Source of the DNA: Rhodobacter maris
GTDB taxonomy: Bacteria; Pseudomonadota; Alphaproteobacteria; Rhodobacterales; Rhodobacteraceae
Reading direction: 5' to 3'
DNA: 64,000 nt
Assembly: GCF_900217815.1 (NCBI RefSeq)
Contig: NZ_OBMT01000002.1
Span: 62,001 to 126,000, forward strand
Below the pieces are notes generated by a model. It had not been told where the DNA came from. It saw only the letters and a program-made list of their open reading frames with translations, and ran no database searches. This document shows positions 1 through 64,000 of this stretch, one piece after another (within the stretch, counting starts at the first letter, position 1; each line of letters starts with the position of its first letter). The position numbers and the translations under genes were made by a program.

Positions 1-972
1 CGCTTGCGCCGGGGCCAGAACCTCGGCCTCATCCTGCTCCACCACCAGCGTGAATTCGTGCCCCAGAAGCGAGAGCGGCGCCGTGAGTCGCGCCACGGGA
101 TGACCGTCGAGCCCGAGCGCCTGCCCTTGTGGCCCACTTACCGGACCGGCCGCGCCCTGACGCAAGCGGTTCACGATCTGCCCCTCAGCATCGCGCAAAT
201 AGGCAACGCCGGTGGTGCCGAGCGCGCTCTCGCTTGCCAGCACCGCCGCGGGCCGTTCAAACCCGGCAGCGAAGGCAAGCACGCCAAGCGGGGCCCCCTG
301 GGTCGTCCGCAGCGCCTGCGCGAGATAAACCGATCCGGCGCCGCCCTGCGGGTCTTCGATCAGACCAGACACGGCAACCTCGGCCGCTGGCGCGGCAAGG
401 GCCTGCGCCACCGTCTGCGCAAGCGGGCTCTCGGCGCGCGACGGATCGTTCAGATTCGCCGCAAATTCTGCGCCTTTGCGCAACGAATAGACGACACGCC
501 CCGAGGCATCGACAAAGAACAGATCCTTCAGGTCAAGATCCTGCGCAAGCGTGACAAAGCCCGGATGCGCGCGCCGGTGGATAATTCCGTAATCATTGAT
601 CTCGCCCGCAAAATCGAGCTTCCAGCGCGTGTCGGGCGGATTCGGATTGGTCTCGACCCAGGCGTGCCGCAGATTGGCTTCCGCCCCCTCGCCCAGCATT
701 TTCCAGGCATTGGCAAAATCGCGCATCAGCCTTTGCGTGCCCTGATTGGCCGCCAGCGCCGCCATCTGCGCCCGTGTTTGCTCGGCCCAGTCCTCAAGCG
801 CTTCGCGCCGCGATTCGAGTGTTCTTTCAAGCCGCTGCTGCGCCTCTTCGGCAAGCAGGTCGCGCGCCGCCCGGTAGGAGGAAACGCCCATCACCGTCAG
901 CGCGACCATTGCGATCGCCACCAGCAGCAAGGGCAGTTTTACCCCCAGCGAGAGGGACGTCCGAAAGCGCAT
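1..972 (-). CDS. Methyl-accepting chemotaxis protein, 5' part (runs off the window)
   Basis: The reading frame is open from an ATG at 972 to the window edge, giving 324 codons; the C-terminal signalling half lies outside. Residues 12-30 form a transmembrane segment (LPLLLVAIAMVALTVMG) and are followed by a long periplasmic region. That region contains a segment of the type HRRAHPGF ... DLFFVDASGRVVYS, with a later GAEFAANL, which is typical of the Cache-like ligand-binding domain of alphaproteobacterial chemoreceptors. The expected role is sensing a small ligand in the periplasm and signalling to CheA/CheW. The HAMP and methyl-accepting domains cannot be seen, so a histidine kinase or diguanylate cyclase with the same sensor remains possible. 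Confidence 0.65.
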   Translation of the reverse strand, partial: MRFRTSLSLGVKLPLLLVAIAMVALTVMGVSSYRAARDLLAEEAQQRLERTLESRREALEDWAEQTRAQMAALAANQGTQRLMRDFANAWKMLGEGAEANLRHAWVETNPNPPDTRWKLDFAGEINDYGIIHRRAHPGFVTLAQDLDLKDLFFVDASGRVVYSLRKGAEFAANLNDPSRAESPLAQTVAQALAAPAAEVAVSGLIEDPQGGAGSVYLAQALRTTQGAPLGVLAFAAGFERPAAVLASESALGTTGVAYLRDAEGQIVNRLRQGAAGPVSGPQGQALGLDGHPVARLTAPLSLLGHEFTLVVEQDEAEVLAPAQA

Positions 973-1112
973 TCAAGGTCTCCACCGTCGCACCGCACGA
1001 CGTGATTGTTGGCAGGCTCGCCAGGTTGGTCCTGCGAATTTGCCCACAACATTTGAAGATTCACTTAAATCATATGCGCTTGCCGCATCGGCCGCGGCCC
1101 GCGCGCTTGCCC

Positions 1113-1877
1113 TCAGAGCCGTGCGCGCGCCTGCAAGAGGCTGAGACGACGCCGGAATTCGGAACCGCGCAGCTCCCCCGCCGCAATCCGCTCCGGCGCT
1201 TTTGCGGCATGATGCAAAATTCGGCGCGCCTGCCAATGGGCGAGCGTGGCAAAACGCGCAGCCTCCGGGGCCGTTTTCAGCCCGACCTCGGCCGCATCGA
1301 GTGCCACCAGCGCTTCGGAGGCAAGCCCCGCCAGATCCTCCGGCCGCGCCCCGGCAAGGCACAAGCGGCCGCGCGCCGTAAGCTCGGGCAGCGCGACGAG
1401 CCAGGCCGCCAACCCCGCGGCCGCCCCCGCCGCCCGCAGCGCCGCCTCGTGACCTGAGAGCCCGAGTGCGCGCGCCGCCGCAAGGGTCAGTGCACCGCTC
1501 GTCGCATCAAGGTAATCGCGCAGCCGCCCCGCATCCTCAAACGGATCAGACCAGCAATCCGTCCGTCGCACCTCTCCCATTTCGACAAGCAACTCAAGCG
1601 CTTCCGGTGCAATATTCAGAAGCGCGGGGCCAATTTCATGGCGCGGCTCTGTCCCCGCGGCGGCCAGCGCCCCAAGCGCGTCGATCCACCATTGCAGCCG
1701 GATCTCGGCCACCATCGGCTCCCGCGCCGCCCAAGGCGCCCGCGCAAGCTCAAGGTTCGCGGCATAAACCGCAAAGAGCGGCGCACGCGCCCGCCCGGGC
1801 AGCGCCATCACTGCGGCAAAGCGGTCCGGATCGCCCGCCGCCAGACGTTCGGCGCAGACCGTAACCGGATCGCTCAT
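1113..1877 (-). CDS. Squalene/phytoene synthase family protein (possibly NDUFAF6-like)
   Basis: The product is 254 residues. It has the family's second-half pattern and an N-terminal segment (LFAVYAANLELARAP ... IRLQWWIDAL) that resembles trans-isoprenyl diphosphate synthases. It is a little shorter than true squalene or phytoene synthases (about 280-340 residues), and the first aspartate-rich motif DxxxD is not evident. The pattern is closer to the non-catalytic branch represented by the mitochondrial complex I assembly factor NDUFAF6; that is an inference from memory of the family. The ATG overlaps the cimA stop codon by 4 bases, so it is probably translationally coupled and in one operon with cimA and cysS. 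No other carotenoid or hopanoid genes are nearby, which argues against a dedicated terpenoid role. Confidence 0.75.
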   Translation of the reverse strand: MSDPVTVCAERLAAGDPDRFAAVMALPGRARAPLFAVYAANLELARAPWAAREPMVAEIRLQWWIDALGALAAAGTEPRHEIGPALLNIAPEALELLVEMGEVRRTDCWSDPFEDAGRLRDYLDATSGALTLAAARALGLSGHEAALRAAGAAAGLAAWLVALPELTARGRLCLAGARPEDLAGLASEALVALDAAEVGLKTAPEAARFATLAHWQARRILHHAAKAPERIAAGELRGSEFRRRLSLLQARARL

Positions 1878-3499
1878 ACCGCTTCTGCCCCGTCACGAAT
1901 GAGCTTCCACCAGATCGCATCGAGCAGCGCCTCGAACGAGGCATCGACTATGTTCGCACTCACCCCGACAGTGGACCAGCGCGCGCCGTGCCCGTCTTCG
2001 CTGTCGATGATCACCCGCGTCACGGCTTCGGTGCCGCCCTGCGTGATCCGCACCCGGAAATCGACCAGCTTGATGTCCGATATCAGGCTTTGATAGGGGC
2101 CGAGATCCTTGACGAGCGCTTTCGAAAGCGCGTTGACGGGGCCGCGGTCATGCCCCTCGGCATCCATGCTTTCCGAGACCGAGAGCATCTTCTCGCCGCC
2201 CACTTTCACCACCACGACGGCCTCCGACATGGTGACCATCTGGTCATAACGGTTCTTGCGCCGCTCGACGATGACGCGGTAGCGCTTCACCTCGAAGAAT
2301 TCGGGGCAAAGCCCAAGCACCCGGCGCGCCACCAGCTCAAAACTCGCCTGCGCGCCGTCATAGGCATAGCCGCGGTCCTCGCGCGCCTTGATCTCGTCGA
2401 GGATCTCGGCAAGCCGCGGATCTTTCGGGTCAATCTCGATCCCCATGCCCTTGAGCCGCGCACGCAGGTTCGATTGCCCCGCCTGGTTCGACATCGGGAT
2501 CAGGCGCGTGTTGCCCACACAATCGGGCGCGACATGCTCGTAGGTCGAGGGATCCTTCAGGATCGCCGAGGCATGGAGCCCCGCCTTGTGCGCGAAAGCC
2601 GAGGCGCCCACATAGGGGGCCGAGCGCAGCGGCACGCGGTTCAAAATGTCGTCGAGCCGGCGCGAAAGCCGCGTGACGCTCTTCAGCTTCTCCTCAGAAA
2701 CGCCTGTTTCAAAAAGGCTTCTGAAGGGTTCTTTCAGAAGCAATGTAGGGATGAGCGTGGTCAGGTTGGCATTGCCGCACCGCTCACCGAGCCCGTTCAG
2801 CGTGCCCTGGATCTGGCGTGCCCCCGCCAGCACGGCGGCGAGCGTATTGGCGACAGCGGTGCCCGTGTCGTCATGGGTATGAATGCCCAGATGATCTCCG
2901 GGCACGCCCGCCGCAATCACCGCGCGGGTGATCGTGCCAATTTCATCCGGCAGCGTGCCGCCATTCGTATCGCACAAAACCACCCAACGCGCGCCCGCAG
3001 CATAAGCGGTGCGGCAACAGTCGAGCGCATAGTCCGGGTTCGCCTTGTAGCCATCAAAAAAATGCTCGGCATCAAACAGCGCCTCGCGCCCCTGCGCCAC
3101 CATATGCGCGACCGAGGCGCGGATATTCTCGAGGTTTTCCGCGAGCGTGATGCCAAGCGCCGTGGTCACATGGTAATCATGGGTCTTGCCCACCAAACAC
3201 ACGGCGGGCGTGGCGGCATTCATCACCGCCGCCAGCACATCGTCATTCGCGGCCGAGCGCCCGGCGCGCTTGGTCATGCCAAAGGCGGTCAAAGTCGCGC
3301 GCGTCTCGGGCCGGGCGGCAAAAAAATCGCTGTCGGTCGGGTTCGCCCCCGGCCAGCCGCCCTCGATGTAATCAATGCCGATCGCGTCGAGCGCCTCAGC
3401 AATGGCGATCTTTTCCGGCACCGAGAATTGCACGCCTTGCGTCTGCTGCCCGTCGCGGAGCGTGGTGTCGTAGAGGTAGAGCCGTTCTTTCGACATCAC
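1874..3499 (-). CDS. cimA: (R)-citramalate synthase
   Basis: This 541-residue member of the DRE-TIM (LeuA/HMG-CoA lyase) family carries the signature DTTLRDGQQ at residues 11-19, the metal-binding HTHDD motif, and a C-terminal LeuA-type allosteric dimer domain. CimA condenses pyruvate with acetyl-CoA to (R)-citramalate, which gives a threonine-independent route to 2-oxobutyrate and isoleucine. The combination of long length with the GWPGANPTD segment after the start is typical of the CimA subgroup rather than isopropylmalate synthase. It overlaps cysS by 4 bases upstream and the squalene-synthase-family gene by 4 bases downstream, so these are probably one operon. A second Met directly follows the first. 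Confidence 0.93.
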
Positions 3500-4875
3500 A
3501 GACCCTCCAGCTTCGTGGCGTCAAACCCGGCGCCGGGCAGAAGCTCCACCCCCGCTTTCGACATCCGCACCTCAACGCCTGCCGCCACAAGCGCCGCCTT
3601 CATCGCATCGACAGGGGCAAAATCCTTGGTTTCCATCGCCTTGGCGCGCAGCCCGGCGAGCTTCTCGGCAAGCCCCGACAAATCCGCTTGCGGCGCCGCC
3701 GCCCAATCGCCCAGCCCATCCTCAAGCAGCCCCAGGAGCGCCGCCGAGGCTTTCAGCTCCGCCAGGTCGGTCAGCTGGTGCAACGCCGCAATGGCGCCCG
3801 CCGTGTTCAGGTCGTCGCTGAGCGCGGCGATGACCGCGGGCGCCGCGCTCGGCGCGGGGTCGATCCCCGCAACGAGCGCACGCCACTTGCGCAGCGTCGC
3901 CTCCGCCTGCGCGGCCTTTTCCGCCGTCCAGTCCATCGGCTTGCCGTAATGCGTTTGCAGGAAGACGAACCGGATCACCTCGCCCGGAATGCCCTGATCC
4001 AAAAGATCGCGCACGGTGAAGAAATTGCCCAGAGATTTGGACATCTTCTTGCCCTCGACCTGCAGCATCTCGTTATGGAGCCAGATATTCGCAAAGCCCC
4101 CCTCGGGATGCGCGCAGCAGCTTTGCGCGATCTCGTTCTCATGGTGGGGGAATTGCAAATCAATCCCGCCGGCATGAATGTCAAACGAGGCGCCCAAGAG
4201 TTCGTAAGACATCGCCGAGCATTCGATATGCCAGCCCGGACGGCCCCGGCCCCAGGGGCTTTCCCAACCCGGAAGGTCCGCATCCGAGGGCTTCCAGAGT
4301 ACGAAATCCATCGGATCTTCCTTGAACGGTGCCACCTCGACCCGCGCGCCCGCGATCATGTCATCGACCGAGCGGCCCGAGAGCGCGCCATAATTCTGGT
4401 AGCTGCGCACCCGAAAGAGCACATGGCCGTCCTTTTCATAGGCATGGCCCTTGGCGATGAGATCGCCGATCATCGCGATCATCGCGCCGATAAAATCGGT
4501 CGCGCGCGGCTCGTGGCTGGGGCGCAGCGCGCCAAGCGCATCCATATCGGCGTGATACCAGCCGATCGTCTCCTCGGTGCGCGCGCGGATCAGCTCCTCA
4601 AGCGTGCCGGCCGCCCCCGCCTCCTTGCGCGCCAGCGCGGTGGCGTTGATCTTGTCGTCCACATCGGTGAAGTTGCGCACATAGGTGACGTGCTCGGCGC
4701 CATAGGTGAGGCGCAAGAGCCGGTAGAGCACATCAATCACCACCACCGGCCGGGCATTGCCCAGATGCGCGCGGTCATAGACGGTCGGCCCGCACAGATA
4801 GAGCCGCACATTGGCGGGGTCGATCGGGCGGAACTCTTCCTTGCGGCGGGTTTTCGAATTGTGCAGACGGATCAT
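3496..4875 (-). CDS. cysS: Cysteine--tRNA ligase
   Basis: This is a class I aminoacyl-tRNA synthetase that attaches cysteine to tRNA-Cys. The HIGH-type signature appears as HLGN just after [12 protein letters not shown], the zinc ligands include the Cys of LCGPT and the later HxxxE region (HHENEIAQS), and the class I KMSKS motif is intact ([12 protein letters not shown]). Length is 459 residues from the ATG at 4875, within the normal range. I prefer this start over the GTG at 4887 because GAGGA lies about 6 bases upstream of it and the family usually begins with a short IRLHN segment. The stop overlaps the cimA start by 4 bases. Confidence 0.97.
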
Positions 4876-5033
4876 GAACTTCCTCACGGGGCTCTCGCCG
4901 CGGGCTTAGCTCATTCGATCCTGCATGAAAACAAAAGAACGGCCCGCGTGACTGTGGTCAGCGGCAAATCAGGCAAATGCGGATGATCGCACGGGGTCTC
5001 ATGCGCTCAGTTACGCCCCGCCCCGCATGGCCG

Positions 5034-5828
5034 TCAAGCGGCAACGGCGGCGCGCGGCGGCGCAAAAGGCTCGATCACCACCCGCGCGCCCTCAAAAACG
5101 CAAAAGCTCCCCGGCGGCACGGCCTGCCAATCGCCCTCGCCATCCTCGAGCGGTTCAGAGACCACCGCCCGCCCCCGCCGCGTATCGGACCAGCGGTGAT
5201 ACAGCGTTGGCGCCGCATCATCCGAGGCATAGCGGATCGCGTAGAGCCGCTGACCATCCGAAAACGCCGCCGTCAGGCGCATATGCGGGGCACAGCCACG
5301 CTCGGCCGCCAGCGCCTCCAGCCGGGCCGCCGCGCGCTCGAAAGCGCCTTTCGGATCGGCGTCGAGCCCTTCGGCCAGCGCAAGCAGGAACAGCGCCTCG
5401 CTGTCGGTCGCGCCTTTCCGATGCGGATAGAGATGATCGGGGATGAGCATCTCCCCCGCCCGCCGAAAGCGGTCATAGCCCCCGATCTGGCCGTTGTGCA
5501 TGAAGCTCCAGCGGCCCACCACGAAGGGGTGGCAGTTGTTGCGGCTTGTGGCTGTGCCGGTCGAGGCCCGCACATGGGCGAGAAAGAGCGGAGATTTCAC
5601 CTGTGCCGTCAACGACTTGAGGTTCGGGTCCGACCAAGCGGGCATAACATCGCGGTAAAGCCCCGGCTCGGGGCGCGCATCATACCACGCCAGCCCAAAG
5701 CCATCGGCGTTGATCGCGGTGTGGCATTGCGTGGCGCATTGGCTCTGATGAATGAGCGAATGCCCCGGTTTGGAGACGATATCTTCCAGAAAGATCGGTT
5801 GCCCGATATAGGCGGCCCAGCGGCACAT
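5034..5828 (-). CDS. Class II glutamine amidotransferase (YafJ/EgtC-like)
   Basis: The protein is 264 residues when started at the ATG at 5828, which places Cys at position 2 (MCRWAAYIG). In this Ntn-type family Cys2 becomes the N-terminal nucleophile that hydrolyses glutamine to glutamate and ammonia. An upstream in-frame ATG at 5840 would bury that cysteine, so the 5828 start is favoured. Other family marks are QSQCATQCHTAINADGFG, HVRASTG and HNCHPF-like/FMHNGQI segments. The gene stands alone with no synthase domain attached, so the acceptor of the ammonia is unknown. EgtC (ergothioneine pathway) belongs to the same family, but no egtB or egtD is adjacent. Confidence 0.85.
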   Translation of the reverse strand: MCRWAAYIGQPIFLEDIVSKPGHSLIHQSQCATQCHTAINADGFGLAWYDARPEPGLYRDVMPAWSDPNLKSLTAQVKSPLFLAHVRASTGTATSRNNCHPFVVGRWSFMHNGQIGGYDRFRRAGEMLIPDHLYPHRKGATDSEALFLLALAEGLDADPKGAFERAAARLEALAAERGCAPHMRLTAAFSDGQRLYAIRYASDDAAPTLYHRWSDTRRGRAVVSEPLEDGEGDWQAVPPGSFCVFEGARVVIEPFAPPRAAVAA

Positions 5829-5918
5829 TCTCTGCCCCATTCAGGCGGTTGGCTCCGCCCCGGTATAACAGCGACACATGAGTGTCACGTTAACGCTTTT
5901 CGGGGCGGGGCGAAAGGC

Positions 5919-6209
5919 TTACGCGTTCTCTTCAACCACGACCAAATCGCGCACCGAGGCGCCCTTGGCATGGGCGAGCGCGGCTTGATAGGCGTCTGAG
6001 TGGTAGCAGGCCACGGCGGCCTCAAGCGACGGGAACCGCGCCACCACATTGCGGGCGCGGTCATTGCCTTCAAGCTGCACATAGCGCGTTGCGCGGGCAA
6101 GGAAGACCCCGCCATGCGCAGCAATCGCCGGCCCCGCGGCCACGGCATATTTGCCGTAAGCCTCAGGGTCGAGCACCTCGACGTGAGCGATCCAGAGCGC
6201 GGAGGGCAT
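5919..6209 (-). CDS. DUF1330 domain protein
   Basis: This small protein (96 residues) begins [21 protein letters not shown] and contains GGVFLARATRY, a typical DUF1330 (ferredoxin-like, antibiotic-biosynthesis-monooxygenase-like alpha/beta barrel) pattern. The function of the family is not established. The ATG overlaps the alaS TGA by one base (TGATG), so it is likely translated by coupling and co-transcribed with alaS. No catalytic residues can be assigned. Confidence 0.85.
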   Translation of the reverse strand: MPSALWIAHVEVLDPEAYGKYAVAAGPAIAAHGGVFLARATRYVQLEGNDRARNVVARFPSLEAAVACYHSDAYQAALAHAKGASVRDLVVVEENA

Positions 6210-8866
6210 CAGGCGTTCCCCGCAATCACGGCGCGCGCGGCGGCCAGCGCGTCATCCGCCTTGGCAATATCCGCCCCACCGGCCTGCGCCATATCGGGGC
6301 GACCGCCGCCGCCCTTGCCGCCAAGCGCGGCAGCCGCTGCCTTGACGAGATCCACCGCCGACACGACCGAGGTTTTGTCGGCAGTAACGCCCGCCGCACA
6401 GGCCGCCTTGCCGCCGGTATCGGCCACGATCAGCACCGCACCCGAGCCAACCTTTTCCTTCAGGCTGTCGACAAGCGCGGGCAGATCCTTGCCGGAGACC
6501 CCGGACACTACTTGAGCAATGAAGCGCAAGCCATTGATTTCTTCGACTTCCGGGCCACCCGAAGCACCGCCGCCCATGGCCAGCTCCCGGCGCAACTGCG
6601 CCACTTCATTGGCAAAGGCCTTGCGTTCCTCCGCCAGCGTGCGCACCCGTTCGGCCACATCCGCCGGCGCGGTTTTCAGCACCGCGGCCACTTCGGAAAG
6701 CCGCGCGTTCTGCTCTTTCAGCCAGTCAAGCGCCGCCTGCCCGGTCAGCGCCTCAAAGCGGCGCACCCCCGCCGAGGAAGCCGAGTCGCCCAACGCGACA
6801 AAAGCCCCGATATCGCCGGTGCGCCGCACATGCGTGCCGCCGCAAAGCTCGAGGCTGTAGGTCTTGCCATCCGCCCCCTTGCCCGAGCCCAGCTGCTCGC
6901 CCATCGAGACGACCCGCACCTCGTCGCCGTATTTCTCACCAAAGAGCGCTTGTGCGCCAAGGGCGCGGGCATCGTCGGGCGTCATGATCCGTGTATCCAC
7001 GGGTGTATTCTGCCGGATGAAGGCGTTCACTTCCGCCTCCACCTGCACTAATTCCTCTGCCGTCATCGCCTTGGCATGCGAGAAGTCAAACCGCAGCCGG
7101 TCCTCGGCATTGAGCGAGCCCTTTTGCGCCACATGCTCTCCAAGCGCGCGCCGCAGCGCCTCGTGCAGCAGGTGCGTCGCCGAGTGGTTCGCGCGAATGG
7201 CCGAGCGGCGCGCGTGATCCACCTCGAGCTTCGCGGGTTGGCCGCGCGTCACCTTGCCCGAAACCACCTCGCCGATATGGATGAAGACACCTGCGACCTT
7301 CTTGGTGTCGGTGATCTTCACCTCGGCAGTCTCGGTGCGGATGATGCCGGCATCGCCGACCTGCCCGCCCGACTCACCGTAAAACGGCGTCTGGTTGACC
7401 ACGATCTGCACCGCGCCAGTGGCCTCTGCCACCTCGGCCCCCTCGACGACCAGCGCGAGGATCTGCCCCTCGGCGGTTTCCGTGTCATAGCCGAGGAACT
7501 CGGTCACGCCCTTCGCCTCGGCGATCTCGAACCAGATCCGCGCGTCCGACGCCTCGCCCGAACCGGCCCAGGCCGCGCGTGCCTTGGCCTTTTGTTCGGC
7601 CATCGCGGCGTCAAACCCGTCGGTATCGACGGTGCGGCCCTTCTCGCGCAAGGCATCCTGCGTCAGATCGAGCGGGAAGCCGTATGTGTCGTAAAGCTTG
7701 AACGCGGCGGCGCCCGGAAGCTCTGCCCCCTCGGGGAGCGCAGCAAGCTCGTCATCCAGAAGCTTCAGCCCGCGGTCGAGCGTGACCTTGAAGCGGGTTT
7801 CCTCAAGCTTCAGCGTTTCTTCGATCAGCTTTTCGGCGCGCGCAAGCTCGGGGAAGGCCGCCCCCATCTGCCGCACCAGCGCCGGCACGAGCTTGTGCAT
7901 CACCGGGTCTTTCGCGCCGAGCATATGGGCATGGCGCGCGGCACGGCGCAGAATGCGGCGCAGCACATAGCCGCGCCCGTCATTCGAAGGCATCACGCCA
8001 TCGGCGATCAGGAACGAGGTTGAGCGCAGGTGGTCCGCGATCACGCGGTGATGCACCTTGCCCGGACCATCGGGATCGGCCGACGTCGCATGGGCCGACG
8101 CCTCGATCAGAGCGCGCATCAGATCGGTGTCGTAATTGTCATGCTTGCCTTGCAACAGCGCGCCGATCCGCTCCAGCCCCATGCCGGTGTCGATCGATTG
8201 CATGTCGAGCGCGCGCATCGAGCCATCTTCGAATTGCTCGTTTTGCATGAACACGAGGTTCCAGATCTCGATGAAGCGGTCGCCATCCTCATCCGCCGAG
8301 CCGGGCGGGCCACCCCAGATATGGTCGCCGTGGTCGTAAAAGATCTCGGTGCAGGGGCCGCAGGGACCGGTCGGCCCCATTTGCCAGAAGTTGTCCTTCG
8401 TGGCGATGCGAATGATCCGGTCATCCGAGAGCCCGGCGACCTTCTTCCAGATCTCCGCCGCCTCGTCATCAGTATGGTAGACGGTGACGAGGAGGCGTTC
8501 CTTCGGAATCCCGAAATCCATGGTCAGCAATTCCCAGGCATAGGGGATCGCCCCATGCTTGAAATAATCGCCGAAGGAGAAGTTGCCGAGCATCTCGAAA
8601 AACGTGTGGTGGCGCGCGGTATAACCGACGTTATCGAGGTCGTTGTGCTTGCCCCCGGCGCGGACGCATTTTTGCGAGGTGGTGGCGCGCACGTAATCGC
8701 GTTTCTCCACCCCGGTGAAGCAGTTCTTGAACTGCACCATGCCGGAGTTGGTGAACATCAGCGTCGGGTCGTTGCGCGGCACGAGGGGCGAGCTTTCCAC
8801 CACCTTGTGACCGTTCTTTTCAAAATAACCGAGGAAGGTGGAGCGGATATCATTGAGGCTGGGCAT
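6209..8866 (-). CDS. alaS: Alanine--tRNA ligase
   Basis: This 885-residue class II synthetase charges tRNA-Ala. The N-terminal catalytic core starts [15 protein letters not shown] and contains the motif 2 segment [15 protein letters not shown]. The editing domain keeps its zinc-binding HxxxH ([12 protein letters not shown]) and the later CGGTH motif ([14 protein letters not shown]). A DHHA1-type Gly-rich C-terminal segment ([16 protein letters not shown]) completes the usual architecture. Length matches the family (about 875-890). It is followed with a one-base overlap by the DUF1330 gene. A short inverted repeat (ACGGA...TCCGT) lies just upstream of the start codon near 8881-8896; whether it matters is not known. 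Confidence 0.98.
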
Positions 8867-8925
8867 GGGCAGGCCTTTTTTACGGATTTCCCTCCGTTTA
8901 GCGATGCTTCCCGGCCCTGTCCAGA

Positions 8926-8956
8926 AAGCAAAGCGGCCGAGGCTGGGCCCGGCCGT
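8926..8956 (-). terminator. Possible intrinsic terminator downstream of recA
   Basis: Read on the minus strand, CGGCCG pairs with CGGCCG across a GC-rich loop, followed by CTTTGCTTTCT. The T-run is interrupted, so this is a weak terminator at best. It lies between the recA stop and the alaS start. Confidence 0.35.
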
Positions 8957-9023
8957 TGCAGTTAGGCGTTTCCGCGATCATTCCTGCGCGATCCGGGCCA
9001 AAGCCAAAGCGCGCCAGGGCGGA

Positions 9024-10091
9024 TCACTCCTCGGTCAGGTCTTCCGCCGTCGGATCGACGCCGAAGTCGAGCCCGTGGCTGGCGCGGATCTTGTCCTCGA
9101 TCTCATAGGCCACATCGGGATTGTCACGCAGGAACTGTTTGGCATTCTCCCGGCCCTGGCCGATGCGCTCGTCACCATAGGAATACCAGGCGCCCGATTT
9201 CGCCACCACACCGGCCTTGACGCCAAGGTCGACCAGTTCGCCAACCTTGGAGATGCCCTCACCGTAAAGGATGTCAAACTCCACCTCGCGGAAGGGCGGC
9301 GCCACCTTGTTCTTGACGACCTTCACCCGCGTCTGGTTGCCAATCACCTCATCGCGGTCCTTGATGGCGCCGGTGCGCCGAATGTCGAGACGCACGGAAG
9401 CATAGAATTTCAAGGCATTGCCGCCCGACGTTGTTTCGGGTGAGCCAAACATTACGCCGATCTTCATGCGGATCTGGTTGATGAAGATCACCATGCAGTT
9501 CGAGCGCCCGATCGAGGCGGTGAGCTTGCGCATCGCCTGGGACATCAGCCGCGCCTGCGCGCCGACCGTGGCATCGCCCATATCGCCCTCAATCTCGGCG
9601 CGCGGCGTCAGCGCCGCCACCGAGTCGACCACCACAAGACTCACCGCCCCCGAGCGCACCAGCGTATCGACGATTTCGAGCGCCTGCTCGCCTGTATCCG
9701 GTTGGGAAATCAGCAGCTCTTCGAGATTCACGCCGAGCTTTTTCGCGTAATAGGGGTCCAGCGCATGTTCGGCATCGACAAAAGCGCAGACGCCGCCCTT
9801 TTTCTGCTCTTCCGCAATGCAATGCAGCGTCAGCGTGGTTTTCCCGGAGCTTTCCGGCCCGTAGATCTCGACGATCCGCCCCTTCGGCAGGCCACCGATG
9901 CCAAGCGCAATGTCGAGGCCAAGCGAACCGGTCGAGGTCGCCTCGATCTCGGGAGGGGGATTGTCGCCACCGAGCTTCATGATCGAGCCCTTGCCGAACT
10001 GCCGCTCAATCTGCGCCAGCGCCGATTCCAGCGCTTTCTGTTTCTCTGCCTTGCTTTTGTCACTCATCTCGAAAAGGCCTGCCGTTGCCAT
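9024..10091 (-). CDS. recA: Recombinase RecA
   Basis: RecA is the ATP-dependent strand-exchange protein of homologous recombination and the co-protease for LexA autocleavage. The sequence has the Walker A motif GPESSGKTT, the MAW-type segment GRIVEIYG, and the C-terminal acidic tail ending DLTEE. The start is taken at ATG 10091 ([14 protein letters not shown]), giving 355 residues; the upstream in-frame start at 10130 would add a non-conserved 13-residue leader and has no ribosome site, whereas GGGGA lies about 8 bases before 10091. A LexA box lies about 60 bp upstream (10150-10164), so SOS control is expected. Confidence 0.98.
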
Positions 10092-10149
10092 CTGTCGTCC
10101 CCTTATCCCATAGAGGCGGCGGCACGGCAATCTGCCCGGCCCCGGAAAA

Positions 10150-10164
10150 GTTCACCTCTTGTTC
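10150..10164 (-). promoter_or_regulatory. LexA (SOS) box upstream of recA
   Basis: The sequence reads GTTC-N7-GTTC on the plus strand (GAAC-N7-GAAC toward recA), the direct-repeat LexA operator known for alphaproteobacteria including Rhodobacter. It sits about 60 bp upstream of the recA ATG and about 150 bp upstream of the start chosen for the divergent sulfotransferase-fold gene. Spacing is exact and both half sites are perfect. Confidence 0.85.
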
Positions 10165-10313
10165 TCACCCATATGAGCACATTTCGAGAACATTGCAATG
10201 AATTTTTCCGTATTAGGGCGAGGAGAGCCGACCCGGGCATGGCCGGCACGCAGCTGCACTTTACCGCACCCGACGCAACGCCTATGAGAGAGAAAACAGC
10301 GAAGGCTTTGCAG

Positions 10314-10901
10314 ATGCTGATTTTCTGGGATCAACGACTGGTATTCCTGGCAACACCGAAAGCAGGTTCGACGGCAGTGGAAGTGGCGCTTGAGCCGCTC
10401 GCTTCGGTGCGGATGCAGCGCCCTGCCGCCCTCAAACACATGAGCGCCGCCGATTATCACGCCACGCTCGGGCCATGGCTCACAGCGCAGGCGGGGACAC
10501 CTTTCACCACTGTTGCGCTGATGCGCGAGCCGGTTGGCTGGCTGCGCTCCTGGTATCGGTTCCGCTCGCGGGACGATTTCGAGGATCCGGCACATCCGAT
10601 GGCAGGTCAAAGCTTCGAAAGCTTTGCCCAGAATTACATGGCCCATCCCGGCACGACGGGAATCGGCAGCCAGTCGGCACATTTGTGCGACGCCGCGGGG
10701 ACACCGCTCGCGGACCGGATCTTCCGTTATGAGGAGATCGAGCGCTTCGTGCAATTTCTTGAAGACCGGCTCGACTGCGCAGTCACCCTGCCGCGGGTCA
10801 ATGTGCCGCCCGCAGTCGATACTCAACTGAGTGCGACCACCGAAACGGCGCTGAAAGCCGCGCTCGCGGCGGATGTCGCGCTTTACGAGAGCCTTGCCTG
10901 A
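10314..10901 (+). CDS. Sulfotransferase-fold family protein
   Basis: The 195-residue product starts MLIFWDQRLVFLATPKAGSTAVE, a P-loop-like motif (ATPKAGSTA) resembling the PAPS 5'-phosphosulfate loop of sulfotransferases. The central VALMREPVGWLRSWYRF segment corresponds to the 3'-phosphate-binding region (RxPxxRxxSxY-like). A conserved Glu-Glu-Ile segment near RYEEIERF follows. Homologues in Rhodobacterales are often labelled 'gamma-glutamyl kinase' in databases, which the sequence does not support. I chose ATG 10314 because family members begin MLxFW; earlier in-frame ATGs at 10173 and 10284 lead into non-conserved sequence. It is transcribed divergently from recA. Substrate is unknown. Confidence 0.7.
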   Translation: MLIFWDQRLVFLATPKAGSTAVEVALEPLASVRMQRPAALKHMSAADYHATLGPWLTAQAGTPFTTVALMREPVGWLRSWYRFRSRDDFEDPAHPMAGQSFESFAQNYMAHPGTTGIGSQSAHLCDAAGTPLADRIFRYEEIERFVQFLEDRLDCAVTLPRVNVPPAVDTQLSATTETALKAALAADVALYESLA

Positions 10902-13282
10902 GAGGGGTCGGCCGCACCGCCCTGCCCGGGGCCCCGCCCCGCAGCCTCCGCGGCCGCCTTTTGCTTGGCATGGCGGGCAATCTGGTTCTGCACCGTCGCC
11001 GTCAGCTCGCTCAGCGAGAAGGGTTTGGGCAGGAAGACTGACTTCGGCATCGGCGGACGGCCTTCCCGGAACACATCCTCCGCATAGCCGGAAACGAAGA
11101 CCACCGCCGTATCGGGGCGACGCTTGAGCGCTTCCGCCACCCAGGTCGGCCCGTCCATCCCCGGCATGATCACATCGGTGACAAAGACATCGAACACAAG
11201 GCTCTCATCCTCGAGAATGCGCAGCGCCTCCTCGGCATTCTCCGCCTCGAAAACCGTGTAGCCGCGCAGCTTGAGCGCACGCGAGGCGAAGGCGCGCACG
11301 GGCGCCTCGTCCTCGACCAGAAGCACCATTGAGGCCGCGCTGTCCTCAACCGCGGGAAGCTCGAGCACGGGGCCCGTGGTTTCCGGTTCGATGTCGGCCG
11401 GGCGATCATGGGCGGGCAGGAAGAGCGTGAAGGAGGTGCCCGAGCCCAGCACGGAATCGCAGAAGATATAGCCGCCGGTCTGCTTGACGATGCCATAGGC
11501 AGTCGACAGGCCGAGGCCCGTCCCTTCGCCCGGTTTTTTTGTGGTGAAGAAGGGCTCGAAGATCTTGCCCAGCTTGTCGGGCGGGATGCCCACACCCTCG
11601 TCGGTGACCTTGACGACGACGTAATCGCCCTTCGGCACCGCGGCACGGTCGCGCTTGAGATCCTCGATCAGGTGCAGGTTCTCGGTCTCGATGCGGATCT
11701 CCCCGCCGCCCGGCATCGCGTCGCGAGCATTGACGACCAGGTTCATGATCACCTGTTCAAGCTGGCGCTTGTCGGCGCGGATCGAGCTCAGATGCTCATC
11801 ATGGATCAGCGTCAGCACCACCTTTTCGCCCACCAGCCGGTTGAGCAGATGCGTGAGATCGGCCAGCGTGTCGCGCAGATCGATCACCCGCAGCTTGAGC
11901 GTCTGCTTGCGGGAAAAAGCGAGAAGCTGCCCCACCAGCGAGGCGGCGCGATTGGCGTTCTGGCTGATCTGGTCAAGATCTGTGTAATCCGGGTCGCCCT
12001 TGTCATGGCGCAGCATCAGAAGGTCACAATGACCCGAAATGGCAGTGAGCAAGTTATTGAAATCATGCGCAACACCGCCCGCAAGCTGGCCAATCGCCTG
12101 CATCTTCTGGCTTTGCACAAACTGGCCCTCGAGCGTTTTCAGCTGCGTCGCATCGGAGAGCACGGCAATGAGCCCGGTGCGCCCGTCCTCGATCACCCGC
12201 GCCAGCGTGACCTGCAAGAACACCTCGCGGTCGCCACGGCGCGCGCGCAGCACTTCGGGGCGCCGCTCGGTCCGCCCGGCCACCGCATCGGCAACCCAGT
12301 CCTCGACCGGCCGGCCGAGCCCCTCGAAAAGGTCGCACAGCCGCGTGCCGGGCGCGATCTGGCCCAGAAGCCCGCGCGCGGCGCGGTTCACATCGACCGC
12401 ACGACCATCAATGGCAAGCCGCATCAACGCCACCGGCAGGCTCTCGAAGGAGGCCGGATCATGTGCGGCAGGCCGCCCCGGCGCCACTGGCATCAGGTAA
12501 ATCTCGTCGCGCCCGCCTGCACCTTCGATCTGCGCCACCATGCAGCGCATCGGCCCCTCGGTGGTGGTGATCTCCTGCTCCTCACCCGAGCGGATCGGCA
12601 AATCGGTGAAAATCCGGTCGAGCGTGCGCATCCGCTCGCCCACGAGCCGCCGCAAAGCCTCGTTCATGAACAGGATCGTGCCGGTTTTCGACACCGTCAG
12701 CATCGGCAACGAGAGCGTTTCGCCGCCGCGCCCGCCCACGGCGCGCTCGGCCATGTCCTCGAGCCGCCAAAGGAAGCCGCCGCCCTCGATCCGGTGCACC
12801 GCAATGCGCATATGCCCGCGCCGTGTCACCACGTCCTCGCGCGCCGCCCCGAGCGCCACCGCTTTCGATTGCAGCCGGGTCAGCACCGAGCCCGGATTGG
12901 CGAAAAGTTCGCCAAGTGCACGCGCCAGCGTCTGCCCGCCGCGCACGCCAAACCGGTCGGTCGCGGCGCGGTTCTGATAGCCGATCTCGCCCTCGGCATC
13001 GGTGGTGAAAGAAGGCGCGGCATCATGCGCGATGAAGGCGGCGAGCGACGCCATCATCTGCCCCTCGCGGCGCGCGCCGAACCGCTGCGCGAGCTTGGCG
13101 ATCAGGGCCAGAACAAGGAAACTGCCCGAGACCGAAAGCAGAAGCGTCATCCAGACGCGATCCTGCACGAAATAGCCTGCAACCCCGGCGGCAACGGCCC
13201 CGAGCAGAAGATAAATCGCCCCCGGAGCGATCAGGGCTGCCGTACGGCCAAGCGCAGGCAAAGACGGATCGGGGTGCGTCAC
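10883..13282 (-). CDS. cckA: Hybrid sensor histidine kinase CckA
   Basis: CckA starts the CckA-ChpT-CtrA phosphorelay that controls the cell cycle in Caulobacter, and motility and gene transfer agent production in Rhodobacter. The 799-residue protein has two N-terminal transmembrane segments (about 13-36 and 44-65), PAS-like regions, a HisKA domain with the phospho-accepting His near residue 405 (GGVAHDFNNLLTAISGH), an HATPase domain (VNARDAMPGGG, DEGVGIPPDKLGKIFEPFF, GTGLGLSTAYGIV), and a C-terminal receiver domain (LLVEDEAPVR, VTDVIMPGMDG). Having kinase and receiver in one protein with this order is diagnostic of CckA. Upstream lie a CtrA-type full site and a LexA-type box (separate entries). 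The 3' end overlaps the convergent sulfotransferase-fold gene by about 19 bases. Confidence 0.93.
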   Translation of the reverse strand: MTHPDPSLPALGRTAALIAPGAIYLLLGAVAAGVAGYFVQDRVWMTLLLSVSGSFLVLALIAKLAQRFGARREGQMMASLAAFIAHDAAPSFTTDAEGEIGYQNRAATDRFGVRGGQTLARALGELFANPGSVLTRLQSKAVALGAAREDVVTRRGHMRIAVHRIEGGGFLWRLEDMAERAVGGRGGETLSLPMLTVSKTGTILFMNEALRRLVGERMRTLDRIFTDLPIRSGEEQEITTTEGPMRCMVAQIEGAGGRDEIYLMPVAPGRPAAHDPASFESLPVALMRLAIDGRAVDVNRAARGLLGQIAPGTRLCDLFEGLGRPVEDWVADAVAGRTERRPEVLRARRGDREVFLQVTLARVIEDGRTGLIAVLSDATQLKTLEGQFVQSQKMQAIGQLAGGVAHDFNNLLTAISGHCDLLMLRHDKGDPDYTDLDQISQNANRAASLVGQLLAFSRKQTLKLRVIDLRDTLADLTHLLNRLVGEKVVLTLIHDEHLSSIRADKRQLEQVIMNLVVNARDAMPGGGEIRIETENLHLIEDLKRDRAAVPKGDYVVVKVTDEGVGIPPDKLGKIFEPFFTTKKPGEGTGLGLSTAYGIVKQTGGYIFCDSVLGSGTSFTLFLPAHDRPADIEPETTGPVLELPAVEDSAASMVLLVEDEAPVRAFASRALKLRGYTVFEAENAEEALRILEDESLVFDVFVTDVIMPGMDGPTWVAEALKRRPDTAVVFVSGYAEDVFREGRPPMPKSVFLPKPFSLSELTATVQNQIARHAKQKAAAEAAGRGPGQGGAADPSQARLS

Positions 13283-13331
13283 GGGCCTGTTCCTTTTCAG
13301 AATCGTCTCCTCGCATTCGGGAACATTTAGG

Positions 13332-13346
13332 TTAAAGCCTGATTAA
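13332..13346. promoter_or_regulatory. CtrA full binding site upstream of cckA
   Basis: TTAA-N7-TTAA, the consensus for the response regulator CtrA, is present with perfect half sites in the 76-bp gap between the cckA start (13282) and the upstream methyltransferase stop. It ends 50 bp before the cckA ATG. AT-rich tetranucleotides are rare in this GC-rich sequence, which raises its significance. Feedback of CtrA on its own kinase gene is inferred. Confidence 0.65.
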
Positions 13347-13358
13347 CAAATACCTACC

Positions 13359-14561
13359 TCAACCTAAAGATGTAAGAGCAAGTTCCCGATCCGTTCCATC
13401 CCGTTCCAGTACCGCGCCAAAAAAACCGTCACCACCGTCGCGCGGCGTGAGGCGAAGTGCGCGGGTCACTTGCCAGCCGGTACCGCGGAATGCGGCGATG
13501 GGTGCGGCGTTCTCAACCGAAAGAAGCGAGCAGGTCATGTAGCAAAGCCGCCCGCCCGGAGCGACAAAGCGCGCTGCCTGTGCCAGAATTTCGCCTTGCA
13601 ACGCGGTCAGTTCGGCAAGCCGCGCGGGGGTGAGCGCCCATTTTGCCTCGGGCGCGCGCCGCCATGTGCCCGAGCCCGAGCAAGGCGCATCGACCAGCAC
13701 GAGATCGAAAGTGCCGGTCACTTTTCCCGGTTGCGCCAGCGTGATCCGCGCTCCCGCCCGTTTGGCGCGGGGGGCGATGTCGCGCATGCGTGCGGCGTCG
13801 ATGTCATGTGCGGTGATCCGGGCCTGCGGGGCGGCGGCGGCCAGCGCCAGCGCCTTGCCGCCGCCGCCCGCGCAATAATCGAGCACCCGCGCCCCCGGTG
13901 AAAGCGGCACGAGCGCAAGCATCGCCTGCGAGGCGGCATCCTGCAATTCGACGAGGCCGGTCTCATATGCTCGGCTTTTCATGATTTTGCGCGCGCCTGC
14001 GGTCACTTCGAGCGCGGTTTCCGCAAGCGGATGGGCCGCCGCTTCGATCCCCTCCGCCGCAAGAGCGGCCTGCGCTGCCCGGCGCGTGGTTTTGGCGACA
14101 TTCACCCGCAGGAACACTGGCGCACGCGCCTGCATCTGCGCCGATACGGCATCGAAATCGCTCCCGAGATCTTCCTTGATTTGCGGCAAAAGCCAATCTG
14201 GCCAGTCTCTTGCGGCCAGATCTTCAGCGGCGGGGCGCGCCACGCAAAGATGGTCTCTCTCGGCATCGGTGAGTGCGGCAGGCGCATGGCCCGCACCGGT
14301 GAAAAACGCTTCCGGGGCGCGATCTTCGGCGCGGCAAAGCCCGAGCATCAACCCGCGGCCCGTGAGAGCGCCGCCGAGCGCCGCAAAGCTGCCGCGGCAA
14401 CGAAGCGCGTCAAACACATGATCGCGCACCGCGGCGCGGTCACCCGAGCCGGCAAAACGGTTGGCCCGGCCCCAGTTCGTCAGGGCGCGTTCGGCGGGCG
14501 CCCCCGCGAGGATGGCATCGAGCACGTCGATCGCGGCGGCAAGGCGGGCAGCGGGGGTCAT
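13359..14561 (-). CDS. RsmB/NOP-family RNA (cytosine-5) methyltransferase
   Basis: The 400-residue product starts MTPAARLAAAIDVLDAIL, an NusB-like N-terminal region. The catalytic domain has the SAM-binding motif (VLDYCAGGGGKALAL), the PCSGSG motif with the first catalytic cysteine (VDAPCSGSGTWRR), and the second cysteine in YMTCSLLSVEN. It methylates C5 of a cytosine, most likely in 16S rRNA. The start at 14561 follows from homology; the frame stays open upstream to 14825 but that part is antisense to the amidase gene. The 3' end carries the LexA-type box of cckA within its coding sequence. Confidence 0.88.
   Translation of the reverse strand: MTPAARLAAAIDVLDAILAGAPAERALTNWGRANRFAGSGDRAAVRDHVFDALRCRGSFAALGGALTGRGLMLGLCRAEDRAPEAFFTGAGHAPAALTDAERDHLCVARPAAEDLAARDWPDWLLPQIKEDLGSDFDAVSAQMQARAPVFLRVNVAKTTRRAAQAALAAEGIEAAAHPLAETALEVTAGARKIMKSRAYETGLVELQDAASQAMLALVPLSPGARVLDYCAGGGGKALALAAAAPQARITAHDIDAARMRDIAPRAKRAGARITLAQPGKVTGTFDLVLVDAPCSGSGTWRRAPEAKWALTPARLAELTALQGEILAQAARFVAPGGRLCYMTCSLLSVENAAPIAAFRGTGWQVTRALRLTPRDGGDGFFGAVLERDGTDRELALTSLG
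13382..13396. promoter_or_regulatory. LexA-type box upstream of cckA
   Basis: GTTC-N7-GTTC with exact spacing lies 100 bp upstream of the cckA ATG, inside the last codons of the upstream methyltransferase gene. In R. capsulatus LexA is reported to repress cckA and so control the gene transfer agent (recalled from the literature). A further GTTC follows with a 6-base gap and does not make a second canonical box. Confidence 0.65.
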
Positions 14562-14577
14562 GGCACTCCTTGTTGGC

Positions 14578-15804
14578 TCACTGGCGCAAAAGGCGCGCTT
14601 CCGCGGCATCGGCCTTGGCCCATCGCAACACACCTTCGGTGATCGCGGCCGCCATCTGCGCGCGCCAATCGGCATCGAGAAGCCGCGCCCGATCCACCGG
14701 CGAGGACAGAAACCCGAGTTCCACCAGGGCCGAGGGGATGTCAGGCGAGCGCAGCACGGCAAAATTCGCGGCCTGCACCGGATGGCGATGCATCCTGAGC
14801 CCGGCCCCCTTGATCGCCCCCGCAAGCACCTGGGCGAGCCGCACCACGCGCGGTTGGGTCTCGGTGCGGGCGAGGTCCATCAAGACCCCCGCCACCGCAT
14901 CGTCATGCCCCATGAGATCGACGCCAGCCAGAAGATCTGACCGGTCATGCCGTTCGGCGAGCACGCGCGCGGCGGAATCCGAGGCCTTGTCGTCGAAGCG
15001 GTAGAGGGTGGCGCCCATCGCCTGCCCCTCGGGGAGCGCATCGGCATGGAGCGCCAGAAAAAGATCGGCACGGAAGGCATGGGCGCGGGTGATCCGCTCT
15101 TCGAGCGGCACGAAGACATCTTCGTCGCGCGTCAGGCCAACCTCGATTCCGGCGCGGGTCATCGCCTCCTTCAACTCGCGCGCAAAGGAGAGCACCAGCA
15201 CCGCCTCCGAATAGCCATCCGCCTCGGCGCCGGGGTCGATGCCCCCATGCCCCGGGTCAAGCATCACCCGCAGCGGCCGGGTGCCATCTTGCCGGATGAG
15301 CGGCTGGCCGGTGGGCACCGGCTGCGGCAGATCCCACAATGCGGATTGTGCCGCGCCGTCATGGGTGCGGAAATCGGCGGCATCGACCGGCGCAAGCACC
15401 AGATGCAGCTCCGGCGGGCGGCCGCTTCCTGCCTCGGTGCGTTCCTCGGCCGAAACGATCCGCGCCGGTGCGGTGAGCTCCGCCACCATCCGCGACCAGC
15501 CGGGGCGGAACTTGCCCCAGCGCAACGCGCCCAGAAGACCCTGATGCGCAAAGTCATCCGCCTGCGCCGCGGTAAAATCCACTTCGCGGAAGTCCACGAC
15601 AAGCCGTGGCGGGGCATCCAGAAGGAAGGCGCGGAACGGCACCGGCTGGCTCAGGCCCAGCGTGATTCCGGTTTCCGTCGCGCTGACGTTGATCGCACTG
15701 CGATCCGGTTCGAGACGCGCAAGCCCCGAAAGCCCGGGCGTCTCTGCGCGCGCGGAAAGCGTGAGCGCCAGAAGCGCCGTGAGGATCGGAAGGAAAAGTC
15801 TCAT
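14578..15804 (-). CDS. N-acetylmuramoyl-L-alanine amidase (AmiC type)
   Basis: This periplasmic zinc amidase cleaves the bond between N-acetylmuramic acid and the stem peptide during cell separation. The 408-residue protein has a signal peptide (MRLFLPILTALLALTLSARA), an AMIN domain (residues about 35-130) for septal targeting, and an Amidase_3 domain beginning VMLDPGHGGIDPGAEA. The zinc ligands are the His of DPGHGG, the Glu of GYSEA and the His of LFLALHAD, and the catalytic Glu lies in ALVELGFLSSP. It is in the same direction as the RsmB-family gene 16 bp downstream. Confidence 0.93.
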   Translation of the reverse strand: MRLFLPILTALLALTLSARAETPGLSGLARLEPDRSAINVSATETGITLGLSQPVPFRAFLLDAPPRLVVDFREVDFTAAQADDFAHQGLLGALRWGKFRPGWSRMVAELTAPARIVSAEERTEAGSGRPPELHLVLAPVDAADFRTHDGAAQSALWDLPQPVPTGQPLIRQDGTRPLRVMLDPGHGGIDPGAEADGYSEAVLVLSFARELKEAMTRAGIEVGLTRDEDVFVPLEERITRAHAFRADLFLALHADALPEGQAMGATLYRFDDKASDSAARVLAERHDRSDLLAGVDLMGHDDAVAGVLMDLARTETQPRVVRLAQVLAGAIKGAGLRMHRHPVQAANFAVLRSPDIPSALVELGFLSSPVDRARLLDADWRAQMAAAITEGVLRWAKADAAEARLLRQ

Positions 15805-15885
15805 CTCTGCTCAGCTTCAGGCCTGCCCGGTCCGGACGGCCGGTTTGCCCCATCGTAACGCAAGGCGGGGCGAGGGGGAATCCCC

Positions 15886-17025
15886 TCAGCGCGTTGTCAT
15901 GAAGGCGGTCAGCGCCGCGAGCCCCTCTTCGAGCTCGGCCGTGGCGCGGGCATAGGAAAAGCGCACCGTCGTATGGCCGCGCACCGGGTCGAAATCGAGC
16001 CCCGGCGTCACGGCCACGCCCGCCTTCTCGAGGATTTCGGCGCAAAACGCGCGGCTGTCCTGCGTCAGATCGGAGACATCGGCATAAATGTAGAAGGCGC
16101 CATCGGGCGGCGCGATTTTGCCAAAGCCCGCCTTCGGCAGCGCCTCAAGCATGAGGGTGCGGTTTTGCGCATAGACCGCGCGGTTCGCCTCCAGCTCGTC
16201 AATCGCCTCAAGCGCGGCGAGCGCTGCCACCTGGCTCGCATGCGGCGGGCAGATGAACATGTTCTGCGCCAGCCGCTCAACGGTGCGGATATGATCCTCC
16301 GGCACCACCATCCAGCCCACACGCCAGCCCGTCATCGAGAAGTATTTCGAAAACGAGTTGATCACATAGGCGTCGTTGCCGATTTCCAGCGCCGAGGTGG
16401 CACGGGCCTCATAGTGGAGCCCATGATAGATCTCGTCGGAGACAAAGCCGAGCCCGCGCGCGCTGGCCGCCTGCATCAGCGCCGCAAGCTCGGGCTTGCC
16501 GAGCATGGTCCCCGAAGGGTTGCCGGGCGAGGCGACGATGAGGCCCTGCACATCGGCGGGAAGTTCCGCGGGCACCGGCTGGTAGCGGTTCTCGGGCCGG
16601 GTCAGAATATCGACCGGCGTGACCGACATGGCACGCAGGATCTGTCGATAGCTCGGATAGCCCGGCGCCCCGAGGGCGACGCGGTCCCCGGCATCGAACA
16701 GCGCGGAAAAGGCGAGCAGGAACGCGCCCGAGGAGCCCGGCGTGACCACCACCCGCTCGGGGTCGAGATCGACGCCATACCAGCGCGCATAAAGGCTGGC
16801 GATGCCACGGCGCAACTCCGGCAGGCCCAGTGCCACGGTATAACCGAGGCTCTCGCGCTCAAGCGCTGCGGCAAGTGCTTTGCGCGCGCGCGCAGGCGCC
16901 GGTGTCGAAGGCTGGCCCACCTCCATATGGATGATGCGCCGCCCCGCCGCCTCGGCCGCCCGCGCCGCCTCCATCACATCCATCACGATGAACGGATCGA
17001 CCTGCCCCCGGCTGGATCTGCGCAT
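15886..17025 (-). CDS. Class I/II pyridoxal-phosphate aminotransferase
   Basis: This 379-residue fold-type I aminotransferase shows GYPSYRQIL, the PLP-contact segment SPGNPSGTML, the Asp/Tyr pair in FVSDEIYHGL, and the Schiff-base lysine in NSFSKYFSMTGWRVGW. The C-terminal Arg segment TTVRFSYA binds the substrate carboxylate. The amino donor and acceptor cannot be deduced; it resembles aspartate/alanine-type aminotransferases. The start at 17025 (MRRSSRGQVD) is supported by GGGAGG 5 bases upstream; the open frame beyond it is antisense to the DsbA-family gene. It diverges from that gene across a 162-bp gap. Confidence 0.92.
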   Translation of the reverse strand: MRRSSRGQVDPFIVMDVMEAARAAEAAGRRIIHMEVGQPSTPAPARARKALAAALERESLGYTVALGLPELRRGIASLYARWYGVDLDPERVVVTPGSSGAFLLAFSALFDAGDRVALGAPGYPSYRQILRAMSVTPVDILTRPENRYQPVPAELPADVQGLIVASPGNPSGTMLGKPELAALMQAASARGLGFVSDEIYHGLHYEARATSALEIGNDAYVINSFSKYFSMTGWRVGWMVVPEDHIRTVERLAQNMFICPPHASQVAALAALEAIDELEANRAVYAQNRTLMLEALPKAGFGKIAPPDGAFYIYADVSDLTQDSRAFCAEILEKAGVAVTPGLDFDPVRGHTTVRFSYARATAELEEGLAALTAFMTTR

Positions 17026-17187
17026 TGTCGCCTCCCGAAAAGTTGCGGCCCCGGGATAGGCCCGGGGCGATACGCGGTCAATGACGAAAGCCTGAAGCGG
17101 GGCGGCGGGATTTGTCTTGCGTGCCGGCGCAGCATTGGCGAAGGTGCCGCGAACCGGCGCCGCAGGCGCCCCTTTCAGGATGACCCG

Positions 17188-17937
17188 ATGACCCGTCTCT
17201 CGCTCGCCGCCCTCTTTGCGCTTTCGACCGCGCTCGCGCTGCCCGCTCAGGCGTTCGATCTCGGCGCAATGAGTGCGGACGAAAAGGCGCAGTTCGGCAC
17301 GGCCGTGCGCGATTACCTGATGGAGAACCCCGAGGTTCTGGTCGAGGCGATCAACAAGCTTGAAGAGCGTCAGCAGGCGCAAGCCGCGCAAAACGACAAG
17401 GTTCTGGTGCAAACCAACGCGCAGGACATCTTCGATTTTGCGGGCGACTGGGTAGGCGGCAACCCGGATGGCGATGTAACGATGGTCGAGTTCATCGATT
17501 ACAAATGCAGCTACTGCAAGAAGGCCTATCAAGTCGTTGACGAAGTGCTGAAAAAAGATGGCAAGATCCGCTTCGTGGTGAAGGAATTCCCGATCCTCTC
17601 GGATCAATCGGTGCTCGCGGCGCGCTTTGCGGTGGCGGTGCGCCAAGTGGCGGGCGATGCCGCCTATGAGGCGGTGCATAACGCGCTGATGGATCTGCGC
17701 GGCGACATCACGCTCGACAGCCTGAAGCGGCTCGCGGAGGCGCAGAAGATCAATGCCGATGCCGTGGTCGCGAAGATGAACACCGAAGAGGTGACGGCGG
17801 TGCTGCGTACCAATGCCCAGCTTGCCGAACGGATGGGCATCGCAGGCACACCCGCCTTCGTCGTCGGCGGCCAGCTCCTGCGCGGCTACGCGCCTACCGA
17901 GACAATGCAGCAGATCGTGGCGCAGGAACGCGGCTGA
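17188..17937 (+). CDS. DsbA-family thiol-disulfide oxidoreductase (periplasmic)
   Basis: The 249-residue protein has a signal peptide (MTRLSLAALFALSTALALPAQA), an N-terminal helical ScsC/BdbD-like segment (LMENPEVLVEAINKLEER), and a thioredoxin/DsbA domain with the active site CSYC (FIDYKCSYCKKA) and the cis-proline loop GIAGTPAFVVGG. It probably oxidises or isomerises disulfides in the periplasm. The ATG at 17188 follows an AGGA site; no partner DsbB/DsbD gene is adjacent. A strong hairpin with a T-run follows 80 bp after the stop. Confidence 0.92.
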   Translation: MTRLSLAALFALSTALALPAQAFDLGAMSADEKAQFGTAVRDYLMENPEVLVEAINKLEERQQAQAAQNDKVLVQTNAQDIFDFAGDWVGGNPDGDVTMVEFIDYKCSYCKKAYQVVDEVLKKDGKIRFVVKEFPILSDQSVLAARFAVAVRQVAGDAAYEAVHNALMDLRGDITLDSLKRLAEAQKINADAVVAKMNTEEVTAVLRTNAQLAERMGIAGTPAFVVGGQLLRGYAPTETMQQIVAQERG

Positions 17938-17977
17938 GGGAAAGGGGGCGCCGTCCCCTCTGGGCCTGCGGCCCATT

Positions 17978-18008
17978 CCCCCCCGGGATATTTCAGCAAA
18001 GTCGAGGG
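17978..18008 (+). repeat. GGGATATTT intergenic repeat, copy A
   Basis: Core CCCCCCGGGATATTT followed by CAGCAAAGTCGAGGG. It is one of a family of related intergenic segments in this window (others near 23535, 29839, 29871, 42801 and 59192). It lies between the convergent dsbA-family gene and ispG. Confidence 0.7.
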
Positions 18009-18017
18009 CATGATGGC

Positions 18018-18045
18018 AAAAGGGCGCCCCTGCGGCGCCCCTTTT
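18018..18045. terminator. Bidirectional-looking intrinsic terminator between dsbA-like gene and ispG
   Basis: AAAAGGGCGCC pairs with GGCGCCCCTTTT around a short loop, with one bulged base. A-run and T-run flank the stem, so it can serve both the plus-strand DsbA-family gene and the converging ispG. Confidence 0.8.
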
Positions 18046-18117
18046 ATGTTCGGCTTCGACTTTGCTGCAATACCCTTGGAGGTGTCTGCATCTGCAGACG
18101 GGAAGCAGCGCCCCTCC

Positions 18118-19239
18118 TCACTCGGCCGCCTGCTCCGCCGCATCGAGCGCCGCAGCCCGCTCCTCCACGAGCCGCACGATCTCCTCGATCATCGCCTCGT
18201 TCGACATCTTGTGGCTTTGCTTGCCCGCAAGATAAATCATCCCCGCGCCCGCGCCGCCGCCGGTAAAGCCGATATCCGTCATCAGCGCCTCTCCCGGCCC
18301 GTTCACCACGCAGCCGATGATCGAGAGGCTCATCGGCGTCTTGATGTGTTCGAGCCGGCGCTCCAGCGCATCCACCGTCTTGATCACGTCAAAGCCCTGC
18401 CGCGCGCAGGAGGGGCAGGAGATGATCTGCACGCCGCGCGCGCGCAGCCCGAGCGATTTCAGGATCTCGTAGCCGACCTTGACCTCTTCGACCGGATCGG
18501 CGGAAAGGCTGACCCGGATCGTGTCGCCAATGCCCGCCCAAAGCAGGTTGCCAAGCCCCACCGCCGATTTCACCGTGCCCGACATCAGCCCGCCCGCCTC
18601 GGTGATGCCAAGGTGCAGCGGCTTGTCGGTGGCCTCCGCCAGCGCCTGATAGGCGGCGGCGGCAAGGAACACATCGGAGGCCTTGACCGAGATCTTGAAC
18701 TCATGAAAGTCGTTGTCTTCGAGGATCTTGATGTGATCCATACCGGATTCGAGCATCGCCTCCGGGCAGGGCTCGCCGTATTTGTCCAAAAGGTGCTTTT
18801 CGAGCGAGCCCGCATTGACCCCGATCCGCATCGAGCAGCCATGGTCCTTCGCGGCCTTGATCACCTCGCGCACGCGCTTGGCATCGCCGATATTGCCGGG
18901 GTTGATGCGCAGGCAGGCCGCGCCCGCCTCGGCCGCCTCGATCGCGCGCTTGTAGTGGAAATGGATGTCGGCCACGATCGGCACCGGGCTCTCGCGGCAG
19001 ATCTCCTTCAGCGCGCGGGTGGCATCCTCGTCGGGCGCCGAGACGCGGACGATATCGGCCCCCACCTCGGCGGCGCGGATCACCTGCCCCAGCGTGGCTT
19101 TCACGTCAGAGGTGATGGTATTGGTCATCGTCTGCACCGAGATCGGCGCATCGCCCCCCACGGGCACCTTGCCCACCCAGATCTTGCGCGAGGGGCGGCG
19201 CGCGATGTTGCGCCACGGGCGGATGGGATTGTGCGACAT
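18118..19239 (-). CDS. ispG: (E)-4-hydroxy-3-methylbut-2-enyl-diphosphate synthase
   Basis: IspG (GcpE) is the [4Fe-4S] enzyme that reduces MEcPP to HMBPP in the non-mevalonate isoprenoid pathway. The 373-residue protein has the conserved [15 protein letters not shown] start, and the cluster ligands in [12 protein letters not shown] and [11 protein letters not shown]. The ATG at 19239 has GGAGG about 6 bases upstream and is preferred to an upstream in-frame start at 19269. The gene follows the RodZ-like gene in the same direction, an order often seen in Rhodobacterales. Isoprenoids feed carotenoid, quinone and bacteriochlorophyll side chains. Confidence 0.97.
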
Positions 19240-19347
19240 GAGAGGCCTCCGGTTCGTTGCCCAACACATAGGTCAGCCGCCGCGCGAGGGCAACGGACGC
19301 AATGCCGCTCCCTGCCGCAAAGCGGCCCCATCGCGATAGCAGTCTCG

Positions 19348-20565
19348 TTATTCGGTGGGCGTTGCGATGGCAGACGAGGCATCGGCCACGGCGACGAGCT
19401 TGGCCAGATCGCTGTCGGCAGAAAGATCGGCCACGGCATAGCTCGCGTCGAGCGCCTCGGGCGCCAGCACGATCCCCTTCGTCACTGCGCCCTTCGCGCC
19501 CGCAGGCCCATGCGCCACGCCATTGACGGCAAAATAGATCGCGCCCGATTCCCCGGCACGCAACTTCGGCGGTTCTTCAAGCCGGGGCACCGCGAAGCGC
19601 TCGCCCGCATCCATCACCTTCTCGAAGATCACCGAACCATCCGAGCCCGTCACGCGCACCCAGGAGGGACGCACGGCAATAAGTTCCACTTCGGGCGCAT
19701 CGGCCCCCAACGTGCGCACCATCGGCAGGGAATCCCCCGCGGCCGCGGGCAAAGGTTGCGCGGCTTCGGAGAGGCGCACCGGAACAGCGGGGGCGGCAGG
19801 TGCCGTGCCCGCAAGCAGCCCCGCCTCGCGCGGGTCGATCGCGGCAATCGGACCATCCCGCGCGATCAGCACAGGGGTCTCCAGTGCGGCCGGACGGTAG
19901 AGCCGGTCAAAGGCCTCAGTTGCCGCGGTCGCGGGCAGCGCATCGGCGGAACTCGCCACCTGCATCGGCGCAACGGAATGGAGCGGGTCGATTTCGGCCA
20001 CCACGCCGGGCGCCTGATCGACCGGGGCAAGCTGCACCCGCTGCACTTCCTGCAGCACCGACCAGCCACCATAACCGATTCCGCCCGCGACCATCATCAC
20101 GACGGCGAGCGAACCCACGGCGCGCGGGTCGATCTTGGTCCAGAACGGCGCGGGCTTCGGAATGAAGGAGGCATTCGGGTTGGCAAGCGACTCGCTCAGA
20201 TCGGCAGGGCGGCGCTGCGGCTTCGGCCCGGAGGCGGCGGCGGCGAGACCATGGGTCGGCGAGAAGCCCGCCTCACGGCAAAACCGTTCGAAGGCCCAAT
20301 CCGGATCGAGCCCCAGATAGCGCGCATAGGAGCGCACGAAACCGGCGATGAACGAGGGCGATTCGAAGGCCGAAACGTCGCAGTTTTCGATCGCGGCAAT
20401 ATGGATTGCCTTGATGCGCAGCTCACGCTGCACATCAAGGAGGGATTTGGCAAGCGTCGCGCGCTCGCCGCGCAGCACATCGCCCAGACGCAGTTCGAAA
20501 TCGTCAAAACCTTTCGGTTTTGCCTCATCCTCTTGTGTCGAAGGAGTGACCTTCCACCTGATCAT
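19348..20565 (-). CDS. RodZ-like helix-turn-helix membrane protein (DUF4115)
   Basis: The 405-residue protein has a cytoplasmic XRE-type helix-turn-helix (about residues 25-100; LGDVLRGERATLAKSLLDVQ ... SFIAGFVRSYARYLGLD), one transmembrane helix near residues 150-170, and a periplasmic part ending in a DUF4115 domain (SWVRVTGSDGSVIFEK). This is the RodZ layout, in which the HTH binds MreB and helps rod shape. The region between the membrane helix and DUF4115 is long and Ala/Pro-rich, which is common in this family. It may instead be a RodZ paralogue; no mre genes are in the window. Confidence 0.82.
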   Translation of the reverse strand: MIRWKVTPSTQEDEAKPKGFDDFELRLGDVLRGERATLAKSLLDVQRELRIKAIHIAAIENCDVSAFESPSFIAGFVRSYARYLGLDPDWAFERFCREAGFSPTHGLAAAASGPKPQRRPADLSESLANPNASFIPKPAPFWTKIDPRAVGSLAVVMMVAGGIGYGGWSVLQEVQRVQLAPVDQAPGVVAEIDPLHSVAPMQVASSADALPATAATEAFDRLYRPAALETPVLIARDGPIAAIDPREAGLLAGTAPAAPAVPVRLSEAAQPLPAAAGDSLPMVRTLGADAPEVELIAVRPSWVRVTGSDGSVIFEKVMDAGERFAVPRLEEPPKLRAGESGAIYFAVNGVAHGPAGAKGAVTKGIVLAPEALDASYAVADLSADSDLAKLVAVADASSAIATPTE

Positions 20566-20669
20566 GTGCCTGCCCGTCCCCGAGGTGTCGTTCCGATTCG
20601 AGCCTCATGGCCCATAATTCTTGATATTTGACTACCACACCCCGGGGAGGGTTGCACTTGCAGAATGGC

Positions 20670-21899
20670 TCAGGCGACGGCTTCGGCGCGATTCAGCGCA
20701 CAGCGCGCCCAGAGCGCATCCATCGCGTTCACGAGCCCGTCGATCTGCGCCATGTCATGCACCGGCGAGGGCGTGAAGCGCAGCCGTTCGGTGCCGCGCG
20801 GCACGGTCGGGAAGTTGATCGGCTGCACATAGACGCCGTAATCGCTCAAGAGCATGTCGGAAACCGCCTTGGTGTGCACGGGGTCGCCGATCACCACCGG
20901 AACGATATGGCTGCCATGATCGATGATCGGCATGCCAAGCGCTTTGAGGCGCAGCTTGAGCGCTTTCGCATGGGCCTGCTGCATGTCGCGCAGCTTCTGC
21001 CCGTCCGCTGTTTTCAGGAAGGCGATCGAGGCGCGCGCCCCCGCCGCGATGGCCGGCGGCAGCGAGGTCGAGAAGATGAAGCCCGGCGCATAGGAGCGCA
21101 CGGCATCGACCATTTTCGCGGTGGTGGCGATATAGCCGCCGAACACGCCATAGGCTTTCGCGAGCGTGCCGTTGAAGATGTCGATCCGGTCCATCAGCCC
21201 GTCACGTTCCGCCACACCGGCGCCGCGCGGCCCATACATGCCCACGGCATGCACTTCGTCGATATAGGTCAGCGCACCGAATTCGTCGGCGAGGTCGCAG
21301 ATGTCCTTGATCGGGCCGAAATCGCCGTCCATCGAATAGATCGATTCAAAGGCGATCAGCTTCGGCGCGGCCGGATCGTCGGCGGCCAGAAGTTCGCGCA
21401 GATGCGCCACGTCATTATGACGGAAGATCCGTTTCGGGCCTTGATTGCGCTTGATGCCTTCGATCATCGAGGCATGGTTCAGGCTGTCGGAATAGATGAT
21501 CAGGCCGGGGAAGAGCACGCGCAGGGTGCTCAGCGTCGCGTCATTCGCGATATAGGCCGAGGAGAAGACGAGCGCGGCTTCCTTGCCGTGCAGATCGGCG
21601 AGTTCGGCCTCAAGCGCCTTGTGATAGGCGGTGGTGCCGGAAATGTTGCGGGTGCCGCCAGAACCGGCGCCAACGGCTTCAAGCGCCTCATGCATGGCGG
21701 CGAGAACGACCGGATGCTGGCCCATGCCCAGATAGTCGTTGCCACACCAGACGGTGATGTCCTGCTTCGCCCCGTCGGGGCGGTTCCACTGCGCCTTCGG
21801 GAAGGCGCCTTTTTCGCGCTCAATGTTGATGAAGGTCCGGTAGCGGCCTTCGTCGTGCAGTTTCTGGATCGCTTTGTCGAGCGCGAGATCATAGTCCAT
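20670..21899 (-). CDS. hemA: 5-aminolevulinate synthase
   Basis: HemA condenses glycine with succinyl-CoA to 5-aminolevulinate, the first step of heme, bacteriochlorophyll and cobalamin synthesis in alphaproteobacteria. The 409-residue PLP enzyme begins [19 protein letters not shown] and closely resembles Rhodobacter ALAS. Conserved elements are [12 protein letters not shown], the Asp of [12 protein letters not shown] and the Schiff-base Lys in [14 protein letters not shown]. The ATG at 21899 fits the family; the open frame extends 23 codons further upstream without homology. An FnrL-like site and an inverted repeat lie in the 5' region, pointing to oxygen-dependent control. Confidence 0.97.
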
Positions 21900-21973
21900 A
21901 GTCGTCACCCCTGGCTTGATGCACTTGGTTGTGGTCTGCCGGTGTCGGCTCTTCGGCCCTTCCGGCACGGTCC

Positions 21974-21987
21974 TTGATAAGCGTCAA
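21974..21987 (-). promoter_or_regulatory. FnrL/FNR-type box upstream of hemA
   Basis: TTGAT-AAGC-GTCAA matches the FNR consensus TTGAT-N4-ATCAA at 9 of 10 positions. It lies 75 bp upstream of the hemA ATG. FnrL activation of hemA under low oxygen is established in R. sphaeroides; that it acts here is inferred. Confidence 0.7.
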
Positions 21988-22008
21988 GCTCACAAAAAGG
22001 GAGTTCTA

Positions 22009-22033
22009 AATTGTCGCATGCCGATGCACAATT
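22009..22033. promoter_or_regulatory. Inverted repeat between hemA and the M20 peptidase gene
   Basis: The arms AATTGT(C)GCAT and ATGCACAATT pair almost perfectly around GCCG, with a single extra C in one arm. It is AT-rich at its ends in GC-rich surroundings and lies about 35 bp upstream of the FNR-type box. The TGT...ACA pattern resembles a PpsR/CrtJ or LysR-type operator, but the TGT-to-ACA gap is 13 rather than the PpsR consensus 12. Confidence 0.45.
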
Positions 22034-22127
22034 TTATTTCGCGGATGATTTTTCGGGCATTTGAGGGATGCGCAGCGTCTGGTGCTGCGGCAAAGTGGCT
22101 GTTAGGCTTCCTCCAAAGGAGACCAAA

Positions 22128-23501
22128 ATGACGCTCGAAGCCGTTCTTTCCCGTATCGATGAAACCCTGCCCGACTCCTGCGAGCGGCTGATGGAACTGA
22201 TGCGCATTCCCTCGATTTCCACCGACCCGGAGTTCGACGCAGATTGCGCCCAGGCGGCAAACTGGCTGGTGCAGGAGTTGAAATCCCTGGGCTTTTCAGC
22301 GTCATCGCGCCCCACGCCGGGGCATCCGATGGTGATCGGGCGGCATACCGGGCCGGGGCGGCATATCCTCTTTTACGGTCACTATGACGTGCAGCCGGTC
22401 GACCCGCTCGAGCTCTGGGCGCGCGATCCCTTCGACCCGCAGATCGAGGAGACGCCGAAGGGGCGGGTGATCCGCGGCCGCGGCGCGGGCGATGACAAGG
22501 GCCAGTTGATGACCTTCATCGAGGCCTGCCGCGCGTGGAAGGATGTGCATGGCACCTTGCCCGGCAACCTTACGATCTTTTTCGAGGGCGAGGAGGAATC
22601 CGGCTCGCCCTCGCTGATTCCCTTCCTGGAGGAAAACAGCGAAGAGCTCTCGGCGGATCTCGCGCTGATCTGCGATACCGGCATGTTTGCCGATGAAGTG
22701 CCCGCCATCGTCACCATGTTGCGCGGGCTCGCGAAGATCGAGTTCACCATTCGCGCCGCCAACAAGGATCTGCACTCGGGCATGTTCGGCGGCGTGGCGA
22801 TCAACCCGATCCGGGTGATCACCAAGATCCTTGGCGGGTTGCATGACGATCAGGGCCGGGTCACGCTACCGGGCTTCTATGACGATGTGGCGGAACTGCC
22901 CGAGGCGGTGGCGGCGCAGTGGCAGGGGCTTGGCTTCGATCACGCCGCTTTCCTCGGCGGGGTCGGGCTCACCACTCCTGCGGGTGAGGTGGACCGCACG
23001 CCGCTTGAGCAGATCTGGTCGCGCCCGACCGCCGAGATCAACGGCATCTGGGGCGGCTATACGGGCGCGGGCTTCAAGACCGTGCTGCCTGCAGAGGCGA
23101 GTGCGAAAGTGAGCTTCCGTCTCGTCTCCGAGCAAGATCCCGACAAGATCCTTGCAAGCTTCAAGGCCTGGATCGCGGCGCAGCTGCCGCCCGATTGTGA
23201 ACTGGTCTGGACCGGTCCGAACGGCTCGCCCGCCGCGGTGATGGAAATCACCGACCCCGCTTTCGAGGCCACGCGCGAAGCGCTTTCGGAGGAATGGGAG
23301 CGCCCCGCCGCCTTCGTCGGCTGCGGCGGCTCGATCCCGATTGCGGGCTATTTCAAGGACATCCTTGGCATGGATGCGATGCTTGTGGGCTTTGGCAAGG
23401 ATGACGACCAGATCCACAGCCCGAACGAAAAATACGACCTGCAAAGCTTCCACAAGGGGATCCGGAGCTGGGCACGCGTGCTGGAGCGGATCGCGGGCTG
23501 A
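22128..23501 (+). CDS. M20-family dipeptidase
   Basis: This 457-residue zinc peptidase shows the M20 pattern: first metal His in LFYGHYDVQPVDP, bridging Asp in GRGAGDDKGQ, the catalytic and metal Glu pair in FFEGEEESGSPS, a metal Asp in ICDTGMF, and the dimerisation-domain His in KDLHSGMFGG. The 'dipeptidase' subgroup (M20 family, PepV/CNDP-like) cleaves dipeptides or related amides. The ATG at 22128 has AAAGGAGA directly upstream. It is divergent from hemA. No signal peptide is present, so it is cytoplasmic. Confidence 0.92.
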   Translation: MTLEAVLSRIDETLPDSCERLMELMRIPSISTDPEFDADCAQAANWLVQELKSLGFSASSRPTPGHPMVIGRHTGPGRHILFYGHYDVQPVDPLELWARDPFDPQIEETPKGRVIRGRGAGDDKGQLMTFIEACRAWKDVHGTLPGNLTIFFEGEEESGSPSLIPFLEENSEELSADLALICDTGMFADEVPAIVTMLRGLAKIEFTIRAANKDLHSGMFGGVAINPIRVITKILGGLHDDQGRVTLPGFYDDVAELPEAVAAQWQGLGFDHAAFLGGVGLTTPAGEVDRTPLEQIWSRPTAEINGIWGGYTGAGFKTVLPAEASAKVSFRLVSEQDPDKILASFKAWIAAQLPPDCELVWTGPNGSPAAVMEITDPAFEATREALSEEWERPAAFVGCGGSIPIAGYFKDILGMDAMLVGFGKDDDQIHSPNEKYDLQSFHKGIRSWARVLERIAG

Positions 23502-23512
23502 CCGGTCGCGGC

Positions 23513-23538
23513 GGGGGGGGCACCCCCCCCCCCCCCCC
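23513..23538 (+). repeat. G8-CA-C16 homopolymer hairpin
   Basis: Eight G residues, CA, then an uninterrupted run of 16 C residues follow 11 bp after the M20 peptidase stop. The G and C runs can form a stem, and the run flows straight into repeat copy B. A tract this long is prone to slippage in replication and in sequencing, so its length may vary. Confidence 0.8.
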
Positions 23539-23565
23539 GTGGGATATTTAGGCAAAGTCGAAGAG
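23535..23565 (+). repeat. GGGATATTT intergenic repeat, copy B
   Basis: Core CCCCGTGGGATATTTAGGCA followed by AAGTCGAAGAG. It matches copy A closely (GCAAAGTCGA is shared). It lies between the convergent M20 peptidase and proB genes. Confidence 0.7.
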
Positions 23566-23618
23566 AGGCCGATTGGTCAAAGGCCAAAGGGGCCGCGCCC
23601 CCTGCCCGCTTCAAGCGT

Positions 23619-26480
<2,862 letters not shown>

Positions 26481-26614
26481 CGCGTTCTCCTCAAACGCTG
26501 GCCGTTCTGGCCCTACTTCGAAAACGGAAACAGTCCCATGACAGCACCTTGGCGTTCATATGACCGATTTCAACTGCGACCGCTTGCCCCTCTCCTTCCC
26601 TCGCGGGGCAAACG

Positions 26615-26646
26615 AAAAGGGGGACCGGCGCTTCAGCCGATCCCCC
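26615..26646 (-). terminator. Intrinsic terminator of rplU-rpmA
   Basis: Read on the minus strand, GGGGGATCGGC pairs with GCCGGTCCCCC (one G-T wobble) around a 6-base loop, followed by TTTT. It lies 28 bp after the rpmA stop, so it is a convincing end for the ribosomal-protein transcript. Confidence 0.85.
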
Positions 26647-26673
26647 TTATAAACGCTTCGGGTTACGTTCGGC

Positions 26674-26943
26674 TTACTCGGCGGCCTCCGCGACCGGGAG
26701 AACCGAAACAAAAGTGCGGCCCTTGAGGCCCTTGCGATAGGCAATCTTGCCCTCGACAACGGCGAACAGGGTGTGATCGCGGCCCATCATCACGCCTTCG
26801 CCGGCCCAGACCTTGGTGCCGCGCTGACGCACGATGATGTTGCCCGGAACGGCGGCTTGGCCACCGTAGAGTTTCACGCCGAGGCGACGGCCGGCAGAGT
26901 CGCGACCGTTGCGCGAGGAGCCGCCTGCTTTTTTGTGTGCCAT
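26674..26943 (-). CDS. rpmA: 50S ribosomal protein L27
   Basis: The 89-residue protein begins [20 protein letters not shown], the conserved flexible N-terminus of L27 that reaches the peptidyl-transferase centre. The rest ([21 protein letters not shown]) is fully typical. It lies 6 bp downstream of rplU and is co-transcribed with it; the strong terminator follows. Confidence 0.98.
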
Positions 26944-26949
26944 GGGGGA

Positions 26950-27399
26950 TTACTCCTGAGCTTCAGCGGCTTTTTTGGCGCGCTTCGGTTTCGCGGGGGC
27001 GGCAGCTTCGGGAGCCGCGGTGCCATGCACTGCGCGGCGCGCCGAGGCGGTGCCGACGGCTTCCTTGACACCCGAGGCGGCAGCGCCGGAGGCGAGCACT
27101 TCGGTCACGCGCAGCAGCGTGAGCTGTTGGCGGTGGCCGCGGGTGCGCTGCGAGGAGTGTTTCCGGCGGCGCTTGTGGTAGGTGATGACCTTGTCGGCCT
27201 TGATCGTGTCGATCACTTCGGCGACGACGGCCGCGCCTTCTACATTGGGCGCGCCAACGGTCAGCGTTTCACCGCCCACCATCAGAATTTCGTTGAACTG
27301 GACTTTTTCACCAGCGACGGCGGCAATCAGTTCCACGCGCAGCACATCGCCCGCCTGAACCTTGTATTGCTTGCCGCCCGTCTTGAGGACCGCGAACAT
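26950..27399 (-). CDS. rplU: 50S ribosomal protein L21
   Basis: L21 binds 23S rRNA. The conserved core is residues 1-103 (MFAVLKTGGKQYKVQAGDVL; HKRRRKHSSQRTRGHRQQLT). The product has 149 residues, about 45 more than E. coli L21. The extra C-terminus is Ala/Lys-rich (KPKRAKKAAEAQE), a feature common in alphaproteobacteria. A near-consensus promoter lies 139-167 bp upstream, leaving a leader of roughly 130 nt. Confidence 0.97.
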   Translation of the reverse strand: MFAVLKTGGKQYKVQAGDVLRVELIAAVAGEKVQFNEILMVGGETLTVGAPNVEGAAVVAEVIDTIKADKVITYHKRRRKHSSQRTRGHRQQLTLLRVTEVLASGAAASGVKEAVGTASARRAVHGTAAPEAAAPAKPKRAKKAAEAQE

Positions 27400-27537
27400 G
27401 CGTTCTTCCTTGTGTCAGCCGCGCCCTGTGGCCCCCTTTCGGGTGTTGCCGGGTTGCCCCGCCTCGGACAGCGCGCCCAGATGGGCGTTGTTGAAAACAT
27501 GATCCCGGCGGAGAGGGACTCGCCGCCGGGTCCGCGC

Positions 27538-27566
27538 CTTATCTCCGAGGGGGGCCGAGGTGTCAA
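27538..27566 (-). promoter_or_regulatory. Sigma-70 type promoter for rplU-rpmA
   Basis: On the minus strand TTGACA (27561-27566) and GATAAG (27538-27543) are separated by exactly 17 bp. The -35 is perfect. Transcription would begin near 27531, about 130 nt before the rplU ATG. Confidence 0.7.
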
Positions 27567-27635
27567 GCGCTTTCCCGGCTGCAACGGGGATGGCCGCCCC
27601 GTTGTCAGAAGTCTGCACCGTTCACGCGGCCGCGG

Positions 27636-27887
27636 TCAGGATGCCGGAGCGGGCTCGGGGCGATGGTGTTCGTTGAAATATTCCCATTCGCCGACCTTGC
27701 GGCCATCGCGAAGCTTGCAGACCGCATCTTCTCCGGGGTTGGCACCGGGCAGGATCTCGCCGCCCTTCTCGATGCAGAAGGCCGCCGCCGGATTGGGCAT
27801 GCCGACGGACACTGGCTCAGCGGGCGGTTCGGCCGCGCAAGCGGCCAAAACGGCCGCGGGAATGGCGAGGAAGATCAAGCGTTTCAT
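27636..27887 (-). CDS. Small DUF333-type lipoprotein
   Basis: The product is 83 residues from ATG 27887, which has GGAGG upstream. It has a lipoprotein signal peptide (MKRLIFLAIPAAVLAACAA, lipobox Cys about residue 17) and a short domain with NPAAAFCIEKGG, GEDAVCKLRDG and EWEYF, the DUF333 pattern ('putative hemolysin' in older annotation). Two cysteines in the mature part could form a disulfide. It should be anchored to a membrane facing the periplasm. The function is not known. Confidence 0.8.
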   Translation of the reverse strand: MKRLIFLAIPAAVLAACAAEPPAEPVSVGMPNPAAAFCIEKGGEILPGANPGEDAVCKLRDGRKVGEWEYFNEHHRPEPAPAS

Positions 27888-27946
27888 GGCAACCTCCGAT
27901 GCGGGAAGGCTAGCATGGCCCCGCGAGCCTGAAAAGGCCGGGCGGG

Positions 27947-29764
27947 TCAAACCCCGGCCTTTTCCTCCAGCGTGAGCCACTCCTCCTCGGCCGCGACGAG
28001 GGCTGCTTCGCGCGCGACGAGCATCTCGGAGGCTTTGGCGAATTTCACCGGCTCACGGGTGAAGAGATCGGGGTCGGAGAGCAGCTCATGCAGCTTGCCG
28101 ATCTCGCGTTCGAGCTTTTCGATGATCCCCGGCAGCGCCTCGAGCCGGTGCTTCTCGGTGAAGGTGAGACCGGCCTTTTTCACGGCCTCTTTCGGCGCCT
28201 CCGGGGCAGTGGCCTTTTTCGCCGCGACGGGAGCGGCAGCGGGTGCAGGCGCCGTGAGCGCCTTTTGCGCCTGATAATCGCTCCAGCCGCCGGCATAGAC
28301 GGTGGCGCGCCCGTCCCCCTCCATCGCGATCGTGGTGGAGGCGACGCGGTCGATGAAATCGCGGTCGTGGCTGACCAGCAGCACCGTGCCGTCATACTCC
28401 CCCAGAATATCCTGCAGAAGGTCGAGCGTCTCGACATCGAGATCGTTGGTCGGCTCATCGAGCACAAGGAGGTTCGAGGGCTTCGCCATGATCCGCGCAA
28501 GCAAGAGCCGCGCCCGCTCGCCCCCCGAAAGCGAGCCGATCGGCGCGCGCGCCTGCATCTCGTCGAACAGAAAATCCTTGAGATAGGCGACCACATGTTT
28601 GGGCGTGCCGCGCACCATCACCTGATCCGAGCGCCCCGAGACGCGCATCTCGGGGTCGTTCACCATCCCGTCCCAGAGCGTCATCTCGAGGTCGAGCGTG
28701 GCGCGGGCCTGATCGAAAACCGCCATCTCCAGATTGGTGCCATGGGTGACTGTGCCCGCATCGGGGGCAAGCTCCCCCGTCAGCATTTTCAAAAGCGTGG
28801 TCTTGCCCACGCCATTCGGCCCGACAAAGGCGACGCGATCACCGCGCAGCACGCGCAGGTCAAAATCCTTGACGATCGGCTTCGTGCCAAAGCTTTTCGT
28901 GACGCCCTTCGCCTCGATCACGCGCTTGCCCGATGCCGCGCCAGTCTCAAGCTCCATCGCCGCAGTGCCCTGCCGGCGGATCTGGCCCGCGCGTTCAGCG
29001 CGCAACGCCTGCAGCGCGCGCACCCGCCCCATGTTGCGTTTCCGGCGGGCCGAGATCCCCTCGACCGCCCATTTCGCCTCCGCCTTGATCTTGCGGTCGA
29101 GCTTGTGGCGGGCGTCATCTTCGGCGGCCCAGGTTTCCTCGCGCCACTCTTCAAAATATTCAAAACCGCGTTCCATCCGCCGCACCTCGCCGCGGTCGAT
29201 CCAGAGCACGGCTTGGGTGAGATGGCGCAGGAAGGCGCGGTCGTGGGAGATCAGCACATAAGCCGTGCGGGTGTCGCGCAGATAGGTTTCGAGCCAGCCG
29301 ATCGCCTCGATGTCGAGATGGTTCGTCGGCTCGTCGAGCAGCATCAGTTCCGGCGCCTCGGCCAGAAGCTTGGCCAGCGCGGCGCGGCGCCGCTCGCCCC
29401 CCGAAGCGGTGGCGACCTCCGCCTCGGGGCGGAACTTCAGCCCCTCGGCCACCATCTCGATGCGGTAGCGCTCCGCCTCCGCAAGACCGGAGGCCGCGAA
29501 ATCGCCCAAGGTGGTGAAAGCCGAAAGATCCGGCTCCTGTTCCATATAGCCGACACGGGTGCCAGTGGGCACGACACGGCTGCCGTGGTCGGGCTCGACA
29601 AGCCCCGCCATCACTTTCATCAGCGTGGATTTGCCCGAGCCGTTGCGGCCGACAAGGGCGACCCGGTCGCCCTCCTGCACGGTGAGGTCGAGCCCGTCGA
29701 ACACGGGGGTGCCGCCGAAGGTGAGCGAGATCGAGGAGAGCTGAAGAAGGGGTGCGCGTGCCAT
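27947..29764 (-). CDS. ABC-F family ATPase (Uup-like)
   Basis: The 605-residue soluble protein has two ABC domains without membrane segments. Walker A motifs are GRNGSGKST and GPNGVGKTT, signatures ASGGERRRAAL and LSGGERARLLL, and Walker B LLDEPTNHLD and VLDEPTNDLD. A C-terminal helical coiled-coil (EALPGIIEKLEREIGKLHELL to the end) after an Ala/Pro linker is characteristic of Uup, which associates with ribosomes and DNA branches. It is the first gene downstream of the repeat-rich gap 29765-29961. Antibiotic-resistance ABC-F roles cannot be excluded but are less likely in this context. Confidence 0.9.
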   Translation of the reverse strand: MARAPLLQLSSISLTFGGTPVFDGLDLTVQEGDRVALVGRNGSGKSTLMKVMAGLVEPDHGSRVVPTGTRVGYMEQEPDLSAFTTLGDFAASGLAEAERYRIEMVAEGLKFRPEAEVATASGGERRRAALAKLLAEAPELMLLDEPTNHLDIEAIGWLETYLRDTRTAYVLISHDRAFLRHLTQAVLWIDRGEVRRMERGFEYFEEWREETWAAEDDARHKLDRKIKAEAKWAVEGISARRKRNMGRVRALQALRAERAGQIRRQGTAAMELETGAASGKRVIEAKGVTKSFGTKPIVKDFDLRVLRGDRVAFVGPNGVGKTTLLKMLTGELAPDAGTVTHGTNLEMAVFDQARATLDLEMTLWDGMVNDPEMRVSGRSDQVMVRGTPKHVVAYLKDFLFDEMQARAPIGSLSGGERARLLLARIMAKPSNLLVLDEPTNDLDVETLDLLQDILGEYDGTVLLVSHDRDFIDRVASTTIAMEGDGRATVYAGGWSDYQAQKALTAPAPAAAPVAAKKATAPEAPKEAVKKAGLTFTEKHRLEALPGIIEKLEREIGKLHELLSDPDLFTREPVKFAKASEMLVAREAALVAAEEEWLTLEEKAGV

Positions 29765-29838
29765 GTGCCTGCGCTAGCCGGGCCGCGCGCAAAGGTCAAC
29801 GGGGATGGGGACGCCGCCCCCGTCTCCTGCGGAGACTT

Positions 29839-29866
29839 CCCCGGGATATTCCCACCAAGTCGAAGG
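29839..29866 (+). repeat. GGGATATTT intergenic repeat, copy C1
   Basis: TCCCCGGGATATTCCCACCA followed by AGTCGAAG, a diverged copy of the family, facing the inverted copy C2 four bases further on. Together C1 and C2 form an inverted pair in the gap between olsB and the ABC-F gene. Confidence 0.6.
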
Positions 29867-29870
29867 GGGT

Positions 29871-29898
29871 TTTCATCTTGCGGCAACTCTCCCGGGGG
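29871..29898 (-). repeat. GGGATATTT-family repeat, inverted copy C2
   Basis: On the minus strand this reads CCCCCGGGAGAGTTGCCGCA followed by AGATGAAA, matching the GCAAGATGAAA tail of copy D although the GGGATATTT core is altered to GGGAGAGTT. It is the only copy seen in inverted orientation. Confidence 0.55.
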
Positions 29899-29961
29899 TG
29901 AATGGCCCAAGCCAGAGGGGCAGCGCCCCCTGCCCCGCAAAACCCTTGTCAGCCGGCCTTG

Positions 29962-30735
29962 TCAGCCGGCCACGAGCCGCAGCGCGCGAGCGCGAGCGGG
30001 CGGGATCGCGCCGATCTCGAGCCCGGTGAACACGTGGAGCGTGCCCAGATCCTCATCGACCACCGCATGGTCGCTGACCCAGCCGCCCATGCCGAGATAG
30101 CTGCGCAAAAGCGGCGGCATTTTCAACATCGCAAGCTTCGGATCCCCCTTGCGGCCCAGAAGCTTGCGCGCATAGCGAATGACTTTGGGCGCCTTCACCC
30201 GCACCCGCCAGCGCCGCGGCGCGAGATGGCGCTCGGCCAGAAGCGCAAAGGCATCGGTGTAGCTGTCGAAATCGGTGGAGAGAAACGACGAGCAGCCAAA
30301 CAGCATCTCGATCCCCTCGGCATCGACAAAGCGCGTTACCGCCCCCCAGGCGAGGCGCAAAATATCCGGGTCGCGGCAATCCGGGTCGATGCAGAACCGC
30401 CCCATCTCCACCATCCGCCCCGGATAGGCGGCAAGTGGCGTGAGGTCGTAGAATTGCGCCGAATAGCTGCGCGACAGCTCGGCCCCGCTCTCAAGCGCCA
30501 TCAGCCTGAAGCAACACACCAGCCGCCCCGAGCCCGTCTCCTCCACCAGCACGTGGCGGCAATCGGCGTCAAAGGCGTCGGCGTCCACCGCGTCTTCTCC
30601 CCCCCCCGCCCGGCCCCGATTGGCCATGAAAGCGCGCCAGCGCAACGTCTGGGCCGCGTGCAGATCTGCGGGGGTGACGGCGAATCGTGCCGCATAGCGG
30701 CCCCGCGACAGCGAGAATTTCGACAGCGTAAACAT
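29962..30735 (-). CDS. olsB: L-ornithine N-alpha-acyltransferase
   Basis: OlsB transfers a 3-hydroxyacyl group from acyl-ACP to ornithine, giving lyso-ornithine lipid, a membrane lipid used in phosphate limitation. The 257-residue GNAT-like protein starts MFTLSKFSLSRGRYAARF and has LRWRAFMANRG, MVEMGRFCIDP and the CSSFLSTDFD segment typical of OlsB. The second enzyme, OlsA (PlsC-like), is not adjacent. The tail shows a short duplicated stretch in DNA downstream (near 29944-29970, GTCAGCCGGCC twice). It lies upstream of the ABC-F gene in the same direction. Confidence 0.88.
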   Translation of the reverse strand: MFTLSKFSLSRGRYAARFAVTPADLHAAQTLRWRAFMANRGRAGGGEDAVDADAFDADCRHVLVEETGSGRLVCCFRLMALESGAELSRSYSAQFYDLTPLAAYPGRMVEMGRFCIDPDCRDPDILRLAWGAVTRFVDAEGIEMLFGCSSFLSTDFDSYTDAFALLAERHLAPRRWRVRVKAPKVIRYARKLLGRKGDPKLAMLKMPPLLRSYLGMGGWVSDHAVVDEDLGTLHVFTGLEIGAIPPARARALRLVAG

Positions 30736-30869
30736 GCGCGCACCTCCGGACGGCCCGGTCCCTGCATCGGAAACCCTGCATCGAGCCGCGCGGCGACTTT
30801 AGGCCAATTGCTTGACAGCGAAAAGACAGTGGCCTGCGACGCGGCACCGCGGCGCGCTGGATCTGCCGA

Positions 30870-31346
30870 TCAATCCTTGACCATCTGCGCCGGCGAGATC
30901 CGGCCGAAGGAAGACAGCAGTTCACGGACGAGGCTCACGCCCTTGATGTTGGATTTCGTCACTCGCCGCGACAGAACCACCACCTCGCCTTTCTCAAGCC
31001 CGAAGCGCTCGACATTGTCGACCACGCCCTTGTCGTCGAAGCTCACGGCAACGACCTCGCGCTCGATCTCCTCGGGCGCCCGCGGGCCGTAATGCTTCCA
31101 GCGCGAGCCGACGTAATACCAGCCCGCCCCCTGCAGAAGCCCCATCGAGGAGGGGCGGCCGATCGCATAGGCGACATCCTGCTGCGTGCTCTTGCCAACC
31201 GCGACCTGCGCCAGATCCTCTTCTGTCGGCACATAGCCGTGATTTTCATAGATCGCGGAGCAGCCCGCCGCCGCCAGAAGCCCCGCAAGCGCCGCAGCGA
31301 AGGCAATCTTCTGCGCCAGGCGCGCTTGTCGTGTCGTGCTGCTCAC
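30870..31346 (-). CDS. bamE: Outer membrane protein assembly factor BamE
   Basis: The 158-residue lipoprotein has a signal and lipobox (LAGLLAAAGCSAIYENHGYVP) and the SmpA/OmlA fold (LAQVAVGKSTQQDVAYAIGRPSSMG; GWYYVGSRW). BamE is the small lipoprotein of the BAM complex that inserts outer-membrane beta-barrels. The tail is longer than in E. coli (113 residues), with VVVLSRRVTKSNIKGVSLVRELLSS, as is usual in alphaproteobacteria. It diverges from the yceD-rpmF operon. Confidence 0.92.
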   Translation of the reverse strand: MSSTTRQARLAQKIAFAAALAGLLAAAGCSAIYENHGYVPTEEDLAQVAVGKSTQQDVAYAIGRPSSMGLLQGAGWYYVGSRWKHYGPRAPEEIEREVVAVSFDDKGVVDNVERFGLEKGEVVVLSRRVTKSNIKGVSLVRELLSSFGRISPAQMVKD

Positions 31347-31500
31347 CCTGGTCCGCTCCCTGCATCAGGTCCATGCATCAGGTCTTCCGCGCCCGATACC
31401 CTCTTGTCAGGGCGGGACGTGCCTTCTATCCCGCTTACAACAGCTCTGCGCGGCCCTCAAGCCCGAGACGCGGAGACCCCGCCAGCGACCGGAGAGAATG

Positions 31501-32100
31501 ATGACCGATACTGCGCCCCCGCCCCCCGCGCCGCCGCTGTCCCAGCCGCTGCGCCCGGCCGATCTGGCGGGGAGAAAGCCAACCCGGTTCGAGATCGCAC
31601 CGCCCTCCGAAACGCTGGCGGACATCGCCGGCTGGGCCGGCATCACGGCGCTGCGCGCCTTTCATTTCAAGGGCGCGCTGACGCCTGCCGGGCGGAACGA
31701 CTGGCTTCTCGAGGCGCGGCTTACCGCCACCGTGGTGCAGGACTGCGTTGTCACCCTGGCGCCCGTCGAGACCGAGATCATCGAGGATGTGCGCCGCCGT
31801 TACCTTGCCGCGATGGAAGAGCCGACCGGCGAGGAGGTGGAAATGCCCGAAGATACCGACAGCGAACCCCTCCCCGACCGGATCGACCTTGGCGCTGTCG
31901 CGCTTGAGGCGCTTGAGCTGGCGTTGCCGCTTTACCCGCATGCGCCGGGCGCGGAGGGACTTGAGATCGTGGCCACCCCGCCCGGGGCCGCGCCGATCCG
32001 CGAGGAGGAGACCCGCCCCTTCGCCAATCTGCGCACGCTCATGAGCGGCACGGAGCGCGGCGACGGAAGCGCAGACGGAGAGGATCCGGACCGCGCCTGA
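31501..32100 (+). CDS. YceD/DUF177 family protein
   Basis: The 199-residue protein contains the DUF177 core (HFKGALTPAG, VVQDCVVTLAPVETEI, RIDLGAVALEALELALPLYPHAPG). YceD homologues lie directly upstream of rpmF in most bacteria and are linked to 23S rRNA or L32 biogenesis; the biochemical role is unresolved. Two adjacent ATG codons (31498 and 31501) follow GGAGAG; the second has the better spacing. An acidic, low-complexity stretch (EEVEMPEDTDSEPLPD) sits in the middle. Confidence 0.88.
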   Translation: MTDTAPPPPAPPLSQPLRPADLAGRKPTRFEIAPPSETLADIAGWAGITALRAFHFKGALTPAGRNDWLLEARLTATVVQDCVVTLAPVETEIIEDVRRRYLAAMEEPTGEEVEMPEDTDSEPLPDRIDLGAVALEALELALPLYPHAPGAEGLEIVATPPGAAPIREEETRPFANLRTLMSGTERGDGSADGEDPDRA

Positions 32101-32151
32101 GGGCTTTTCGTCGCGCCGCGGAAGGGGGACGAAAAAGGCCGCAAAAAGGGC

Positions 32152-32179
32152 TTGCAACGGGGCGCAATCGCTGTATGTT
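32152..32179 (+). promoter_or_regulatory. Promoter upstream of rpmF-plsX-fabH-ihfA
   Basis: TTGCAA (32152-32157) and TATGTT (32174-32179) are separated by 16 bp. The position, about 110 bp before the rpmF ATG and after the yceD stop, fits a promoter for the ribosomal/fatty-acid operon. Confidence 0.5.
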
Positions 32180-32286
32180 CCCGGCCTCATTCGAGTAAAG
32201 GGTTCGCACCCGGTCCGCCTCCGGCGCCCGTGACGAAACCCCAGGAAAATCAGGGCCTTGCGCCCCAGGAAACCGAGGTTAGACAC

Positions 32287-32493
32287 ATGGCTGTCCCGCA
32301 GAACCGAGTCACGCGCTCCCGCCGCAACATGCGCCGCGCGCATGATGCCCTTACCGCCGCCAACCCGGCTGCCTGCCCGAACTGCGGCGAACTCAAGCGT
32401 CCGCACCATGTCTGCGGCGCCTGCGGCCACTATGACGACCGCGAAGTGGTGGCGCAAGCCGCCGAGGTTGACCTGGACGACGACGCGGCGTAA
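32287..32493 (+). CDS. rpmF: 50S ribosomal protein L32
   Basis: The 68-residue protein begins [20 protein letters not shown] and keeps the zinc-binding CPNC ... CGACG pairs. It is the C+ zinc-ribbon form of L32. A hairpin with a T5 run lies about 110 bp after the stop (32604-32628), so part of the transcripts may end before plsX. Confidence 0.98.
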
Positions 32494-32507
32494 GCCGCGA
32501 TCCCGCC

Positions 32508-33719
32508 ATGGCCAGACTGCCCTTTCTGGAGCGGACCGCGGCCGATGCGCGGGGTGACCTGACGTCAAGCAAGCAGCAAAATGGCCGCAAAACCGCGGCC
32601 CCGGCGCCGGACCTTTCCGGCGCTTTTTCTTCCGACGGCCCGCTTTCTGCCCAACGCCTCGTGATTTCGGTCGATGCGATGGGCGGGGATCGCGGACCGG
32701 CTGCAGTGCTCGACGGGGTGGCCCTCGCCGCTCGCGGCAATCCGACGCTGCATTTCATCATTCATGGCCGCGAGGCTGAACTTGTGCCGCTCATCGCCGC
32801 ACGCAAGCTGACCGACCGGGTGAGCCTGCGCCATGCCGATGATGTGGTGACGATGCATGACAAGCCCTCCGCGGTGATGCGCACCGGCAAGGCGACCTCG
32901 ATGTGGTCGACGATCGAAGCGGTGCGCGAGAAGGAAGCGCTGGTTGCCGTGTCCTGCGGCAATACCGGCGCGCTGATGGCACTCTCGATGCTGCGGTTGC
33001 GCAAGATGCCGGGCGTCGATCGCCCTGCGATTGCCTCGTTCTGGCCCTCGAAGAACCCGTCGGGCTACAATGTCATGCTCGACATGGGCGCTGATGTGCG
33101 CGCCGATGCACGCGACCTGCTTACCTATGCGGTGATGGGCGCGGCTTATGCACGCAATGCGCTGGGGCTGAAAACGCCGCGCGTCGGGCTTCTGAACGTT
33201 GGCACGGAGGAGCACAAGGGCAATGCCGAACTGAAGGCTGCCCATGAGCTGATCACGCAGGCGGCGCAGAACGGCGATTTTGCCTTCGTCGGTTTTGTCG
33301 AGGGCAATGACCTTCCGGGCACCCGCGTCGATGTGATCGTCACCGATGGCTTTACCGGCAATGTGGCGCTGAAAACCGGCGAAGGCACCGCGAAATTTGC
33401 GGGCGAGTTGATGCGCGAGGCTTTCACTTCGGGGATTCTCGCGAAGCTTGGCGCGATCCTCGCGATGGGCGCGCTGAAGCGGCTCAAGGCCAAGATCGAC
33501 CCGCGCCGGGCGAATGGCGGGGTGTTCCTCGGGCTGAACGGCACAGTGGTAAAATCCCATGGCGGCGCCGATGCGACCGGGGTGGCGGCTGCGATCGAGC
33601 TCGCTGCGCGGCTTGCGGGGCTCGGTTTCATCGACCGGCTCGCGGCACGTCTTGCCCTTGCGTCAGCAAGCGGGCAGGATGCAGCCTCGGTGGAGGCAGG
33701 AGACGAGACCCAGAAATGA
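32508..33719 (+). CDS. plsX: Phosphate acyltransferase PlsX
   Basis: PlsX makes acyl-phosphate from acyl-ACP for phospholipid synthesis. The conserved protein begins at [13 protein letters not shown] and contains [30 protein letters not shown] and [16 protein letters not shown]. From the ATG at 32508 the frame adds about 51 residues that are not conserved and that overlie a terminator-like hairpin. The alternative start is GTG 32661 (giving VISVDAM), which fits family length better although neither start has a clear ribosome site. The stop overlaps the fabH ATG by 4 bases. Confidence 0.92.
32604..32628 (+). terminator. Intrinsic terminator-like hairpin between rpmF and the conserved part of plsX
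   Basis: GCGCCGGA pairs perfectly with TCCGGCGC around a 4-base loop, followed by TTTTT. It lies about 110 bp after the rpmF stop and within the unconserved 5' end of the plsX frame. It would either end rpmF transcripts or act as an attenuator ahead of plsX-fabH. Confidence 0.7.
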
Positions 33720-34690
33720 CGACAAGAGCCGTGGTCCGGGGCGTTGGGCATTATCTGCCCGCGCGGGTGATGGAGAATGCCGAATTCGAAGGTCGGCTCG
33801 ATACCAGTGACGAATGGATTCGCTCCCGCACCGGGATCGAGCGGCGCCATATCGCCGCCGAGGGCGAAACCACCTCGCAACTCGCCATTGCCGCGGCAAA
33901 AGCGGCGCTGATCGACGCCGACATGAAACCCGGGGATATCGACGCGATCATCGTCGCCACCTCGACGCCCGATTTCACCTTCCCCTCGGTCGCGACTATG
34001 GTGCAGGCGGGCCTCGGCTCGACGCAGGGCTTCGCCTATGACGTGCAGGCGGTCTGCGCCGGGTTCATCTTCGCACTGGCGAATGCCAACGGGATGATCC
34101 TCTCGGGCCAGGCCGAGCGGGTGCTGGTGATCGGCGCCGAGACGTTTTCGCGGATCATGGACTGGGATGACCGTGGCACTTGCGTGCTGTTTGGCGATGG
34201 GGCGGGGGCGCTGGTGCTCGAAGCCGCCACCGGCACCGGCACCACGCATGACCGGGGCATCCTCTCGGTCGACCTGCATTCCGACGGGCGGCATCGCGAG
34301 CTTCTTTATGTCGATGGCGGGGTCTCCACCACGGGCCTTGCGGGCCATCTGCGCATGCAGGGCAATGCGGTGTTCCGCCATGCGGTTTCCAAACTCTCCG
34401 ACAGCGCCCATGCGGCGCTCGCCAAGATCGGCCTCTCCGGCGCGGATGTCGACTGGATCGTGCCGCATCAGGCGAATCTGCGGATCATCACCGCCACCGC
34501 CGAACGCATGGGCGTGCCGATGGAGCGCGTGGTGGTGACGGTTCAGGATCATGGCAACACCTCCGCCGCCTCGATCCCGCTCGCGCTTTCCGTCGCGCGC
34601 ACGCGCGGTCAGATCAAGACCGGCGATCTTCTGGTGACAGAGGCAATCGGCGGCGGCCTGGCCTGGGGTGCGGTCACGCTGCGCTGGTGA
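33716..34690 (+). CDS. fabH: 3-oxoacyl-ACP synthase III
   Basis: FabH (KAS III) starts fatty-acid synthesis by condensing acetyl-CoA with malonyl-ACP. The 324-residue thiolase-fold enzyme has the catalytic Cys in [13 protein letters not shown], the His in [11 protein letters not shown] and the Asn in [16 protein letters not shown]. The C-terminus [13 protein letters not shown] is typical. It overlaps plsX by 4 bases and precedes ihfA by 128 bp. Confidence 0.97.
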
Positions 34691-34818
34691 CCCCGGCCTT
34701 TGCGCGAATGTCGCAGGTGCGTGAAAAACACCGTCTCAACCTCGGCGTGCAAGCCATTGATATTGACTCGGGAAAATCTTGCCCGCATCGTGGCTCAAAT
34801 CACTCCGGGGGGATCGCG

Positions 34819-35121
34819 ATGTCGGAGAAGACGCTGACCAGAATGGACCTGAGCGAAGCGGTGTTCCGCGAAGTGGGTCTGAGCCGCAACGAATCTGCAC
34901 AGCTTGTCGAAAGCGTGCTGCAACATATGTCTGATGCGCTGGTGCGCGGTGAGACGGTGAAGATCTCGTCCTTCGGCACCTTTTCGGTGCGTGACAAGGC
35001 TTCGCGCATGGGCCGCAACCCGAAAACCGGCGAGGAAGTGCCCATTTCACCTCGCCGGGTGCTGTCGTTCCGGCCCTCGCATCTGATGAAGGACCGCGTC
35101 GCCGAGGGCAACGCACACTGA
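34819..35121 (+). CDS. ihfA: Integration host factor subunit alpha
   Basis: The 100-residue DNA-bending protein begins [20 protein letters not shown] and has the HU/IHF core ([22 protein letters not shown]) with the intercalating proline region [15 protein letters not shown]. IhfA pairs with IhfB to bend DNA in replication, recombination and, in Rhodobacter, regulation of photosynthesis and hydrogenase genes. The ATG at 34819 follows GGGGGGAT; the frame extends further upstream without conservation. Confidence 0.96.
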
Positions 35122-35179
35122 CAGCGCGCCATCACGGCGCTCGGCCCCCGGGCCGCCCAGAAAGGGATCAACGCGGCCG

Positions 35180-38100
35180 ATGACGAAATCCGCCGAGGCC
35201 TTCCGCACGATCAGCGAAGTTTCCGAACTGCTGGACACGCCCACGCATGTCCTGCGGTTCTGGGAAACACGGTTTGCACAGATCAAGCCCGTCAAACGCG
35301 CTGGCGGGCGGCGTTATTACCGCCCCGCCGATGTCGCGCTGATCGCCGGGATCAAGGCGTTGCTGCAGCTCGAGGGTCTGGCGATCAAGGACGCACAGGC
35401 CGCGCTCAAATCCCGAGGCGTGAAGGCGATCACGGCGCTCGGCCGGGAGGTGCTTGAAGCGCCTGTCGCGCTCGCCCCGGAACCCGGTCCCGAGCCTGTG
35501 ATCGAGAGCCCTACCGAGACCGGTACAGAGGCAATCACCGCGCATGTGGTTCACCCTCTCGTCGCCCCCGCATCCGCTGACCACGAAGACCCCGAAACAA
35601 AAGAGATGCAGCCCCCGGACCTGCAACCGGAAGAGGGGGCAGCACAGGCTGCGGAAGCTGTTTCTGAGATTTCCGAAACTTTCGGGGCTTCAGAACTCAT
35701 TGCCGAAAGCCCTGAATCCGTGGCGACGGATGTCGCTGCACCGGAGCCGGAAGAGCCTCCCCCGGTTCCGGATGAATTGACCATCGTCGAAACATCTGCC
35801 CTCCCCGACACAGCCGGAGGTCTTCCGCCTCCCGGACCCGGGCCGGAGGAAATCGCATCGGACGAATCTGCGCCCGTCGCGCCGGAACCTGCCGCGCCGG
35901 AACTTGTCGCGCCGGAACCTGCAGCCCCCGCCCTCTGCGAAGACGCGTCCCCTGCCCCGCCCGCGGCACAATCCGACTTCCATCAGATCGCCTCCGGGCC
36001 GGTCGAGGCGCGCTCGATCGCCGCGGCGCAAGCCGCGCTTGAGCTGGCGCGCACCGAGGCCGAGGCCGTCCGCGCCGAGATCAAACGCCTGCGCGCCGCC
36101 GCCGATGCAATCCGTGCCGCCGCGGCGGCCAAGGCGGCGCTGTCTGTCCCCGCGCCCCCCGCCGAGGACGCCGAGGCCATAGGTGCCAAGGAGCCTGCTG
36201 CCCCGCCAGAACCCGAGCCTTCGGCAGAACCCGAGCTATCGGCCACGCCTGCTGGCGACGATGCGCCGCCCGAGGAAACCCGGCCGGACCTCATTCTGCC
36301 GGCCACGGAGGATCTGCCAGTCGATCCGTTTGGCTTCGAGGCGGCACTTTCGGAAATCGTCGCCGAAGCCGTAGCGGAAGCGCTTTTGGACGCAAGCCTC
36401 GGCCCGGAGGCGGCGCCCGCAAGCGAGACGGCCGAAGAGACCGTTGCACAGCTTGACACCGCGGCCCTTGCGGGGCCGCTCCAGACGACAGGTACAGAGA
36501 CCGGCGCTGAGACCGGACCCGCCTTTGAGGCGGACGAGGAAATTATCGATACGGCCTTTGATCTGGTTTTCGGACGCAAGCCGGAGGCGGAACCCGAACC
36601 GGAGGCGCAGCCCGAGCCGGAAGCAGAGCCCGAACCGGAAGCAGAGCCCGAGCCGGAGGCGGAGCCAGAACCGGAAGCGCAGCCCGAACCGGAAGCGCAG
36701 CCCGAACCGGAGGCGCAGCCCGAACCGGAAGTGGAGCCCGAACCGGAAGCGCAGCCCGAACCGGAGGCGGAGCCCGAACCGGAAGCGCAGCCCGAACCGG
36801 AAGCGCAGCCCGAACCGGAAGCGCAGCCCGAACCGGAAGCGCAGCCCGAACCGGAAGCAGAGCCCGAACCGGAAGCAGAGCCCGAACCGGAAGCAGAGCC
36901 CGAACCGGAAGCAGAGCCCGAACCGGAAGCAGAGCCCGAACCGGAGGCGCAGCCCGAACCGGAGGCGCAGCCCGAACCGGAAGCAGAGCCCGAATCGGAA
37001 GTGGAGCCCGAACCGGAAGCGGAGCCTGAACCGGAAGCGCAGCCCGAACCGGAGGCGCAGCTCGAACCGGAAGCAGAGCCCGAACCGGAGGCGCAGCCCG
37101 AACCGGAGGCGCAGCCCGAACCGGAGGCGCAGCCCGAACCGGAAGTGGAGCCCGAACCGGAAGCGCAGCCCGAGCCGGAGGCGCAGCCCGAGCCGGAGGC
37201 GCAGCCCGAGCCGGAGGCGCAACCCGAGCCGGAGGCGCAGCCCGAACCGGAAGCGGAGCCCGAACCGGAAGCAGAGCCCGAACCGGAAGCAGAGCCCGAA
37301 CCGGAGGCGCAGCCCGAACCGGAAGCGCAGCCCGAACCGGAGGCGGAGCCCGAGCGGGGCGACATTGCCGCGCTCGTTTTTGCCCGGCACCGCCCCACGA
37401 CCTTCGATCGCCCGGAAGAAGCTCCCGCGCCGGAGCTGGTGTTCCGTCGCACCGCGCCCCCCGCACTGGAAACGCCCGAGCCGCTCCTCCCCGCGGCGAC
37501 GGACACGGAGGCTTTGCCGGTCGCGGAGATCGAAGCAGACCCCGCCCCCGTCACCCCGACAGAGCAGGCGGTCGCAGCGCAGACCATCGGGGCGGAACCC
37601 GAAGCGGTTCCCGAACCTGAGCCGGAAGCAGAGCCCGAGCCGGACCCCACGCCGCCGCTCTTGGTCGAGGACAGCGCCTACTCCTTCATCGCCCCGCGCG
37701 GGCCGCGCCGCAAATCCGCACCGCCCCCCGAGGCCACGACCCCGCCGGTTGCCGCGGTGCAGGAATGGTACCAGCCCTCGCTGTTTGAGTTGATGGCCCT
37801 GCCCGAACCGGAACCGGAGCCGGCCCCCACGCCCGAGCCCCTGCCCGCGCCGGAACCTGAAATCCCGCAGGAACCTGAAATCTTGCCGCAACCGGTGCCG
37901 GACCTTCCGCCCCCGGAAGCACCGCAGGAATGGCCGGAACAGGTAGAGCCCGCTGAACCCGAGTGGCCCGGACACGAAGAGCCAGTGCCGGAACAACCTC
38001 TTCCGGAAGAACCTGTTCCCGAAGAACCTGTTCCGGAGGCGCCAGAACCCGACGATCCGGGCCCCGAGATCCCCGACGCAGAGCCGGAGCCAGGGCCGGA

Positions 38101-38395
38101 AGACTGGCCCGAGCTCGCGGCGCCCCGCGCCGCGCCGCCCGCGCTCGATCCGCTCGAGCGGATGGTGAGCCTCATTCTGAGCGGCGCCGCGCCGCTCAGC
38201 CAGGAACTCCCCGTGGCCGGGCAGATCGATCCGAGCGTGAACCCGCTCGGCGCGCTCAAGGAAGGGCTTGCGCTCTTTGCCCCGGTCGCGCTTTCGCCGA
38301 TCGAACGGATGCGGCTTCTCTCCTCGCATGACCGGCTCATGGCGCTTCAGGCACGGCTGGCCCAGCCGCCGCGCCCACCGCCCGCACGGCGCTGA
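35180..38395 (+). CDS. MerR-type HTH protein with giant Pro/Glu repeat region
   Basis: The 1071-residue protein starts with an intact MerR-like helix-turn-helix (residues about 8-80: [44 protein letters not shown]). The rest is acidic and proline-rich. Residues 471-722 are 42 tandem hexapeptides [E/Q]PEPE[A/V] (separate entry), followed by further Pro/Glu segments ([18 protein letters not shown]) and a short conserved-looking tail ([18 protein letters not shown] ... [20 protein letters not shown]). A helical stretch at about 270-310 precedes the repeats. In Rhodobacterales a MerR-like gene normally follows ihfA; this one is far longer. No transmembrane segment is seen. Its DNA target is unknown. 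Confidence 0.85.
36590..37345 (+). repeat. 42 tandem 18-bp units encoding [EQ]PEPE[AV]
   Basis: The unit is 18 bp, typically CAGCCCGAACCGGAAGCG, coding for Gln/Glu-Pro-Glu-Pro-Glu-Ala. I count 42 complete copies in frame. Variation is confined to CAG/GAG at the first codon, GAA/GAG and GCA/GCG wobble, and few substitutions (three Ala to Val, one Pro to Ser, one Pro to Leu). Because the unit is a multiple of 3 without stops on either strand, all neighbouring frames stay open, which creates long false ORFs. Confidence 0.97.
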
Positions 38396-38485
38396 TATGG
38401 CCCGCATCGCTCGCACCAACTTGGCGCAAAAAGATGCGTTTTGCCGCTTGCGCCCGGAGGCGCAATGCCTCTATATGCCCCTCGT

Positions 38486-38563
38486 CGGGCCGTGGCGCAG
38501 CCTGGTTAGCGCGTCCGTCTGGGGGGCGGAAGGTCGTGAGTTCGAATCTCACCGGCCCGACCA
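38486..38563 (+). tRNA. tRNA-Pro (anticodon GGG)
   Basis: The 78-nt gene folds with acceptor CGGGCCG/CGGCCCG, D arm GCGC/GCGC, anticodon stem TCCGT/GCGGA with loop CTGGGGG (anticodon GGG), and T arm GTGAG/CTCAC with loop TTCGAAT. The discriminator is A and the CCA is encoded. It reads CCC/CCU proline codons. It lies between the MerR-like gene and dcd. Confidence 0.95.
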
Positions 38564-38570
38564 TCCGAAC

Positions 38571-38598
38571 AACGCCCACTCCTTCGGGGGTGGGCGTT
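38571..38598 (+). terminator. Hairpin downstream of tRNA-Pro
   Basis: AACGCCCAC pairs perfectly over 9 bp with GTGGGCGTT around TCCTTCGGGG-type loop, 7 bp after the tRNA CCA. There is no T-run, so it may be a processing signal rather than an intrinsic terminator. Confidence 0.6.
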
Positions 38599-38635
38599 CG
38601 CATATCCGACACCTGATTTACACGGGGCTTTGACG

Positions 38636-39712
38636 ATGCAGGGCGTTCTTCCCGACAGCGCATTGCGTGCGATGATCCTTCGGGGTGAGATCGCCGCCTC
38701 TGCCCCCGTGATCGATGCGCAGGTGCAGCCCGCAAGCCTCGATCTGCGGCTTGGGCCGGTGGCCTACCGCATCCGCGCCTCCTTCCTTGCGGGCCCCAAC
38801 GAACGGGTGGAAGCAAAGCTTGCCGCGTTCGAAATGCACCGGATGGACCTCACCGAGGGCGCGGTGCTCGAAAAGGGCTGCGTGTATCTCGTGCCGCTGA
38901 TGGAGCGGCTCGCGCTGCCCGCGGGCCTCACCGCCGTCTCGAATGCAAAAAGCTCGACCGGGCGGCTCGATCTGCTCACCCGCGTCATCACCGATGGCGG
39001 CACCGAATTTGACCGCATCCCTGAGGGCTATGCGGGCCCGCTTTACGCCGAGATCTGCCCGCGCTCGTTTTCGGTGCTGGTGCGGCCCGGCATGCGGCTC
39101 AACCAGATCCGGTTTCGCGCCGGAGATGCTGCGCTTTCTGACCCGGAGCTGAAGCTCCTGCATGCCGCTGAACCCCTGGTGAGTGGCGAGGCGGTGATCG
39201 ACCACGGGCTCGGCTTCTCGGTGGATCTGCGCCCGGAGACGGGCGATCTTGTCGGCTACCGCGCCAAGCCCCATACCGGCGTGATCGACCTTGATCGGAT
39301 CGCACATTATCCGGCCTCCGATTTTTGGGAGGAGATCCGCACCCGCGACGGGCGGATCATCCTCGACCCCGGCGCCTTCTATATTCTCGTGAGCCGCGAG
39401 GCGGTGGTGATCCCGCCCGATTTTGCTGCCGAGATGGCGCCTTACCTTGCGATGGTGGGCGAGTTCCGGGTGCATTACGCGGGCTTTTTCGACCCCGGTT
39501 TCGGCCATGGCGCCGCCGGAGGAGAGGGCTCCAAAGGCGTGCTTGAAGTTCGCTGCCACGAGGCGCCCTTCGTGCTCGAACACGGGCAGGTGGTCGGGCG
39601 GCTTGTCTATGAGCGTATGGCCGAGCGGCCGGAGCGGCTTTACGGCACCGGGATCGCCTCGAATTATCAGGGCCAGGGGCTCAAGCTCGCCAAGCATTTC
39701 CGCAACGGCTGA
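38636..39712 (+). CDS. dcd: 2'-deoxycytidine 5'-triphosphate deaminase (alphaproteobacterial long form)
   Basis: The 358-residue protein is the long Dcd variant of alphaproteobacteria with two dUTPase/Dcd-like jelly-roll halves (QPASLDLRLGPVAYRIR near the start, SNAKSSTGRLDLLTRVITDG with the Ser-Ser signature, and a C-terminal half with GEFRVHYAGFFDPGFGHG). It converts dCTP to dUTP, supplying dTMP synthesis. ATG 38636 is preferred over TTG 38630. The usual single-domain Dcd is about 190 residues, so the length marks this subfamily. Confidence 0.9.
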   Translation: MQGVLPDSALRAMILRGEIAASAPVIDAQVQPASLDLRLGPVAYRIRASFLAGPNERVEAKLAAFEMHRMDLTEGAVLEKGCVYLVPLMERLALPAGLTAVSNAKSSTGRLDLLTRVITDGGTEFDRIPEGYAGPLYAEICPRSFSVLVRPGMRLNQIRFRAGDAALSDPELKLLHAAEPLVSGEAVIDHGLGFSVDLRPETGDLVGYRAKPHTGVIDLDRIAHYPASDFWEEIRTRDGRIILDPGAFYILVSREAVVIPPDFAAEMAPYLAMVGEFRVHYAGFFDPGFGHGAAGGEGSKGVLEVRCHEAPFVLEHGQVVGRLVYERMAERPERLYGTGIASNYQGQGLKLAKHFRNG

Positions 39713-39736
39713 GCCCGCGCGGCGCCGCGCAAAGGG

Positions 39737-40720
39737 TCACACACCCAGCCCGAGCGCCTTTGCTTTGCGGTAAAAGGTGGCGCGGCCAATCCCCAGATCG
39801 CGCGCCGCGGCAGATACATTCCCGCCCGAACGCGCAAGCGCGCGCGCCATCTCGGCCCGCTGCGCCTCGGCCAGCGCCCCCTGCGCGGGGGCTGCCCGCT
39901 CCCCGAAAAGATCATTGGCCGGCACCCGGCCAATCTGGCGCGGCTCAAGGCCAAGCTGGCGCCGCGCCGCGCGCGTGGCGCCAATCACCAGATCGTCGCG
40001 GTCGAGCGCGAGCAGCATCACGCCCTGCGGGCTCTCCTCGGTGCCGCCCGCCGAGAGGATCCGCGCCCCGGCAAACGCGGCCCGGAACAGATCCGCCTCG
40101 ATCCGGCTCGCCGCATCCTGCACGGTGAGCGCCACAAGCCGCGCATAGCCCTCGGTCATGTCGGCGCGGGCGGAGGAGACATCGATCACGCCCGCCAACT
40201 CCCCCTCGGCGCCAAACACCGGCGCCCCCATGCAGGTCAGCCCGGTATTGGTGGCGCGAAAATGCTGGTCGCGCCAAACCGTGACGGCGCGGCCCTCGGC
40301 GAGGCAGGTGCCGATGCCATTCGTGCCCTCCGAGCCCTCGGACCAATCCGAGCCCGGGGCAAGGTTCGAGCCGTGAAAGGCGCGCCGGTCCCCCTCGCGC
40401 AGCCGCTCGTCAAGCACGAGCCCCTCGGCATCGGAGAGAAAGACCGCGCAGCCCGCCTCGCAGGCGGCGCGGGCGAGCCGGTCAAGCACGGGGGCGGCAA
40501 CGCGCAACAAGAGCCCTGCCGCCTCGCGGCGCGCCTCGATCTCGCGCTCGGTCAGCCGATGCGCGCCCTGCCCCTGCCCCGGATCAAGCTTGTGATGGAT
40601 CATCGAGCGCCGCCACGAGGCGGCAAACCCCGCCCGCCCCGCGGCCTTGGCCGAGGTGACGACAGATTGCACGATCTCGGCATGGTTACGGCTTGCGGGC
40701 GCACTCTCCCTGTGGCGCAT
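39737..40720 (-). CDS. GAF-domain / Fis-type helix-turn-helix transcriptional regulator (AcoR-like, no AAA+)
   Basis: The 327-residue protein has an N-terminal segment (SWRRSMIHHKLDPG) and GAF domain (GSNLAPGSDWSEGSEGTNG, TNTGLTCMGAPVFG, GVIDVSSARADM) similar to the sensor part of AcoR-type activators, and a C-terminal HTH_8 Fis motif (ALARSGGNVSAAARDLGIGRATFYRKAKALG). The AAA+ sigma-54 domain usually found between them is absent, so it should act without sigma-54. The ATG at 40720 has GGGGAGG 7 bases upstream; the alternative at 40741 is GTG. The target is unknown. Confidence 0.87.
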   Translation of the reverse strand: MRHRESAPASRNHAEIVQSVVTSAKAAGRAGFAASWRRSMIHHKLDPGQGQGAHRLTEREIEARREAAGLLLRVAAPVLDRLARAACEAGCAVFLSDAEGLVLDERLREGDRRAFHGSNLAPGSDWSEGSEGTNGIGTCLAEGRAVTVWRDQHFRATNTGLTCMGAPVFGAEGELAGVIDVSSARADMTEGYARLVALTVQDAASRIEADLFRAAFAGARILSAGGTEESPQGVMLLALDRDDLVIGATRAARRQLGLEPRQIGRVPANDLFGERAAPAQGALAEAQRAEMARALARSGGNVSAAARDLGIGRATFYRKAKALGLGV

Positions 40721-40796
40721 CGAAAAGCCTCCCCTCTTCACGCTGCGTCGAAGCGCTCAGGATAGGGCGAAATCGGCTGCGCGCAAGGGTCGCAGT

Positions 40797-41552
40797 TTAC
40801 TCTGCGTCAGGCGCCTGCAGCCCCTCTTCGTGCCGTTTGCCCCGAAACCCTTGGGCGACCACGAATTTCTCGGAGCTGTCCTTGCGCGACGAGGGCGGCT
40901 TGACATTCACCACCTTCTCGAAATTCTTCTTAAGAACCCCCATCAGCCCCTGTTCGGCGCCGCCCGCGAGCACTTTGGCCACAAAAGTGCCGCCCTCTTC
41001 GAGCACATCAAAGGCAAAATAGGCGGCATGCTCGCACAAAGTGATGATGCGCAAATGGTCCACCTGCTGGTTGCCCGAGGCCGCCGCGGCCATATCCGAC
41101 ATCACCACATCGGCCCGGCCCCCGAGCCAGCCCTTCACCTTTTCGTCCGCACCATCTTCCAGAAAATCCAGCTGATGCAGGTCAGCCCCGGCAATCGGCG
41201 CGATCTCCTGCAAATCGACGCCGAGCACGGTGCCGATTTTCTTGCCCGACTTCTCGCCAAGCGCATTGACCCGCTTCACCGCCACCTGGCACCAGCCGCC
41301 GGGCGCGCAACCAAGGTCGACGACCCGCGCCCCGTTCACGAGGAAATGGAATTTCTCGTCGAGTTCCAGGATCTTGTAGGCGGCGCGGCCGCGGTAGCCC
41401 TCTTTTTTCGCGCGGATCACGTAAGGGTCGTTCAATTGCCGCTCAAGCCAGAGCGTCGAAGAGAGTTTGCGCCCCTTCGCCGTTTTCACCCGCACCCGCA
41501 GGTCGCGCTGCCCGCGCCCGGAGGTGTTTTTGCCGGTCGGGGTCTTGGTCAT
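40797..41552 (-). CDS. rlmE: 23S rRNA (uridine-2'-O-)-methyltransferase RlmE
   Basis: RlmE (RrmJ/FtsJ) methylates the 2'-O of U2552 in 23S rRNA. The 251-residue protein has SAM motif [15 protein letters not shown] and the K-D-K-E catalytic set ([13 protein letters not shown] for the first Lys, [11 protein letters not shown] for Asp, [12 protein letters not shown] for the second Lys). Its ATG overlaps the Ppx/GppA stop (ATGA), and the same pair is adjacent in related genomes. Confidence 0.94.
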
Positions 41553-42679
41553 TCGATCTCTCCTACGATCGGCTTCATCTCTTCGAGCACGCCATCTTCG
41601 GCCATCTGCGCATAAAGCAGCCCCTCGCGCAGGCCGCGGTCGGCAACCGACATCCGGTCGGTCGGCCAGACCCGCATCAGCGCCTGCAAGATCGCCGCAC
41701 CCGACATGATCAGCGTATGCCGGTCCCGCCCGATGCGCGGATCGGCGCGCCGTCCCTCCGGGCCGAGGGTCAGAAACGAGCGGATCACGGCATCGATCTC
41801 CCCCGAGGTCATGGTGAGCCCGTCGACCCGGTTGCGGTCATAGCGCTTGAGGCCAAGGTGGCAGGCGGCCACGGTGGTGACCGTGCCCGAAGTGCCGATC
41901 ACCTGAAACCCCTCCTGCGGCGTGCCGGAGGCATAAGGGCTGAAATCGGCAAGCTTTTCCTCGAAGAACCACGACATCAGCGCAAAACGTGCCGCATCGT
42001 CCTCGACATCGCCAAACTGGTCTTTCAGCGTGGCAACGCCGAGCGGCACCGAGATCCAGTCCACCACCCGGGCCGAAGGGATCTCGCTTTCGGGTTGTGA
42101 GAAGCCGCCCGAAAGCCGCATGATCGCACGCGGCCGGTCGCCCGGCGGCACATAGGAAATGTCGATCCAGACAAGTTCGGTCGAGCCGCCGCCGATATCG
42201 ACAACAAGCAGCTGCTCGGTGCCCGGATTGACGAGCGAGGCGCAGGAAATCACCGCGAGCCGCGCCTCTTCCTCGGGCGGAATAATCTCGAGCGGCAAGC
42301 CGGTCTCGCGGCGCACGTAGCGGATGAAATCGCGCGCATTGCCAGCGCGGCGGTAGGCCTCGGTCGCGACAAGCCGCATCCGGCGCACGCCATGCGTTTC
42401 GATCTTGCGGCGGCAGATCTGCAACGCCTGCACGGTGCGCGCCATGGATGACCGGGAAAGCCGACCCGAGGCTTCCAACCCCTGGCCGAGCTGGACAGCC
42501 TTCGAAAAGCTGTCCACAACCTGGAACTGATCGCCCTTCGGTCGGGCGATCAGCATCCGGCAACTGTTGGTGCCGAGATCGAGCGCAGCATAAAGCTCGC
42601 CCGGCTCGGCGGGGGTGGGTGCGGCGCGTTCGACCGGTTTCGGGATCGCGCCCGCAGCCCGAGGACGCCTGGGCGCCAT
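41549..42679 (-). CDS. Ppx/GppA family phosphatase
   Basis: The 376-residue protein belongs to the sugar-kinase/Hsp70/actin fold with motifs [14 protein letters not shown] (phosphate 1) and [14 protein letters not shown] (phosphate 2), plus [12 protein letters not shown]. Members hydrolyse polyphosphate or guanosine pentaphosphate. It is shorter than E. coli Ppx (513) and lacks the C-terminal HD-like domain, as is typical for the alphaproteobacterial branch. ATG 42679 has GGAGGG upstream; the open frame starts with TTG at 42700. An Ala/Pro-rich leader (about 30 residues) precedes the catalytic domain. Confidence 0.9.
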
Positions 42680-42800
42680 CGTCACGCCCTCCGATTTCAA
42701 GTTACCCCCTAGGTAGCGCGCGGGCGGCGCCGGTTCAAGCGCCTGATGACGATTTGGTGACCTCGATCACATTGCCAGAATGCTCGGCCCGGGCACCGAA

Positions 42801-42878
42801 TTTCGCTTCGCCCCAGGCGAAGCGACCCGGGCGGGGGCTCCGCCCCCGCTCCCCCGGGATATTTAAGGCAAGATGAAA
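42801..42878 (+). repeat. GGGATATTT intergenic repeat, copy D (full-length)
   Basis: The element contains a hairpin (TTTCGCTTCG...CGAAGCG), ACCCGG, a second hairpin (GCGGGGGC/GCCCCCGC), then CCCCCGGGATATTTAAGGCA and AGATGAAA. It is nearly collinear with copy E (59192-59273). It lies in the 448-bp gap between the Ppx/GppA gene and the one-carbon operon. Confidence 0.8.
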
Positions 42879-43127
42879 GGGCCGGCCTGCGATCTCGTTC
42901 TTCTTTTCGGCCTGGCCCAAATTTTCCCGCCGGAGGCATCCGCCGCCCCACGTGACCGGGCGGCATTTGAGCCGTCTTCATCATCTTCATGCACACTTCG
43001 AATTTGCATGTCCGGTGCCAACTGCGCGAAGAAAACGGGCGGTGTCGCCAACCCCGCGAAACATGTCGAAATCCGTCTCCGGTGGCGTCGCTTTCGCCCG
43101 TATTGCTGAGACAAGAGGGAATCACGA
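42879..43127. other. Gene-free leader region of the one-carbon operon
   Basis: The gap 42680-43127 holds copy D of the repeat and about 250 bp leading to the ATG at 43128. Short open frames exist but none has conserved composition or a ribosome site. I looked for a SAM, SAH or cobalamin riboswitch because of the downstream genes and could not recognise one. AGAGGG just before the ATG is the likely ribosome site. Confidence 0.5.
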
Positions 43128-43436
43128 ATGGCCGAGATCACCATCGTCTTCTGGCGCGACATTCCCGCGCAGATCATTGCAGGCTCGGGCCGCAGGGGGG
43201 TGAAAAAGCCGCTCCCCGAACGGTTCGAACAGGCGATCGACCGCTGCGCGATGAAGATCGGCGCGAAGGACAGCGACGCTTACCTTGCCGAGTGGCGCAA
43301 GGTGGTGATTGGCACCCGCGACGGCTCGGACAATGAGGCCGCCGAAGCCGAGCTGGCGCGGGTTCTCTCCGACTACGATGCCGCGGCGCTCGCCCGGCTG
43401 ATTGCCAATGACGGCTGGGAGCCCCAGCCCAGCTGA
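43128..43436 (+). CDS. 'Virulence factor' domain small protein
   Basis: The 102-residue protein (MAEITIVFWRDIPAQIIAG, LPERFEQAIDRCAMKIG, YLAEWRK) matches the small domain called 'virulence factor' in databases. It has no signal peptide or membrane segment. It starts a three-gene operon with a MetF-like protein (11 bp downstream) and a methyltetrahydrofolate methyltransferase, an arrangement kept in Rhodobacterales, so a role in one-carbon or corrinoid chemistry is more plausible than virulence. Confidence 0.85.
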   Translation: MAEITIVFWRDIPAQIIAGSGRRGVKKPLPERFEQAIDRCAMKIGAKDSDAYLAEWRKVVIGTRDGSDNEAAEAELARVLSDYDAAALARLIANDGWEPQPS

Positions 43437-43447
43437 CGGAGAGAGAC

Positions 43448-44353
43448 ATGGCGCTTCTGAACTTCCGCCGCGAGGCCGTTTCCAGCTCGCAAACCCCGCC
43501 CACCAATGGCGTGCTGCCCGCCTTTCTCGACGGCTTCTCGATCGAGGTGATGCCCCGCACGGCGGCCAAGATCGAGGATTTCCGCGCCCTTCTGCCCGAA
43601 GGTACGCGGGTTTACGTGGCCCATATCGAGGGCACGCCGATCGAGGAAATGGTGGCCACCGTCAAGCGACTGCGCGAGGACGGCTTCGAGCCGATGCCGC
43701 ATTTCCCCGCGCGGATCATGCGCGATGCGCTCGAGCTGCGCGAATGGGTGGCGCGCTACAAGGGCGAGGCAGGTGTGAAACAGGCGCTGCTTCTGGGCGG
43801 CGGGCCGAAAACCCCGCTCGGCAGCCTCGACAATTCGATGCAGCTCCTTGAAAGCGGCGCCTTCGCGGGCTTCGAGCGCATCCACTTTGCCGGTCACCCG
43901 GAGGGCAACCGCGACATCGACGTGAGCGGCGGCGACAAGATCGTCATGGAAGCCCTCAAGCTGAAACAGAAATTCGCCGACACGACCGATGCCGACTGCG
44001 CCATCGTCACGCAATTCGCCTTCGAGGCGGGGCCGATGATCGCCTGGGTGGACCGGCTCGCCGCGGAAGGGATCAAGATGCCCGTCCATATTGGCATCGC
44101 GGGCCCCGGCAAGCTGCAGACGCTTTTGAAATTCGCGATCTCCTGTGGCGTCGGGCCGAGCCTGAAGGTGCTGCAAAAACGCGCCAAGGATGTGACGAAG
44201 CTCCTTGCGCCGATCGAGCCTACCGAGCTTCTCAAGGATCTCGCCAAGCACAAGGCCGCTCATCCCGAATTCGGGATCGAGGCCGTGCATTTCTTTCCGC
44301 TCGGCGGTATCAAGACCAACGCGACCTGGATCGCGGAACAGATGAAAGGCTGA
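43448..44353 (+). CDS. Methylenetetrahydrofolate reductase-like protein
   Basis: The 301-residue TIM-barrel protein shows the MetF pattern (FSIEVMPRTAAKI, PMPHFPARIM, LLLGGGPKTPLG, VTQFAFEAGPMIAW, VHIGIAGPGKLQTLLKFA). MetF reduces 5,10-methylene- to 5-methyl-tetrahydrofolate. It belongs to the divergent alphaproteobacterial branch, with GGGPKTPLG replacing the usual GDPP segment. The GGAGAGA ribosome site is 5 bp before the ATG. The next gene begins 2 bp after its stop. Confidence 0.88.
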   Translation: MALLNFRREAVSSSQTPPTNGVLPAFLDGFSIEVMPRTAAKIEDFRALLPEGTRVYVAHIEGTPIEEMVATVKRLREDGFEPMPHFPARIMRDALELREWVARYKGEAGVKQALLLGGGPKTPLGSLDNSMQLLESGAFAGFERIHFAGHPEGNRDIDVSGGDKIVMEALKLKQKFADTTDADCAIVTQFAFEAGPMIAWVDRLAAEGIKMPVHIGIAGPGKLQTLLKFAISCGVGPSLKVLQKRAKDVTKLLAPIEPTELLKDLAKHKAAHPEFGIEAVHFFPLGGIKTNATWIAEQMKG

Positions 44354-44355
44354 CC

Positions 44356-45327
44356 ATGACCCGCACCATTCTCGAGAGCAAGACGAAGACCGTGGTGATC
44401 GGCTTCGACGAGCCCTTCTGCGTGATCGGCGAGCGCATCAACCCGACCGGCCGGAAAAAACTGGCCGCCGAGCTGGAGGCGGGCGATTTCACCACTGTCG
44501 AGAAGGATGCGCTTGAGCAGGTGGCCTGCGGTGCCACCGTGCTTGACATCAACTCGGGCGCCGTCTTCTCCAACAAGATGGCCGAAGATCCGCGTTATGC
44601 CGACAACAACTTTGTTGAACCGCCCTTGATGCGCGATCTGATCGCCCGCGTGCAGGCGATCACCGATGTCCCCCTCTGCATCGACAGCTCCGTGCCCGCC
44701 GCGCTTGAGGCCGGGCTCGCGGCCTGCGAGGGCCGCCCGCTTCTGAACTCCGTCACCGGCGAGGAAGAACGACTTGAGCGCGTGCTGCCGCTGGTGAAAA
44801 AATACAATGTCCCCGTGGTGGCGATCTCGAACGATGACACCGGGATCTCGGAAGACCCGGAGGTCCGCTTTGCGGTGGCGAAAAAGATCGTCGAACGGGC
44901 CGCCGATTTCGGCATTCCCGCGCATGACATTGTCGTTGACCCGCTGGTGATGCCGGTCGGCGCGATGCCTTCGGCGGGACGACAGGTGTTCACGCTGGTG
45001 CAGCGCCTGCGCAGCGAGCTGGGCGTCAACACCACCTGCGGCGCTTCGAACATCTCCTTCGGCCTGCCGAACCGCCATGGTGTCAACGCCGCCTTCCTGC
45101 CGATGGCGATCGGTGCGGGGATGACGAGCGCCATCATGAACCCGGTGCGCAGTCAGGAGATGGAGGCGATCCGCGCCGCCAACCTGTTGATGGACCACGA
45201 CGCGAATTCGGCGGACTGGATCAAGCTCGCGAAAGTGCTCGAAGCGATGAAGGAAGGCGCGAGCTTTGCCGAAGCCTCGGCCGCAGCGGCCGCCTCGACC
45301 GGCCGGGGGCGCCGCCGCGCCCGCTGA
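44356..45327 (+). CDS. Methyltetrahydrofolate:corrinoid methyltransferase (pterin-binding)
   Basis: The 323-residue protein has the pterin-binding TIM barrel of MetH/AcsE/MtgA: FCVIGERINPTGRKKL, GATVLDINSG, PLCIDSS, NSVTGEEER, VVAISNDDTG, TTCGASNISFGLP. It transfers the methyl group of 5-methyltetrahydrofolate to cob(I)alamin on a separate protein. No cobalamin-binding or homocysteine-binding domain is fused or adjacent. It may be the folate component of a split methionine synthase or of a one-carbon catabolic system. The C-terminal tail is Ala/Arg-rich. A terminator follows 36 bp after the stop. Confidence 0.9.
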   Translation: MTRTILESKTKTVVIGFDEPFCVIGERINPTGRKKLAAELEAGDFTTVEKDALEQVACGATVLDINSGAVFSNKMAEDPRYADNNFVEPPLMRDLIARVQAITDVPLCIDSSVPAALEAGLAACEGRPLLNSVTGEEERLERVLPLVKKYNVPVVAISNDDTGISEDPEVRFAVAKKIVERAADFGIPAHDIVVDPLVMPVGAMPSAGRQVFTLVQRLRSELGVNTTCGASNISFGLPNRHGVNAAFLPMAIGAGMTSAIMNPVRSQEMEAIRAANLLMDHDANSADWIKLAKVLEAMKEGASFAEASAAAAASTGRGRRRAR

Positions 45328-45362
45328 GGCGACCCTCCGCGCGCATCGAATCAAGCCTGACG

Positions 45363-45384
45363 CGCCCCGGCTCCGGCCGGGGCG
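45363..45384 (+). terminator. Terminator of the one-carbon operon
   Basis: CGCCCCGGC pairs perfectly with GCCGGGGCG around TCCG, followed by TCTGTTTCT. It lies 36 bp after the methyltransferase stop. Confidence 0.75.
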
Positions 45385-45436
45385 TCTGTTTCTGATCCCC
45401 CCACAATCCTGCCGCGCGGTCCCGATTGATGCGCGC

Positions 45437-45472
45437 CTGCGGGCCAGGGCGGAGCGCATCCCTGGCCCGCAG
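45437..45472. other. Perfect 13-bp stem-loop in a gene-free gap
   Basis: CTGCGGGCCAGGG and CCCTGGCCCGCAG are exact inverted repeats with a 10-base loop. The gap 45328-45785 (458 bp) otherwise contains only the terminator, an AT-rich stretch near 45698-45725 that could hold a promoter, and no convincing gene. No T-run follows on either strand, so it is not a standard terminator. Confidence 0.75.
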
Positions 45473-45785
45473 CGTGGCGCGGAACCGGCAGATGCCCCTT
45501 CGCGACGCGGGGGACAGATATGCCGTTTCCTCAAACGAAACGCAGAAATTCCAAATCGAGAACCGCCGCCGCAGCTCAGCCAGGCTGGAACCGCTCTGTT
45601 CCACCCTGCGCAACAATCGCCTCGCGCGCGGGCAAACATGGCGAGAACAAGGCGGCTGACGGGCCGCGGCGGGGCATATCCCGCAGCAGCGCCTTATTAA
45701 AATCCCATTGAAACTCAAATGATTGCGGGTCGAAGCCAAGGCCCGCTCACTGGCGGACCCCTGAACAAACCGGAATCGCGCTGCC

Positions 45786-47270
45786 ATGCGTTCGAAGATC
45801 ATGCCGCCTTATGAAACGATCAGAGCGGCCAAAGCCCCCGCCGCCATGCCGCCGCGCCACCGAGCCGCCTTGGGGAAGGTCTCTCCGCTCACCCGGATTT
45901 CGGCGCTCGCCGGGCTCGCCGTCTTGGCGGGCTGCGCGGCGCCGCCGCCTGCTTTCGAGGCGCCGACCGCCCGCGCCGCCACCGCGGCGCTCGACCTGCC
46001 GCTGAGCGAAATCTTCCCGGGCTCCCCGCGCGCCGCCCCCGTGCCCCGCGCCGCCGTGCTGCCCTCCAACAGCGAGCTTGCGCGCGATTTCATGGAGTTG
46101 AGCTTCTCGCTCGAATCGGGGCGCCGGTTCGGCCAGTTTTCGCGATTTGAAGGGCCGGTGACGGTGGCGCTCGCGCCCGGCGCCCCACCCGCGGCCGAAC
46201 CCGAACTCGTCCGGCTGGTGGCGCGGCTGCGCCGCGAGGCGGGCCTTCCGATCTCGGTCGGGGCTTCGGCCAGCAACCATATCCGCATCGAATTCGTGCC
46301 GCGCCGCAAGATGCGCCGCGAAGCGCCCGGTGCCGCCTGTTTCGTCGTGCCGAATGCCACGAACTGGAGCGACTATCGCGCGCAACGCCGCACCCCCGCG
46401 GGCGACTGGGCGCAGGTGAAGCAACGCACCGCCGCCACTGTGTTCATTCCTGTCGAGGCGACGCCACAGGAGCTGCGCGACTGCCTCCACGAGGAAACGA
46501 GCCAGGCGCTCGGCCCCCTCAATGACCTCTACCGGCTACCGGACTCGGTCTGGAATGACGACAACTTCCAGAGCGTGCTGACGCGATATGACATGATGCA
46601 GCTGCGCGCGACCTATGCGCCCGAGCTTCAGTCCGGCCTGAGTGCCCCCGAGGTTCAGGCACGTTTGCCCGCCGTTTTTGCGCGCCTCAATCCCGCCGGT
46701 GGTGCAGTGCGGGGCCTGCGCGAAGACCCGACGCCGCGTGCTTATGTCAACGCCGTCAACCGGGCGATTGGCCCCGGTAGCACCCGCGCCCGGCGCGCCG
46801 CGGCGCAAACGGCAATCCAGCTTGCCACCGCGCAGGGCTGGCACGATACCCGCGCCGCCTTCGGCTGGTATGCGCTTGGCCGCCTGACGGTGCAAAGCGA
46901 CCCCGAAACCGCGTTGCATGCCTTTGCCACGGCTGGCGCCATCTACCGCAGCACGCCCGGTGCGGGCATCCAATCTGCCCATGTCGACATGCAGCTTGCC
47001 GCTTTAGCGCTCTCTTCGGGGCACGCGCAGGAAGCGATAGCGCTGGCCGACCGGGCGCTTGCTCCGGCGCTTGAGGGCGAGAATGCGGCGCTGGTGGCGA
47101 CGCTTCATCTGATCCGCGCCGAAGCCTATGAGGCGCTTGGGGAGGGGGTTCAGGCGCGGCAGGCGCGGCTCGACTCCGGGCAATGGGCAGGCTACGGTTT
47201 TGGCTCCGATGCTGCGGCGCGGGCGCGGGCCGCCGAAGTGGCGGCACGCGCCCAGGCCGGGCGCGGCTGA
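45786..47270 (+). CDS. DUF2927 lipoprotein with C-terminal helical repeats
   Basis: The 494-residue protein has a lipobox (ISALAGLAVLAGCAAPP, Cys about residue 50; the true start may therefore be an internal ATG). The DUF2927 region follows (SFSLESGRRFGQFSRFEGPV, RLRREAGLPISVG, VEATPQELRDCLHEETSQALGP). A conserved HEETSQALG motif resembles a metal/substrate site, but the family function is unknown. The C-terminal third (about 340-480) is helical and tetratricopeptide-like (ALHAFATAGAIYRST, AHVDMQLAALALSSGHAQEA). It should be in the periplasm, membrane-anchored. It is followed by an 8-bp stem-loop. Confidence 0.82.
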   Translation: MRSKIMPPYETIRAAKAPAAMPPRHRAALGKVSPLTRISALAGLAVLAGCAAPPPAFEAPTARAATAALDLPLSEIFPGSPRAAPVPRAAVLPSNSELARDFMELSFSLESGRRFGQFSRFEGPVTVALAPGAPPAAEPELVRLVARLRREAGLPISVGASASNHIRIEFVPRRKMRREAPGAACFVVPNATNWSDYRAQRRTPAGDWAQVKQRTAATVFIPVEATPQELRDCLHEETSQALGPLNDLYRLPDSVWNDDNFQSVLTRYDMMQLRATYAPELQSGLSAPEVQARLPAVFARLNPAGGAVRGLREDPTPRAYVNAVNRAIGPGSTRARRAAAQTAIQLATAQGWHDTRAAFGWYALGRLTVQSDPETALHAFATAGAIYRSTPGAGIQSAHVDMQLAALALSSGHAQEAIALADRALAPALEGENAALVATLHLIRAEAYEALGEGVQARQARLDSGQWAGYGFGSDAAARARAAEVAARAQAGRG

Positions 47271-47280
47271 TCCGGCCGGG

Positions 47281-47306
47281 CGTGCCCCGCGCTGGCAAGG
47301 GGCACG
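47281..47306 (+). other. Stem-loop upstream of the VWA gene
   Basis: CGTGCCCC and GGGGCACG pair perfectly over 8 bp with a 10-base loop, ending 9 bases before the ATG of the VWA gene. It may act as a weak terminator or hide the GGGGG ribosome site. Confidence 0.55.
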
Positions 47307-47315
47307 GGGGATGTG

Positions 47316-48497
47316 ATGTTTCTGCCGTTTTTCGAAAAGCTGCGGGCCTCCGGCGTGCCGGTGAGCCCGCGCGAGTATCTGGGCTTTCTCGAAGGGCTGG
47401 CAGCCGGGCTTTGCACCTATGACCTCGACGGGTTTTACTACTTCGCCCGCGCGGCGATGGTGAAGGATGAGCGCCACCTCGACCGGTTTGACCGCGCCTT
47501 TTCTGAAAGTTTCAAGGGGTTGGAAACCATTCCGCAGGAGGCGGTGCTGGACGCCCTGCAGCTTCCCGAAGACTGGCTGCGCAAGCTCGCCGAGAAGCAT
47601 CTGAGCGCGGAAGAAAAGGCGCAGATCGAGGCTCTGGGCGGCTTCGAGAAGCTGATGGAGACGCTGCGCGAGCGGCTCCGGGAACAGCAGGGCCGCCATC
47701 AGGGCGGCAACAAATGGATCGGCACGGCAGGCACCTCCCCCTTCGGCGCCTATGGCTACAACCCTGAGGGCGTGCGGATCGGTCAGGAGGAAAGCCGCCA
47801 CCGCCGTGCGGTAAAGGTTTGGGACAAGCGCGAGTTTCGCGATTTCGACGATACGGTCGAGCTCGGCACCCGCAACATCAAGGTAGCGCTCAAACGGCTC
47901 CGGCACTGGGCGCGGCACGGGGCGCAGGAGGAACTGGACCTTCCCGGTACGATCCGCGCCTCCGCCGAGGCGGGCTATATAGACGTGAAGACCCGGCCCG
48001 AGCGGCACAATGCGGTCAAGGTCGTGCTCTTTCTCGATGTCGGCGGCTCGATGGATGACCATATTGCGCTCGTAGACGAGCTTTTCTCGGCCGCGCGCGC
48101 CGAGTTCAAGCATCTGGAGCATTATTACTTCCACAATTGCCTCTATGAGGGGGTCTGGCGCGACAATCGCCGCCGCTGGGGCGAGGTGACCCCCACCTGG
48201 GAGGTGCTGCACCGCTATGGCCCCGATTACAAATGCATCTTTGTGGGCGATGCCGCGATGTCGCCCTATGAGATCAGCCATGTCGGCGGCGCGAACGAGC
48301 ATTGGAACCCCGAACCCGGCGCGCTCTGGCTTTCGCGCGCACAAGAGCAATGGCCCGACCATGTCTGGCTCAACCCGGTGCCCGAGCGCCACTGGTCCTA
48401 TACGATGTCGATCGGCATGGTCAGCGAGATCTTCGCGGGGCGGATGTTCCCGCTCACGCTCGAAGGCATCACCGCCGCGATGAAGGTGCTCGGATGA
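47316..48497 (+). CDS. VWA (CoxE-like) domain protein
   Basis: The 393-residue protein has the CoxE/VWA pattern: N-terminal MFLPFFEKLRASGVPVSPREYLGFLEGL and C-terminal von Willebrand A domain with a MIDAS-like DVGGSMDD (D-x-G-x-S) and FVGDAAMSPYEI. Such proteins normally pair with a MoxR AAA+ ATPase to insert metals or assemble enzymes, but no moxR gene lies nearby. ATG 47316 is preferred to GTG 47313. The gene overlaps the next one by 4 bases. Confidence 0.87.
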   Translation: MFLPFFEKLRASGVPVSPREYLGFLEGLAAGLCTYDLDGFYYFARAAMVKDERHLDRFDRAFSESFKGLETIPQEAVLDALQLPEDWLRKLAEKHLSAEEKAQIEALGGFEKLMETLRERLREQQGRHQGGNKWIGTAGTSPFGAYGYNPEGVRIGQEESRHRRAVKVWDKREFRDFDDTVELGTRNIKVALKRLRHWARHGAQEELDLPGTIRASAEAGYIDVKTRPERHNAVKVVLFLDVGGSMDDHIALVDELFSAARAEFKHLEHYYFHNCLYEGVWRDNRRRWGEVTPTWEVLHRYGPDYKCIFVGDAAMSPYEISHVGGANEHWNPEPGALWLSRAQEQWPDHVWLNPVPERHWSYTMSIGMVSEIFAGRMFPLTLEGITAAMKVLG

Positions 48498-48859
48498 ACG
48501 CGTTGCGCCGGCTCTGGCGCGAGCAGCGGGGACCGCTCATCGCCTTTCTTCTCGCGGCAAGCCTTGCGGCCTTCTTTGGCGGGCGGATCGTCCTGCGCAC
48601 GATCTACTGGGCGAACCCGGAGCATCACCGGCAGGCGCCCGAGGGCTGGATGACGCCGGGCTATATCGCGCGGAGCTGGCGGCTGAAGGTCGAGGAGGTC
48701 GATGCTGTGCTCGGCATCGAAAACGGGCCGGAGTTGGTGGGGAGCGGCCCGCCCACGCTTGAGCGCATCGCCCGCGCACTCGACGTGCCGCTCGAAGACC
48801 TGATCGACCGGCTCGCCGTGGGACTCCCCAACATCACCCATCCGGATCCGCGTCCATGA
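48494..48859 (+). CDS. Small single-pass membrane protein, unknown function
   Basis: The 121-residue product has one transmembrane helix at about residues 15-38 (LIAFLLAASLAAFFGGRIVLR) and a soluble C-terminal part with a helix-turn-helix-like stretch (TPGYIARSWRLKVEEVDAVLG ... IARALDVPLEDLIDRL). I do not recognise a family. It overlaps both neighbours by 4 bases (ATGA), so it is coupled to the VWA and DedA genes and probably belongs to their function. Confidence 0.75.
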   Translation: MNALRRLWREQRGPLIAFLLAASLAAFFGGRIVLRTIYWANPEHHRQAPEGWMTPGYIARSWRLKVEEVDAVLGIENGPELVGSGPPTLERIARALDVPLEDLIDRLAVGLPNITHPDPRP

Positions 48860-49509
48860 ACGGCGCGCTGCTCGACGCCTTGCTCGAAGCGCTGCCGCTT
48901 TACGGGCCCTGGCTTGTCGGGCTCACCACCTTCCTGAGCTGCCTTGCGCTCCCCGTCCCCTCGTCCTTGATGATGATCGCCGCCGGGGCTTTCGTCGCCT
49001 CGGGCGATCTTTCGCTGCCCGCCGTCGGCGGTGCGGCTTTCGGCGGTGCGCTCGCGGGCGATCAACTGGGGTTTTTCCTTGGCCGTCGCGCCGGGCATCT
49101 GCTGCCCAAACCCGGCACGAAACGGGCCGCGCTCATCGCCACCGCGCTCGACAAGCTCGCCCAGCACGGCGCGCTTGCGGTGTTTCTCTCGCGCTGGCTC
49201 TTTGCGGCGCTCGGGCCCTGGGTCAACCTTGCCGCCGGGGCCTCGGGCTACAGCCACCGCCGCTTCACGCTCGCCGACATCGCGGGCGAAGTGGTCTGGG
49301 TGCTGGGCTATGTCGGGCTTGGCATGGTGTTCGGGCGCAATCTCGACGCCGCGGCCGATCTGGCGGGCAATACGCTTGGCCTGCTTGCCGCGGGCGCCGT
49401 CGCCATCGGGCTCGGGCTCTGGCTGCTGCGCGCCCTGCGCCGGCCCGAGCCGCCCGAATCCGAAGAAATGACGCCAGAACCCGAAGAGCTCGCCCCACTT
49501 GGGGATTGA
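48856..49509 (+). CDS. DedA family (VTT-domain) membrane protein
   Basis: The 217-residue protein has several transmembrane helices and the VTT/SNARE-associated pattern (FLSCLALPVPSSLMMIAAGAFVASGD, GDQLGFFLGRRAG, VFLSRWLFAALGPWVNLAAGASG). DedA proteins act as lipid scramblases, for example flipping undecaprenyl phosphate. The conserved Arg of FLSRW and Pro residues of the re-entrant loop are present. The acidic C-terminal tail ends PEPEELAPLGD. Confidence 0.9.
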   Translation: MNGALLDALLEALPLYGPWLVGLTTFLSCLALPVPSSLMMIAAGAFVASGDLSLPAVGGAAFGGALAGDQLGFFLGRRAGHLLPKPGTKRAALIATALDKLAQHGALAVFLSRWLFAALGPWVNLAAGASGYSHRRFTLADIAGEVVWVLGYVGLGMVFGRNLDAAADLAGNTLGLLAAGAVAIGLGLWLLRALRRPEPPESEEMTPEPEELAPLGD

Positions 49510-49539
49510 TCCTGTGCCCAGCCCCCCCATCTGAGAGAC

Positions 49540-50235
49540 ATGCTCCTTCTTTTCCGCCTGCTCCCCTTCCTTCTGATCCTCGCCGCCGGGCTGGTGGTTT
49601 GGCATCTCTCGACGCGCGCCACAGTCCGCAAGCTCGCCCAGCAATCCCACCCGCTCAACGAGCCCGACCTGACGCCGGTGATCGAAGCCTTGCGCAAGGC
49701 GCTGGGGATCGAACGGCTGCCGGTTTTCGTGCACGAGATTCCGCAGGTGAACGGACTCGCGGCGCCAGACGGCAGTGTGTACCTGACCGAGGGGTTTGTG
49801 CGTCTCTACCGTCAAGGCCAGGTCAGCGCCGAGGAGCTTGCCTCGGTGATCGCCCATGAAATCGGCCATGTCGCGCGCGGGCATGCCAAGCGCCGGATGA
49901 TCGACTTTTCCGGCCAGAACCTGCTCCGCTTCGTGCTGACCGGGCTCATCGGCCGGTTCATTCCCGTGATCGGCCCCTGGATCGCCAATCTGATCACCGA
50001 GGCGGTGGCGGCGCGGCTGAGCCAGAAGGATGAATACGAGGCCGATGAATTTGCCACCGCGCTGCTTCTCAAGGCGGGGATCGGCGCCGACCCGCAATTG
50101 ACCCTCTTCGAAAAACTCGACGCGATCACCGGCGCGCGCGCGGGTGCGGTGCCAGCGTGGCTTCTGTCCCACCCCGCAACGGCCGACCGGATCGCCGCGA
50201 TCCGCACCAATCTCAACCGCTGGAATGCCGCATAA
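49540..50235 (+). CDS. M48 family zinc metalloprotease
   Basis: The 231-residue protein has an N-terminal membrane anchor (residues 2-22), the catalytic HEIGH at 106-110, and the third ligand region DEYEADEFAT. A hydrophobic stretch follows the active site (LLRFVLTGLIGRFIPVIGPWI). It belongs with HtpX/Oma1-like quality-control proteases. It starts 31 bp after the DedA gene and may share its transcript. Confidence 0.92.
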   Translation: MLLLFRLLPFLLILAAGLVVWHLSTRATVRKLAQQSHPLNEPDLTPVIEALRKALGIERLPVFVHEIPQVNGLAAPDGSVYLTEGFVRLYRQGQVSAEELASVIAHEIGHVARGHAKRRMIDFSGQNLLRFVLTGLIGRFIPVIGPWIANLITEAVAARLSQKDEYEADEFATALLLKAGIGADPQLTLFEKLDAITGARAGAVPAWLLSHPATADRIAAIRTNLNRWNAA

Positions 50236-50301
50236 GTCACAGCCCGGCCTTGTCTTTCCTGCTAGCCTCGGGGCAAATGATCCGCGAGCATGCGAGCCGA
50301 G

Positions 50302-51549
50302 ATGAGCGAGACAGTAAGAAAGCGCCGGGTGTTCTACATCCCCGGCTATGACCCGATCCATCCCCGCCGCTACCGCGAGCTTTACCGCAAGGAGGGGCAG
50401 GCGCAGGCGGCGATCTCGGGCTACAGCCTCAGCCTCGCCCGCAAGCGCGCGGGTGGCCCCTATGGCTGGCATGTGCGCTCCGAGCAGGAGGGGGAAACGG
50501 TCGAGGCCGATATCGAAGTGCTGATCTGGGCCGATATCGTGCGCGACAGCATGGATGGCTCGATCCTCGCAACCTATGGCCAGCTTCTGCGCACCGCCTG
50601 GGCGTATATCGCCTCGGGCGCGCTCTTCCGGCTGATGCGGCTGCGCAAGGGGCCGGTGATCGCCGCGCTCTACCCGATCTTCGCGCTGATCGTGCAGCTT
50701 CTCGTGGCGCTCGGGCTGGGGGCCGCGGTGGTCTGGGCGCTCTCGCGCTATCTTGGCGCCGCGGTCTCGATCCTTGCCGTGCCGGGGCCGCTCCCCGCGC
50801 TCGTCACCGGCCTTTCGGCGCTGGCGGGGCTCGCCCTCGTCTGGGCAGCCTTACGCTGGTTTCGCCGCAAGGACGGCACGTTCTACGCCTATTACCTGAT
50901 GCATGATTATGCCTTCACCGCGCGCTGGGGCGGCGCCAACCCGCCGCGGCTCGAAGTGCGGATGGCGGAGTTTGGCGCCACGATCGCCAAGGCGCTCACT
51001 GAGGACTGGGACGAGGTGCTCATCGTCGGCCACAGCTCGGGCGCGCATCTCGCCGTCTCGATCCTCGCCGATCTGATCCGCACCGGCCGCGTGCCCGCGG
51101 AGGGCCCGGCGCTTTCCTTCCTCTCGCTCGGCCATGTGGTGCCGATGGTGAGCTACCTGCCGCAGGCCAAACGCCTGCGCGGCGATCTCGCCTTTCTCGC
51201 CACGCGCGAAGAACTCACCTGGGTCGATGTCACCGCGCCGGGAGATGGCTGCGCCTTCGCGCTGTGCGATCCGGTCCGGGTCTCGGGGGTCGGGCCGAAG
51301 GGGCAAATCCATCCGCTGGTGATCTCCGCCGCCTTCACCCAAACCCTGAGCCCGGAACGCTGGAAGGCGCTGCGCTGGCGCTTCTTCCGGCTGCATTTCC
51401 AGTATCTTTGCGCCTTCGACGCGCCAAAGGCCTATGACTACTTCCGCCTCACCGCCGGGCCGCAAACGCTGAAAGCGCGCTTTGACGGGGTGAGCCATGC
51501 CAAAAGCCTGATCACCACGCCAGCGAACCGCTTCACTTCCACCGCCTGA
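50302..51549 (+). CDS. Membrane protein with alpha/beta-hydrolase GHSSG motif
   Basis: The protein has about 415 residues. An N-terminal soluble segment (KRRVFYIPGYDPIHPRRYREL) reads like the first strand and oxyanion region of an alpha/beta hydrolase. Two or more transmembrane helices follow (about 125-190), then a hydrolase core with the nucleophile elbow GHSSGAHLAVSILADLI. A plausible Asp is in VTAPGDGCAFALCDP, and a His near the end (VSHAKSLIT). The function is not known. ATG 50302 (MSETVRKRR) and 50290 are both possible starts. Its stop is 21 bp from the convergent M32 gene. Confidence 0.7.
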   Translation: MSETVRKRRVFYIPGYDPIHPRRYRELYRKEGQAQAAISGYSLSLARKRAGGPYGWHVRSEQEGETVEADIEVLIWADIVRDSMDGSILATYGQLLRTAWAYIASGALFRLMRLRKGPVIAALYPIFALIVQLLVALGLGAAVVWALSRYLGAAVSILAVPGPLPALVTGLSALAGLALVWAALRWFRRKDGTFYAYYLMHDYAFTARWGGANPPRLEVRMAEFGATIAKALTEDWDEVLIVGHSSGAHLAVSILADLIRTGRVPAEGPALSFLSLGHVVPMVSYLPQAKRLRGDLAFLATREELTWVDVTAPGDGCAFALCDPVRVSGVGPKGQIHPLVISAAFTQTLSPERWKALRWRFFRLHFQYLCAFDAPKAYDYFRLTAGPQTLKARFDGVSHAKSLITTPANRFTSTA

Positions 51550-51569
51550 AGAGCCGGGGGCTACCCGGC

Positions 51570-53042
51570 TCACACCCCGTAGATCGCGCCGAATTTCGAA
51601 TCGAGGTAATCGAGGAGCGGCTCCTCAGAGGGCTCAAACCCGCAGGCCAGCGCGATCGTCTCGCGCGGCGGGCGCAGGCCCCCGTGGCGTTGCAGCCGCT
51701 CGCGCAGCCATTCGGTGGCGGGCCGCGCCGAGCCCGCGGCCAGCGCTTCGTCGATCCCCTCGACCTCGGCGCGCATCGCCTTGTTCAGGCAGCCTGCATA
51801 GACGTTGCCAAGGCTGTAGGTCGGGAAATAGCCAAAAAGCCCCACCGACCAGTGCACATCCTGCAAGAAGCCCTGCGAGGGCTGCGCCACCTTCACCCCG
51901 AAATCGGCCTCGAACCGCGTGTTCCAGGCCTCTTCCAGATCCCCCACTTCCATCTTGCCCGCAATGAGCGCGCGTTCGAGATCGAAGCGCATCATGATAT
52001 GGAGGTTGTAATGCAGCTCGTCCGCTTCGGTGCGGATATGGCCCGGTGTGACCCGGTTCACACAGGCATGAAAGGCCTCGGCATCCTTGACGCCGAAATC
52101 TCCGAAGGCCTCGACCATGCGCTGAAAGAGAAAACCCGTGAAGGCCGCCGAACGGCCAAGCTGGTTTTCGTAGATCCGGCTTTGGCTCTCATGCACCCCC
52201 ATCGAGACACCGCGGCCGAGCGGTGTGAAGGCATAATCCGGGTCGATCCCCTGCTCGTAGCAGGCATGGCCCACCTCGTGAATCGTCGAATAGAGGCAGT
52301 TGAACGGATCGCTCTCGCTCACCCTTGTGGTGATGCGCACATCCCGCCCCGAGCCAGAGGTGAAGGGATGGACCGAATTGTCGAGCCGCCCGCAGGTCCA
52401 GTCATAACCAAAGGCGGTGGCGCAGATCCGGGCGATGCGCAGCTGCGCCGCCTCGGGGAAGACATGGCCAACGGGTTTGGGTTGGCGCTCGGTGCCGAGC
52501 ACTTTCTCGCGCAGGGCCACGAGGCGGGGCCGCATCCGGTCGAACATCGCGCCGAGCTGGCGATGCGTGGCGCCGGGCTCGTAATCGTCAAGAAGCGCGT
52601 CGTAAAGATCGCCCTCGCTCAGGCAGGCCGCCTCCTCGCGCTTGAGCGCGACCACTTCCGCCAAAGTGGGCAGGAAATGCGCCGGGTCTTCGGCGGCGCG
52701 GGCCTCGGCCCAGATCCCTTGCGAGAGCGAGGTAAGGCGGGCGAGTTCGGTAGCGAGCCGCGCCGGAATGCGGCTCGCGCGGTTGTAGCTGCGCCCGGCA
52801 AGGTCAAGGACGCGCGCCTCCGCCTCGGTCGTGGCCTCGGCGCGGGCGAGCCAGTCCTCAAGCCGCGGATCGGTGCGGCGCGCATGCAGCACCGCTTCAA
52901 GGGCCGCGATCTCCTCGGCGCGTTGCGCGGCCGCCCCGCGCGGCATGATCGTTTCCTGATCCCAGCCCAGCCGTTCGGCGACATAGGCAAGCGCCTCGGT
53001 TTCGCGCAGAAAAGCAGTCAGTTCGGCATAGGCTGTCATCAC
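51570..53042 (-). CDS. M32 family carboxypeptidase (Taq-like)
   Basis: The 490-residue zinc carboxypeptidase has the HExxH site in YSTIHEVGHACYEQG, the third ligand region GVHESQSRIYEN, and a typical C-terminus (FGYFPTYSLGNVYAGCL). M32 enzymes remove C-terminal residues from peptides. Length fits the family (about 500). The ATG overlaps the stop of the CtaA-like gene by 4 bases, so the two are coupled. Confidence 0.95.
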   Translation of the reverse strand: MMTAYAELTAFLRETEALAYVAERLGWDQETIMPRGAAAQRAEEIAALEAVLHARRTDPRLEDWLARAEATTEAEARVLDLAGRSYNRASRIPARLATELARLTSLSQGIWAEARAAEDPAHFLPTLAEVVALKREEAACLSEGDLYDALLDDYEPGATHRQLGAMFDRMRPRLVALREKVLGTERQPKPVGHVFPEAAQLRIARICATAFGYDWTCGRLDNSVHPFTSGSGRDVRITTRVSESDPFNCLYSTIHEVGHACYEQGIDPDYAFTPLGRGVSMGVHESQSRIYENQLGRSAAFTGFLFQRMVEAFGDFGVKDAEAFHACVNRVTPGHIRTEADELHYNLHIMMRFDLERALIAGKMEVGDLEEAWNTRFEADFGVKVAQPSQGFLQDVHWSVGLFGYFPTYSLGNVYAGCLNKAMRAEVEGIDEALAAGSARPATEWLRERLQRHGGLRPPRETIALACGFEPSEEPLLDYLDSKFGAIYGV

Positions 53043-54265
53043 GACCTCCGGATGGATTGCACGCGGGGATAGCGCGCAAGGAAACGCGCCCGGATCACGA
53101 AGACCCAGACCAGGACCGCAACGCCAAGATGGGCGAGCGCAAGCGGTTGCGCATCGGCGCGCAACAGCGTGACGACGCCAAGAACGACCTGCAGCACGAG
53201 CCAGATCACCGCAATCAGGAAGGCCGCGCGCGTCACCCCATGCACCGAGCGGCGCGAGCGGATCAAAGCGACGAGGCCAAGGAGCAGGATCAGATAGCCC
53301 GCAACCCGGTGCAGGAATTGCACCAGCGCCGGGTTTTCAAGCGCATTGCGCCAGAGCGGCTCAAGGGTCAGCGCATCGGTGGGGAAGAAAGCGCCGCCCA
53401 TCAACGGCCAATCCATATGCACCGCCCCCGCGCCAAGCGCCGTGGTGAGCGCGCCGATCAGAAGCTGCGCAAACCCCAGATGCATGAGCCCGGTGGCGAG
53501 CCCCGCAAGCCCCGCCTCACCCTGACGACGGGCGGAAATGAGCTCGGCCTCGCTGCGGCCCAGAAGCAGCACATACCAAAAGCCAAATCCCGTGATCAGG
53601 AAAGCAAGCCCCGCGCGCAGCGCGGCGAGCACCGGCGGGCCGATCAGCTCGCGCATGCCGCCAATCTGATCGGCCGCGATCTGCGCCGCCTCTGATCCCA
53701 GGGCGCGGGCCTGATCGAGGAGGGAGAGCGTCTTGCCGGGCGAACCTGCCGGGTCCGGCGCAAGGGCTCCGGGCGCCGCCGTGGGAGGGGCGGCCGGGAG
53801 CAAGGGCAGCGGCGGCAGGGCTTCGGTCGCGGGCAGGACGGTCGCCGCAACCGGCGCAACATCGCCCCGCAAAGCCTTGGCTGACATCGAGAAAACCGCA
53901 GGGTCCGAGACGAACACGAGAAGGCAGAAGGCACCAAGCCCAAAGCTGCGCCCGGCCCAGCCGCGCGGAAACTTCCGGCCCATCGCAAGCCCCAGCGCGC
54001 CAAGCGCCCAAACCGCCAGCACCGCCGCCCCGGTGAAGGGCGCGGCCTGCGCCACCGGCTCCGGGATCGGCAGCGTGTCAAAGCCGAGCATGAGAAGCGC
54101 GAGCAGGATCAGCGACGCCATCCACAACCGCACCGCACCGCGTGCGCCCTTTGGCCGGGCATCAATCATGCCGCCTTGCGGCTTCACCGGCATCTGCCGC
54201 GGCGTTTCCACGCCGACCTCTTCAAACAGGGCACGGTTACGGTTCTTCGCCGGTTTCATCCCCAT
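53039..54265 (-). CDS. Divergent heme A synthase (CtaA/Cox15) homologue with degenerate N-terminal half
   Basis: The N-terminal tag (NRALFEEVGVE, GGMIDARPKGARGAVRLW) and the C-terminal half (MDWPLMGGAFFPTDALTLEP; NALENPALVQFLHRVAGYL with His319; ALAHLGVAV with His379) are those of type-2 CtaA. The N-terminal half lacks the signatures that bind heme and catalyse the reaction: no TRLTxSGLS, no EWxHR, and the loop is replaced by a Pro/Ala-rich linker (residues about 140-178). Hydrophobic helices remain at about 45-62, 78-95, 107-122, 212-235 and in the C-terminal half. It is probably not a functional heme A synthase. ATG 54265 has GAGGAG upstream. Confidence 0.8.
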   Translation of the reverse strand: MGMKPAKNRNRALFEEVGVETPRQMPVKPQGGMIDARPKGARGAVRLWMASLILLALLMLGFDTLPIPEPVAQAAPFTGAAVLAVWALGALGLAMGRKFPRGWAGRSFGLGAFCLLVFVSDPAVFSMSAKALRGDVAPVAATVLPATEALPPLPLLPAAPPTAAPGALAPDPAGSPGKTLSLLDQARALGSEAAQIAADQIGGMRELIGPPVLAALRAGLAFLITGFGFWYVLLLGRSEAELISARRQGEAGLAGLATGLMHLGFAQLLIGALTTALGAGAVHMDWPLMGGAFFPTDALTLEPLWRNALENPALVQFLHRVAGYLILLLGLVALIRSRRSVHGVTRAAFLIAVIWLVLQVVLGVVTLLRADAQPLALAHLGVAVLVWVFVIRARFLARYPRVQSIRRS

Positions 54266-54327
54266 CGGGTGCTCCTCACTTATTCGTGCGCGAGACTAGG
54301 CCCGGGGCGCGCGCGGGGCAAGAGGCC

Positions 54328-55038
54328 TCAAGGTAGCGGGCGGCCCGCGGCAACCCGGGCCCAAAGCCCCGCCCAGCCGCCGTTTTCCGCCATCCAAAGA
54401 AGCACCGCACAGCCCGCCTCGGCATAGATGTCGCGGTCCTGCGCCGCCGCCCTACCCCAGCGGCGCGGCGTGGCGGGCAGGCTCTCGCGGGGCTTCTTGA
54501 GGCAGCGCGCTCCCCCCGTGCCGGGGCCGAGATAGCGCGGATCGTCCGAGACGAGAACCGCGATCCCCTCATCCATCCAGGTTGGAATCCGGTGCGACAG
54601 CTGGCCACCCAGCCCGAGCCGGGCATGGGTCTCGGTATGGGTGAGTTCATGGGTGAGGATCGTGGGCGTGCGCCCGCGCGGCGCGAGCCGCACCACGGAG
54701 AGGCTGCCCAGCGAATAGGTGACCGCCGCGGCCCCGCGCCCGCCAAGCTGCCGGTCGCAGGCCTCCGTTTCGCAGGCGAGGATGCGCAGATGCGCCTGCG
54801 CCGGGCCGAAGAGCTGCGCGATCCGCCCCCGCGCCGCGGCAATCTCGGCGGCAAGCGCCGCCCGCGCAGGGGGCGGCATCTCCGCCTCGACAAAAAGCGC
54901 GCGCGAGACCGGCTCAAGCCCATAGCAGCCCGGACAGGTTGCCCCCCGCAGCACTGGAAAGAAGGCAAAAAGCGCAAGCGCCCCGAGCCCTGCCCCGAGG
55001 GTGAGGGCCAGAATCGCTTTGCGGAAGGCTCTGATCAT
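54328..55038 (-). CDS. Putative membrane-anchored gluzincin-type metalloprotease
   Basis: The 236-residue protein has an N-terminal membrane segment (residues about 5-25), two CxxC-like cysteines (ATCPGCYGLEP, LACETEACDRQ), and TILTHELTHTETHARLG with HELTH as the probable zinc-binding HExxH. The third ligand may be the Glu of WMDEGIAVLVSD. I do not recognise a named family; the layout resembles peptidase_MA-like proteins. ATG 55038 is chosen because the upstream frame is not conserved. Confidence 0.65.
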   Translation of the reverse strand: MIRAFRKAILALTLGAGLGALALFAFFPVLRGATCPGCYGLEPVSRALFVEAEMPPPARAALAAEIAAARGRIAQLFGPAQAHLRILACETEACDRQLGGRGAAAVTYSLGSLSVVRLAPRGRTPTILTHELTHTETHARLGLGGQLSHRIPTWMDEGIAVLVSDDPRYLGPGTGGARCLKKPRESLPATPRRWGRAAAQDRDIYAEAGCAVLLWMAENGGWAGLWARVAAGRPLP

Positions 55039-55075
55039 GGCGCGAGGATGGGCGCGCCCCCGCGTCCGCGCAAGC

Positions 55076-55810
55076 TCAGTCGCGCCGCCGCACGAGCTGG
55101 CGCAGCGCGCCGTGCAGCGTCTGCACATCGGCGCGGGTGAGGCCAAACCGGCTCCACATGTTGCGCAGGTTGCGCTTCATCATCGGCGCCTTGGTCTCCG
55201 GGAAAAAGAACCCCGCCGCCGCGAGCCGCTCCTCATAATGATCGCCGAGCTTTTCGATCTCGAGCGCAGTGGCGGGCTCGGAGCCGGCAAGGCCCGGGTC
55301 GACCGGCGCCACATCGGTGCTTTGGCGGCCGAATTCGTAAGCCAGAAGCAGCACCGCCTGCGCGAGGTTGAGCGAATAGAACGCCGGGTTCACCGGCACG
55401 GTGATGATCGCATTCGCGCGGATGATCTCATCGTTTTCAAGGCCGGTGCGCTCGGGGCCAAACATCACGCCCACCTTTTGCCCTGCCGCAATGCGGGCGC
55501 GCGCCTCGGTCATCGCCGCCTCGGGGGTGTAGATCGGCTTGGTCAGCTCCCGCCCCCGCGCGGTGGTGGCAAAGACGAAATCGCAATCCGCAATCGCCTC
55601 GGCTGTGGTGGCAAAGAGACCCGCATGGTCCAGCACCTGCCCCGCCGCGCCCGAGGCCATGGCCACCGCCTTCGGGTTCGGCCAACCGTCGCGCGGCGCG
55701 ACAAGGCGCAAACGGTTGAGCGAGAAGTTCAGCATCGCGCGGGCCGCGCCGCCGATATTCTCGCCCATCTGGGGCCGGATCAGGATGAAGGTGGGGATCG
55801 CGTCAGTCAT
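55076..55810 (-). CDS. TrmJ-like tRNA/rRNA 2'-O-methyltransferase (SpoU/TrmH family)
   Basis: The 244-residue SPOUT protein begins TFILIRPQMGENIGGAARAM and has motif 2 VGVMFGPERTGLENDE and motif 3 ITVPVNPAFYSLNLAQAVLLLAYE, the TrmJ pattern that methylates residue 32 of tRNA. The C-terminal extension (LRNMWSRFGLTRADVQTLHGALRQL) is the helical dimerisation tail of TrmJ. It stands alone between the metalloprotease and the ThiE-like gene. Confidence 0.9.
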   Translation of the reverse strand: MTDAIPTFILIRPQMGENIGGAARAMLNFSLNRLRLVAPRDGWPNPKAVAMASGAAGQVLDHAGLFATTAEAIADCDFVFATTARGRELTKPIYTPEAAMTEARARIAAGQKVGVMFGPERTGLENDEIIRANAIITVPVNPAFYSLNLAQAVLLLAYEFGRQSTDVAPVDPGLAGSEPATALEIEKLGDHYEERLAAAGFFFPETKAPMMKRNLRNMWSRFGLTRADVQTLHGALRQLVRRRD

Positions 55811-55892
55811 GCCCCCCCGATAGCGCCCCGCAAAGCCGCTGGCAAGGCGGGCCCGCCTGCGCTAGAAGGCGCGAAACCGAATGGAGAGCCCC

Positions 55893-56510
55893 ATGGCAGA
55901 GGACCGCCCGCAGATCTACCTGCTCACGCCGCCGAGTTTCGATCTCGACATCTTCCCGGAGACGCTCTCGAAGGTGCTGGGCGCGCATGAGATCGCCTGC
56001 ATCCGGCTTGCGCTGGCCAGCAAGGACGAAGATGCCGTGATGCGCGCGGCCGATGCGGTGCGGGTGGTGGCGCATGAACATGACGTGGCGCTGGTGATCG
56101 AGAACCATATCGCGCTCGTCGGGCGTCACGGGCTCGACGGCGTGCATCTGAGCGATGGCGCGCGCACGGTGCGCTATGCGCGCAAGGAGCTCGGCTCCGA
56201 TGCGATCGTGGGCGCCTTTTGCGGCGCCTCGAAACATGAGGGGATGAATGCCGGCGAGGCGGGAGCGGATTACGTCTGCTTTGGCCCGGTGGGCGAAACC
56301 GGGCTTGGCACCGGCACGCGCCCCGAGCGCGAGATCTTCGAATGGTGGTCGGAGGTGATCGAGGTGCCGGTGGTGGCCGAGGGCGCACTCACCGAGGATC
56401 TCGTGCGCGCCTATGCGCCGATCACCGATTTCTTCGCCATCGGCGAGGAGATCTGGCGCGAGGAGGACCCGGCTGCCGCGCTTGGCCGGTTGATCGCGGC
56501 AATGGGCTGA
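55893..56510 (+). CDS. Thiamine-phosphate synthase family protein (ThiE-like)
   Basis: The 205-residue TIM-barrel protein has IYLLTPP, IENHIALVGRHGLDGVHLSDG, VGAFCGASKHEGMNAGEAGADYVCFGPV and VPVVAEGALTEDLV, which match ThiE/TenI. The canonical ThiE Lys and phosphate-binding residues are only partly recognisable (GASKHEG in place of the usual SxHS), so it may be a TenI-like relative. ATG 55893 has GGAG 6 bases upstream. It is followed 14 bp later by the kinase gene. Confidence 0.83.
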   Translation: MAEDRPQIYLLTPPSFDLDIFPETLSKVLGAHEIACIRLALASKDEDAVMRAADAVRVVAHEHDVALVIENHIALVGRHGLDGVHLSDGARTVRYARKELGSDAIVGAFCGASKHEGMNAGEAGADYVCFGPVGETGLGTGTRPEREIFEWWSEVIEVPVVAEGALTEDLVRAYAPITDFFAIGEEIWREEDPAAALGRLIAAMG

Positions 56511-56524
56511 GGCGGGCGGAGCGG

Positions 56525-57211
56525 ATGGCGGAATTCTGGCTAGGTGACAGCAATGGCCCGATGGGCGATGTGGGGGCTTTCATGGCCTCCGAGCTGCGCG
56601 TCGACCGGGCGGATCTCGCGGGCCATATCGGCCAGCTCGGCCCCGGCCGGGTGCTGGTGGCGATTGTCGGCGCACCGGGGTCGGGCAAGTCGCGGCTCGC
56701 GCGCGAGCTCGCCGAGGCGCTGAATGCGAAAGCGCCCGGCATGGCGGCGGTGCTGCCGATGGACGGCTTCCACCGAGATAACGACTGGCTTGAGGCGCAC
56801 CGGCTGCGCGCCGTGAAGGGCGCGCCGGAAACCTTTGACGTGGAAGCGCTTTTGGCCTGCCTGTGCGCTGTGAAAACCGCCAGCGAAGACCTTCCCGTGC
56901 CGAGCTTTGACCGCGCGGCCGACGAAGTGGTGCCCGGCGGCGCGACGATCCCGGCCGGCGCCCGGGTGGTGCTGGTCGAGGGCAATTACCTGCTCCTCAC
57001 CCGCGCCCCCTGGCGCGACCTTTTCCCGCTCTTCGATCTCTCGATCCGCATCGCCGTGCCCGAGGCCACGCTCCGCGCCCGGCTGATGAACCGTTGGGCC
57101 TCTCTCCCCGAGGCCGAGGCGCGCCGGCGCACCGAAGAGAACGACCTGCCCAACGGCCGCCTGCTCGCGCAGGAGAACCGCGCCGCCGATCTCGTGATTG
57201 CCGCGCCATAG
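56525..57211 (+). CDS. P-loop nucleoside/nucleotide kinase-family protein
   Basis: The 228-residue protein has Walker A VAIVGAPGSGKSRLA, the motif LPMDGFHRDNDWL typical of the uridine kinase/phosphoribulokinase/pantothenate kinase fold, VVLVEGNYLLLTRAPW, and a lid region ARLMNRWASL. Related bacterial proteins are annotated as fructokinase or nucleoside kinase; the substrate is not determined. The start is uncertain: ATG 56525, or ATG 56582 (MASELRV) with GGGGG upstream. It follows the ThiE-like gene closely. Confidence 0.82.
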   Translation: MAEFWLGDSNGPMGDVGAFMASELRVDRADLAGHIGQLGPGRVLVAIVGAPGSGKSRLARELAEALNAKAPGMAAVLPMDGFHRDNDWLEAHRLRAVKGAPETFDVEALLACLCAVKTASEDLPVPSFDRAADEVVPGGATIPAGARVVLVEGNYLLLTRAPWRDLFPLFDLSIRIAVPEATLRARLMNRWASLPEAEARRRTEENDLPNGRLLAQENRAADLVIAAP

Positions 57212-57255
57212 GGCTCCGCCCCTCTTCGCTACGCCCCCCCCTGCGCCGCCCAGAA

Positions 57256-57270
57256 CTGACGCAGCGTCAG
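57256..57270. promoter_or_regulatory. Palindrome upstream of the hemolysin-III gene
   Basis: CTGACGC-A-GCGTCAG is a perfect 7-bp inverted repeat around one base, 53 bp before the ATG at 57324 in the 112-bp intergenic space. The size and position fit a repressor operator; the binding protein is unknown. Confidence 0.4.
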
Positions 57271-57323
57271 CCTTTGGGCCGGTGTGCGGCGATGCTAAGA
57301 TGAGCCATTCCCCGGAGACCGTC

Positions 57324-57968
57324 ATGACCCGACACCAGCTTGCCCATTCCTTTCGTGAGCATTTCGCCGATGGCGTGATGCATGTGCTTGGCGTTACTTT
57401 CGCCGTCGCGGCCGTCTCGGCGCTGATGGTCTGGGCGGCGATGGCCGGGCTCGGGCCGAAGATCTGGCCGCTGGTCGTCTATGCGGTGGGTCTGATCGCC
57501 TCTTTCGGCTTTTCGGCGGGCTACAACCTGACCCTTTACGCGCCCGCCCGCGCGGTGCTGCGCCGGTTCGACCATGCGGCGATCTATCTGCTGATCGCGG
57601 GCACCTACACGCCGATGGCGCTGATCGGGCTCGGAGGCGGGGTCGGCATTGCGCTCACGCTGACGATCTGGGCGCTCGCGCTCGTCGGCATGGTGATGAA
57701 GCTCGGCTTTTTCCACCGCGGCGAGCGGCTCGGCTTCGTGCTCTATCTTGCGATGGGCTGGCTCGGCATTGTCGCGATCTGGCCGCTCCTGCAGGCTTTG
57801 CCGCTCGCTGTGCTGATCCTGCTCGGCACCGGGGGCGCGATCTATACGCTCGGCACAGTGTTTTACAAGCTCAAGGGGATGCCGTTCTCGCGTGCGATCT
57901 GGCATGGCCATGTGCTCGCTGCCGCCGCCACGCATTATGCCGCGGTGATCCTGATCGCCGGGCGCTGA
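57324..57968 (+). CDS. Hemolysin III / TrhA family membrane protein (PAQR superfamily)
   Basis: The 214-residue protein has seven predicted transmembrane helices and the PAQR zinc-site pattern: SFREHFADGVMHVLG at the start, FDHAAIYLLIAGTYTP in the middle, and WHGHVLAAAATHYAAV at the end. Despite the name, it is not a known hemolysin in these bacteria; TrhA relatives affect membrane energetics and fluidity. ATG 57324 has GGAG 8 bases upstream; ATG 57300 is an alternative. Confidence 0.9.
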   Translation: MTRHQLAHSFREHFADGVMHVLGVTFAVAAVSALMVWAAMAGLGPKIWPLVVYAVGLIASFGFSAGYNLTLYAPARAVLRRFDHAAIYLLIAGTYTPMALIGLGGGVGIALTLTIWALALVGMVMKLGFFHRGERLGFVLYLAMGWLGIVAIWPLLQALPLAVLILLGTGGAIYTLGTVFYKLKGMPFSRAIWHGHVLAAAATHYAAVILIAGR

Positions 57969-57988
57969 GCCCGGCCCTCGGGCGGGGC

Positions 57989-59116
57989 TCAGAGCGGGTC
58001 AATGTCGCCTTCGGCGCGCAAGGCATGGAACTGCGCCACGAAGTCGGACAGCTGCCCCGCGGCAATCGCCGCGCGCAACCCGGCCATCAGTTCCTGATAA
58101 TAGTGCAGATTGTGCCAGGTGAGCAGCATGCCCGAGATCATCTCCTGGGCGCGGAACACATGGTGCAGATAGGCCCGGGAATAGTTGCGGCAGGCCGGGC
58201 AGGTGCAGGCCTCGTCAAGCGGGCGCGGATCGTCCATGTGGCGGGCATTCTTGATGTTGATCTGCCCGCGCCGGGTCCAGGCCTGCCCGGTGCGCCCCGA
58301 GCGCGAAGGGAGCACGCAATCCATCATGTCGATGCCGCGTTCGACCGCGCCGACAATGTCATCGGGCTTGCCCACGCCCATCAGGTAGCGCGGTCTCTCT
58401 TCGGGCAGGCAGCCGGGCGCGTAGTCGAGCACGGAAAACATTGCCTCCTGCCCCTCGCCCACGGCAAGGCCGCCGACCGCATAGCCGTCAAACCCGATTG
58501 CAGTGAGCGCTTCGGCCGATTCCTCGCGCAGCGCACGCGTCACGCCGCCCTGCATGATGCCGAAAAGCGCATGGCCCGGCCGGTCGCCAAAGGCGTCGCG
58601 GCTTCGTTGCGCCCATCGCATCGAGAGCCGCATCGATTTCGCCACCGCTTCCTCGGTTGCGGGCAGCGCCGGGCATTCGTCGAAGGCCATGACGATATCG
58701 GAGCCCAGAAGCTTCTGGATCTCCATCGAACGCTCGGGGCTCAGATGGTGCTTCGAGCCGTCGATATGGCTTGAAAACGTTACCCCTTCCTCGGTGAGCT
58801 TGCGCAGGCTCGCAAGGCTCATCACCTGAAAGCCACCCGAGTCCGTGAGGATCGGCCGCTCCCAGTTCATGAATTTGTGCAGCCCGCCCAGACGGGCGAT
58901 CCGCTCGGCGCTGGGGCGCAACATCAAATGATAGGTGTTGCCCAGAAGGATGTCGGCGCCGGTGGCGCGCACGCTCTCGGGCAGCATCGCCTTCACCGTG
59001 GCGGCAGTCCCCACCGGCATGAAGGCGGGGGTGCGGATCTCGCCGCGCGCGGTGGAAATCACCCCGCTGCGGGCCTTGCCATCGGTGGCGGTCACGGCGA
59101 AGCTGAAACGGGTCAT
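57989..59116 (-). CDS. tgt: tRNA-guanine transglycosylase
   Basis: Tgt exchanges guanine 34 for preQ1 in tRNAs with GUN anticodons, the key step of queuosine synthesis. The 375-residue protein starts [18 protein letters not shown]; it has the active-site segments [12 protein letters not shown] and MAFDECPA, the nucleophile region [13 protein letters not shown], and the zinc site CTCPAC with a later His in YLHHVF. The minus-strand frame remains open far upstream (to 61642) but that part is antisense to feoAB and is not coding. Copy E of the intergenic repeat lies upstream. Confidence 0.97.
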
Positions 59117-59191
59117 CGGGCGCTCCTTCGGCGGGCGATGTAGCAGCGATGTGGCAAAAGGGAAAGCCCGGCAGGCGAAGCGGGACGGATG

Positions 59192-59273
59192 TTTCGCTTC
59201 GGCGCTGCCGAAGCGACCCGGCGGGGGGCGCTGCCCCCCGCACCCCCCGGGATATTTCCGGCAAGGCGAAAAG
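59192..59273 (+). repeat. GGGATATTT intergenic repeat, copy E (full-length)
   Basis: The order is TTTCGCTTCGGCGCTGCCGAAG hairpin (no loop longer than 6), CGACCCGG, GCGGGGGGCG/CGCCCCCC-type hairpin, CCCCCCGGGATATTTCCGGC and AAGGCGAAAAG. It is collinear with copy D over about 80 bp. It lies between the divergent tgt and feoA. Confidence 0.8.
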
Positions 59274-59482
59274 AACACCCCGTGCGGGATGGTGCCATCA
59301 CAATATTGTTTCACACGCCTGCGGCCTTGCGCCCCTGCGGCCGCCAGGTCATTTACTTGTGTCCCGCCGGGGCGCAAAATCAGGGCCATGCGGGCGCCGC
59401 TAACTTGACCCTTCCAGTCGGAATAGTCACTATGACATCCGCCAGGTTCGGGGCACCCCGACTCAAGCCCAAGGAGCGCCCG
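59274..59482. other. Gene-free upstream region of feoAB
   Basis: About 210 bp between copy E and feoA. It holds the 10-bp palindrome ACAATATTGT at 59300-59309 and a possible promoter (TTGACC at 59405-59410 with a weak -10 near 59428). A clear Fur, Irr or RirA box was not recognised. Confidence 0.35.
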
Positions 59483-59782
59483 ATGATGCTTTCGCCCGAT
59501 CTGCCCCATGCGACGCAGGCGCCCCTGGCCGAGCATCAGCCGCTTGGCACCCTGCATCGCGGCTTTTCGGGCCATGTCCACAGCATCCTTGCGGCCGATC
59601 ATTCCGCCGCGCTGCCGGCCGCAGAGATGGAACGGCGGCTGATCGAGCTTGGCTTCGTCGAGGGGGCGCGGGTGACGATCCTGCACGAAGGTCTCTTCGG
59701 GCGCGACCCGATCGCGGTGCGCATCAATGGCAGCACCGTGGCGTTGCGCCGCCGCGAGGCGATGGCGATCCTGGTTGCCTGA
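59483..59782 (+). CDS. feoA: Ferrous iron transport protein A
   Basis: The 99-residue SH3-like protein contains [12 protein letters not shown] and [33 protein letters not shown], the FeoA pattern. FeoA binds the cytoplasmic part of FeoB and is required for Fe(II) uptake. Two adjacent ATG codons (59483 and 59486) follow AAGGAG; the first has the better spacing. feoB begins 6 bp after its stop. Confidence 0.93.
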
Positions 59783-59788
59783 GCCCTG

Positions 59789-61669
59789 ATGACCGACGCC
59801 CCCCGTTCCGACCCGTTCCGTCTGGCGCTTGTCGGCCCGCCCAATTGCGGCAAGACCGCGCTCTTCAACGCGCTCACTGGCGCGCGCCAGAAAGTGGGCA
59901 ATTACGCGGGCGTCACGGTGGAACGCAAGGCGGGCGCCTTCGTCACCCCGGCGGGGCAGCGCATCGAACTGATCGACCTGCCCGGCACCTACAGCCTGCG
60001 CGCCCGCTCGCCCGACGAGATCGTCACCCGCGATGTGGTCCTGAACCACCACCCCGACGAGCCGCCGCCCGAACTGATGCTGGTGGTGGTGGATTCGGTG
60101 GCGCCGCGCGCGGGGCTGCGCCTCGCGATGGAGCTTCTGGCCACCGGCCTGCCGATGATCGTGGTGCTCAACATGATCGACATCGCCCGGCACCGGAAGA
60201 TCGAGATTGACACCGCCGCGCTGTCCGACGAATTGGGCGTGCCGGTGATCAGCTCGAGCGCGGTGCGCAAGGGCGGGCTTGAGATGTTGCGCGCGCAGAT
60301 CGACACCACCCTCGCCTTCGGCCTGCCCGAACCGGGGCCGAACCTCTGGACGCCCCCCGATGCGGCCGACCTGCGGCTGAGCCACCGCGCCGCCGACAGG
60401 CTCATTGACCGCGCGATCACCCATCCGCCCGAATATGACAGCCTCACCCACCGCATCGACCGGGTGCTTTTGCACCCCGTGTTCGGGCTCGGCTTCCTGC
60501 TTGTCCTGCTGTTCGTGATGTTTCAGGCGGTCTTTGCCGGGGCAGCCCCCTTCATGGACCTGATCGACGCGGGCTTTGCCGCGCTCGCCGAAACCATCAC
60601 CGCGGTTCTTCCCGCCGGGCTCGCACAAAGCTTCCTCACCGATGCGGTGATCGGCGGCGTGGGCGGGGTGATCATATTCCTGCCGCAGATCGTGATCCTG
60701 TTCCTCTTCATCCTGCTTCTGGAAGATCTCGGCTATATGGCGCGCGCGGCCTTCCTGATGGACCGGATCATGGGCGGCGCGGGGCTGCACGGGCGCGCCT
60801 TCATCCCGCTTCTCTCCTCTTTCGCCTGCGCCATTCCCGGCATCATGGCGACACGGGTGATCGACAATCCGCGCGACCGGATCACCACCATTCTCGTCGC
60901 GCCGCTGATGACCTGCTCGGCGCGGATCCCGGTTTACACGCTGATTGTTTCCGCCTTCATCCCGGCACGCCAGATCGGTGGCATTATCAGCCTGCAAGGC
61001 CTTGTGATGTTTGGGCTTTACGCAGCGGGCATCGTCTCGGCGCTGGTCGTCTCGGCAGTGGCCAAATTCCTCTTTGCCCGGCGCATCCCCTCGCCGCCCT
61101 TCATGCTCGATCTGCCCGATTACAAGGTGCCGCGGCCGCGCTCGGTGGCGATTGCGCTCTGGACCCGCGCCGCGGCGTTCCTGCGCCGTGCCGGCACGAC
61201 GATCTTTTCCATGACCGTGGTGATCTGGGTGCTCGCCACCTTCCCGCAGCCCCCCGTTGGCGCGACCGAACCGGCGATCCTCTACAGCCTTGCGGCAAAG
61301 ATCGGCCAGGTCATCGAGCCGGTACTGGCGCCGATCGGCTTCAACTGGCAGATCTCGGTCGCGCTCATTCCGGCAATGGCGGCGCGCGAAATCGCGGTGG
61401 CCGGACTCGCCACGGTCTATTCGATCTCCGACACCGGGGGCGATGCGGCGCTTGCCACATTGCTGGCCAGCCAGTGGAGCCTTGCCACCGCGCTTTCCTT
61501 CCTCGTGTGGTTCATCTTCGCGCCACAGTGCATCTCCACGCTGGCGGTGATCCGGCGCGAGACCGGCTCGGCCAAATGGGTCTGGGTCTCGGTGGGCTAC
61601 ATGTTCGCGCTGGCCTGGAGCGCGGCCTTTGTCACCTATCATCTCGCGGTGGCGCTTGGCTGGGGCTGA
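59789..61669 (+). CDS. feoB: Ferrous iron transporter B
   Basis: The 626-residue protein has an N-terminal G domain (G1 GPPNCGKT, G3 DLPGTYS, G4 NMID) and two Gate/NFeoB membrane domains (with [15 protein letters not shown] and a later [14 protein letters not shown]). It imports Fe(II) across the inner membrane. It is somewhat shorter than E. coli FeoB (773), as usual for this clade. No feoC is seen. Confidence 0.96.
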
Positions 61670-61672
61670 GCC

Positions 61673-62158
61673 TCAGGTGACAATGCGGATCGGGGTATCG
61701 AGCGGGCATTCCTCAAGGTTCACGCCCGCGCCGATCCGGTCGACCACCGCATAGCGCCCCTGCGCCCCGATCGGCGCAAGCACCCCGTGCCAGGTGTTGC
61801 GCAAAAGATTGATCCCCTGCCCGGACGCCGTCAGAAAGGCGCGAAACCGCACCGGGCTGCCCCCCTCGTCCTCGGCCACGCAAACGAGAAAGGGCACCCC
61901 GTCGAGGGGCAGAAAGGCCTGCGAGCCGAGCGGATGGCGCTCGACGAGATCGAGCGTATAGGGCAGCGCGCGGGCCTGCGCATCGAAGAGCGATATGCCC
62001 GCCCGCCCCGGCGCCTCGAAACTCAGCCGTGCCAGATCGTCATGCCGCCCGCAGAGCCCCGCGTTGATCCGCTTCGTTGGCGGCCCCAGCACGTCGATGA
62101 TGTCGCCAAAGGGGGCAAAAGCCTCCTTCGTGAGCGCCTCGATCCGGATCTCCTGCAT
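61673..62158 (-). CDS. allA: Ureidoglycolate lyase
   Basis: AllA splits ureidoglycolate into glyoxylate and urea, the last step of purine/allantoin breakdown. The 161-residue cupin-like protein starts MQEIRIEALTKEAFAPFG and has INAGLCGRHDDLARLS, LVERHPLGSQAFLPL and NTWHGVLAPIG, with the His ligands of the family. The start at 62158 is set by homology; the frame is open upstream to 62368 but overlaps the puuD promoter. It diverges from puuD. Confidence 0.92.
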   Translation of the reverse strand: MQEIRIEALTKEAFAPFGDIIDVLGPPTKRINAGLCGRHDDLARLSFEAPGRAGISLFDAQARALPYTLDLVERHPLGSQAFLPLDGVPFLVCVAEDEGGSPVRFRAFLTASGQGINLLRNTWHGVLAPIGAQGRYAVVDRIGAGVNLEECPLDTPIRIVT

Positions 62159-62297
62159 GCCCGCTGCCTTTCCCCTGCGCCTCTCCGCCCAGAAAAGGCG
62201 CAAGATCAGGCAGATGCAAGACGTTTGTGCAACCGGCGCAATTTTGCGCTGGAGGCCGTGGCGCCGCGCCGGTAGCGTCATCGCAAAGGAGATCACC

Positions 62298-63545
62298 ATG
62301 CTCGACACCGCCCTTTTGTGGGACTGGGCGTCCTTCGCGATGCGCTGGCTGCACATCATCACCGTCATCGCCTGGATCGGCTCGTCCTTCTACTTCATCG
62401 CCCTCGATCTGGGGTTGCGGAAGGTGCCGCATCTGCCGCCGGGCGCGGCGGGCGAGGAATGGCAGGTGCATGGCGGCGGCTTCTACCACATCCAGAAATA
62501 TCTCGTCGCACCCGAACGCATGCCCGAGCATCTGACCTGGTTCAAATGGGAGAGCTACGCCACCTGGCTTTCGGGCGCGGCGATGCTGATCCTCGTTTAC
62601 TGGCACCGGGCGGATCTGTTCCTGATCGACCCGGCCAAGGTCGATCTCGCGCCTTGGCAGGGCATGGCGATCTCGGCGGGCTCGCTCACCATCGGCTGGA
62701 TCGTCTATGACCTCGCCTGCCGCTCGAAGCTCGGCCATTACCCCATGGCCTTCATGGGGCTTTTGCTGCTGGCGCTGATGGCGATGGCCTGGGGCTATAC
62801 GCAGGTCTTCACCGACCGCGCCGCCTTTCTGCATCTGGGCGCCTATACCGCGACGATCATGACGGCGAATGTGTTCCTCGTGATCATCCCGAACCAGAAG
62901 ATCGTGGTGGCGGATCTCAAGGCGGGCCGCAAGCCCGACCCCGAATATGGCCGGATCGCGAAGCTGCGCTCGATGCATAACAACTACCTCACCCTGCCGG
63001 TGATCTTCTTCATGGCGTCGAACCACTATCCGCTCTCTTTTGCCGGTCCTTACAACTGGGGGATTGCGACGCTCGTCTTCCTGATGGGGATCACGATCCG
63101 GCACTGGTTCAACACCCGTCATGCGCGCAAGGGAGCGCCCTACTGGACGATCCCGGCAACGATCCTGCTGTTTCTCGCCTGTGTCTGGCTCTCGACCTTC
63201 CGCGACCCGGTGCCGGAGGACGAGGCCGCCGCCCTGCCGCTCTCGCCCACGGCGCAGCGCTTCGCACAGGCGCCGGGGTTCGAGGAGGTGGCCGAGATCG
63301 TCACCGCCAATTGTGCCATGTGCCACGCCCCCGAGCCCGGCTGGGAGGGCTTTGCCACCGCGCCGCGCGGGCTTTGGCTCGACACGCCCGAGGCGGTCGC
63401 GCGTGCGGCCGAGCAGGTTTACATCTTCGCCGGTCTCACCGATGCGATGCCGCCCGGCGCCGCGAATGTCATGGAGCCCGAGGCGCGCGCCGCGATCCGG
63501 AACTGGTTCCGCGCCGCCGAACACCCGGCGCTGGCGCAGAACTGA
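62298..63545 (+). CDS. puuD: Urate hydroxylase PuuD (membrane urate oxidase with cytochrome c domain)
   Basis: The 415-residue protein has multiple membrane helices of the DUF989 type (WLHIITVIAWIGSSFYFIALD, KLGHYPMAFMGL, MTANVFLVIIPNQ) and a C-terminal periplasmic class I cytochrome c domain with CAMCH near residue 340 and a probable Met ligand in DAMPPGAANVM. PuuD oxidises urate to 5-hydroxyisourate and passes electrons to the respiratory chain instead of O2 directly. ATG 62298 has AAAGGAGA upstream. It lies divergent from allA, making a small urate-utilisation locus. Confidence 0.93.
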   Translation: MLDTALLWDWASFAMRWLHIITVIAWIGSSFYFIALDLGLRKVPHLPPGAAGEEWQVHGGGFYHIQKYLVAPERMPEHLTWFKWESYATWLSGAAMLILVYWHRADLFLIDPAKVDLAPWQGMAISAGSLTIGWIVYDLACRSKLGHYPMAFMGLLLLALMAMAWGYTQVFTDRAAFLHLGAYTATIMTANVFLVIIPNQKIVVADLKAGRKPDPEYGRIAKLRSMHNNYLTLPVIFFMASNHYPLSFAGPYNWGIATLVFLMGITIRHWFNTRHARKGAPYWTIPATILLFLACVWLSTFRDPVPEDEAAALPLSPTAQRFAQAPGFEEVAEIVTANCAMCHAPEPGWEGFATAPRGLWLDTPEAVARAAEQVYIFAGLTDAMPPGAANVMEPEARAAIRNWFRAAEHPALAQN

Positions 63546-63551
63546 AGCGCC

Positions 63552-64000
63552 CTAATCCGCGATCAGGTGAAAGAAGCTGCCGCTCACCAAGCCTCGGACG
63601 GAGCCGGTTTCGGCAACGACCCGCCCGCCCGCATCGCGTACTTCCGCCAAAGGCGCATCGGGTTGGGCGAGGATTGTCGAATAATGGAACTCGTGCCCCC
63701 AGAGCACCGCGCCCGGTGCCTGCCCGGGCATTGGCGCGCAAAGGCTGGCCCGGCGGTAGCCCAGATGCAACCGCCGCTTCTCGTAGCTCGTGACCAGCCC
63801 TAAAAGCCCCGCCATCGGATGCGAGATCCCCTCGGCATCGACAAGCGCCGTGCCAAGGACCATATAGCCGCCGCATTCGCCATGCACCGGCTTTTGGGCG
63901 GCAAAGGCCCGCAGCCCCTCAAGGAAGGTTGTCGCCGCGGCCAAGCGCCCGGCATGCAACTCGGGGTAACCGCCCGGAAGCCAGACGAGATCTGCCGAAG
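63552..64000 (-). CDS. cobB: Hydrogenobyrinate a,c-diamide synthase, 3' part (runs off the window)
   Basis: The visible C-terminal 148 residues contain LPGGYPELHAGRL, the glutaminase Cys segment KPVHGECGGYMVLG, and the C-terminal His segment GSFFHLIAD. These mark the class I-like triad glutaminase domain of CobB/CbiA, which amidates the a- and c-side chains of the corrin ring in cobalamin synthesis. The N-terminal ATP-binding domain lies beyond position 64000. The gene converges on puuD with only 6 bp between the stops. Confidence 0.92.
   Translation of the reverse strand, partial: SADLVWLPGGYPELHAGRLAAATTFLEGLRAFAAQKPVHGECGGYMVLGTALVDAEGISHPMAGLLGLVTSYEKRRLHLGYRRASLCAPMPGQAPGAVLWGHEFHYSTILAQPDAPLAEVRDAGGRVVAETGSVRGLVSGSFFHLIAD

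Follow-up and report, generated by a model that had tools for sequence, protein, structure and literature searches.

An expanded acidic spacer and a candidate clamp-docking peptide in the ihfA-linked MerR-like protein of Rhodobacter maris

Why should a protein that opens with an ordinary MerR-type DNA-binding domain, and whose gene adjoins that of a nucleoid protein, carry 42 tandem acidic hexapeptides in its middle? The locus lies in a 64,000-nucleotide stretch of the Rhodobacter maris genome (hereafter, the window; assembly GCF_900217815.1, contig NZ_OBMT01000002.1, positions 62,001-126,000, forward strand). A literature search at the level of titles and abstract openings, with little coverage of subscription journals, found nothing that names a function for the ihfA-linked MerR-like protein. 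Here, we compare the protein with its orthologs in the genus, family, and class, and weigh what its conserved and variable parts may do. Our preferred reading of the whole, to which we give a probability of about 0.45, is that of an ihfA-linked tether on the chromosome, akin to RacA and equipped with a peptide for clamp docking.

A MerR-type head beside ihfA

The gene, its neighbors, and the parts of the protein outside the spacer are as follows.

34819-35121, + strand: ihfA, integration host factor alpha subunit (TIGR00987, 168.5 bits, cut-off 120.25)
35180-38395, + strand: MerR-like protein, whole gene (open reading frame of 1071 amino acids)
35180-35464, + strand: winged-helix MerR-type DNA-binding head, residues 1-95 (Pfam MerR_1 and models)
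35999-36142, + strand: predicted 48-residue helix, coiled-coil-like, residues 274-321 (model and anchor pattern)
38144-38392, + strand: conserved C-terminal tail (identity among close orthologs and models)
38486-38563, + strand: tRNA-Pro(GGG), the downstream gene (ARAGORN)

The original prediction, made from the letters of the window, held that MerR-like genes follow ihfA, and the surveys bore this out: every one of the 142 family loci fetched had ihfA on the same strand and upstream, at a gap of 0-400 bases in 140 of them (58 bp in the window) and with a one-base overlap in two, and an ihfA match was present in each of the 29 class loci read, where presence and not position was scored. Downstream, tRNA-Pro(GGG) was present in 15 of 16 genus loci, the contig ending in the sixteenth. 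The head itself was found in 17 of 18 genus, 146 of 150 family, and 95 of 115 class genomes, with the window genome counted in each, and occurred once in each of those 95 (E up to 1e-10). The family survey held mostly one genome per genus, and its 142 loci (140 complete) are the 146 matches minus two beside which the contigs end (G123 and G130) and minus G000 and G006. Among genus rows, 14 of the 17 matching were complete (L102, L109, and L112 were left out), and of the 94 class matches besides the window's own, we read 29. An apparent loss in G003 was not counted, as this genome had no close fabH, ihfA, or MerR-like match, which suggests a missing stretch.

Pfam MerR_1 matched residues 10-77 (E 1.5e-18, 67.1 bits against a cut-off of 21.6), in agreement with the MerR-like head first proposed. 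A model of a 238-residue ortholog, built on an alignment of 63 rows, gave a block pLDDT of 84-98 over head residues 1-90, 47-71 over an unstructured middle, and 85-95 over a confident helical tail (helices 195-201 and 209-232). The model of the window protein was built on five rows only (mean pLDDT 45.7), so that its low pLDDT alone is weak evidence of disorder; in it, the head had a block pLDDT of 42-92, the long helix 87-93 over residues 281-320, and the tail helices, predicted at residues 991-1000, 1022-1033, and 1040-1061, 59-80. The anchor pattern of the long helix was present in all six close rows. The tail, described beforehand as short, helical, and conserved-looking, is indeed helical in the models and 72-86% identical over the last 85 residues among the four complete close orthologs compared. 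The first 95 residues carry a net charge of +6 and the whole protein -210, and we consider it very probable that the head binds DNA.

What kind of MerR-type protein is this? MerR family regulators have a long dimerization helix after the wing and act on the promoter by DNA distortion. After the wing, helices were predicted at residues 69-79 and 81-86 in the ortholog model and at 69-79 and 81-97 in the window model. A fold search with the ortholog model placed the heads of CarH, SoxR, RacA, BldC, and GlnR among its best PDB matches, none of which reached E 0.001, and a sequence search of the PDB to E 0.1 did not return RacA. The matches to MerR_1 and to the CarH, SoxR, and GlnR folds favor a conventional transcription regulator of MerR type whose tail has degenerated, in which the array would be neutral slippage and a QxSLF peptide in the spacer (below) would serve some other partner or none; we rate this as rather unlikely. 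It is opposed by the tail identity given above and by the outcome of Pfam and NCBIfam searches to E 1, in which no C-terminal effector-binding domain was found and no further domain scored above cut-off. A Pfam match to Trypan_PARP (24.8 bits against a cut-off of 100) was rejected as a low-complexity resemblance. MerR proteins without an effector domain exist elsewhere too (HiNmlR, by its PDB title). Whether we are dealing with a tether rather than a classical ligand-sensing regulator is, in our judgment, an even call.

The array and the acidic spacer

36590-37345, + strand: array of 42 units of 18 bp, residues 471-722 (TRF and in-register unit count)

Counting in register within the 1071-residue frame confirmed the 42 in-frame units of [E/Q]PEPE[A/V] that had been announced. 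TRF placed the array at 36581-37353 (period 18, 42.9 copies, 90% matches) with a score of 1105, which rules out a chance array, while the window's other eight TRF rows score 52-82. The units fall into 16 types at the DNA level and five at the peptide level (QPEPEA 20, EPEPEA 18, QPEPEV 2, EPESEV 1, and QLEPEA 1), and the array carries a net charge of -103 and no Pro-Pro. When the genome was scanned for further copies of the array, the runner-up was also inside the MerR-like gene, and the third-best place was in FtsY (named by TIGR00064), within its acidic N-terminal region. The suggestion that such an array is unusual was upheld: in the coding sequences of 156 other orthologs, TRF at a score of 120 or more reported no 18-bp array.

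How did the array arise, and is it read as protein? The units show 61 differences from their consensus, of which 37 are synonymous and 24 replacement; the single changes possible in the consensus unit number 12 synonymous and 39 replacement. The 24 replacements consist of 19 Q/E changes at one site, three A to V, one P to L, and one P to S, so that the earlier description of the changes as almost all synonymous or E/Q swaps is true for 56 of the 61. Identical units are adjacent in nine pairs, compared with 3.38 in permuted order (nine or more in 58 of 20,000 permutations), and neighboring units differ by 1.66 bases on average (2.05 when permuted), which lends statistical support to local unit duplication. 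Likeness of neighbors together with a synonymous excess is the expected trace of units duplicating inside a frame that is translated. Several frames are open across the array because 18 is a multiple of three; in the MerR frame, summed variation by codon position is 0.88 at the third position against 0.48 and 0.10 at the others, with the E/Q site supplying 0.45 of the 0.48. On this third-position variation, and because the same frame joins the conserved head and tail, we take the MerR frame as coding and reject a wrong frame. The array probably grew by slippage or unequal exchange of its 18-bp unit, which would leave the frame open throughout, and slippage-driven growth of the spacer is a likely account of it.

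Two less ordinary accounts bear on the same units. Local duplication would also suit a contingency locus, in which copy number varies between cells and switches the protein, but 18-bp units never shift the frame, and the gene cannot therefore be turned off by gaining or losing them; phase switching is rejected, and we regard a locus of this kind as very improbable. The copy number of 42 comes from one assembly, in 57 contigs, and the assembly of one relative (G014) breaks in the same spacer with a run of unknown residues, both of which speak for an assembly artifact hiding a longer or shorter array. The units differ from one another, however, enough that no exact repeat in the array is longer than its longest of 85 bp, and assembly with long k-mers could have resolved it; we think such an artifact quite improbable.

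Among relatives, the giant size of the protein is wider than the array, and the array itself is new. The 140 complete family orthologs measure 115-1021 amino acids (median 263.5), all shorter than the 1071 of the window protein. The five complete rows of the close group, window included, span 682-1126: the longest, at 1126, belongs to the closest relative (G001), which has no array, and the others are 871, 757, and 682, with the remaining complete genus rows at 238-453. The length of the G014 protein was not used, since unknown bases lie inside its Ala-Glu repeats and the frame differs beyond them. Overlooked in the original prediction were the long acidic spacers of relatives, some with unrelated repeats, the still greater length of the G001 protein, and the short conserved motifs of the spacer, one of them resembling a clamp motif. 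By TRF, a 105-bp unit occurs 7.8 times in G002 and 4.2 times in G004, 6-bp runs lie next to the assembly gap in the spacer of G014, and further repeats in other rows have units of 6 bp (L106 and L252), 39 bp (L187), and 15 bp (L200); at a score of 120 or more, none was found in G001 or G016. That several relatives have repeats of unrelated units in this spacer, and that the nearest species has no array, favors neutral slippage in an ordinary regulator, whereas the likeness of spacer charge and of Ala, Glu, and Pro content while the sequence changes counts against it.

In numbers, the net charge per residue over the whole linker lies between -0.20 and -0.27 for the five close rows that are intact, and is -0.24 in the window linker (896 amino acids, 24% Pro), and among family linkers it falls below -0.05 in 119 of 126, with a median of -0.18. 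The interval from the anchor FDLVFGR to LVFxR is 264 amino acids in the window, with the array, and 169 in G001, without it, both strongly acidic with charges per residue of -0.40 and -0.30. Of the roles first offered for the array (a spacer, a chromatin-like acidic surface, or a site of copy-number variation), a spacer therefore fits best. In the five-row model the array has no secondary structure (block pLDDT 31-45), and the Ala, Glu, and Pro composition points the same way as this low pLDDT, toward a disordered spacer. Judged by comparison of sequences, the head and the short helical tail are kept and the spacer between them varies, retaining its composition and charge, and possibly its length, as its sequence changes. 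The array, striking as it is, can be understood as the expansion of this spacer in a single species.

Such a spacer recalls PopZ of Caulobacter, whose spacer, according to the part of the source consulted, has a net charge per residue of -0.28 and 29% Pro and a length that tunes the material state, with charge mattering as well as length (PMC9512792). One could accordingly imagine a condensate or polar hub, in which the tail oligomerizes, the acidic Pro-rich spacer sets fluidity, the head brings DNA, and repeat number tunes the whole. The similar values of the window linker and the helices predicted at the C-terminus fit this, but no PopZ family match was found in Pfam and NCBIfam to E 1, the PopZ linker variants described in that part of the source, of 40 and 156, are exceeded severalfold by the window linker, and oligomerization of the tail is conjecture here; we consider a hub of this kind improbable.

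A clamp-like peptide among conserved anchors

The spacer also holds short conserved anchors, some on either side of the array.

36329-36397, + strand: conserved block of 23 residues (anchor pattern, window and G001)
36542-36577, + strand: 12-residue anchor just 5' of the array (window, G001, and G014)
37370-37387, + strand: anchor ALVFAR just 3' of the array (window and G001)
37436-37450, + strand: anchor LVFRR (window and G001)
37676-37699, + strand: anchor AYSFIAPR (window, G001, G016, G002, and G004)
37772-37786, + strand: QPSLF, candidate binding peptide for DnaN (sliding clamp), residues 865-869 (motif and orthologs)

In the window protein, G001, G016, G002, and G004, the long helix, a 12-residue anchor, QxSLF, and the LSPIER stretch of the tail follow in the same order, and the window protein and G001 further share a 12-residue anchor, LVFxR, and VFRR. 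QPSLF, recorded within a context of 12 residues, falls in a stretch with a block pLDDT of 48 in the five-row model. Bacterial clamp-binding peptides have the motif QL(S/D)LF in the available portion of PMC9690074; that of PMC3716654 gives QL[S/D]LF, with QLGLF in Pol II and QLNLF in UmuC, and with serine at the central position in 34% and aspartate in 23%. Position 2 of QPSLF is Pro and not the consensus Leu. The window genome's DnaE (TIGR00594, 1141 bits) carries QVSLFGE, and the clamp pattern was seen neither in its second DnaE-like open reading frame nor in the neighboring one of 497 amino acids.

Is the peptide more than coincidence? A single occurrence is not rare, since Q..[LM]F appears four times, QPSLF included, in the window's 42 long open reading frames (19,484 amino acids), so its recurrence among orthologs matters. 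Q-x-S-[LF]-F occurs in 12 of the 14 complete genus orthologs and is missing from two, with position 2 varying among Pro, Gly, Ala, and Thr. In a nearer set that includes the best 80 of 396 loci (97 rows, 90 distinct, and 85 used after five broken or cut rows, L102, L109, L112, L075, and L064, were dropped), Q.[SD][LMF]F occurs in 23 of the 85 rows, compared with 0.13 in shuffled sequence (never above the maximum of 3 over 2000 rounds), and 15 altered patterns used as controls give 0-2. Across the family, the strict form of the motif occurs in 7 of 140 rows against 0.23 expected, and a control pattern, Q.[SD][LMF]P, is equally frequent there (7 of 140).

The family linkers (n = 136, being 135 complete orthologs longer than 150 amino acids plus the window) were also compared with looser patterns. 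Q..[LM]F occurs in 20 of the 136, against 0.92 expected by letter shuffles, which ignore the relatedness of rows, and it is absent from the reversed linkers (0 of 136). Among the 52 [LM]F pairs in these linkers, Q stands at position -3 in 20, compared with 1.7 expected, and at seven other offsets (1 to 8) in 0, 1, 2, or 5. Among 39 single-letter variants at its first or last place, Q..LF itself stands out, with 18 of 136 against 0.84 by shuffling; the next commonest, Q..LP, also reaches 18 of 136, but 7.76 were expected, a high value because Leu-Pro is common. The central residue of the 20 family motifs is S in four, D in four, and N in three, and examples are QFDLF, QLGLF, QGNLF, QTDLF, and QPDLF. 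A roughly twelvefold excess of Q at -3 counts against the ordinary regulator, and the absence of the motif from 116 of the 136 linkers counts in its favor.

Beyond the family, all 29 class orthologs read are without Q..[LM]F, having only QLSLL and QEDLL. Given these orthologs and the 116 family linkers that have no motif, clamp docking cannot be the core function of the family. Mapped on a tree with weak support, the motif requires 20 changes compared with a shuffled mean of 26.9 (0 of 500 shuffles were as low), suggesting a motif that is clustered on the tree and yet often gained or lost, as short motifs are, and that is probably not the ancestral function. We put docking of QPSLF on DnaN at about even chances, and the peptide might instead serve a different partner that uses a similar motif.

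A putative tether and its relatives

How might these parts work together? In the reading we prefer, a RacA-like tether, the MerR-type head would bind DNA, the long helix and the tail would join copies of the protein together, and QPSLF would dock on DnaN, so that the protein would connect the replication clamp with the sites it occupies on DNA. The long acidic arm would carry the peptide to DnaN, and its charge would keep the arm off DNA; in the present species, the 42-unit array would lengthen and charge this spacer further. A form particular to the Rhodobacter lineage, in which a MerR-type head is joined to the clamp by an adjustable, repeat-expanding acidic spacer, is a more tentative proposal.

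Among known systems, TonB is a periplasmic energy transducer with a Glu-Pro/Lys-Pro spacer, which resembles the array in alternating Pro with a charged residue and is otherwise unrelated. The head is like those of MerR-type winged-helix-turn-helix proteins (MerR_1; CarH, MlrA, HspR, and GlnR) in sequence and fold, but the present protein departs from them: no effector domain was found in it, its acidic spacer, predicted to be unstructured, runs to hundreds of residues, and its helical tail is a separate part. RacA of Bacillus subtilis and RocS of Streptococcus pneumoniae, as covered in the accessible part of PMC11500499, use MerR-type heads in chromosome anchoring or segregation, and to judge from that part they share with the window protein the winged-helix-turn-helix head, a central coiled-coil-like helix, and a disordered region. 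A disordered stretch here also precedes the helix. They differ in part order and in the polar or membrane anchor that belongs to those systems, none being known here. With PopZ, as far as the cited portion describes it, the protein shares an acidic, Pro-rich, disordered (here predicted) spacer of similar charge density, and it differs in having no family match, a DNA-binding head, and a far longer spacer. The candidate peptide shares the pattern of Gln, Ser/Asp, Leu/Met, and Phe with the QL[S/D]LF peptides that bind the beta-clamp (parts of PMC9690074 and PMC3716654), whereas its host, compared with the usual ones, is neither a polymerase nor a repair enzyme. By analogy, the protein may thus work like RacA, RocS, and PopZ in outline, and membership in their families is unsupported by sequence.

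The wider finding, beyond an array in one species, concerns a conserved MerR-like protein, linked to ihfA, in which the acidic spacer evolves fast and a clamp-like peptide recurs; it is encoded beside a nucleoid-protein gene, and its head is present in 95 of 115 class genomes. The rapid change of this spacer between constant ends offers a natural series on the effects of length and charge in disordered linkers. If the clamp motif is real, a MerR-type DNA-binding protein would be linked to the replisome, making it, we believe, a clamp client of a new kind.

Irregular and giant orthologues

Two orthologues of the MerR-like gene within the genus were irregular. In one (L102, genome G014), the assembly carried unknown bases within Ala-Glu dipeptide repeats, and the reading frame was not the same on either side of them, while the other (L109, genome G017) followed an Arg/Pro-rich frame from about residue 130 onward, a change of frame that is probably a frameshift or sequencing error. 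No close match to fabH, ihfA, or the MerR-like gene was found in genus genome G003 (2 contigs), for which a stretch missing from the sequence seems likelier than loss of the locus. An orthologue from another genus (L230, genome G082) was giant (1021 aa) and rich in Ala, Pro, and Asp, and its coding sequence contained no tandem repeats at a TRF score of 120 or more.

Short motifs in the family linkers

Two further motifs recurred in the linkers between head and tail, e.g., in L193 and L209: LP.F, often as LPSFLxR, occurred in 34 of 136 family linkers (2.9 in shuffled sequences), and VV.F, often as VVPF, in 28 of the 136 (1.25 shuffled).

Adjacent tRNA and EPEPE-rich FtsY

Window 38486-38563: tRNA-Pro(GGG), directly 3' of the proline-rich MerR-like gene
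L270:857-2506 (contig C16, same genome as the window): FtsY (TIGR00064), acidic N-terminal region, EPEPE-rich

Since 15/16 genus loci carry the tRNA-Pro(GGG) regardless of repeats in the MerR-like gene, its adjoining a proline-rich gene is probably coincidence. The N-terminal region of FtsY is itself EPEPE-rich, and such acidic stretches therefore occur beyond the MerR-like gene.
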